The notes beneath the pieces are model-generated. The model was not told the origin of the DNA and did not search any database. It worked only from the letters and a program-made list of their open reading frames with translations. From Chloroflexaceae bacterium (GTDB lineage Bacteria; Chloroflexota; Chloroflexia; Chloroflexales; Chloroflexaceae), in NCBI GenBank assembly GCA_012031225.1, contig JAAUTZ010000042.1, positions 1 through 32,453 on the forward strand: a stretch of DNA of 32,453 nucleotides, read 5' to 3'. Below, in pieces: positions 1 to 32,453 of this stretch (position 1 is its first letter; each line of letters starts with the position of its first letter). The translations under genes were made by a program, and so were the position numbers.

Positions 1-2
1 CT

Positions 3-821
3 CCCGCCCTACCCGCGCCGCCACCCCACCGCCCCCCCTCGTGCATCATCACGGGCGCAGCCGAAGGGATTGGTCAGGCATTGGCCCTGCGCTATCGGCA
101 GGCCGGCTACGCCGTACTCGGCATAGATCACAACCCCACCGCAATTGCCGCAGCGCGAGCCGCATGGGCCGCAGATGGGCACCAACTACCGTTTGTGCTA
201 GCGGATTTGGGCAATCAAAACGATCTCGCACACATCATATCAATGGTACAATATAGGGTAGATCCAGATCAGCCTATCGTGCTGATCCACAATGCCGGGA
301 TCAATGCCGTCGGGCGATTTGCCGACGTGTCGCCCGCCACCCAACAACAGGTGCTAGATGTGAACCTGCGTGCGCCACTCGTGCTAACCGTAGAGCTACT
401 CCAGCGCAACCTGCTCGCCGCCGGTAGCAGCATTGTGTACATCTCGTCGCTGTCCCATTATGTCAGCTATCCGGGTGCGGCAGGCTACGCAGCCAGCAAA
501 TCAGGCCTTGCCCACTTTGGCCGGAGCGCACGGCTGGCTCTAGCAGCGCAAGGCATCCATGTGCTAACGGTCTTTCCGGGGCCCACGCGCACCGCCCACG
601 CCCGCCGCTACAGCCCCGACAACCGCCACGAGCAACGGCGCATGCCGCCCGCTCAACTGGCTACGCTGATTGTGGCGGCCCAACAGGCACGGCAAGCCGT
701 ATTGGTGCCGGGCTTTGCCAATCGGCTGCTGGCTGCCATTGGGCAAACCGTACCAGCCGTGACGGAATGGGGCATGCGCCAGACGATCCTGAATCGCTTG
801 CCGCACGGTGAGCACAGATGA
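3..821 (+). CDS. Short-chain dehydrogenase/reductase, 5' end off the window
   Basis: NAD(P)-dependent oxidoreductase of the classical SDR family; the substrate cannot be told. The frame is open to the left edge, so the true start is missing. A later TTG at 81 would drop the cofactor loop. The nucleotide-binding motif TGAAEGIG is encoded at 51-74. The second strand ends in an Asp (GID), which usually favours NAD(H) over NADP(H). An NAG motif, a catalytic Ser in ISSLSHY and the YAASK catalytic Tyr/Lys follow in the expected order. The C-terminus resembles the short-chain reductases that act on lipids or ketones, but this is only an impression. The sufE gene starts 58 bp after its stop on the same strand. 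Confidence 0.85.
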   Translation, partial: PALPAPPPHRPPSCIITGAAEGIGQALALRYRQAGYAVLGIDHNPTAIAAARAAWAADGHQLPFVLADLGNQNDLAHIISMVQYRVDPDQPIVLIHNAGINAVGRFADVSPATQQQVLDVNLRAPLVLTVELLQRNLLAAGSSIVYISSLSHYVSYPGAAGYAASKSGLAHFGRSARLALAAQGIHVLTVFPGPTRTAHARRYSPDNRHEQRRMPPAQLATLIVAAQQARQAVLVPGFANRLLAAIGQTVPAVTEWGMRQTILNRLPHGEHR

Positions 822-879
822 CATACCGCACTGGAATTCTTATTGGAGCAACCCACAGCCACGAGGGAGCAAAGCCAAC

Positions 880-1323
880 ATGACAATGACCGATACCGTA
901 CCACCACGGCTCCAAGCCTTGATTGGAGCGATGCACGATCTGGATGGACGCGAAAAGCTAGAAAGTCTGCTGGACCATGCCGACGAACTGCCGCCACTGC
1001 CGGATGGGATCGCCACGCGCCACGATGATATGCTCCAAATCCACGAGTGCATCACGCCTGTTTTTGTGCATGCCGAATTGCAGAATGGGCGCATGCAGTT
1101 CTACTTCGATGCGCCGCCCGAAGGCCCCACCATGCGCGGCTATGCGTCCATCCTGCTGAAGGGGCTGAATGGCGAAACGCCCGAAACGATCCTTGCTGTG
1201 CCCAACGATATTTACTACCAGATGGGCTTACATCGGGTGCTGTCGCCGCAACGCCTCAATGGAGTCGCTGCCGTGCTGGCCTATATGAAACGTTTGGCAA
1301 CCCGCTTTTTGGCAGCGAGCTAA
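880..1323 (+). CDS. sufE: SufE-like cysteine desulfurase sulfur acceptor
   Basis: SufE takes persulfide sulfur from a SufS-type cysteine desulfurase and passes it to Fe-S cluster assembly in the cytoplasm. The 147-residue product has the family layout: an N-terminal helix with PPRL and KLESLL, the ELPPLP turn, and a single conserved Cys in HECITPVF at the place of the E. coli SufE active-site Cys. The C-terminal part fits the fold (RGYASILLKG, then NGVAAVLAYMKRLA). I chose ATG 880 because a GAGGGAG stretch lies 10 bases before it; an upstream in-frame start at 808 would overlap the dehydrogenase gene and add residues atypical of the family. No sufS is in view, so its partner must be elsewhere. 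Confidence 0.85.
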   Translation: MTMTDTVPPRLQALIGAMHDLDGREKLESLLDHADELPPLPDGIATRHDDMLQIHECITPVFVHAELQNGRMQFYFDAPPEGPTMRGYASILLKGLNGETPETILAVPNDIYYQMGLHRVLSPQRLNGVAAVLAYMKRLATRFLAAS

Positions 1324-1340
1324 CGAGAGGAACCGGGCCG

Positions 1341-1451
1341 ATGTCTGCTGCACACCCACTCCCGCCCCAACTCGCGCACATCGTCGCCGAGCTGCAACGT
1401 CTGGCTCGGCAAGCCAAGCTCGAACGCCTGCGTGCCTATGCGGATGCCTAA
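1341..1451 (+). CDS. 36-residue SufE N-terminus-like mini-protein
   Basis: Small frame with ATG 1341 and a GAGAGG ribosome-binding site 10 bases upstream, lying 17 bp after sufE and 5 bp before the next gene. Its product aligns with the first helix of the neighbouring SufE: both share PP-x-L, then about 13 residues later L, then KLE-x-L, then AD, roughly 10 identities in 30. It ends where SufE continues with ELPPLP, so the active-site Cys is absent. It may be a remnant of a tandem sufE duplication or a real small protein that imitates the SufE helix. Translation is plausible from spacing and ribosome-binding site, but function is unknown. Confidence 0.5.
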   Translation: MSAAHPLPPQLAHIVAELQRLARQAKLERLRAYADA

Positions 1452-1456
1452 GTCGC

Positions 1457-2077
1457 GTGTTTGATCACATCCTCCGCCCACTCAAAGATGTGCTGCTGAC
1501 ATGGCTTGTGCGCCCCTTTGCGCGGGTGCATCCGAACACAATCACGGTGCTGGCATTTCTGGTGGGGCTAGCGGCGGCTGGTGCGCTCGTGCAGCAGCAC
1601 TATCTGTGGGGCTTGGTCGGCTGGTTGCTCAGCCGCCTGCTCGATGGCCTCGATGGGGCGGTAGCGCGAGCGTATGGCAAACAGAGCGACTTCGGCGGCT
1701 ACCTCGATATTCTGCTCGATTTTGCGATCTATGCCCTGATCCCACTTGCGCTCGTGGTGGGCCTGCCAACGACCCAGCACTACTTCTGGCTAGCGATCCT
1801 GCTCGGTAGCTTCTACCTCAATGCGGCTTCGTGGATGCACCTCGCCGCCCTGCTCGAGAAACGCGCCGCCCAATCGCCCCCTGACCCATCAACATTGCCC
1901 AAGCTAACCAGCGTGGTGATGCCTGCGGGAATCATTGCAGGAGCCGAAACAATCAGCTTCTACTGCCTCTTTATCCTGTTTCCCCAGTATCTTGCCGCAC
2001 TCTTTGCGGCAATGGCCCTACTGGTGCTGCTCACCGTGGTACAACGGCTGATATGGGCCGCACGGCATCTGGCGTGA
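1457..2077 (+). CDS. CDP-alcohol phosphatidyltransferase family membrane protein
   Basis: Integral membrane enzyme that moves a phosphoalcohol from a CDP-activated donor to an acceptor alcohol in phospholipid synthesis. The family signature DG-x2-AR-x8-G-x3-D-x3-D is complete: DGAVAR, then eight residues, G, GYL, D, ILL, D at about residues 65-86. Several hydrophobic helices follow, as expected for a 206-residue six-helix protein. The start is GTG 1457, only 5 bp after the SufE-like mini-frame, which suggests one transcript. The head group (glycerophosphate, inositol phosphate or other) cannot be read from the sequence. Its 3' end overlaps the converging monooxygenase gene by 47 bp. Confidence 0.85.
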   Translation: MFDHILRPLKDVLLTWLVRPFARVHPNTITVLAFLVGLAAAGALVQQHYLWGLVGWLLSRLLDGLDGAVARAYGKQSDFGGYLDILLDFAIYALIPLALVVGLPTTQHYFWLAILLGSFYLNAASWMHLAALLEKRAAQSPPDPSTLPKLTSVVMPAGIIAGAETISFYCLFILFPQYLAALFAAMALLVLLTVVQRLIWAARHLA

Positions 2078-3155
2078 GCAAGGGCGCGGATAACTGGGAC
2101 TGCACTGCCTGCGCCACCTGCGCCGCCTGCGCCCCGATGCTCTGAAGCCACCCCGCCGTCGGCGGGTAGTGGAAGCCTACGCAGAATAGGCGCGGATTGC
2201 GCGTAGATTGGATCCCGTGCTGGAGAATCGGGTAGCCCGCCGCATCGAAGTCGAGCGCATCGCGCACAAAGCCCACCGTCGGGCGGTAGCCCGTGGCAAG
2301 GATCAGCGTATCAAAAGCCGCCTGCTGTCCATCCGCAAAACGCACCCAGTCGCCATGTATATCCGTGATTGCGGGATACACTGTCACCCGCCCTGCCACC
2401 ACCGCCTGCGGCAGCTCGTAGCCCACCACCGGATAGGAGCGCAACGCCCCCACCGAGTGGCGCGGGATGCCCAGCAGCGTGAAGTTGCGGCGCGTGCGCT
2501 GCAACAGCCACTCGCCTGCCGGCTCTGGCAGTTGCCTAAACAGCCACGCCAGCCCCCGCATCGCCATCGCCGATGTCGGGTAATCTACCAACTCCACCCC
2601 GTCACGGATGACGATGCCGGTATGGGCAGCGTGCGGCCCCAGCTCAACTGCCAGCTCCGCACCCGAATTGCCCACCCCCACCACTAGCACCCGCTGTCCG
2701 GTGTAATCAGTCGGGCTGCGGTAGAGACTGGCGTGCTGCACCGTGCCGCTAAAGCGAGCGATGTTTGGCAACGCGGCAACATATGGCGTGTGCCAGATGC
2801 CCGTCGCTAGCACCAGCACATCTGCCGTATACTCGCCTGCACTCGTTGCCACATGCCAGCCAGCCGCCGTAGCAGTTGCCTGTTGCACCTGAACCCCGCC
2901 CTGCACCGCGAGATCGAAGTGGCGGGCATAGGCCGCAAGGTAGCTTTGCACTTGAAAGGCTGACGGGAAGCGCGGGTAGTGGGCGGGCATGGGCCAGCCC
3001 GGCAAGCCCGATACATCGCGCAAGGTGTGCAGGTGCAAACTATCGTAGTGTTGCCCCCACGTTGCGCCGGGTTGGTGCTGCTCTAGCACCTGATACAGCG
3101 TGCCCCGCCGATGCAAGTGATAGGCCAGCGCCAGCCCGGCGGCCCCCGCACCCAC
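2031..3155 (-). CDS. FAD-dependent monooxygenase, FMO/CzcO-like
   Basis: Single-component flavin monooxygenase or related NADPH oxidoreductase. It shows the FAD motif GAGAAG at the very start, an FMO-type motif F-x-G-x3-H-x3-Y (FSGTVQHASLY), the NADPH motif GVGNSG, and the late motif LATGYRP. Length (about 375) suits small bacterial FMO-like enzymes. The start is uncertain: GTG 3155 is the first standard start, but it cuts off the first beta strand, since the codons before it read HIPVIIV, ideal for the strand preceding GAGAAG. No ATG, GTG or TTG lies between the upstream in-frame stop (3213-3215) and 3155; a CTG at 3176-3174 would restore the strand. The gene follows the membrane protein gene at 3190 closely. 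Confidence 0.85.
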   Translation of the reverse strand: MGAGAAGLALAYHLHRRGTLYQVLEQHQPGATWGQHYDSLHLHTLRDVSGLPGWPMPAHYPRFPSAFQVQSYLAAYARHFDLAVQGGVQVQQATATAAGWHVATSAGEYTADVLVLATGIWHTPYVAALPNIARFSGTVQHASLYRSPTDYTGQRVLVVGVGNSGAELAVELGPHAAHTGIVIRDGVELVDYPTSAMAMRGLAWLFRQLPEPAGEWLLQRTRRNFTLLGIPRHSVGALRSYPVVGYELPQAVVAGRVTVYPAITDIHGDWVRFADGQQAAFDTLILATGYRPTVGFVRDALDFDAAGYPILQHGIQSTRNPRLFCVGFHYPPTAGWLQSIGAQAAQVAQAVQSQLSAPLLTPDAVRPISAVVPR

Positions 3156-3189
3156 AATGATGACCGGAATGTGCAGCGTAGGTGCTAGG

Positions 3190-3792
3190 CTAGTCAGGGT
3201 ATTCTCGCTGTTCTATGGTAGGTGATACAACTCGACGCACCCAGCGCATCAGGGGCGGGATCAGCAGATACGCGAGCATTGCCACCACCAGCAGCGTCTC
3301 GAACACTCCGAATTGGGCCGCATAGTAACCAGAATGCCAGTAGCTCACGGGCGAGTAGAAGCGCACGCTCCACTCCAACGGGAACAGCAGCAGCGGGCCA
3401 TCGTTGTGATGCACCGGAATGTCGCCTGCCGTGTGGATCGCACAGCCCACCCCAAACCAGAGCATCGCCGCCCCCCACAGTGCGCCGCGCCGCATAGCCC
3501 ACACGCCTGCCCCAATCAAAGCGGCGATCACGAGCGGCGCGTGCAGCAGATTGTAGCCCGCAATCCAGATCGGGTTGGTGAAGTAGAGCGTATCGTACAG
3601 CGTGCCAAACAGCCGCTCGTCGGGGAGCCAGCCTTGCTGCAAAGCAACCATGTAGCCGCCAGTCAGCACCAGCAACGCCAGATCGGGAGCCAAGCCCCCG
3701 AATACGAGCCACTTCATCGGGAGGCTACGCCCCTGACGTTTGAGAGCGACTCCCGCCGTTGCCGCCATTAGGACATGGGTTGTTGTCATCAT
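3190..3792 (-). CDS. Small membrane protein related to YdjM-type metal-dependent hydrolases
   Basis: A 200-residue multi-spanning membrane protein. An N-terminal His (TTHVLMAATAG), the APD motif (GGLAPDLALLVL), a central HTAGDIPVHHNDGP segment and SPVSYWHSGYY are the conserved polar residues among hydrophobic helices. They match a widespread family often labelled membrane-bound metal-dependent hydrolase and sometimes, without support, CobQ. The His/Asp clusters suggest a metal site, but no activity can be assigned. Translation starts at the paired ATGATG at 3792/3789. The monooxygenase gene follows directly, so the two may be cotranscribed from the promoter near 3830. Confidence 0.7.
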   Translation of the reverse strand: MMTTTHVLMAATAGVALKRQGRSLPMKWLVFGGLAPDLALLVLTGGYMVALQQGWLPDERLFGTLYDTLYFTNPIWIAGYNLLHAPLVIAALIGAGVWAMRRGALWGAAMLWFGVGCAIHTAGDIPVHHNDGPLLLFPLEWSVRFYSPVSYWHSGYYAAQFGVFETLLVVAMLAYLLIPPLMRWVRRVVSPTIEQREYPD

Positions 3793-3827
3793 AGCAGGTG
3801 CTATTGCAACTCCTTACGTATGGATTG

Positions 3828-3836
3828 ATTAAAGCA
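3828..3836 (-). promoter_or_regulatory. Putative extended -10 promoter for the 3792 gene
   Basis: On the minus strand TGC (3836-3834) is followed by TTTAAT (3833-3828), an extended -10 element. The -35 position (3856-3851, CTGTAG) is weak. Transcription would begin near 3821, about 30 bases before the gene start. Confidence 0.4.
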
Positions 3837-3979
3837 CGCCGCACTATGATCTACAGTACGGTAGGCCCAGCTTATCGAGGATTGTACCTACATTCCATTA
3901 TACACCGGTCGTTATGCGTTGTGGGTATGATTTCCGGCATCACTTGCGGCAGCGTGTGCCGACTTTCAAAAGGATTCCA

Positions 3980-3988
3980 TGCTAAAAT
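3980..3988 (+). promoter_or_regulatory. Putative extended -10 promoter for the SirB1-like gene
   Basis: TGC followed by TAAAAT at 3983-3988; no good -35. The rest of the divergent region 3793-4032 shows no gene-like frame. A start site near 3995 would exclude the GTG at 3994 as initiator and supports the ATG at 4033. Confidence 0.45.
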
Positions 3989-4032
3989 AGAAGGTGTTAA
4001 TAAAAAGTCTACAGCGGGAGTTACCCAACCGT

Positions 4033-4887
4033 ATGCGTGCTATTTCCAATGCGCGAGATGCGCGAGAACTGTTCAAACAACTCATTACCTTACCTGATGC
4101 CGATCTCCCGCTTGCCAAAGCTGCACTGGCAATTGCGTGGGAGGATCAAGGCGGAGGATACCCAACCGCTGCCTTGCAGCAACTCGACCAGATGGTGGCT
4201 GAGCTAGCGTCTCGCCTGCGCGGGATCAACGACGAGCTACAGATTATCGCCACGCTGAATGGCTATCTGTTTACCGAACTCGGCTTTCGCGGGAATGTCG
4301 TCAATTACGAAGACCCGCTCAATAGCTACCTCGATCACGTCCTCGCTGGGCGCGTCGGCATCCCAATCACCCTATCGGTGGTCTATCTCGAAGTGGGCTG
4401 GCGGCTCGGCTTGCCCGTCTCTGGGGTCGGCTTGCCCGGTCACTTTCTGGTGCGCTACACCACCGCCGATGCAACAGAGGTGTTTATTGATCCATTTCAT
4501 CGTGGGCGGCTGTGGACCCGCGACGAATGCTTGCACCGCATCCGCTCGGTGCATAGCCACACCACACCGGCCCAAATCCACGCGCTGCTGCAAGCCCCCA
4601 CGCGGCGCATGATCATCGTGCGGATGCTCCGCAATTTGAAGCACGACTTTGTTGCCCGTTCGCAGTTCCGGCCTGCACTGGCTAGCGTCGAACGGATTCT
4701 ACTGGTGGAGCCAGATCTGAGTGAGGAGCTTCGGGATCGCGGGCTGCTGCGGTCACATCTTGGCGATCTGCACGGCGCACTGCGGGATCTCGAACGCTAC
4801 GTGCAGCGTGTCCCGCACGCACCCGATCTGGCTGAACTGCGCCGCTACGCCGCCGTGATGACTGAGCAACTGGCGTACAATAATTAA
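4033..4887 (+). CDS. SirB1/transglutaminase-like protein with C-terminal TPR-like helices
   Basis: The 284-residue product matches the SirB1 / transglutaminase-like family. It has a helical N-terminus, then the conserved run FTELGFRGNVVNYEDPLNSYL, GRVGIPITLSVVYLEVGWRLGLPV, GLPGHFLVRY and a DPFHRGRLW segment. The C-terminal third (FRPALASVERILLVEPD, HLGDLHGALRDLERYV) is a pair of tetratricopeptide-like hairpins. These proteins lack a proven enzyme activity; a role in protein interaction is inferred. ATG 4033 is preferred because GGGAG lies upstream at 4015-4019 and the predicted promoter leaves no room for GTG 3994. It is transcribed alone and ends at a strong hairpin shared with the converging gene. 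Confidence 0.8.
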   Translation: MRAISNARDARELFKQLITLPDADLPLAKAALAIAWEDQGGGYPTAALQQLDQMVAELASRLRGINDELQIIATLNGYLFTELGFRGNVVNYEDPLNSYLDHVLAGRVGIPITLSVVYLEVGWRLGLPVSGVGLPGHFLVRYTTADATEVFIDPFHRGRLWTRDECLHRIRSVHSHTTPAQIHALLQAPTRRMIIVRMLRNLKHDFVARSQFRPALASVERILLVEPDLSEELRDRGLLRSHLGDLHGALRDLERYVQRVPHAPDLAELRRYAAVMTEQLAYNN

Positions 4888-4931
4888 CCGCAATTAAACC
4901 CCAAGCAGCACCGAAGCCACACCCAAAACAC

Positions 4932-4956
4932 AGAGACGGGGCCCTGCCCCGTCTCT
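4932..4956. terminator. Bidirectional terminator hairpin
   Basis: Perfect 10-bp inverted repeat, AGAGACGGGG (4932-4941) and CCCCGTCTCT (4947-4956) with a 5-base loop, between two converging genes. The minus-strand side is followed by GTGTTTT, giving a U-rich tail for the secreted-protein gene; the plus side has only a short T run. Confidence 0.75.
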
Positions 4957-5013
4957 TACATCCGTTATAGCTTGGTGTCAGCGATCCGATGCTCCCCCGT
5001 GTAGCAGGTAGCC

Positions 5014-6021
5014 TTACGGGTTCGGGTAGGGTTGCGTCGTCGGAGTCGCAGTCGGATTAATAGGTACCGCCGTCGCGGTCGTGCCCGGCTGCGGGGTCGC
5101 CGTCGCAGGAACTGGCGTGGCGGTGGTGCCGGGCGCCTGCCCATAACGCCATTCGTAGTAGTGCCGCCCCACATTGCCCATGGCCACTTGGAAGGCGGGG
5201 TTGGTCTCCTCTGGGCTGTAGGTCAAGATGCGCCGCTCAAAGACCTGCACCAATACATCCTGCTCGTTGCCGCCCACCTTCGAGCGTACCCAGAACGCAT
5301 CGGTGACAGGCAGACCAAAGACGAACAGGGGATCGAACAGGGGGCCGAAGCGATATTGGTTGTTCTCGAACACAAAGTCCTGCAAATTCTGGAAGTTGAT
5401 GAATGCCTGCGGAATGCGGTAGCCGGCCTGTGCGCCGCCCAAGAAGGTGCGCGGATCAGCGGCATACTTGTCGAAATCACGCTTGACCCCTTCCGTCGTA
5501 AACTGGCGCGTCACGGGTGCGCCTTCCGCATCCGTTTCGGGCGTGCGGTTGTACAGCACCGACAGATCGGCGTAGGTGGGGAAGGCGTTATCAGGATCGC
5601 CGACTGCCGAGATCGTGGCACGGCTGCGGGTTTCAAACGAAGCCAAGCCCGTCTGCAACTGCCCCGTCATCAGCTCAATCGGCAGCAAGCCATTCGTCAC
5701 AAAGAAGCGATCATTCGGGTTGCCCGCTGGATCATTGATCTCCATGCGGCTCTTGTCGAAGTATTGCACCAGCCGCGTACCATCCTCACCTTCTTTGAAT
5801 GGCTCACGCAGGCCCTCCGTGAAGTTCTCGGGGCCCCACGTCCATGAACGTCCGAACTGGCTCACGCCCTCTACGACAGCCCGATCTTCGCGGTTCCACA
5901 CCCGCGCAAAGGCCTCATCGGCAAACTCGGGCGCAGCAAAGATCTGCTGCACCGTCACAGCTACCATAGCCCCAATCATTGCCAGTGCCACCAACGCCTG
6001 TGCTACTCGTAACTTCTTCAT
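5014..6021 (-). CDS. Secreted protein with Thr/Pro/Ala-rich C-terminal tail, Chloroflexota-type
   Basis: I do not know its function. The product has a Sec signal peptide (KK, then AQALVALAMIGAMVAVTV, cleavage near FAA), so it is exported. The body begins with FADEAFARVWNREDRAV and ends with the block VFERRILTYSPEE...FQVAMGNVGRHYYEWRYG, a pattern I associate with secreted Chloroflexota proteins. A roughly 35-residue low-complexity tail of T, A and P follows, likely a cell-wall linker. The second Met at 6021 is the better start: AGGAGG sits about 9 bases before it, but only 1-2 bases before the first Met at 6030. The gene has its own promoter at 6077-6105 and a strong terminator. Confidence 0.75.
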   Translation of the reverse strand: MKKLRVAQALVALAMIGAMVAVTVQQIFAAPEFADEAFARVWNREDRAVVEGVSQFGRSWTWGPENFTEGLREPFKEGEDGTRLVQYFDKSRMEINDPAGNPNDRFFVTNGLLPIELMTGQLQTGLASFETRSRATISAVGDPDNAFPTYADLSVLYNRTPETDAEGAPVTRQFTTEGVKRDFDKYAADPRTFLGGAQAGYRIPQAFINFQNLQDFVFENNQYRFGPLFDPLFVFGLPVTDAFWVRSKVGGNEQDVLVQVFERRILTYSPEETNPAFQVAMGNVGRHYYEWRYGQAPGTTATPVPATATPQPGTTATAVPINPTATPTTQPYPNP

Positions 6022-6076
6022 AATCTTCATGCCTCCTCATCGCACATGTTGTGCAGATAATCCTGCGATTGGGGCT

Positions 6077-6105
6077 AGTATAGCAGAAACCGCCCCACGC
6101 TACAA
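6077..6105 (-). promoter_or_regulatory. Putative promoter of the secreted-protein gene
   Basis: Minus strand: TTGTAG (6105-6100), 17-bp spacer ending in TGC, then TATACT (6082-6077). It lies between this gene and the end of the bactofilin-like gene at 6161. Confidence 0.55.
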
Positions 6106-6160
6106 TTATGCACAAGGCACAGCACACTCACAGCCAAATGACGCATAGCTCAGGCGGCTC

Positions 6161-7132
6161 TCAGCTTGGGCGTGGACGGGGGATCGGGCGCACCGCAAGC
6201 GGCATGAGCAACCCACCCCGACTCAGCACCACCGCACCTACGCCCGCGCTTGCCAGCAGATACAACAACACCCCGCCCCAGAGCGGCGCAAGGCTGCCCA
6301 GCACAAGCGGTGGGAGCAGCAGCCCCACACTGAACAAGAGTGTCAACGGGGCCTGCCAGCCGCGTGTCCCGCGCAGGTGCAGCGCGAGGGCCCGGGCCCC
6401 CACCACCAGCCCCACCAGCAACGGCAGATGCACCACACTCAGCAGGACGAGGGCCAATGGAATCCCGATCAAGGTAAACGCCAGCGCAATCACCAGCAAC
6501 GATAGCCCACCACTCAGCAGCAGGCTACTCACCAGCCCCAACACCAGCGTGTAGCGCGGCAGGCGCAGCAACACCTGTGCGCTACGTGCAGTGCGGTGGT
6601 GGAGCAACGTCAGGGCGAGGAGGGCCACCAGCACCACCAGCAGCACCAGCAGCACCGTCACCGCCCCGCGCCAGAGGGTATCCGGCAACAGCTCGGCAGC
6701 AACGGCATGGCTAACACCCTCTCCCGTTGGGGCAGGCTCAGGCGGGCGCACAGTGCCAATCACACGCCCTGCTACGTAGGCCCCTTGCGCCTGCTGGGTT
6801 GTGTTGCTCAGCACCAACACATGCCCATCTATCCGCGCCTGTTCCGCTAGCACCACCTGCCCCTGATAGCTGACCACATCGCCCGTGACTGTACCAGACA
6901 CAACAATCGAGCCACTTACGCTGGTGACATCGCCGTGTACCGTACCCACAACATAGATGTCGGCAGTGAAGGTGGCAAGCCGCCCAGTGTATGTTGTGCC
7001 GACCGGAACGATCACCACGACCGGGGTAGGCATAGGCGGCGGGCTAGTCTGCGCGGCGGCAGACGTAGGAAGCGCGAGCCACAGGAGCAGCAGGGCTAGC
7101 CCGAATGGAGCGAGGAGCAGGGCGCGTTTCAT
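6161..7132 (-). CDS. Bactofilin-like membrane protein
   Basis: A 323-residue protein with a signal peptide (MKRALLLAPFGLALLLLW, cleaved near AAAQT). A proline linker follows, then a short beta-helix-like repeat region typical of polymer-forming bactofilins: turns such as GTVHGDVTSVSGSIVVSGTV and TGDVVSYQGQV at about residues 60-110. Four or more hydrophobic helices fill residues 155-305. It may form a membrane-anchored scaffold outside the cytoplasm, but this is inferred. The ATG overlaps the anti-sigma-like gene by 4 bp (ATGA), so the two are translationally coupled and belong to the sigma-factor operon. It could be an effector or sensor of the same envelope response. Confidence 0.7.
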   Translation of the reverse strand: MKRALLLAPFGLALLLLWLALPTSAAAQTSPPPMPTPVVVIVPVGTTYTGRLATFTADIYVVGTVHGDVTSVSGSIVVSGTVTGDVVSYQGQVVLAEQARIDGHVLVLSNTTQQAQGAYVAGRVIGTVRPPEPAPTGEGVSHAVAAELLPDTLWRGAVTVLLVLLVVLVALLALTLLHHRTARSAQVLLRLPRYTLVLGLVSSLLLSGGLSLLVIALAFTLIGIPLALVLLSVVHLPLLVGLVVGARALALHLRGTRGWQAPLTLLFSVGLLLPPLVLGSLAPLWGGVLLYLLASAGVGAVVLSRGGLLMPLAVRPIPRPRPS

Positions 7133-7641
7133 TGGTCTACCTCAACTGGATCAAGAGCCAACATCGGCGGAGCCGCCGCGAGCACGTACCGCCATAGCCA
7201 ATACAACCCACCGACACTGAGCAGGAGCAGCACCAACGGCAGGCCGGAACCTAATAACAGGTGGGCAAATGGTTTGATGCTGAGCAGAGCCAGCAACACC
7301 AGATAGCCTATGGCACTCTCTGCGCCACCAAAGAAGCCCACCACGCCCCCTGTATCGGCGTATACGCCCCACACGCCAACCGCGAGCAACAAGGCCAGCA
7401 CAAGTGGAAAGATCGCCCGCCGCAGCCCACGCCGGAGCCGCTGCTGCCGCACGACGAGTGCGGCGTGGGCGGGTGGTGCATCCGGCAGACGCGCTAGGAC
7501 CCGCTGGGCAATGTCCGCTGGGGCAGCGCGTGGAGCCGGCTGGGCATACTCGGCTAGCAGCGTGCGGAGCAGCTGATCAGCGGCGTAATCGGCATCGCTC
7601 TCCGGCATCCGTCCGGCATCATTCTGAAGGGCATCAGTCAT
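7129..7641 (-). CDS. Membrane protein, putative anti-sigma factor
   Basis: A 170-residue protein with an acidic N-terminal cytosolic part (about residues 1-75, with LLRTLLAEYAQPAP and ADIAQRVLARLPDAPP) and three hydrophobic segments (about 78-95, 105-125, 130-150). No zinc-binding HxxxCxxC motif is visible, so the anti-sigma call rests on position: it overlaps the ECF sigma gene by 4 bp and has the usual soluble head plus membrane helices. Family members normally hold the sigma factor at the membrane until a signal arrives. It overlaps the next gene by 4 bp as well. Alternative: an unrelated membrane protein of the same operon. Confidence 0.6.
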   Translation of the reverse strand: MTDALQNDAGRMPESDADYAADQLLRTLLAEYAQPAPRAAPADIAQRVLARLPDAPPAHAALVVRQQRLRRGLRRAIFPLVLALLLAVGVWGVYADTGGVVGFFGGAESAIGYLVLLALLSIKPFAHLLLGSGLPLVLLLLSVGGLYWLWRYVLAAAPPMLALDPVEVDQ

Positions 7642-8432
7642 GACAGTTCCATTCCTTCCAAAAGTTTCTTGAGCTGGAGTCGCCCGCGCCGTAGGTGCGT
7701 CTTAACGGTACTTTCCGGTAGCCCTGTAATGGCGATAATTTCCTGATACGAGAGATCGTTCCAGTAAAACAGCGTCAGCACCTCGCGGTACTTATCGGGC
7801 AGGCGTTGCAAGGCATGGCGCACCACAGCATCACGCTCGTGCTGCTGCACCACCCGCTCCGGCGTATCATCGGTATTGGTGAGCCAATAATCAACATCAT
7901 CCAGATTGACCCACTGTTGGGCTTGGCGTTTCAGGGCATTCCAGCCACGCTGCACATCAGTGCAATAGTTACTCGCAATTGTGAGCAACCACGCCCGAAA
8001 GCGGCGGCTCTGATCAAACGTGTGCAGGCGCGTGTAGGCTCGGTAAAATACCTCCTGTACGGCATCTTCGGCATCGTGAGCATTGCCCAAGCGGTAGTAG
8101 GCATGCGTGTAAACGGCCCCGCTATACCGCTCGATCAGCTGGGCATACGCATCCTGATCACCCGCCAACGTCTGCGCGATCCATTCGCGCTCCGCAGTCT
8201 GTTCCTGCGCGGCACGCTGTTCCCGCAAATACTCGGCAAAAAAGGCCTGCCCTTGCATCAGGAGCGCATCATCTACGGCGAGCGTCTCAGGCAGCTTAGG
8301 TACACCGTGCTGCGCGAGGAACTGATCAACGGCATGCTGGGCAGCAGGCTCATCCAGTATCTGGCACGCCTGTTGCATCAGCCGCTCGTGAATCTGCGGC
8401 ATTCCTGCGCCATCTCTCTGCCCCTGCTCCAT
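7638..8432 (-). CDS. ECF-type RNA polymerase sigma factor
   Basis: A 264-residue sigma-70 family factor. Region 2 is at about residues 92-150 (DAYAQLIERYSGAVYTHAYY, then DAEDAVQEVFYRAY). Region 4 is at about 205-258 (LQRLPDKYREVLTLFYW, then the helix-turn-helix YQEIIAITGLPESTVKTHL). There is no region 1.2 or 3, as in ECF factors. An extra N-terminal piece of about 75 residues, mostly helical (MPQIHERLMQQACQILDEPA), is longer than usual and could bind a regulator. It heads a three-gene operon with 4-bp overlaps (sigma, anti-sigma-like, bactofilin-like), which points to an envelope response. No clear promoter was found upstream. Confidence 0.92.
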   Translation of the reverse strand: MEQGQRDGAGMPQIHERLMQQACQILDEPAAQHAVDQFLAQHGVPKLPETLAVDDALLMQGQAFFAEYLREQRAAQEQTAEREWIAQTLAGDQDAYAQLIERYSGAVYTHAYYRLGNAHDAEDAVQEVFYRAYTRLHTFDQSRRFRAWLLTIASNYCTDVQRGWNALKRQAQQWVNLDDVDYWLTNTDDTPERVVQQHERDAVVRHALQRLPDKYREVLTLFYWNDLSYQEIIAITGLPESTVKTHLRRGRLQLKKLLEGMELS

Positions 8433-8604
8433 GCTCCGTTCCTATCTAGCAATACGGCGTGTGCCCGCGAAAGTTGCAGCACAGGCGCACGTCCTGCTCA
8501 GCCTGCATCGCCGTGTGTAGTATACACGCGGGCAGGCTCCCCGTGCACAGCCCCGCGCCCCAACCGCACCATCCTCCAATCTGCAAAGATCATGCGGATT
8601 ACTG

Positions 8605-8633
8605 TTCATGAATATCGCGCAAGATGCTATAAT
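8605..8633 (+). promoter_or_regulatory. Putative promoter of the UPF0158-like gene
   Basis: TTCATG (8605-8610), 17-bp spacer ending in TGC, then a perfect TATAAT (8628-8633). It predicts a leader of about 125 bases before the gene at 8765. The rest of 8433-8604 shows no gene. Confidence 0.65.
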
Positions 8634-8689
8634 AGTAGCGCGGTAAGGCTGGCAACCACACCAGTGTACCCCAACCAAACGAGATTCCA

Positions 8690-8712
8690 CCGCACGGGAA
8701 CGGGGCGTGCGG
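8690..8712 (+). other. Hairpin in the 5' leader of the UPF0158-like gene
   Basis: Perfect 7-bp stem CCGCACG / CGTGCGG with a 9-base loop, inside the predicted leader. It matches no riboswitch I recognise; it could affect stability or translation of the downstream gene. Confidence 0.4.
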
Positions 8713-8764
8713 AGTGGGACATTGTGTAGCTGTTGGATTTCCCCGTAGACTGTGGGAGCATGCC

Positions 8765-9007
8765 GTGGCAGATTATAACCGCGAGGCAATCCGCATTGCA
8801 TTGACAGAACAAGATAATTCATACAGCCATTACTTGGACATGGAAACGGGCAAGGTGGTACGGATCAACGACACCGATCCGAATGACGAAGCAACCCGCG
8901 AGCAGGTGTTTGCGGGCTATGGTGATCGGTTCCGTTACATTCCCGGCGGCAAACCCGGCGCAGGCGATGCCGAGGTGCAGCAGTGGTTGGAAGCAGAGGG
9001 TCTGTAA
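8765..9007 (+). CDS. UPF0158-like small protein
   Basis: An 80-residue acidic protein. The N-terminal part (NREAIRIALTEQDNSYSHYLDMETGKVV) resembles the start of UPF0158 proteins, where a helix is followed by a strand with YLD-x-ETG. Function is unknown. The start GTG 8765 has GGAG seven bases upstream (8755-8758); a further in-frame GTG at 8714 has no such site and would add atypical residues. It is a single-gene transcript with a structured leader and ends near a hairpin at 9078-9109. Confidence 0.6.
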   Translation: MADYNREAIRIALTEQDNSYSHYLDMETGKVVRINDTDPNDEATREQVFAGYGDRFRYIPGGKPGAGDAEVQQWLEAEGL

Positions 9008-9077
9008 CCGATTGCTTCGGTGCCGTGCCGGTGTGTCGGCGCGGTATACCCTGCCGCCTGCCCACCCCGCACAACCA

Positions 9078-9109
9078 GTGTGCCTGATGCAGCGGCGTAT
9101 CAGCCACAC
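9078..9109. terminator. Hairpin between converging genes
   Basis: An 11-bp stem with one mismatch (GTGTGCCTGAT 9078-9088 with ATCAGCCACAC 9099-9109) and a 10-base loop, between the UPF0158-like gene and the permease gene. There is no clear T tract, so termination is inferred from stem and place. Confidence 0.5.
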
Positions 9110-9113
9110 ACCA

Positions 9114-10451
9114 TTACTGTTTCTCGTAGGGTTGTCCGATGGCAGCTGGGGGGGTTGCCCGTCCGATCACGCCCGCGAGCACGATAATCGTTGTAACATA
9201 GGGCAGAATTTGCAAGAACTGCACCGGCAAAGGCCAGCCCATCAACTCTACCTGCAAGAGTTGAAAGCGTGTGCCGAGAGCCTCGGTGTAGGCAAACAGC
9301 ATCGCCCCGCCGAGTGCCCCAAACGGGGTCCACTTGCCAAAGATCATCGCGGCAAGCGCAATAAACCCTTTGCCCGCCGTCATGCCATCATCGAAGTTGC
9401 CTACCGTTTCGAGTGAAAACCACGCCCCACCAAGCCCAGCAATCATGCCACTAATCAAGAGATTCATGTAGCGCGTGCGGATCACATTTACGCCAAGCGT
9501 ATCGGCCGCACGCGGGTTCTCGCCCACGGCCCGCAAGCGCAAGCCCCAGCGCGTCGAGAAGATCACAACATTGGCAACGACCACCAGCACGAACATGGTG
9601 AAGAAGATTGGCTTGCCGGTGAACAGCAGCGCACCAAGAATGGGAATATCACTCAAGATCGGGATTTCCAACGTTGGCAACGTCACCCGCCCACCCTGTA
9701 CCTCAACCAGATACGTGCGGCGCAGGTAGCTCGTCAAGCCGATGGCGAGAATATTGATCACCGTACCACTGATGATCTGATCGGTGCGAAAGCTGATCGA
9801 GAGCATGCCGTGCAGGAGTGCAGCAACCCCACCCGTCAGCATTGCCACCAGTACGCCGATCCCAATCGGGATGTAGCAGAACAACGGCTTGCCCTCAGTG
9901 GCGAGGCACACATTCGGCTCCTGCCCAAAGGCGGCCGCAATGCCGGGCGCAGCATTGATGTCGAGAAACACAAACGCCGCAAAGCCAAATGCCGCGCCCA
10001 TGAGCATCTTGCCTTCAATGGCAATATTGACTACGCCGGAACGTTCGGCGAAGATGCCTGCCAATGCCCCTAGCATCAGCGGCGTGCCCAGCCGCAACGT
10101 CTCGCTGATCATCGTCAGCGCATTCGTTTGCTTGCCCGCCGCCGCCGCAATTAAGACGGCGGGAAAGATGCTGATCAGGCTCACGATCACAAGCGCATTG
10201 CCAACCCGCTGGGTAGCCGGGAATAGGCTGAGGATCCCCGTGCCGAGATAGAGTGCGCCTAGCATCAGCATCGTGATCACCGTCGGAAACTCGATGCTCG
10301 GCGCACTGGGGCCCACCCCGAATACAAGGCGCGAGACTTGATCGGCGTGGGTACTCAAGGCGGGGAGATAGGCGATCAGTAACAGCGCACCGATCCCCAG
10401 AAAAAACCATCCAAAGATTCGCTGCCGGTTGCTGCTTGCTTGTACGCCCAT
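9114..10451 (-). CDS. Nucleoside/simple-sugar ABC transporter permease, YufQ/NupQ-like
   Basis: Membrane permease of the branched type used by nucleoside (BMP-family) importers. The family signature lies near residue 140: ETLRLGTPLMLGALAGIFAERSGVVNIAIEGKMLMGA. A cytosolic loop RLRAVGENPRAADTLGVNV, which contacts the ATPase, follows in the second half. At 445 residues it is about 130 longer than typical YufQ-type permeases. The extra part is at the N-terminus and holds three hydrophobic helices (about 12-30, 55-80, 85-105). A further insert near residue 180 carries two Cys (NVCLATEG, LFCYIP). No ATPase, second permease or binding protein is adjacent, so the partners must be encoded elsewhere. 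Confidence 0.85.
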   Translation of the reverse strand: MGVQASSNRQRIFGWFFLGIGALLLIAYLPALSTHADQVSRLVFGVGPSAPSIEFPTVITMLMLGALYLGTGILSLFPATQRVGNALVIVSLISIFPAVLIAAAAGKQTNALTMISETLRLGTPLMLGALAGIFAERSGVVNIAIEGKMLMGAAFGFAAFVFLDINAAPGIAAAFGQEPNVCLATEGKPLFCYIPIGIGVLVAMLTGGVAALLHGMLSISFRTDQIISGTVINILAIGLTSYLRRTYLVEVQGGRVTLPTLEIPILSDIPILGALLFTGKPIFFTMFVLVVVANVVIFSTRWGLRLRAVGENPRAADTLGVNVIRTRYMNLLISGMIAGLGGAWFSLETVGNFDDGMTAGKGFIALAAMIFGKWTPFGALGGAMLFAYTEALGTRFQLLQVELMGWPLPVQFLQILPYVTTIIVLAGVIGRATPPAAIGQPYEKQ

Positions 10452-10529
10452 CTCCGCTTCCCTTCTTGCTGATGCTGCGCCGATTGTGATTGCCCCGCCT
10501 GCCGGTGCGAACAGCCGCGAGGGCCAGAG

Positions 10530-10558
10530 TTGCCGCGCCTATGCGGATGTGGTATGCT
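10530..10558 (+). promoter_or_regulatory. Putative promoter of the zinc-ribbon gene
   Basis: TTGCCG (10530-10535), 17-bp spacer ending in TGG, then TATGCT (10553-10558). The leader to the gene at 10686 is about 120 bases and contains the palindrome GTAACGTTAC near 10575. Confidence 0.5.
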
Positions 10559-10685
10559 TACCAGTAATGTACAGTAACGTTACCCTGCACCACTTCACGC
10601 ATGCTGCTTACCTTGCTAGGAGCAGGGAAGTCTCCGCGTGGCTCAGCGTGATGCCAATAACTGCTTGCCGAAAGGATTCCCACCC

Positions 10686-10895
10686 ATGAGCTTTGAAGAT
10701 CGGACGTTGATCTGCCGCGACTGTGGCGTTGAATTTATTTTTACTGCGGGTGAGCAAGAGTTCTATGCCCAGAAGGGGTTTCTGAACGATCCCGTCCGCT
10801 GCCCAGAATGCCGCAAAGCTCGCAAGCAAGCCCAACCCCGCAGCTCCGGTGAGCGCGGTGGGCGCGGGCAACGGAGCCGCACGGGTTCAGCCTAA
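10686..10895 (+). CDS. Small zinc-ribbon protein
   Basis: A 69-residue protein with two Cys pairs, CRDC (residues 10-13) and CPEC (38-41), spaced as a zinc ribbon and framing FIFTAGEQEFYAQKGF. This matches the probable zinc-ribbon domain (zf-trcl type) common in Chloroflexota and Cyanobacteria. The C-terminus is a Ser/Gly/Arg-rich basic tail that could bind nucleic acid. ATG 10686 has an AAAGG ribosome-binding site about 12 bases upstream. Function is unknown; RNA or DNA binding is a reasonable guess. It is a single gene whose end converges on rsbT. Confidence 0.8.
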   Translation: MSFEDRTLICRDCGVEFIFTAGEQEFYAQKGFLNDPVRCPECRKARKQAQPRSSGERGGRGQRSRTGSA

Positions 10896-10903
10896 GCGCA
10901 CCT

Positions 10904-11305
10904 TTAGCTGCGCCATTTGCGGCACACAATCATTGTCCCGACCCCCACTTCGGTATTGATTGTAAATTCATCCATGAGCCGCTTCGCACCCGGCAAGCCC
11001 ATGCCCATGCCCCGTGAGGTGGTGTAACCATCCTGCATGGCAAGGCTCAAATCGGCAATGCCGGGACCTTGGTCTTCACAGACGATCTCAATCCCTCTGC
11101 GCCCGAGCTTCTCAATCTCGCGCACCGTCACACTACCTGTGCCCGCGTACAGAAAGATGTTGCGGGCAAGCTCACTCACGGCAGTGGCGATCCGCGCCTG
11201 ATCAATTGCGCCAAAGCCGATGCTTTTGGCTGTATCCCGAGCGAGCGTGCGGGCAATCACAATATCTAGATCGCTGCGGATTACCGCAGCTTTAGAAGGT
11301 GTCAT
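10904..11305 (-). CDS. rsbT: RsbT-like serine/threonine kinase (anti-sigma regulatory factor type)
   Basis: A GHKL-fold kinase of about 133 residues. The N box (AVSELARNIFLYAG), G1 box (DQGPGI) and G2 box (GMGMGLPGAKRLMDEF) are in order, and the whole sequence follows RsbT closely. In stressosomes RsbT phosphorylates RsbS and RsbR, then leaves to switch on a downstream phosphatase or other output. Its start overlaps the rsbS end by 14 bp (ATG 11305). An upstream ATG at 11317 is possible, but there the AGGAGG abuts the start codon. Translational coupling with rsbS is likely. Confidence 0.88.
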   Translation of the reverse strand: MTPSKAAVIRSDLDIVIARTLARDTAKSIGFGAIDQARIATAVSELARNIFLYAGTGSVTVREIEKLGRRGIEIVCEDQGPGIADLSLAMQDGYTTSRGMGMGLPGAKRLMDEFTINTEVGVGTMIVCRKWRS

Positions 11306-11690
11306 ATCCGCTCTCATCCTCCTGAGCCAGCTGCTCCTGCTTCTGCATCAGTTCCAGCCCTTTTTCAAGGTTCAGTGCAGTCAATACATTGGGCAGCTCT
11401 AAGCCTAGCTCCACCAATGTAATCGCCACCGCTGGCTGCAACCCAGTGAGTACCACACGCGCCCCCATCAAGCCCGACATCGCCGCAATGTCAGCGATCA
11501 TGCGCCCAATGAAGCTGTCCACCACATCTATGGCAGTCAGATCAATAATCACAGCGCGAGATTTGGTGGTGTGAATCTTCTCTAGGAGGTCATCTTTAAA
11601 TTGAACCGCAGATGCGTCGTGCAACGCAACTTGAATTGAGGCAATCAAGACATTGCCGACTTTGAGAATTGGAATGCGGATACTGTTCAC
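11292..11690 (-). CDS. rsbS: RsbS-like STAS-domain protein
   Basis: A 132-residue single STAS domain. The sequence follows RsbS almost motif by motif: IPILKVGNVLIASIQVALHD, IDLTAIDVVDSFIGRMIADIAAMSGLMGARVVLTG, then ITLVELGLEL. The Ser of DSFIGRM is the residue phosphorylated by RsbT in RsbS. It forms the core of a stressosome with RsbR sensor paralogs. Start GTG 11690 has GAGGAG seven bases upstream. No RsbR, RsbX or RsbU lies alongside, so the sensors are expected elsewhere. Confidence 0.9.
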   Translation of the reverse strand: MNSIRIPILKVGNVLIASIQVALHDASAVQFKDDLLEKIHTTKSRAVIIDLTAIDVVDSFIGRMIADIAAMSGLMGARVVLTGLQPAVAITLVELGLELPNVLTALNLEKGLELMQKQEQLAQEDESGYDTF

Positions 11691-11783
11691 AATCTACTCC
11701 TCAAGGCTATGTAGGAGCATGTATTACTTAAATGTGCCGATGAATTTTCAGCTACACGTAGCAACAGGATTAGCTTCTCTCTT

Positions 11784-11812
11784 ATTGTATGCGAGGATGC
11801 TTAAAATGTCCA
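11784..11812 (-). promoter_or_regulatory. Putative promoter of rsbS-rsbT
   Basis: Minus strand: TGGACA (11812-11807), 17-bp spacer, TACAAT (11789-11784); five of six matches in each box. The leader is about 85 bases. One of the few strong promoters here without a TG extension. Confidence 0.65.
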
Positions 11813-11879
11813 TCTCGTGATAGGTCTTATGTGTGACAGTGACTATGCCTGCCACCCAACGGAAAGGCAGTAGCTGACA

Positions 11880-11888
11880 TGGTATAAT
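11880..11888 (+). promoter_or_regulatory. Putative extended -10 promoter of the nitrilase-family gene
   Basis: TGG then a perfect TATAAT (11883-11888); the -35 region is weak. Diverges from the rsbS promoter about 70 bp away. Confidence 0.6.
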
Positions 11889-11967
11889 ACACGGAACAAC
11901 GTTGTACATTGAACTATACGTGATTTTTGCACGATTTAGTCTGCACGACTACCAGTTGGGGAAGCCA

Positions 11968-12762
11968 ATGCAGGTTACTGTTGCGTTAGCCCAAATAGAT
12001 ATTGTCGCGGGCGACCCCGCTGCCAATCTTACGACGGTGCAAACTCTCGCCGCCACTGCCGCCGCACGCGGCGCAGAGCTGCTGGTGCTGCCGGAGCTAT
12101 GGTCTACGGGCTACGTCCTCGCGCAGGCAACGACGCTAGCTGATGCGCTTGGTGAAGGCTTGCACGCTGAATTGAGGGACCTTGCCGCCACCCAGCAGAT
12201 CGCCATTGTTGGCTCGACCTTGACGTGGCGCGGCGCAGCCCAGCCCGCCAATACCGCAACCTGCTATGATCGCACGGGGGCACTGCTCGCCGCCTACGAT
12301 AAAATCCACCTGTTCAACTTGATGGATGAAGGGGCACACCTTGCCCCCGGCGACACGCCCGCCAGCTTCGATGCTGGGTGGGGCCAGACGGCACTGGCGA
12401 TCTGCTACGATCTGCGCTTCCCTGAGCTGTTCCGGCTGTACGCCCTGCGCGGCGCACGCCTGCTGATCATCCCCGCCGAGTGGCCTACCGCCCGCATCGC
12501 CCACTGGCGCACGCTGGTGCAGGCGCGGGCAATTGAGAACCAATGCTTCGTGATTGCTGTCAATCGGGTCGGGCACGATGCCGCCACCAGCTTTGGCGGG
12601 CACTCACTGGTGGTGGATGCGTGGGGGCAGATTGTCGTGGAAGGCGACGATCAAGCGGCGTTGCTCTTTGCGACACTTGACCTTGACCTTGTGGATGATG
12701 TTCGGGAGCGCATGTCTATCTGGCACGACCGTCGCCCGGATATTTACGGGACACTGCCATAA
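11968..12762 (+). CDS. Carbon-nitrogen hydrolase (nitrilase superfamily)
   Basis: A 264-residue amidase-type hydrolase with the full catalytic triad: Glu in LPELWSTG, Lys in YDKIHLF, Cys in AICYDLRFPELF. The length and the segments LIIPAEWPTARIAHW, ARAIENQCFVIAVNRVG and DRRPDIY place it near the omega-amidase / MtnU group, which cleaves small amides such as 2-oxo acid amides. The exact substrate is not visible. ATG 11968 follows GGGGAAG closely, and the alternative upstream start at 11902 would add residues outside the fold. The solute-binding lipoprotein gene starts 20 bp later and may be cotranscribed. Confidence 0.88.
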   Translation: MQVTVALAQIDIVAGDPAANLTTVQTLAATAAARGAELLVLPELWSTGYVLAQATTLADALGEGLHAELRDLAATQQIAIVGSTLTWRGAAQPANTATCYDRTGALLAAYDKIHLFNLMDEGAHLAPGDTPASFDAGWGQTALAICYDLRFPELFRLYALRGARLLIIPAEWPTARIAHWRTLVQARAIENQCFVIAVNRVGHDAATSFGGHSLVVDAWGQIVVEGDDQAALLFATLDLDLVDDVRERMSIWHDRRPDIYGTLP

Positions 12763-12782
12763 GCTCGTTATGTACACGATGG

Positions 12783-14135
12783 ATGCGCTGGAGCTACCCC
12801 CATTGGCGGGCATTGCTGCTAGGATTGCTGGTATGGGCAAGCCTCCTATCCGCCTGTGCCGCGCCCCCCGCCCCTGAGCCGGTATCAACCAGTGTGCCCC
12901 TAGTGCGCCCACTGGTGCTGTGGCATGCGTGGTCAGCGAGCGAACAGCGCACTCTTGCTATGCTGATTGAGCAGTACAATCAGACGAGTGCCGTGCCGAT
13001 TGTGCTGCAAGCCGTACCCGCTGCCACATTTGCCACCGAATTGCAGGATGCCCTGCTCGTGGGCAATGCCCCTGATCTGCTCCTCGTCCAGAGCCACACC
13101 CTCGGCGCACTATCCGATACCAACCTGATCCAGCCGATTACCGCCGCGCACTGGAGTCCCACTGAGCGCGAGGACATCCTGCCGACGGTGCTTGCCAGTG
13201 CGCTCGTGACAGGCACGCTAGCGATGAGCGCAACCACCGCTGAACGGCCTACCGATCCGGCTGCCCTGCTCAATGATCCTGCCCAACTCTATGGCGTGCC
13301 AATCAGCTTCGACACGCTTGGCTTGTATTACCACCGCGCCCAAGCAGGCACAACCCCGAAAAGCATGGCGCAGGTGCTGGCAATTGCGGAGACATTAGCC
13401 CAGACGGATAGCGAGCCACCAACGTGGGGCATGGCCTATACCCTATCGCTGGACAAGACCTTGCCCTACCTGAGCGCAACAGGCGGGGCTGTCTTTGCAC
13501 CGGATGGCACGGTGGTGCTGGCCGCAAGCGGGCGACCCGGCACCGAGTTCTGGCTAGAATGGCTCCTCGCCCTGAGCCGTCAGCCGGGGGTTCTCGCAAC
13601 CAGCGATAGCATTGTGATAGATAGTGCCTTACGCTCACAGAGCGCATGGATGACGATAGATTGGGCACACACGCTTCCCCGTTACCAAAGCCTGTGGGGG
13701 GAACAATTGGAAGTAGCGGTGCTGCCCCCGATTGAGCCAGAAGGCTTGCCCCCGCGCCCCTTCGTGCAGAGCATGGTGCTGGCTCTACCGGAACAAGCCC
13801 AGCCTGCCCCCGCCGATCAGGTTGCGGCCCTCATTGCCTACCTGCACAGCCCCGCCGTGCAGACCACCCTGCTTGAACAGGGCTACCAGCCCGTGCGAGC
13901 CAGCCTGCCGCTTACGGGCGGTACGAGCCAGCTCCGAGCCGCCCGCAGCTTCCGGGCCCAAACTGCCACCGCGCTGCCGATGCCCACCTCACGCTTCGAG
14001 AATGAGGTCGTGCGTGGCGAGTTGCAGCGCATGCTCGCGGCGGTGCTGCGCGGCGTGATTGCCCCTTCGGATGCGATTACCCGCGCCGATCAGATGATCC
14101 GGGAGCAGCAGCAGGGGCTACCCGCCCAGCCATAA
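12783..14135 (+). CDS. Extracellular solute-binding lipoprotein, family 1
   Basis: A 450-residue substrate-binding protein of an ABC importer, anchored outside the membrane. The signal peptide ends in a lipobox (LLSAC, Cys about residue 24), followed by a Pro-rich linker. The mature part shows family 1 features: LVLWHAWSASEQRTLAMLIEQYNQ at the N-terminus, then LLVGNAPDLLLVQSHTLGAL, YGVPISFDTLGLYYHR and AWMTIDWAHTLPRYQ. Sugars or oligosaccharides are the usual ligands; none can be named here. No permease or ATPase gene is beside it. It converges on the DtxR-family gene, with a hairpin between. Confidence 0.85.
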   Translation: MRWSYPHWRALLLGLLVWASLLSACAAPPAPEPVSTSVPLVRPLVLWHAWSASEQRTLAMLIEQYNQTSAVPIVLQAVPAATFATELQDALLVGNAPDLLLVQSHTLGALSDTNLIQPITAAHWSPTEREDILPTVLASALVTGTLAMSATTAERPTDPAALLNDPAQLYGVPISFDTLGLYYHRAQAGTTPKSMAQVLAIAETLAQTDSEPPTWGMAYTLSLDKTLPYLSATGGAVFAPDGTVVLAASGRPGTEFWLEWLLALSRQPGVLATSDSIVIDSALRSQSAWMTIDWAHTLPRYQSLWGEQLEVAVLPPIEPEGLPPRPFVQSMVLALPEQAQPAPADQVAALIAYLHSPAVQTTLLEQGYQPVRASLPLTGGTSQLRAARSFRAQTATALPMPTSRFENEVVRGELQRMLAAVLRGVIAPSDAITRADQMIREQQQGLPAQP

Positions 14136-14151
14136 TGTGCCGCACAAGTCA

Positions 14152-14185
14152 GGCAAGCGGGGCTAGTGGCAGGGCATCGCTTGCC
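14152..14185. terminator. Hairpin between converging genes
   Basis: GGCAAGCG (14152-14159) pairs with CGCTTGCC (14178-14185) across an 18-base loop, between the lipoprotein and DtxR-family genes. No T tract, so only a candidate terminator. Confidence 0.4.
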
Positions 14186-14189
14186 CAGC

Positions 14190-14891
14190 TCAGCCCATTT
14201 CCACATAAATCATATCTGCGAGGCGTGCATCAATCGCATGGACATACTGCGCCACCTGCACCGTAATGGGCCCCCCAAACGGAGCAAGGGTGACAATCGT
14301 TACGAGCACCCCCGGCACCAAGCCCAGATCGGCAAGGTAGCGCAACCGCTCGGCATGCTGATCGGCAACGCGCACGATCCGCGCTGTGTCGCCGGCACTG
14401 AGATTGGCAAGGCGGGTGCCCGAACGCATCGGGAGGACCCCATCCTCATCGGGAATCGGATCGCCGTGCGGATCGAACGTTGGCTGCCCTAGATGCGCGG
14501 CAATGCGTGCTTCGAGCTTTTCGCTGATGTAGTGTTCAAGCGCATCTGCTTCTTCGTGGACTTCATCCCAGCTGTAGCCGAGTGCCTGCACAAGGTAGAG
14601 TTCCAGCAGGCGGTGGTGGCGGATCACTTCCAGCGCAATCTTCTGTCCGGCCGCAGTCAAGCGCACCCCTTGATAGGGCGTATAATCCACGAGCTGCAAC
14701 TCAGCTAGCTTCTTGATCATGCCCGTAACGGAACCCGGCTTAAATCCGCCGAGCTGCTCGCTCAGGGCGGATGTCGTCACTTCGCCGTGCTGCTGTTGGA
14801 GCAGGTAGATCGCCCGCAGATAATCTTCCATACTAGGGGTAATACGCGGCGTGGCTGCATTATCAGGGGCAATCTCATCCTCATGTGGCAT
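14190..14891 (-). CDS. DtxR/MntR-family metal-dependent transcription regulator with FeoA domain
   Basis: A 233-residue repressor. It has an N-terminal winged helix (PSMEDYLRAIYLLQQQHG, SALSEQLGGFKPGSVTGMIKKL), a dimerisation domain with metal ligands (RHHRLLELYL; EEADALEHYI) and a C-terminal FeoA/SH3-like domain (GDTARIVRVADQ...YLADLGLVPG). The residue after SME is Asp, as in manganese-sensing MntR (D8), not Met as in DtxR/IdeR. The second MntR ligand (E11) is Arg here, so the metal is uncertain, with Mn(II) slightly favoured. Start ATG 14891 has GAGGAG seven bases upstream; ATG 14906 is the alternative. Divergent from usp. Confidence 0.85.
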   Translation of the reverse strand: MPHEDEIAPDNAATPRITPSMEDYLRAIYLLQQQHGEVTTSALSEQLGGFKPGSVTGMIKKLAELQLVDYTPYQGVRLTAAGQKIALEVIRHHRLLELYLVQALGYSWDEVHEEADALEHYISEKLEARIAAHLGQPTFDPHGDPIPDEDGVLPMRSGTRLANLSAGDTARIVRVADQHAERLRYLADLGLVPGVLVTIVTLAPFGGPITVQVAQYVHAIDARLADMIYVEMG

Positions 14892-14935
14892 GGCATCGCT
14901 CCTCATGGTGCGGACGGGTAGCTCACTGCATGATA

Positions 14936-14965
14936 AGCATAGCGGGTGTATGCCCCCTGTGTCAA
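14936..14965 (-). promoter_or_regulatory. Putative promoter of the DtxR-family gene
   Basis: Minus strand: perfect TTGACA (14965-14960), 18-bp spacer, TATGCT (14941-14936). It lies about 45 bases before the start. The overlapping ATGCTTATCAT is a possible operator for self-repression. Confidence 0.6.
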
Positions 14966-15069
14966 GCTCGCCCACCACACGAGTGAAGCCCACCCCCCAG
15001 ATCTGCCCCAGAATCACCACAATTCCCGATCCGGGTCCGGTAGATGTAGCAGAGGCAGGATAGCTGTAG

Positions 15070-15075
15070 TATAAT
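15070..15075 (+). promoter_or_regulatory. Putative -10 element of the universal stress gene
   Basis: Perfect TATAAT, 45 bases before the gene start. The -35 is weak and there is no TGn extension directly before it. Confidence 0.5.
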
Positions 15076-15119
15076 AGAAACAGGGATGTACAACGTAGTA
15101 TGTTTCTGGAGGTACAGTG

Positions 15120-15548
15120 ATGTTTCACAAAATTTTAGTTGCTGTTGATGAGTCTGAAAGCTCCCACCGTGCTGTGATCGCTGCAACCGATCTCGCGTTG
15201 CAATTCCACGCTTCGGTCTGCCTGCTGCATGCCTATCCGCAAATTGCCGATTATCTTGGCTCGCCCATTTATGAGCAATTGGTGCAAGCTCAGACGCTTG
15301 AAGGTGATCAGTTTTTGCAGTCGTTGCGGATGGAGATTGACCAAGCTACGAACCACACCGTTCCCGTCGAAACACAATTGCTCGAAGGCGCACCAACCGA
15401 GGCCATTCTGAGAGTTGCCGAAGCTGAAGATTTCGACTTGATCGTGGTTGGTTCACACGGCAAGGGACCCTTTGCCAACCTGTTGCTCGGTAGCGTCAGC
15501 CAAACCTTGACGCGCAAATCCCCGTGCCCGGTGATGGTCATTCACTAG
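15120..15548 (+). CDS. Universal stress protein, UspA family
   Basis: A 142-residue single Usp domain: the N-terminal strand FHKILVAVDESESSHRAV, the ADLALQ helix, and the ATP-binding motif G-x2-G-x9-G-S (GSHGKG...LLLGS) near the C-terminus. It probably binds ATP. Usp proteins help survival under starvation or energy stress. ATG 15120 has GGAGG with a 7-base spacer (15108-15112). It is monocistronic and is followed by a tandem repeat and a long hairpin. Confidence 0.92.
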   Translation: MFHKILVAVDESESSHRAVIAATDLALQFHASVCLLHAYPQIADYLGSPIYEQLVQAQTLEGDQFLQSLRMEIDQATNHTVPVETQLLEGAPTEAILRVAEAEDFDLIVVGSHGKGPFANLLLGSVSQTLTRKSPCPVMVIH

Positions 15549-15550
15549 GC

Positions 15551-15590
15551 TACAGTCAGCGACAGTCAGCGACAGTCAGCGACAGTCGGC
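15551..15590 (+). repeat. 10-bp tandem repeat, four copies
   Basis: The unit GACAGTCAGC occurs four times: the second and third copies are exact, the first begins TA and the last reads GACAGTCGGC. It lies just past the usp stop codon in noncoding DNA. Confidence 0.9.
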
Positions 15591-15616
15591 TGCGGGCAGC
15601 ACCAATGGAGTCGTCT

Positions 15617-15652
15617 ACGTTGCGCGAGATCATCCCCGATCTCGCGCAACGT
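15617..15652. terminator. Perfect 15-bp inverted repeat, likely bidirectional terminator
   Basis: ACGTTGCGCGAGATC (15617-15631) and its exact complement (15638-15652) flank a 6-base loop, between the converging usp and hemL genes. No T tract on either side. It would end the heme operon and usp; it could also be a protein site. Confidence 0.65.
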
Positions 15653-15663
15653 GATTCACTGCG

Positions 15664-16965
15664 CTACAACTCCCGCATCACCTCACGCGCAGCTTGCACC
15701 GTATGGGCAATGTCATCAGCACTGTGGGCAAGGCTCACAAAGCCCGCCTCAAACTGCGATGGCGCAAAGTATACGCCGCGTTCGATCATGCCCCAGAAGA
15801 ACCGCGCATAGCGTTCGGTGTGGGCATACTGCTTTGCCGTCGCATAGCTGGTAATCTGCTGTCCGGCGGCGTGCAGGAAGTAGCACCCGAACATCGTACC
15901 TTGACGGCCCACCTGCACCGCAATGCCTGCGGCGGTGGCGGCGGCGTGCAAGCCCTGCACTAGCGTATCGGTGCGCTGCACAATCTGGGCAAACCAATCG
16001 GCTTGCTGGACGTGTTGCAGGGTCGTGATGCCGGCAATCATCGCCAATGGATTGCCCGACAGCGTACCCGCCTGATACATGGGGCCGGCCGGAGCCACCG
16101 TCTGCATGATCTCGCGCTTGCCTGCGTAGGCTCCCACTGGCAGCCCACCACCGATCACCTTGCCCAAGCAGGTCAGGTCAGGGTCAATCTGATAGACGGA
16201 CTGGGCCCCACCCGGCGCAGCGCGGAAGCCGGTCATCACCTCATCGAAGATCAGCAGTGCGCCGTGCGTGCGGGTTAGCTCGCGCAGGCCGGCAAGGAAG
16301 CCGGGCGCGGGCAGCACAAAGCCCATATTGGCGGCAATCGGCTCCACAATCACGGCGGCAATCTCGCTGCCGTGCGCCGCAAATAGTGCCGCTACCCCTT
16401 CAAGATCGTTGTACTCGACGGTCAGGGTATCGGCGGTGGTGCTGGCCGGCACGCCGGGGCTATCGGGCAAGCCCAGCGTGGCCACCCCGCTGCCCGCCTG
16501 CACCAGCAGCAGATCGGCGTGACCATGATAACAGCCCGTAAACTTGACGATCTTGGTGCGTCCGGTGTAGGCCCGTGCAAGCCGTAGCGCACTCATCGTC
16601 GCTTCGGTGCCACTATTCACAAAGCGGATCTGCGCGATACTCGGCATCATGCTCAGTACCAATTCGGCTAGCTCGGTCTCTAGGGCAGTGGGTGCGCCGA
16701 AGCTGGTGCCGCGTGCGGCTTGCCGCGTAATCGCCTCGACGACGGCGGGGTGGGCATGTCCGAGCACGAGCGGGCCCCACGAAAGCACATAATCAATGTA
16801 GCGGTTGCCGTCGGCATCCCACATGTATGCGCCCTCGCCGCGCTCGATCATGAGCGGTGTGCCGCCCACCCCCCGAAACGCCCGCACGGGCGAATTGACC
16901 CCACCGGGCAGCACACGCTGCGCGGCGGCAAACAGTTCCTGCGAACGGGGATAGGTTTTGGTCAT
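15664..16965 (-). CDS. hemL: Glutamate-1-semialdehyde 2,1-aminomutase
   Basis: PLP enzyme that turns glutamate-1-semialdehyde into 5-aminolevulinate, the second step of the C5 pathway after HemA. The 433-residue product has all landmarks: [11 protein letters not shown] near the start, [39 protein letters not shown], and the PLP lysine in [14 protein letters not shown] (about residue 267). ATG 16965 has GAGGAG eight bases upstream; the longer open frame in front overlaps the methyltransferase gene and is not hemL. It is the last gene of the heme operon, 13 bp after the methyltransferase stop, and ends at the 15-bp inverted repeat. Confidence 0.97.
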
Positions 16966-16978
16966 CGGTGTTGCTCCT

Positions 16979-17617
16979 CTAGCTCTTGGGGGTTGCCTGC
17001 GAATGATTGGCATACGTGGCCCAATCCGGTTCGTAATCCTCAACTTGGTTGCCCCACTGCATCCAGTGCGGGCGCGTGCCGCGTGCAAACAGTTCCAGAT
17101 AGGGGGCCGGGCTGCACGCCTCGATAATCGGATAGAGTTCATCTGGCTTGCGCGAGTGTTCCCGCTTCTGGGCTTTGATGATATTGACTTGGGTGCGCCC
17201 GGCGGCATTCGTGCGAAGCTGGCCCCGCACCCCAAACAGCACCAGCTCGGTCGTATTGCGAAAGTAGAAGCCAACCCCGCGCCCATCCGGGCCGCCGTCC
17301 TTGCGGATCTTGTGCCACACAATGTTGGTTTTGTAGCTGAAGCCCCACGCTTGCATCACGGCTAGCCCCTCTGCCAGCAGCGCATTCGGAACCCATAGAT
17401 ACAGGTGGCTCTTGGCTGCCGCTACACGCGCCACCGGAAGCGCGGTAATCTCCGCCAGTGCGAGCGTCGGGTAGCGGCTCAGCCGCCGATGTTCAGGGGC
17501 CACCTTGCCCGTGCGGTTGCTGAACTGCCACGGCGGATCAGCCAAAATTGTCCCGAAGTCACGGGCGTGAATCCACCCAGCGAAATCTTCGGCAGCACTC
17601 AGTTGCGGTTCGTTCAT
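16979..17617 (-). CDS. MT-A70 family DNA adenine methyltransferase
   Basis: A 212-residue N6-adenine methyltransferase. The catalytic DPPW motif is at residues 27-30 ([12 protein letters not shown]), followed by the family blocks [56 protein letters not shown] and YLELFARG. This subtype is known from restriction-modification systems with BglII-like endonucleases, and a broken gene of that endonuclease family overlaps its 5' end. The start ATG 17617 has no clear ribosome-binding site, suggesting translation coupled to the endonuclease frame. The sequence shows no stop or frameshift, so the enzyme may be active although its nuclease is dead. It sits between hemE and hemL on the operon strand. 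Confidence 0.88.
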
Positions 17618-17926
17618 TAGCAATGATGCCCAGCACGAATATCGGACAGCCTGCGCCCCCACCGCCATTGATGCGCGGCCGAAGCTTGCCCATATGTGTC
17701 GTGGATGCGCCATAGGATTTGCCTCTGCCCAACCGATCAAAGATCGCCTGTAGCTCGTCGCAGCGTGGGATGATGATCCCCACACTGATTGCCCGCAGTT
17801 CAAACAGCAGCCGGAAGTTATTCAGATCGCGGTCAAACTACAACAATCTGGGTAGCGCAGCCCTTCTCGCGCCAGCCACGGGCAGTGAACAGCGGCAGCA
17901 TATCTAAAGCCCATACGCATTCCTGC
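17559..17926 (-). pseudogene. Broken BglII-family type II restriction endonuclease
   Basis: Two pieces of one endonuclease in different frames. The first (17926-17833, stop TGA) ends in LFTARGWREKG...TQIVVV, matching the ARGWR region of the family. The second (17837-17559) begins with FDRDLNNFRLLFELRAISVG, runs through IIIPRCDELQAIF, YGASTTHMGKL and GGCPIFVLGI, and ends 59 bp inside the methyltransferase gene. From memory of the family, the missing middle (some 30-40 residues) holds the catalytic Asp and the Glu of the IEWN motif, and about 60 N-terminal residues are gone too. It cannot be an active nuclease. The remaining C-terminal frame may still couple translation to the methyltransferase. 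Confidence 0.8.
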
Positions 17927-17929
17927 TGC

Positions 17930-18970
17930 TTATGCCACGCGGCTCGCCATCTGGACATACTCCACAAGGCGGGCAACATGATCCACCGGCGTTTCGGTGA
18001 GGATGCCGTGCCCCAGATTGAAGATGTGCCCATCCCGTCCGGCAGCGCGGGCGAGAATATCATCCACGCGCCGCTCGATTTCACCCCACGGCGCAAACAG
18101 CACCGCCGGATCGAGGTTGCCCTGCACGGCTACGCCGGGGCCCAGTTGGGCCCACGCCTCATCGAGATCAATGCGCCAATCCACGCCGAGCACATCGGCC
18201 CCAGTCTGGCGCAGCAGGCTCGCCATGCCGCTCATCTCGGTGCCAAAATAGATCACGGGCACACCAAGCTCGCGCACCGCCGCCACACATTGATTGACGT
18301 AGGGCAACACATACTCGCGGTAATCGAAGGGCGACAGATTGCCCGCCCAGCTATCGAAGAGTTGCACCGCGTTGACCCCCGCCTCGACTTGGGCATGGCA
18401 ATAGCTGATGACCAGCTCGGTAAGCTTCTGCATCAGACTGTGCCACACGTCGGGCGTGCCGAGCATCATGCGTTTGGTGATGCGGTAATCTTTGCCAGAG
18501 CCGCCCTCAATCGCATAGCTGGCCAGCGTAAACGGCGCACCACTGAAGCCAATCAAGGGAATCCGCCCAGCCAGTTCACGCTGCACCAACTGGATCGCTT
18601 CGAGCGTAAAGGCGGTGGTCTCGCGTGGCTCTGGCACCACCAGCGCGGCTACATCGGCGGGTGTGCGGAGCGGGTTGTGGATCACGGGGCCTTCGCCCTG
18701 CTCAAAGGTCAGATCAATGCCCATCCCTTCGAGTGGGGGCAGAATATCGGCAAAGATGATCGCCGCATCAAGCGGGTAGGCCTGCACCGGTTGCAGCGTA
18801 ATCTCGGCGGCAACGTCGGGCGTTTTCACCATCTCCAGAAAGCTATACCGTTCGCGCACCGCCCGATACTCAGCCATGTAGCGCCCAGCTTGGCGCATCA
18901 GCCAGATCGGGGTATAGTCCGTCGGTTCGCGGCGACACGCCCGCAGAAACTGATCATTCTTGATCCTCAC
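17930..18970 (-). CDS. hemE: Uroporphyrinogen decarboxylase
   Basis: Removes four carboxyl groups from uroporphyrinogen III to give coproporphyrinogen III in the cytosol. The 346-residue product has the N-terminal signature [15 protein letters not shown], the active-site Asp in IIFADIL, the block [17 protein letters not shown] and the C-terminal [16 protein letters not shown], all conserved. The start is GTG 18970 with GGGAG five bases upstream. It follows hemB by 9 bp, and the restriction-modification remnant begins right after its stop codon. Confidence 0.97.
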
Positions 18971-18979
18971 AAGGCTCCC

Positions 18980-19996
18980 TCATTTCTCTTGCAGCCAGCG
19001 GGCCGCATCTTTGGCAAAGTAGGTGATAATCATATCCGCCCCTGCCCGCCGGATCGCCGCGAGGCTCTCTAGCACCACTGCGCGTTCGTCGAGCCAGCCA
19101 TTGGCTGCGGCAGCTTTAATCATACTATATTCGCCACTGACTTGATACGCAGCAAGTGGCAGATTGAATGTATCGCGCATACGGGTGAGAATATCCAGAT
19201 AAGGCATGGCTGGCTTGACCATCAGAATATCCGCACCCTCTTGCACATCCAGCGCCACTTCTTTCAGGGCTTCGCGGCTATTGGGCGGGTCAATCTGGGC
19301 ATTGCGCCGATCCCCGCCTTGCACGCTGCTCTCGGCGGCATCGCGGAAGGGACCGTAGAAACTACTGGCGAATTTGGCCGCATAGCTCATGATCGGGAGG
19401 TGGGCAAAGCCCGCCTGATCAAGCGCGTGGCGGATCGTCAGCACCATGCCGTCAATCATGCCCGATGGCGCGATAATGTCAGCTCCGGCTTGGGCATGCA
19501 CCACCGAAGCCTGCGCCAACAGCGTGAGCGTCTCATCATTGAGCAGGTAGCCATCGGGCAGGTGCGGCGTATGGTAGGGCGAGTCTATCGCATTGATGAT
19601 GCCGCAGTGGCCGTGCGTGGTGTACTCGCAGAAGCACATATCGGTGATGACGAGCATGTGTGGCACAGCCGCTTTGATCGCCCGGATCGCCTCCGGCACA
19701 ATCCCGTGTGGGTTATAGTTCTCGCTGCCGACAGCATCCTTGTGCTGGGGAATGCCAAACAAGAGCACCGCAGGCACACCCAGCTCGGCCAGCGTTTCGG
19801 CTTCGCGCACCAGCACATCTACCGACATCTGGGCCTGTCCGGGCATGGAGGCGATGGGCTGATGGATCTGCTCGCCGTGCCGCACAAACAGTCCAGCAAT
19901 CAAGTTATCGGGGGTCAGGTGGGTTTCGCGCACCATGCGCCGGATGGTTGCATTCTGGCGTAGGCGGCGTGGGCGCATCAACGGATAGGTACTCAT
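18980..19996 (-). CDS. hemB: Delta-aminolevulinic acid dehydratase (porphobilinogen synthase)
   Basis: Condenses two 5-aminolevulinates to porphobilinogen. Both active-site lysines are present (IMSYAAKFASSFYGPFRDAA and MVKPAMPYLDI). The metal loop DMCFCEYTTHGHCG carries three Cys, which marks the zinc-type enzyme rather than the magnesium type of many phototrophs. Length 338 is normal. ATG 19996 has GGAG about nine bases upstream. It sits between hemD and hemE with short gaps. Confidence 0.97.
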   Translation of the reverse strand: MSTYPLMRPRRLRQNATIRRMVRETHLTPDNLIAGLFVRHGEQIHQPIASMPGQAQMSVDVLVREAETLAELGVPAVLLFGIPQHKDAVGSENYNPHGIVPEAIRAIKAAVPHMLVITDMCFCEYTTHGHCGIINAIDSPYHTPHLPDGYLLNDETLTLLAQASVVHAQAGADIIAPSGMIDGMVLTIRHALDQAGFAHLPIMSYAAKFASSFYGPFRDAAESSVQGGDRRNAQIDPPNSREALKEVALDVQEGADILMVKPAMPYLDILTRMRDTFNLPLAAYQVSGEYSMIKAAAANGWLDERAVVLESLAAIRRAGADMIITYFAKDAARWLQEK

Positions 19997-20055
19997 TGGC
20001 TAGGCTCCTCTCTCAATCCATCCGGTGGTATCTGGCGGGTCGCAGCGTTCAGTCT

Positions 20056-20880
20056 TCACGGTTGCGGTGGCGGGCTTGGCTGAGCCGCTTGGCGAGCCGC
20101 CGCGGCACACAGCGCATCGCGCAGGCCAACCACCGTCGAGGGATCGGCAACCACCGTCGGGGGCAACGCAAGATCGCGGGCGGTAGCGGCGGCGATAGGC
20201 CCAATGCAGGCAATCACGCACTGGCGGGCAAGTGCTAGCACTGCATCGGCATCGCTGCACTCGCGCTCAATGCGCGCAACAAAGTAGCGTACTGTCGAGC
20301 CACTGGTGAAGGTCAGGGCGTGGATTTGCTGCGCCCGTAGCAGGGCGGGCACGTCCGCACCGCCGGTCGCGGGCACGGTGCGATAGGCGATCACCTGCTG
20401 CACGGTGGCTCCCGCCTGCGTCAGCCGTTCGGCTAGCACCGCCCGCGCTATGTCGGCTTGGGCCAGCAGCACCCGTTGCCCATGCAGCTCGCCGAGTGCC
20501 GCCGCGAGGGCCTCGGCGACAAACTGCTCCGGCACAACTGCCGGAGCCATACCGAGCTGCTGCTCGCAGGCGGCAGCCGTGCTACTCCCCACAGCCGCAA
20601 TGCGGAACGGGTATGGCGGGTGGAGCAATGGCGCAACCTGCCCCACCGCGTTGGTGCTGGTCAGGATCAGCCAATCGAATAGCCCCTGCTGCGCGGCATG
20701 CAGAGCCGTCGTGAGGGGGTGCAGATCGGCAGGCGGCACAATCGCAATCGTGGGGTAGCTGATCGGGATCGCGCCCACTTGCTCAAGCAGCGTAGCAAAT
20801 TCGGCGGCTTGCGTAGTGGCACGGGTAATCACGACCCGCCACCCCCGCAGCGCGGTGCAGGCGGTTGGTACAGCCTTCAT
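20056..20880 (-). CDS. hemD: Uroporphyrinogen-III synthase
   Basis: Closes and inverts hydroxymethylbilane to uroporphyrinogen III. The 274-residue product shows the weakly conserved HemD pattern of two domains: GWRVVITRATTQAAEFATLLEQVGA at the start, then FDWLILTSTNAV, IAAVGSSTA, VLLAQADIARAVLAERLTQAGA, ALTFTSGSTVRYF and IACIGPIAAATA. HemD is poorly conserved, so context adds weight. I chose ATG 20880 (GAGAGG five bases upstream) over the longer frame from 20913. The C-terminus is a short Ala/Pro-rich tail. It lies downstream of hemC by 43 bp. Confidence 0.93.
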   Translation of the reverse strand: MKAVPTACTALRGWRVVITRATTQAAEFATLLEQVGAIPISYPTIAIVPPADLHPLTTALHAAQQGLFDWLILTSTNAVGQVAPLLHPPYPFRIAAVGSSTAAACEQQLGMAPAVVPEQFVAEALAAALGELHGQRVLLAQADIARAVLAERLTQAGATVQQVIAYRTVPATGGADVPALLRAQQIHALTFTSGSTVRYFVARIERECSDADAVLALARQCVIACIGPIAAATARDLALPPTVVADPSTVVGLRDALCAAAARQAAQPSPPPQP

Positions 20881-20923
20881 CACAACCTCTCTAGACGGGA
20901 CTGTCATCTTCAACGAGCTAGCA

Positions 20924-21868
20924 TCACACTTCTAGCAGCAGCTGTGCGCCCTGTGCAATCAGCGTATCGGCAAGGGCAACGCCTGCCGCCTGCGGATTAT
21001 CGCGCGTGCCGCGCTGCTCACCCCGAATGATCGTGCTACCATCCAGCGCACTAACCAAGCCGCGCAGCCGGAAGCGGGCCGGATCGGCAGCATCCAGTTC
21101 GGCATAGGCCGCAATCGGCACTTGGCAGCCCCCTTCAAGGCGGCGCAAGAATGCCCGCTCGGCGAGAGCCGCCACCCGTGCCGCCGGATCATCCAGTGGT
21201 TCAAGCAACGCCGCCGTCGCGTGATCGTCGCTCCGGATCTCAATCGCCAAAATGCCCTGCGCCACCGCAGGCAGCATCACCTCTGGCGGGAACACCGCAC
21301 TAATCCGCTGCCCGAGATCCAGTCGCTCTAGCCCAGCAGCAGCAAGGATCAGCGCGGCATACTGGCCCCCATCGAGCTTACTCAGGCGTGTATTCACATT
21401 GCCGCGCACCGTCTCAATCTGGAGATCAGGGCGCAGGGCGTGCAGTTGGGCAGCGCGGCGCAGACTACTTGTGCCCACCACCGCCCCATGCGGGAGCAGG
21501 TCAAGCGGATTGGCGGGGGGCACGGCGGGCGCAGGCCCATGCGCGGGCAGCACCAGCGCATCGTGCGGATTGGCCCGCGCCGGGAATGTCGCCAAGCGCA
21601 AGCCATCGGGGAGCTGCGAGGGCATATCTTTGCAGCTATGCACTGCAAGCTGTACCGCCCCTTCGAGCAGGGCGTGTTCCAGTTCCTTCACAAATAGGCC
21701 TTTGTCGCCTACTTTCGTCAAGGCAACATCCAGCACACGATCCCCGGTGGTCTGGATAATCTCTAGCTGCACGGCGAGATCGGGGTGGTGCTGACGCAGA
21801 TCGGCAGCAACCTGCCGGGATTGGACCAGCGCAAGGTTGCTGCCGCGTGTGCCAATAATCACATTCAT
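20924..21868 (-). CDS. hemC: Hydroxymethylbilane synthase (porphobilinogen deaminase)
   Basis: Joins four porphobilinogens into hydroxymethylbilane. The 314-residue protein starts with IIGTRGSNLALVQSRQVA and has TTGDRVLDVALTKVGDKGLFVKELEHALL, the catalytic Asp in VHSCKDMP, and the cofactor Cys in RRLEGGCQVPIAAYAEL that holds the dipyrromethane. ATG 21868 fits the family start, while the longer open frame upstream overlaps hemA. It lies 28 bp after hemA. Confidence 0.97.
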   Translation of the reverse strand: MNVIIGTRGSNLALVQSRQVAADLRQHHPDLAVQLEIIQTTGDRVLDVALTKVGDKGLFVKELEHALLEGAVQLAVHSCKDMPSQLPDGLRLATFPARANPHDALVLPAHGPAPAVPPANPLDLLPHGAVVGTSSLRRAAQLHALRPDLQIETVRGNVNTRLSKLDGGQYAALILAAAGLERLDLGQRISAVFPPEVMLPAVAQGILAIEIRSDDHATAALLEPLDDPAARVAALAERAFLRRLEGGCQVPIAAYAELDAADPARFRLRGLVSALDGSTIIRGEQRGTRDNPQAAGVALADTLIAQGAQLLLEV

Positions 21869-21896
21869 GCCGTTCCTATCCGTTGCGTGGGGCAGG

Positions 21897-23201
21897 TTAG
21901 CCCTGAATGCCCCACAGATCGCGCAACATCTCCGCGTAACGTTCGCCATCGCCCGCTTCGGCGGCGTGGCGCGTGCGCACCGTTGGGTTGTGCAGTAGCT
22001 TGTTCACAAGGCTGCGGCTGAGTGCTTCGAGCGTTGCTAATTGGGCCGGCGAGAGATCGCCCATATGCCGCAATGCCCGCTGCACTTCCGCATCGCGCAT
22101 TGTTTCGGCGTGCTGCCGCCACACCGACAGGAGCGGCATAATCTGCTGACTGTCGAGCCAATGCACAAAGTGATCAATCTCTTCCCCCACAATCATGTGG
22201 GCGTGTTCCACCTCTGCCGTGCGGCGGTGCATGGTACTCTGCACCACCTCATGCAGGTCATCCACCGTTACCAGCGATACGCCCGGCACCTGCGCCGTTT
22301 CGGGGTGAATATCACGTGGCACCGCAAGGTCAATCAAGAGCAGTTCCGGCGGCACATCGGCCTGATCGGCGCGGCGGCTCTGCGCGGTGGCAATTGTCTC
22401 GGGCAACAGCACGTAATGCGGTGCCGCCGTTGAGCTAATCACAATGTCGGCGCGAGCCAGCGCAAACTCGATCTCATCGAAACGGTAGACTTGTGCGCCG
22501 TAGCGTTCGGCTAGCTCGCGGGCATTCTCATACGTGCGGTTGGTAATCATCAGCCGCTGTGCGCCATGCGCGAGCAGGTTCTGCGCGGCAAGCTCGCTGA
22601 CTTTGCCACTGCCCACCAGCAAGACGTTGCGCCCTTCCAGATTGCCCAGCCGCCGCTCGGCCAATTCGATACTCGCCTGCGAGACACTCGCCGCGCCACT
22701 ACAGAGCTGCGTTTCGCAGCGCACGCGCTTGCCGGTGGCAAGGGCGCGGGTGAACAGGCGCGAGAGCACTGCGCCCGCCGTACCTGCGCGTTGGGCAAGG
22801 GCAAACGCTTTGCGGACTTGCCCCTGTATCTGCGCTTCCCCTAGCACAATCGAGTGCAAGCCAGACGTTGTCTCAAACAGGTGGCGCACAACATCAATGT
22901 CGTAGCTAAAGTTCAACAGCCGCGCAAATCGTTCCGCCGGCAAGTGGTGGAACTGCGCGAGGAAACCAATGATTTGTGACTCAATCACCTCAACATCACT
23001 GTCGTGGGGGAAGACCGCGTAGATTTCGACCCGGTTACACGTAGACAGGATAATACTCTCGGAGAGCACGGGGGCATAGCCATTCTGGGGGTGGGTCAGA
23101 AGGTGCAGCGCGTCAATCAATGTTTCGGGATGAAACGCCAAACACTCACGCACGGCAACAGACGCTGATGTGTGATCGAGACCGGCAAAAAACAGCCTCA
23201 T
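21897..23201 (-). CDS. hemA: Glutamyl-tRNA reductase
   Basis: First enzyme of the C5 route: reduces glutamyl-tRNA to glutamate-1-semialdehyde with NADPH. The nucleophilic Cys lies in ILSTCNRVEIYAV (about residue 55). HLFETTSGLHSIVLGEAQIQGQVRKAF follows, then a Rossmann region VLLVGSGKVSELAAQNL and an extended C-terminal dimer helix. The Rossmann loop reads GSGKVS where GAGEMS is common, a mild variation. ATG 23201 (GGAG nine bases upstream) is preferred over ATG 23219. It is the promoter-proximal gene of the heme operon and carries a leader of about 80 bases. Confidence 0.97.
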   Translation of the reverse strand: MRLFFAGLDHTSASVAVRECLAFHPETLIDALHLLTHPQNGYAPVLSESIILSTCNRVEIYAVFPHDSDVEVIESQIIGFLAQFHHLPAERFARLLNFSYDIDVVRHLFETTSGLHSIVLGEAQIQGQVRKAFALAQRAGTAGAVLSRLFTRALATGKRVRCETQLCSGAASVSQASIELAERRLGNLEGRNVLLVGSGKVSELAAQNLLAHGAQRLMITNRTYENARELAERYGAQVYRFDEIEFALARADIVISSTAAPHYVLLPETIATAQSRRADQADVPPELLLIDLAVPRDIHPETAQVPGVSLVTVDDLHEVVQSTMHRRTAEVEHAHMIVGEEIDHFVHWLDSQQIMPLLSVWRQHAETMRDAEVQRALRHMGDLSPAQLATLEALSRSLVNKLLHNPTVRTRHAAEAGDGERYAEMLRDLWGIQG

Positions 23202-23219
23202 AGGGAGCGACTCCAGCAT

Positions 23220-23659
23220 TGCAAAAAACCGGGATGCAGCAGTAAAATCTACCTAAATCTATCTATAGCTTAGCAAATATAACCAGCCTCACTTTAGCAC
23301 TTGTTGTCCGTGTTGTCAAATTTTCAGTTTCAATTTTGTATAATTTGTCATAAATTTCAGATCGTAAAAATGCTTTTGCGCTTCAGCTTTTTCAGCGCAA
23401 ATGATCGAAATACGAACGTTTGTAATGTATTCAGTTTATCCACGCTTTATCCACATGGGCTACCCCCCCGCTCGATCAGACCCATACCTTCCCAATGCGG
23501 TGCATCTCTGAAACTATCGCCTGTGGCAGCAAGTTGTCCACATGACACCCGCCATGTTATCACCAGTATCCCCACTCCAAGCCCAAAATACCCCGCCAAA
23601 TGCGAGGCAAACCCCACCAAACTATAAGCAAACCTGATAGATTCTGCCCGTTGATCTAC
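23220..23659. other. Probable chromosomal replication origin (oriC)
   Basis: This gap between hemA and dnaA has no gene. It contains an AT-rich stretch (about 23230-23400) suited to unwinding. DnaA boxes are TTATCCACG (23436-23444), TTATCCACA (23447-23455, perfect) and TTGTCCACA (23534-23542), all on the plus strand; a weaker TGTGAACGA is at 23715. The first two boxes are 11 bp apart. Location next to dnaA is the usual one. Confidence 0.7.
23291..23319 (-). promoter_or_regulatory. Heme operon promoter
   Basis: Minus strand: perfect TTGACA (23319-23314), 17-bp spacer ending in TGC, then TAAAGT (23296-23291). It drives hemA and probably the whole hemACDBE-hemL run. It lies inside the AT-rich part of the origin region. 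Confidence 0.7.
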
Positions 23660-23688
23660 TTGAAAGTTTAGGGTTGATCAGGTATGAT
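23660..23688 (+). promoter_or_regulatory. dnaA promoter
   Basis: TTGAAA (23660-23665), 17-bp spacer, TATGAT (23683-23688), each one base from consensus. TGATCA occurs at 23675-23680 and 23685-23690, flanking the -10, a possible regulatory or methylation site. The transcript leader to 23922 is about 225 bases. Confidence 0.65.
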
Positions 23689-23921
23689 CAGCCTCAATGC
23701 AAATACTTACCCGCTGTGAACGATAGCACAGACTTGGGTTGAGCGACCCTCTCCCGCTAGTCGAGGCGCATGCTTGCGTCCGGCATAGTTGTTGATTCCT
23801 AACACGGAGAGAAGAAACGCTTACCCAAGTGGAACACAACCGCTCGTTGCACACGGCAGAACGATCTGGACATTATCTGGGCCTTACTGGGCAACCCATT
23901 CGAGGAGAGGTGAGGTGGCGC

Positions 23922-25421
23922 GTGAACCTAAATAAGATCTGGCAAACAACGCTAGGAACGCTCCAATTACAGACATCCCGACAGGAGTTTGATACGTGGT
24001 TTAGCAACACCACGCTACTCGGTCTGGAGAACGGCACGGCCACAATAGGCACGGCTTCGACGTTTCATAAAGAGCAGATCGAGAACCGCTACATGTCGCC
24101 CGTGCGCCGTTCGCTGGGCGATGTGGTTGGCTTTCCGGTGCAGGTGCAGATCGTGATTGCCCCGCCCCCCACGCACCCCTACGAGGCGTTGCCACCGCGT
24201 CAGTCAGCCTCGCCCCAGCCCACTTACCTGCTCGATAGCGATGCGGATGAACAGCCCGCCTACCCGCCCCATGCGGCGGATGGCAATGGCATGGCCATGC
24301 CCTACGTCAAGCGTAGCGACCAGCACCGCAACGGTTCCGGCAATGGGTTCGGGGCGGGCGAACCGGTGCAGCACGAGCTAATGAGTGCGCTCCGCACGAG
24401 TATGTTCAATCCGAAGTATACCTTCAGCAGCTTCATCGTCGGGGCGAGCAACCGGATGGCTAATGCTGCTTGCCAAGCCGTCGCCGATCATCCCGCGCAC
24501 GCCTACAATCCGCTCTTCCTGTATGGCGGGGTAGGCTTGGGCAAAACCCACCTGCTGCACGCGATTGGCAACCAAGTGCTAGATCGTGATCCTGAAATCA
24601 ACGTGTTGTATGTCTCTTCCGAGCGGTTCACGAATGAACTCATCAACGCTATTCGTCGCCAACAGAATGAGGAGTTCCGCATCCGCTACCGCAACATTGA
24701 TGTGCTCTTGATTGACGATATTCAGTTCATTGCGGGCAAAGATGCCACCCAAGAGGAGTTCTTCCACACGTTCAATACGCTGCATTCAGCCACCAAGCAG
24801 ATCGTGATTAGCTCAGATCGCCCACCCAAAGCGATTGTCACACTGGAAGAACGGCTCCGCTCGCGCTTCGAGTGGGGCTTGATTGTGGATATTCAGCCGC
24901 CCGATCTGGAAACCCGCACGGCGATCTTACGCGCCAAGGGCGACCAATTGCAGATTCCGATCCCGCCCAATGTGGTGGACTTTTTGGCCCACAAAATCCA
25001 GAGCAACATCCGTGAGCTGGAGGGCTGCCTGAACCGCGTGGCAGCCTATGCCCGCCTGCACAACACCCCGATCACTGTGGATGTGGCCTCTGCCGCGCTC
25101 TCAGAGCTGCTCAACGACAACCACCGCAAGCGGATCACGCCGGAAGCGGTAGTCCGGGCGGTGAGCGAGTATTACGGCATTGATCAGCGCATCCTGTTCG
25201 GGCGCGGGCGCAGTCGCAATATCGTGGTGCCGCGCCACGTTGCGATGTATCTCCTGCGCGAGGAGACCGGCAGCAGCCTTGTCGAGATTGGCACGCTGCT
25301 CGGCGGGCGCGATCACACGACAGTCATTCACGGCTGCGATAAGATTGCCGATGAGATCACCACCGATCACCGCCTGCGGAATGAGGTGCTGGCAATCCGT
25401 GAGAAACTCTACGAGCGGTAA
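23922..25421 (+). CDS. dnaA: Chromosomal replication initiator DnaA
   Basis: Binds DnaA boxes and opens oriC. The 499-residue product has domain I ([26 protein letters not shown]), a variable Pro/Gly-rich domain II (about 85-165), an AAA+ domain with Walker [10 protein letters not shown] (about 202-210) and Walker B LLIDDIQF (about 262-269), and domain IV with the DnaA signature [15 protein letters not shown] (about 460-474). I chose GTG 23922, the family start, with a GAGGTGG site just upstream; the frame is open further back to 23829. dnaN does not follow; rpmG does. Confidence 0.97.
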
Positions 25422-25445
25422 GGGCTTGCCCGCGCACCAATGGCA

Positions 25446-25454
25446 TGCTATACT
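25446..25454 (+). promoter_or_regulatory. Putative extended -10 promoter of rpmG
   Basis: TGC followed by TATACT (25449-25454), 25 bases after the dnaA stop. It predicts a leader of about 140 bases before rpmG. Confidence 0.55.
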
Positions 25455-25466
25455 TACAAGAGTGGC

Positions 25467-25570
25467 GTGTCTCACCAGCATTTGGGGTGAGGCACTCATT
25501 GTGTCACATTCCTGTTTTCAAGGGACAGGGCACACGCAAAGCAACTGGATTATGGTGAAGGGAGCTTCAC
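25467..25570 (+). promoter_or_regulatory. Structured leader of rpmG with three hairpins
   Basis: Hairpin 1: GTGTCTCACC (25467-25476) with GGTGAGGCAC (25486-25495), 10 bp with one G-U pair. Hairpin 2: CCTGT (25511-25515) with ACAGG (25525-25529). Hairpin 3: GTGAAG (25555-25560) with CTTCAC (25565-25570). The first may also end dnaA transcripts. Could bind a ribosomal protein for feedback control. Confidence 0.45.
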
Positions 25571-25599
25571 ACGCAACCTGTGCAGAAGGATAGAGAACT

Positions 25600-25764
25600 A
25601 TGGCGAGCAAAAAAGGCAACCGCATTGTCATCAAGCTAAAAAGCACCGAAAGCGGGCACACGTATACGACCGAAAAGAACCGCCGCAACGATCCGAGTCG
25701 ACTCGAACTGCGTCGCTACGATCCCTACGTGCGCCGCCACGTCGTCTACCGTGAGACCAAGTAG
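25600..25764 (+). CDS. rpmG: 50S ribosomal protein L33, zinc-free type
   Basis: A 54-residue basic protein. The [22 protein letters not shown] and [15 protein letters not shown] segments are the L33 core. The four Cys of the zinc-binding form are all absent, so this is the C-minus paralog, which many bacteria use when zinc is scarce. ATG 25600 is preceded by AAGGA. L33 usually sits upstream of secE and nusG; here it follows dnaA with its own promoter and is followed only by a terminator, so it is a displaced single gene. Too short to be picked up by longer frame filters. Confidence 0.93.
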
Positions 25765-25815
25765 GTAGTCGTTTCACCACTACATGTCGTCGAACATTCA
25801 CTGAATAGGACGCAG

Positions 25816-25836
25816 AATCCGAGCTAGGCTCGGATT
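25816..25836. terminator. Terminator of rpmG, overlapping the mfd stop codon
   Basis: AATCCGAGC (25816-25824), loop TAG, GCTCGGATT (25828-25836), followed by TCTT. The stem includes the mfd stop codon (25826-25824), so it serves converging transcripts. Confidence 0.75.
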
Positions 25837-28800
25837 TCTTGCGTATATGTCACAGGCGCATCGTGCCCCAACAGATCAAGTACGCCGATCAGCTTCTCGA
25901 CCCACGCCTCACCCAGCTTGCGCCGATCCAGCCGCACAAACTGTTGCCCCACCTTGATTGTCACGTCGCGCCCGAACCGTCGCCGCAAGCGTTCGCGGGC
26001 GCGGGGATCGAGGGCTGGCAGGCGAATGATGAACTCCTCTGCGGTTGCCACCACCGAGCTAACATTGGCGTGCAGCGCAAGGGCTTTGATCAGCAGCCAC
26101 GTCAGCAGATCAGCAACCGACTGCGGCAGTTCACCAAAGCGATCCCGCAGTTCGCTCCGGAGGGCTTGCACCTCCTGCGGCGTAGTCGCCTCGACCAGCC
26201 GCTGATACACGGCAAGGCGCACCGACTCATCCGGGATGTAGCTCTCAGGGAGGTAGGCGGTAAGCGGCAAATCCAGCGTAACGAGGGGCGTAACCAGCAC
26301 GCGCTCATCCACCACCAGTGGCGCAGGTGCGGCAGGCAGCGGCAGCGCGGTGCCGTTCTCACCCGGGCCACTGCCCATCAGGTTCGGCTTGGGCAACACC
26401 CCCGCCTTAAGCTGCTGCACAGCTTGTTCCAGCAGGCGCGAGTAAAGATCGAAGCCCACCGCCGCAATATGCCCGCTCTGCTCTGCGCCGAGTAAATTGC
26501 CCGTGCCGCGCAACTCCAGATCGCGCATGGCAATCCGAAAGCCTGCGCCTAGCTCGGTGGCTTCTTGGATCGCTTGCAGCCGTTGGCGGGCTTCCTCGCT
26601 GAGCGGGCGATCATTCCGGTAGAACAGGTAGGCATACGCTCGGCTTGCGCCACGCCCGACACGCCCGCGTAGCTGATAGAGTTGGGCTAACCCGTAGTTG
26701 GTTGCATCATCAATGATGATCGTATTGGCGTTGGGCACATCCAGCCCATTCTCGATGATCGTGGTACACACCAGCACATCATAATCGCCACTGAAGAACG
26801 CAAGCATCGCCTGCTCCAATTGGCGTTCGTCCATCTGCCCATGCGCCACCGTAATGTTCGCGGCGGGCACGAGCTGTTGCAGGTGCGTAGCAACGTGAAA
26901 GATGCTCTGCACGCGGTTATGCACATAGTAGACCTGCCCCCCCCGATCAAGCTCACGCTGGATCGCATCACGGGTCAGATGGTCATCATTGGGCAGCACG
27001 TAAGTCTTGATTGGAATGCGGTCTTCGGGCGGGGTGTTAATCAAGCTCATATCGCGGATCCCAGCCAGCGTCATATGCAGCGTGCGCGGAATCGGCGTGG
27101 CGGTCAAGGTTAGCACATCCACTTCCGTGCGAAGTTCCTTGAGGCGTTCCTTGTGGCGCACGCCAAAGCGTTGCTCTTCATCAATGATGAGCAAGCCCAG
27201 ATCCTTAAAGACCACATCTTTGGAGAGCAGGCGGTGGGTGCCAATCAGCATATCCACCTCGCCGCGGGCTAGCCGCTTGATGATCTGGCTCTGTTCGCGG
27301 GGGCTACGGAAGCGCGAGAGCATCTCGATCTCGATGGGAAACGATGCCATCCGTTCACGGAAGGTGGTGTAGTGCTGCTGCGCGAGAACGGTGGTGGGAA
27401 CCAGCACCGCCACCTGCCGCCCCGATTGCACCGCCTTGAATGCTGCACGCAAGGCAACTTCAGTTTTGCCGAAGCCGACATCACCGCAGATCAGGCGATC
27501 CATCGGAGCCGGCGACTCCATATCCTGCTTCACATCGTTCAGGGCCCGCAACTGATCACCGGTCTCGATGAAGCCAAACGACTCCTCTAGCTCGTGCTGC
27601 CAATCGTTATCGGGCGCAAAGGCAAAGCCCTGCTCGGCTTGGCGGCGGGCGTAGATCGCCAGCAAATCATCCGCGAGATCACGCACAGCGGCGCGGGCTT
27701 TGCGCTTGGCCCGCTCCCACTCCTGCGTCCCTAGCCGCGTCAGCGTCGGAGCCGAGTCGCCGGCCCCGATGTAACGGGCCACCCGATCCACCTGATCCAC
27801 CGGCACATAGAGGCGATCCCCGCCAGCATAACGCAACGCCAGATACTCGCGTTCGATGCCGCCGACAGTACGCCGCAGTAAGCCTTCGTACACAGCAATG
27901 CCATGCTCAATATGCACCACGTAGTCGCCCGCCTTCAAGCCGCGCAGAAAAGCTGCCCGCTCATCGGCGGTACGTTGCTTGCGCTGCTGGCGGTGGGTGT
28001 GCGCACGGCGTTGCCGCCACCCGAATAGCTCCGTATCGGTATAGAGCATCAGGTTGCGGGCCGGCAAGTACCAGCCTTCATCCAGTGCGCCGTGCAGCAG
28101 CGTCAGGTGGGGCGGTAGCTCGGCAACACTGGTGGCGCACGCTTCGGCTAGCAGCTCTTGCAGGCGGGCTGCTTGGGGCGAGATCAGGACCACGCGCTGC
28201 GCTTGCTGCACGCGCTTGGCAATCTCTTGCACCACCCGCTTCAGCTGGCCCCCGTATCGCTCAACCGCCGTGAATTGCGGCGCGGGCACGGCTTGCAACG
28301 GGGGCAGGCGGTGCAAGCCCGGCAGATCGGGGATACCATCGTTGTTGCTTAGATCAAGCAGCAACGGGCTAGCCGTAGCACTGAGGGTCTGCTCAATCAG
28401 TTCATCCCACACCAGATACGGGCGCGGATAGGCGGCAGGCAGTTCGCCACTCAGCAACAGCTCGGCGTGCTGTTCTTCCGCACGGAAGTGCCAATCGTGG
28501 GCAACCTGTGCCAGCCCCCCAAGCTCATCGCAAGCGAGCACGCTCGCGGGCGGCAGATGCTCCACAAGGGCACTGCCCGCCTGCTCAAAAAACGGGGTCA
28601 GCACCGCCCAGCTATCGCGGTAGTCGCCCATTTCGAGGCGGCTGAGCATCTGCACCCAGACCGCCCGCGCTTCGGGGCGCATGGTGCTGAGGTCAAGCGT
28701 AGCAAGGCGGGCATAGGCGGCAGCGGCATGCCACATCGGGGCTTCATAGGCGGGTACGACACTGACATGGTTGAGGCGTTGTTCACTGCGCTGGCTCGCC

Positions 28801-29465
28801 GGATCGAAGCGGCGCAGGCTGTCGAGTTCATCGCCAAACCACTCGATCCGGAGCGGCTGTTCATCGGCGGGCGACCAAATATCCACCAGCCCGCCGCGCC
28901 GCACCAACTCGCCCGGCTGCTGCACTAGATTCACGCGCTGATAGCCCTGTGTCAGCCATTGGCGCAGCAATCCTTCTTGGGCATACGGCTGCCCTACCTG
29001 TAGCGTGATCGTCGCCTGCCGCAGAGCCGCTGGGGTGAGCGTAGGCTGCAACACCGCCCGCACCGGCGCAACAATCACCGGCGGATGGTCGGGCGCGTAG
29101 CTCGTAAGGGCGTGCAGCACCGCGAGGCGTTGGCGTAGCACCGAGATGCCCGGCGCGATGAGTTCATACGGCAGGGTATCATGGGCGGGGAACAGCAGCA
29201 CGGGCTGCTCGTCGAGCCACTCAGCAAGCGCAGCGTGGGCCCGCTGGGCGTGGTCACTACTGGGCACCACATAGAGTAGCGGCGCGGGGTGGTGGGCCGC
29301 CAATGCCGCTAGCACCGGCACGCGTGCTGCACCGAGCAGCGGCCCAAGCTGGATCAAGGCGGGCGTGGGCACACCGCCCACACGGGCCGCAAGGCGCGTA
29401 TGCACGGCAGCTACTTCAGGCAGTGCCGCGATCTCATTCCGCAGACTCCGCAGATTGACCAACAT
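25824..29465 (-). CDS. mfd: Transcription-repair coupling factor Mfd
   Basis: Translocase that removes stalled RNA polymerase and recruits UvrA to lesions. The 1213-residue product has UvrB-like N-terminal domains, the RNA-polymerase interacting (CarD-like) domain around residues 505-590 (GDYVVHIEHGIAVYEGL, EYLALRYAGGDRLYVPVDQVDRV), and RecG-like motor motifs. These are ICGDVGFGKTEVALRAAF (Walker A, about 655-672), LIIDEEQRFGV (Walker B, about 755-765), TLTATPIPRTLHMTL, and QLRGRVGRGASRAYAY. The C-terminal TRCF domain is complete. Start ATG 29465 is preferred over the upstream 29555 frame. A monocistronic gene with promoter at 29569-29597. Confidence 0.97.
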   Translation of the reverse strand: MLVNLRSLRNEIAALPEVAAVHTRLAARVGGVPTPALIQLGPLLGAARVPVLAALAAHHPAPLLYVVPSSDHAQRAHAALAEWLDEQPVLLFPAHDTLPYELIAPGISVLRQRLAVLHALTSYAPDHPPVIVAPVRAVLQPTLTPAALRQATITLQVGQPYAQEGLLRQWLTQGYQRVNLVQQPGELVRRGGLVDIWSPADEQPLRIEWFGDELDSLRRFDPASQRSEQRLNHVSVVPAYEAPMWHAAAAYARLATLDLSTMRPEARAVWVQMLSRLEMGDYRDSWAVLTPFFEQAGSALVEHLPPASVLACDELGGLAQVAHDWHFRAEEQHAELLLSGELPAAYPRPYLVWDELIEQTLSATASPLLLDLSNNDGIPDLPGLHRLPPLQAVPAPQFTAVERYGGQLKRVVQEIAKRVQQAQRVVLISPQAARLQELLAEACATSVAELPPHLTLLHGALDEGWYLPARNLMLYTDTELFGWRQRRAHTHRQQRKQRTADERAAFLRGLKAGDYVVHIEHGIAVYEGLLRRTVGGIEREYLALRYAGGDRLYVPVDQVDRVARYIGAGDSAPTLTRLGTQEWERAKRKARAAVRDLADDLLAIYARRQAEQGFAFAPDNDWQHELEESFGFIETGDQLRALNDVKQDMESPAPMDRLICGDVGFGKTEVALRAAFKAVQSGRQVAVLVPTTVLAQQHYTTFRERMASFPIEIEMLSRFRSPREQSQIIKRLARGEVDMLIGTHRLLSKDVVFKDLGLLIIDEEQRFGVRHKERLKELRTEVDVLTLTATPIPRTLHMTLAGIRDMSLINTPPEDRIPIKTYVLPNDDHLTRDAIQRELDRGGQVYYVHNRVQSIFHVATHLQQLVPAANITVAHGQMDERQLEQAMLAFFSGDYDVLVCTTIIENGLDVPNANTIIIDDATNYGLAQLYQLRGRVGRGASRAYAYLFYRNDRPLSEEARQRLQAIQEATELGAGFRIAMRDLELRGTGNLLGAEQSGHIAAVGFDLYSRLLEQAVQQLKAGVLPKPNLMGSGPGENGTALPLPAAPAPLVVDERVLVTPLVTLDLPLTAYLPESYIPDESVRLAVYQRLVEATTPQEVQALRSELRDRFGELPQSVADLLTWLLIKALALHANVSSVVATAEEFIIRLPALDPRARERLRRRFGRDVTIKVGQQFVRLDRRKLGEAWVEKLIGVLDLLGHDAPVTYTQEIRA

Positions 29466-29568
29466 CGTATTAACCCCTGCCCCAGACACCCGCCGCACAT
29501 TGGCGGGCGTGCCAAAAGACCAGATGACCGAGATAGACAACTGGCCCTGTAGCAATTTTCCCTCTCGT

Positions 29569-29597
29569 GTTATAGCACGGATTCGCCTTCTGGTAAA
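29569..29597 (-). promoter_or_regulatory. Putative mfd promoter
   Basis: Minus strand: TTTACC (29597-29592), 17-bp spacer ending in TGC, then TATAAC (29574-29569). The leader is about 95 bases. Confidence 0.6.
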
Positions 29598-29629
29598 GGT
29601 ATCTGGTCAGAAACGGGGACGGATGCCAA

Positions 29630-29658
29630 TTGACAGAGACGAGTCGGCGTGTTACCAT
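29630..29658 (+). promoter_or_regulatory. puhE promoter
   Basis: Perfect TTGACA (29630-29635), 17-bp spacer ending in TGT, then TACCAT (29653-29658). It diverges from the mfd promoter, the two -35 boxes being about 33 bp apart. Confidence 0.65.
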
Positions 29659-29702
29659 CATTTTAGTATCATATGCAAATTTTTGGACAGGAATGGCTGA
29701 CA

Positions 29703-30515
29703 ATGCCAGACACCCTCGCCACTTGGGTACATATCTACCTCATACCCGCGATCATCACCATGCTCCTGTGGGGCGGCTTAACAGTGGCACTGATGTGGCT
29801 CAATCGGCGCGGCGCAGGGCCCGCACGCTGGTCACTTCTGTTTACCATACCGGTACTCCTGCTGGCCCACCATCAGCTTTGGGCCGTGCGCCACAGCACC
29901 GATGCCACCAGCATTTATGTTGCGTTCGTGGCGGGCATGCTGATCTGGGCATGGCACGAACTAGCTTTCTACAGCGGCGTTATCACGGGGCCGTGGCGCA
30001 AGCCGTGCCCCCCGCACGCCAAAGGCTGGGATCGTTTCTGCTACGCACTCGGCACACACCTCTATCACGAAGTTGCAGTTGCAGTTGAAGCCGCGCTGCT
30101 CTGGTGGGTCTTCCACGATGCCGTCAATGTGATTGGTGCGCTCACCTTCGTGCTGCTGTGGGCTTTGCAGCACAGTGCCAAGCTCAATGTCCTGCTCGGT
30201 GTGCGGAGCCTTGACGTTGCCGCCCTGCCCAAGCATCTCCACTATCTGGGCAGCTTCTGGAACCAACGCGCCCTAAATGCCTTCTTCATTCCCGCAATGA
30301 CGGTCATGATCGGCGTGGCGATTGGGCTGTGGGTACAAGTCGGGCTACATGTGCCGCACGATCACGCGATTGCCTTGACGTTACTCGCAACGCTGCTGAC
30401 ACTCGGCGTGTTGGAGCATGGGTTGCTGGTGGTTCCGGCCCTTGCGCCCCACGCAACAGTCAACAAGCCCCCGGCGCGGGCAGATATATCGCACCTGAAT
30501 AACTACCCCGATTAG
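29703..30515 (+). CDS. puhE: Photosynthetic complex assembly protein PuhE (DUF3623 family)
   Basis: A 270-residue integral membrane protein with about seven hydrophobic helices. The sequence blocks fit the DUF3623/PuhE family: LLFTIPVLLLAHHQLWAVR, MLIWAWHELAFYSGVITGPWRKPCP, GTHLYHEVAVAVEAALLW, LQHSAKLNVLLGVR and LPKHLHYLGSFWNQRALNAFF. In purple bacteria puhE is in the puh operon and acts in assembly of the reaction centre; its exact role is unproven. ATG 29703 has AGGA about ten bases upstream; ATG 29673 would lie only about 8 bases from the predicted transcription start and has no ribosome-binding site. It marks the host as phototrophic or descended from phototrophs. No other photosynthesis gene is in view. 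Confidence 0.85.
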   Translation: MPDTLATWVHIYLIPAIITMLLWGGLTVALMWLNRRGAGPARWSLLFTIPVLLLAHHQLWAVRHSTDATSIYVAFVAGMLIWAWHELAFYSGVITGPWRKPCPPHAKGWDRFCYALGTHLYHEVAVAVEAALLWWVFHDAVNVIGALTFVLLWALQHSAKLNVLLGVRSLDVAALPKHLHYLGSFWNQRALNAFFIPAMTVMIGVAIGLWVQVGLHVPHDHAIALTLLATLLTLGVLEHGLLVVPALAPHATVNKPPARADISHLNNYPD

Positions 30516-30546
30516 TGCTCGTTGCCTTCAGGCTGGGCCGATCACG

Positions 30547-30780
30547 CTACCCCAAGCGCACCATCTCCAACAAAGTATCGCCGCGCAACTGCACATAGGG
30601 GGTGTCGTTTTCCGGCTCATCCAACAGGTGCAGCCCCAGCGTTTCATGCAAGAAGTCGTTCAACGCATCCACATCTGGAAAGGTCACATACGTTGCGTGA
30701 TCGCCCTCGTTGTACGCCACGCGCCACAGTTGCCCTAGTCGCTCATCGCGCCACACACGCAAATCACTCAATGCAGTCAT
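30547..30780 (-). CDS. Small protein of unknown function
   Basis: A 77-residue acidic protein (TALSDLRVWRDERLGQLWRVAY, then TYVTFPDVDALNDFLHETLGL). I do not recognise the family. ATG 30780 has a strong AGGAGG eight bases upstream, so the frame is almost surely translated; the longer frame reaching 31011 lacks such a site and is rejected. The pattern of a beta strand ending in TF and a helix with FPDVDALNDFL is common in small regulatory or binding domains, but no function can be assigned. It converges on puhE with a 31-bp gap. The 188 bp between its start and 30969 show no other gene. Confidence 0.7.
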   Translation of the reverse strand: MTALSDLRVWRDERLGQLWRVAYNEGDHATYVTFPDVDALNDFLHETLGLHLLDEPENDTPYVQLRGDTLLEMVRLG

Positions 30781-30951
30781 GGTATTCACCTCCTGCACGC
30801 GGCAGTGCCATTCGGCATACTCCCCGCAGTGCGCTGTTCTCACCTCTTGACGATTCATAGTAGCGCAGAGTTGCGTGTTTTCACTGGGATTGGGATGAAG
30901 GTTTGATGAGCATGCAATGAGGCAGATCTCAGATTGCGTTGTCTGTGCCTG

Positions 30952-30960
30952 TGCTACAAT
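30952..30960 (+). promoter_or_regulatory. Putative extended -10 promoter of the deacetylase gene
   Basis: TGC followed by TACAAT (30955-30960). The transcript would begin at about 30966-30968, only a few bases before the GTG at 30969. Confidence 0.55.
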
Positions 30961-30968
30961 AGGGAATT

Positions 30969-32381
30969 GTGAGGACACAATCAACAATATCACCAACAGC
31001 ATCCCGCCCAATCCTTGCCGCCACGCTACTTGCGGTGCTGCTGCTGCTTGTCATCGCTGGGGGCGTGGGGCTATTCATGCAGCAACGCCTTGCGGCATGT
31101 GCCTACGTCCCCCTGATCGGCGCGAACATCTTGCCCAATGCCGCGCTGCGGCCCAACCCCAACCAGCCCACGCTGCCCGACGGCTGGCGAGCCGCCGCGC
31201 CGGGCGTGCAACTCGGCGAGTTCGCGCTTGATGGCGATGGCCGCGCCCTGCAACTGATGGGCATTGCCAACTATGTCGAAACGCCGCCCGTGCCGGTGCA
31301 GGGCGGGCAACGCTACTGCGTTACGGCCCGCGCCATCACCGACACGCCGCTCGGCTCACCCACGCGGGTGCAGCTCAGGGCCCACTGGTTTGATGCACAG
31401 GGGCAACCTATCGGCACGCCGCGCATTGTGCCCCCCGCCCCGGATAGCTGGCAGCCGGTAGTGCTGTGGCAGCCGGACAACCCGCCAGAGGACTGGGCCT
31501 ATCTCCGCGCCGATGTTGCCGCCCCGCCCAATGCCGCTAGCCTGCGCGTGCGCGTGCAACCTGCCGCCGATGATCGCATCTACCTTGATGTGCTGCGCGT
31601 GCAGCGCGGCGGCAACGCGGCGGCGTGGCAACCCGATCCGCCCCCCACGCCGCCCCCACTCACGATCTTGCCGTGGCCGGGCGGCAAGCAGGCCGCCGTC
31701 TCCTTCTCCTTCGATTGGGAGACGGCTATGGGCGGCCTGATCCACTCGCGCTCGGTGGATGATCCTAACAGTGCCCAAGACCCACTGGTGCGGGGCATGC
31801 GGATGCGTGCGGGCGTGACGACCACGCTGGCCATCTTTGCGCCGTATGGCATCCGCGCCACCTACTTTGCGAATGGCTACAACTTCCTCGCGGGCAACTC
31901 AGAGCGGCGCGAGTTTATGGGCAACCCCACCTATGCGTGGGCCAATACCGCCAATCGCTGGACTTCCGATCAGTGGCAGCAGCAGGCGTGGTTTGCCCCC
32001 GATCCGCACGGCACCAGCGCGACCCACCCGGAATGGTACTTTGCCGATCTGATCCCGCTCATCCAAGCCGCCGATCAAGATATTCAGAGCCACACCTTCA
32101 GCCACTTCTACGGCGGCTTTGTCACCGCCACCGATTGGCAAGCCGATCTGCAAGCGTGGCACGCGGTTGCCGCCGAGCAGGGCGTGCCGCCGGCTGTCGC
32201 GCTCGCCTTCCCGTGGAGCAGCAGCGGCGGCATGAGCGACGCAAGTTGGCACACCCTCGCCGAATACGGCATCACCACCATTACCCGCACGAGTGGGCAA
32301 GCGCAGTTCAATCTGTTCCCGCGCACGGTTGAGGGCGTGGTGGCCGAGCCGCACTGTGGTACCTGCCATGACAAGAAGTGA
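30969..32381 (+). CDS. Membrane-anchored polysaccharide deacetylase-like protein, possibly C-terminally truncated
   Basis: A 470-residue protein with an N-terminal transmembrane anchor (about residues 15-37). Next is a beta-sandwich region of carbohydrate-binding type (about 50-215, ending IYLDVLRVQRGG), a Pro-rich linker, then a NodB-like domain. NodB motif 1 (SFSFDWETAMGG) and motif 2 (SHTFSHFYGG, HxxxH) are present; motif 3 is the variant AFPWSSSGG. The later motif with LxH is missing: the protein stops at CGTCHDKK, soon after ITTITRTSG. It would remove acetyl groups from a surface polysaccharide or peptidoglycan if active. The start is GTG 30969, almost at the predicted transcription start, so the message may be leaderless. 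Confidence 0.75.
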   Translation: MRTQSTISPTASRPILAATLLAVLLLLVIAGGVGLFMQQRLAACAYVPLIGANILPNAALRPNPNQPTLPDGWRAAAPGVQLGEFALDGDGRALQLMGIANYVETPPVPVQGGQRYCVTARAITDTPLGSPTRVQLRAHWFDAQGQPIGTPRIVPPAPDSWQPVVLWQPDNPPEDWAYLRADVAAPPNAASLRVRVQPAADDRIYLDVLRVQRGGNAAAWQPDPPPTPPPLTILPWPGGKQAAVSFSFDWETAMGGLIHSRSVDDPNSAQDPLVRGMRMRAGVTTTLAIFAPYGIRATYFANGYNFLAGNSERREFMGNPTYAWANTANRWTSDQWQQQAWFAPDPHGTSATHPEWYFADLIPLIQAADQDIQSHTFSHFYGGFVTATDWQADLQAWHAVAAEQGVPPAVALAFPWSSSGGMSDASWHTLAEYGITTITRTSGQAQFNLFPRTVEGVVAEPHCGTCHDKK

Positions 32382-32453
32382 TTGATATTTTTAGCGATTA
32401 AATGTTATTTGTCTCTTTTCTCAGTGGTTCTACTCCTGCTGATGTAGTCTGTA
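32382..32453. other. AT-rich right edge
   Basis: After the deacetylase stop the base composition drops sharply (runs such as ATATTTTTAG and TTATTTGTCTCTTTT) compared with the GC-rich coding DNA. No frame, terminator or repeat is visible within 72 bases. It may be an intergenic segment or the border of an inserted element. Confidence 0.5.

Follow-up and report, generated by a model that had tools for sequence, protein, structure and literature searches.

Three kinds of described system stand closest to the locus considered here: (i) the BglII/BstYI endonucleases (PF09195; BglII, 1d2i and 1es8; BstYI, 1sdo and 2p0j), with BamHI as a neighbour; (ii) cassettes in which a PF09195 nuclease is paired with an MT-A70 methyltransferase; and (iii) orphan methyltransferases that adjoin degraded nuclease genes. 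The last are discussed, with reference to Seshasayee et al., in a passage of PMC6471742, according to which the change of a restriction-modification (R-M) methyltransferase into an orphan is infrequent. The locus lies in a 32,453-nt contig of a Chloroflexaceae bacterium (JAAUTZ010000042.1), analysed over its whole length and referred to below as the window. With the BglII/BstYI endonucleases it shares the family profile; an intact relative shares their fold by prediction, and the active-site pattern D-x8-E-x-(E/Q) is present in intact relatives. Of about 197 residues the window itself retains only about 88, distributed over two frames and with the active site gone; the partner in its subfamily is, moreover, an MT-A70 enzyme. 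With the two-gene cassettes it shares the order of nuclease and then methyltransferase, on the same strand and in near overlap, at identities of 73-85% for the nuclease piece and 62-76% for the methyltransferase, but its nuclease is destroyed and its site is inside a tetrapyrrole operon. The orphan methyltransferases of PMC6471742 resemble it in combining an intact methyltransferase with an adjoining nuclease pseudogene; the window differs from them in its position in the hem operon and in that the unoccupied site is known from a congener.

The nuclease remains occupy the minus strand of the hemE-hemL interval (Table 1). The larger, C-terminal piece reads FDRDLNNFRLLFEL...STTHMGKL...GCPIFVLGI (17625-17837) and accounts for the single match to PF09195 in the window's own genome (17625-17834, minus strand; E=7.8e-17; 62.8 bits at a cut-off of 26 bits), spanning profile positions 94-162 of 163. 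A scan of one genome each from 84,980 species of bacteria and archaea yielded at least 347 related loci; the best 80 of these, which were fetched, are 73-85% identical to the C-terminal piece, and at strongly conserved positions the piece deviates in 1 of 40. The N-terminal piece, FTARGWREKGCATQIVV, is too short to be recognised by Pfam alone and adds less than 2 bits to the profile score when spliced to its C-terminal counterpart. Scored by a position matrix built from intact relatives, it reaches 34.6 bits; elsewhere in the window, with both strands considered, no site exceeds 1.8 bits. In 20,000 shuffles of the 92-nt stretch that preserved its dinucleotides, this score was never equalled (best, 9.6). 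Both nuclease pieces are real. Sequence comparison also confirms that the two out-of-frame pieces derive from one BglII-family nuclease, as the preliminary description had proposed: Pfam carries this assignment for the C-terminal piece, the matrix and the shuffles carry it for the N-terminal piece, and Pfam together with the predicted fold does so for the intact relatives. The span originally given to the gene, 17559-17926, has to be narrowed to 17625-17889, the stretch 17559-17624 being a run-on of the open reading frame that overlaps the MT-A70 gene. Searches of PDB sequences with the fragment and with a profile of its relatives returned no BglII entry. Weak matches of the fragment to Csc2, a type I-D CRISPR protein, lay below the cut-off and were disregarded.

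Table 1. Features of the hemE-hemL interval and its flanks (window coordinates)
Feature	Position	Strand	State or remark	Evidence
hemL (glutamate-1-semialdehyde aminomutase), downstream flank	15664..16965	-	intact	PF00202; 96% aa identity to congener
Adenine methyltransferase of the MT-A70 family, 212 aa	16979..17617	-	DPPW motif; apparently intact	PF05063 E=5e-31
Operon-foreign segment, 947 nt	16981..17927	-	congener has unrelated 258-nt spacer instead	
BglII-family endonuclease, C-terminal piece, 71 residues, FDRDLNNF...CPIFVLGI	17625..17837	-	in frame; own start codon absent	PF09195 E=7.8e-17, 62.8 bits
Internal deletion scar	17837..17839	-	net 92 nt gone; relatives encode VD...PTHK(V/I)DC(F/Y)KN.(V/I)ALEIEWNNKDPF there, with catalytic Asp and Glu	
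N-terminal piece, FTARGWREKGCATQIVV	17839..17889	-	out of frame with C-terminal piece, one frame off	family position matrix 34.6 bits and alignment
Nuclease 5'-end remnant / insertion border past hemE stop	17890..17927	-	ATGGGCTTTAGATATGCTGCCG at 17914 a possible old start, not significant	
hemE (uroporphyrinogen decarboxylase), upstream flank	17930..18970	-	intact	PF01208 full length; 97% aa identity to congener

Intact relatives of the nuclease are ~200 residues long, and all 28 that were aligned match PF09195. The predicted structure of one of them, L041 (pLDDT 88.8, pTM 0.88), superimposes on BstYI with a Z score of 17.3 (2.6 A over 164 residues), on BglII with 16.8 (2.3 A over 154 residues) and on BamHI with 14.1, and the first entry outside the BstYI/BglII/BamHI group follows at 5.4. 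The BglII/BstYI version of the PD-(D/E)XK fold is thus predicted, for the intact relative L041 only. The consensus of the family, YEVHEWKHACAIL...GW.EK.F.T...VD...PTHK(V/I)DC(F/Y)KN.(V/I)ALEIEWNNKDPF(F/Y)DRDLNNF, allows the losses in the window to be sized. In all 74 relatives measured, 42 aa separate the W of RGW from FDRDL, as against 34 nt in the window; the net loss of 92 nt between the pieces also shifts the reading frame. The missing stretch contains the motif (V/I)DC...ALEIEWNN, which includes the catalytic Asp as well as both Glu: the family-invariant residues D100, E109 and E111 (L041 numbering) fall in the gap and have no counterpart in the window, where the nuclease nowhere presents the catalytic Asp and Glu of D-x8-E-x-E/Q in one frame.

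The D-x8-E-x-E spacing of the relatives fits what we take to be the D84/E93/Q95 pattern of BglII, the E-I-E-W-N-N of the subfamily presumably standing where BglII has E-V-Q. Judged by the distance from the catalytic Asp, the catalytic Glu of the family would be the first E of E-I-E-W-N-N, and the E of IEWN would occupy the position of Gln95 in BglII. The catalytic core had been described as deleted, and the comparison with the 74 relatives bears this out, the Asp included; the catalytic Glu, which had been assigned to IEWN, by this spacing lies two residues before the E of that motif, and both are gone.

The total loss is larger than was first stated. Between the 5' end and RGW, DNA worth ~60 residues is missing or unrecognisable: in 58 of 66 relatives the start codon and GW are 72 residues (216 nt) apart, and in the window 37 nt lie between a candidate ATG at 17914 and GW. 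That ATG is itself unsupported, 362 of 2000 shuffles being as good as the putative start MG(x)DMLP found there, so that the N-terminal motif is not significant. At the opposite end, the usual C-terminal tail of 9 residues (about 9 codons) is missing or unrecognisable, and the methyltransferase ATG (17617) comes almost directly after the last conserved residue of the nuclease. Having lost its active site, its reading frame and about half of its length, the nuclease is, to judge from its sequence, dead, and activity can be ruled out. Its decay is young, because what remains has kept its identity to the relatives and nearly all of its conserved positions.

The neighbouring methyltransferase presents a different picture and appears to be intact. 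It has ADPPW at residues 26-30, covers the full PF05063 domain (positions 1-172 of 172), is labelled a type II MTase by PADLOC (E=1.3e-87) and deviates in 1 of 86 strongly conserved columns, as against 0-3 in its relatives. A homologue of this enzyme (62-76% identity) adjoins the nuclease in 78 of the 80 related loci, and the remaining 2 stop at a contig border; on this gene order the pair is a standard two-gene type II R-M cassette and a widespread one. In the 78 loci MT-A70 starts at or just past the nuclease stop and on the same strand, save in L108. The loci come from many phyla (e.g. Azomonas agilis, Crenothrix polyspora and Rhodobacter sp. SW2), the nuclease family also occurs on a few plasmids, and 10 of the 11 IMG/VR viral contigs with a nuclease match (L129-L139) have MT-A70 adjacent to it, in tandem or converging. 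The window, with its MT-A70 gene (PF05063, 16979-17617) directly beside the nuclease, thus contains a type II R-M unit as had been suggested, though an incomplete one: the nuclease is broken, and the methyltransferase is intact by its conserved columns.

In a tree of 78 methyltransferases, the branch of the window enzyme is fairly long and lies among sequences of other phyla, with unsupported neighbours and apart from the two named Chloroflexota sequences, a position that is consistent with horizontal arrival and no proof of it. The nearest methyltransferase to that of the window is carried by L103. This is one of three loci in which a nuclease lesion (about 2620-3245) is seen beside an intact MT-A70, namely frameshifts in L072 and L115 and an in-frame stop in L103; since a single-base lesion in a draft assembly may be an error, these counts are indicative only. 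A further genome of the same order, G044 (L008/L141, G044:C146), encodes an MT-A70 enzyme 69% identical to that of the window, and no BglII-family nuclease is present in the 3.6 kb fetched. Other members of the nuclease family occur nearer to the window's own lineage. The congener has an intact one elsewhere (L003, G001:C29:17036-17566), beside a different, non-MT-A70 methyltransferase, and the PF09195 search found no counterpart of it in the window's genome. G033, a genome of the same family that consists of a single contig, has a degenerate second copy with two TGA and one TAA codons (L006, G033:C1:4018631-4019149) besides an intact one (L004).

The hem genes on either side are full length, in line with the original claim that the operon was entered without being broken, and the hemL ribosome-binding site, AGAGGAG, overlaps the MT-A70 stop codon. 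Compared with G001, the sole congener examined (genome ~88% complete), ungapped homology ends at 16980 and resumes at 17928: on the hemE side the DNA is 93.2% identical, with no gaps, to a point 2 nt beyond the hemE stop codon; on the hemL side it is 91.7% identical from the hemL ribosome-binding site onward. A search of this ~88% complete congener genome for the methyltransferase found none. The 258-nt spacer of the congener (L010, 1238-1495) has no match beyond chance elsewhere in four genomes, and neither nuclease nor methyltransferase debris was seen in it. The order hemB-hemE-hemL is maintained in the Chloroflexaceae genomes with a readable locus; where the hemE-hemL gap can be read in other members of the family, it measures 29-355 nt and in none contains the cassette. 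Since neither a target-site duplication nor terminal repeats could be seen at the borders of the cassette, there is no transposon signature. No sigma-70-like promoter was seen in the hemE-hemL interval, a scan that carries no weight as evidence in the case of this organism.

These observations are very probably explained by the entry of a cassette into the hemE-hemL spacer, followed by decay of the nuclease and retention of the methyltransferase as a solitary enzyme. The history of the locus would then have been the following: A small type II cassette, composed of a nuclease with the BglII/BstYI fold and, behind it, an MT-A70 gene, entered the spacer as a unit. It would have replaced the spacer past the hemE stop and ahead of the hemL ribosome-binding site, sparing this site and all hem genes. 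Deletion and frameshift would then have deprived the nuclease of its catalytic core and of the greater part of its N-terminal region. The methyltransferase would have been retained and would now stand alone within the hem operon, presumably co-transcribed with hemE and hemL. Loss of the nuclease first is the safe order of events, because a nuclease that outlived its methyltransferase would be free to cut the chromosome. Arrival was probably recent, after the split from the sequenced congener, because in this sole congener the site, between flanks that are 92-93% identical, is taken up by an unrelated spacer of 258 nt. A gain in an ancestor, with later loss and replacement in the congener, is a possible alternative, since the spacer of the congener is unrelated rather than empty.

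From the one draft genome in which the locus is known, we infer that insertion preceded the decay of the nuclease; the same insertion with an intact nuclease was found in no relative. It is unlikely, though conceivable, that the nuclease was already broken before arrival and that the transferred segment consisted of an orphan methyltransferase with nuclease debris. Lesions of the nuclease beside an intact methyltransferase do occur elsewhere, as in L072, L115 and L103, and the G044 locus, as fetched, has the methyltransferase with the nuclease absent; the surviving piece, with its high identity and 1 of 40 conserved positions changed, indicates young decay, yet it is silent on whether this decay came before or after the insertion. 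That the nuclease is intact in the organism, and that errors of sequencing or assembly have produced both the break in frame and the gap, is scarcely credible even for one contig of a 205-contig draft assembly, as the losses (net 92 nt, ~180 nt and the C-terminal tail) exceed base-calling errors and the flanking genes are clean. Equally hard to credit is a working peptide, e.g. a regulator or a DNA-binding relic, made from the C-terminal remnant (74 aa from a GTG start at 17783, or 92 aa without a start): the remnant does have an open frame and keeps most of its conserved positions, yet the short form is recognised, "by design", in none of the 80 fetched relatives, the frame continues beyond the end of the family into the methyltransferase gene, and half of the fold, including the active site, is absent.

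The methyltransferase most likely still methylates adenine at the old site of the nuclease, without restriction. It is very doubtful that the solitary enzyme has been co-opted, with expression coupled to the tetrapyrrole operon and with DNA methylation that marks or regulates genes in time with the synthesis of heme and bacteriochlorophyll. The BglII-family and MT-A70 cassette is widely spread, and its target site was not found in the sources searched. As an event, the window locus is of an ordinary kind, a further example of a described process in an unusual place. It would offer a clean and datable snapshot of the way in which an R-M cassette becomes established in a core operon and is reduced to a solitary methyltransferase: the site is unoccupied in a congener that is 7-8% divergent, the nuclease remnant is still recognisable and the methyltransferase is retained.
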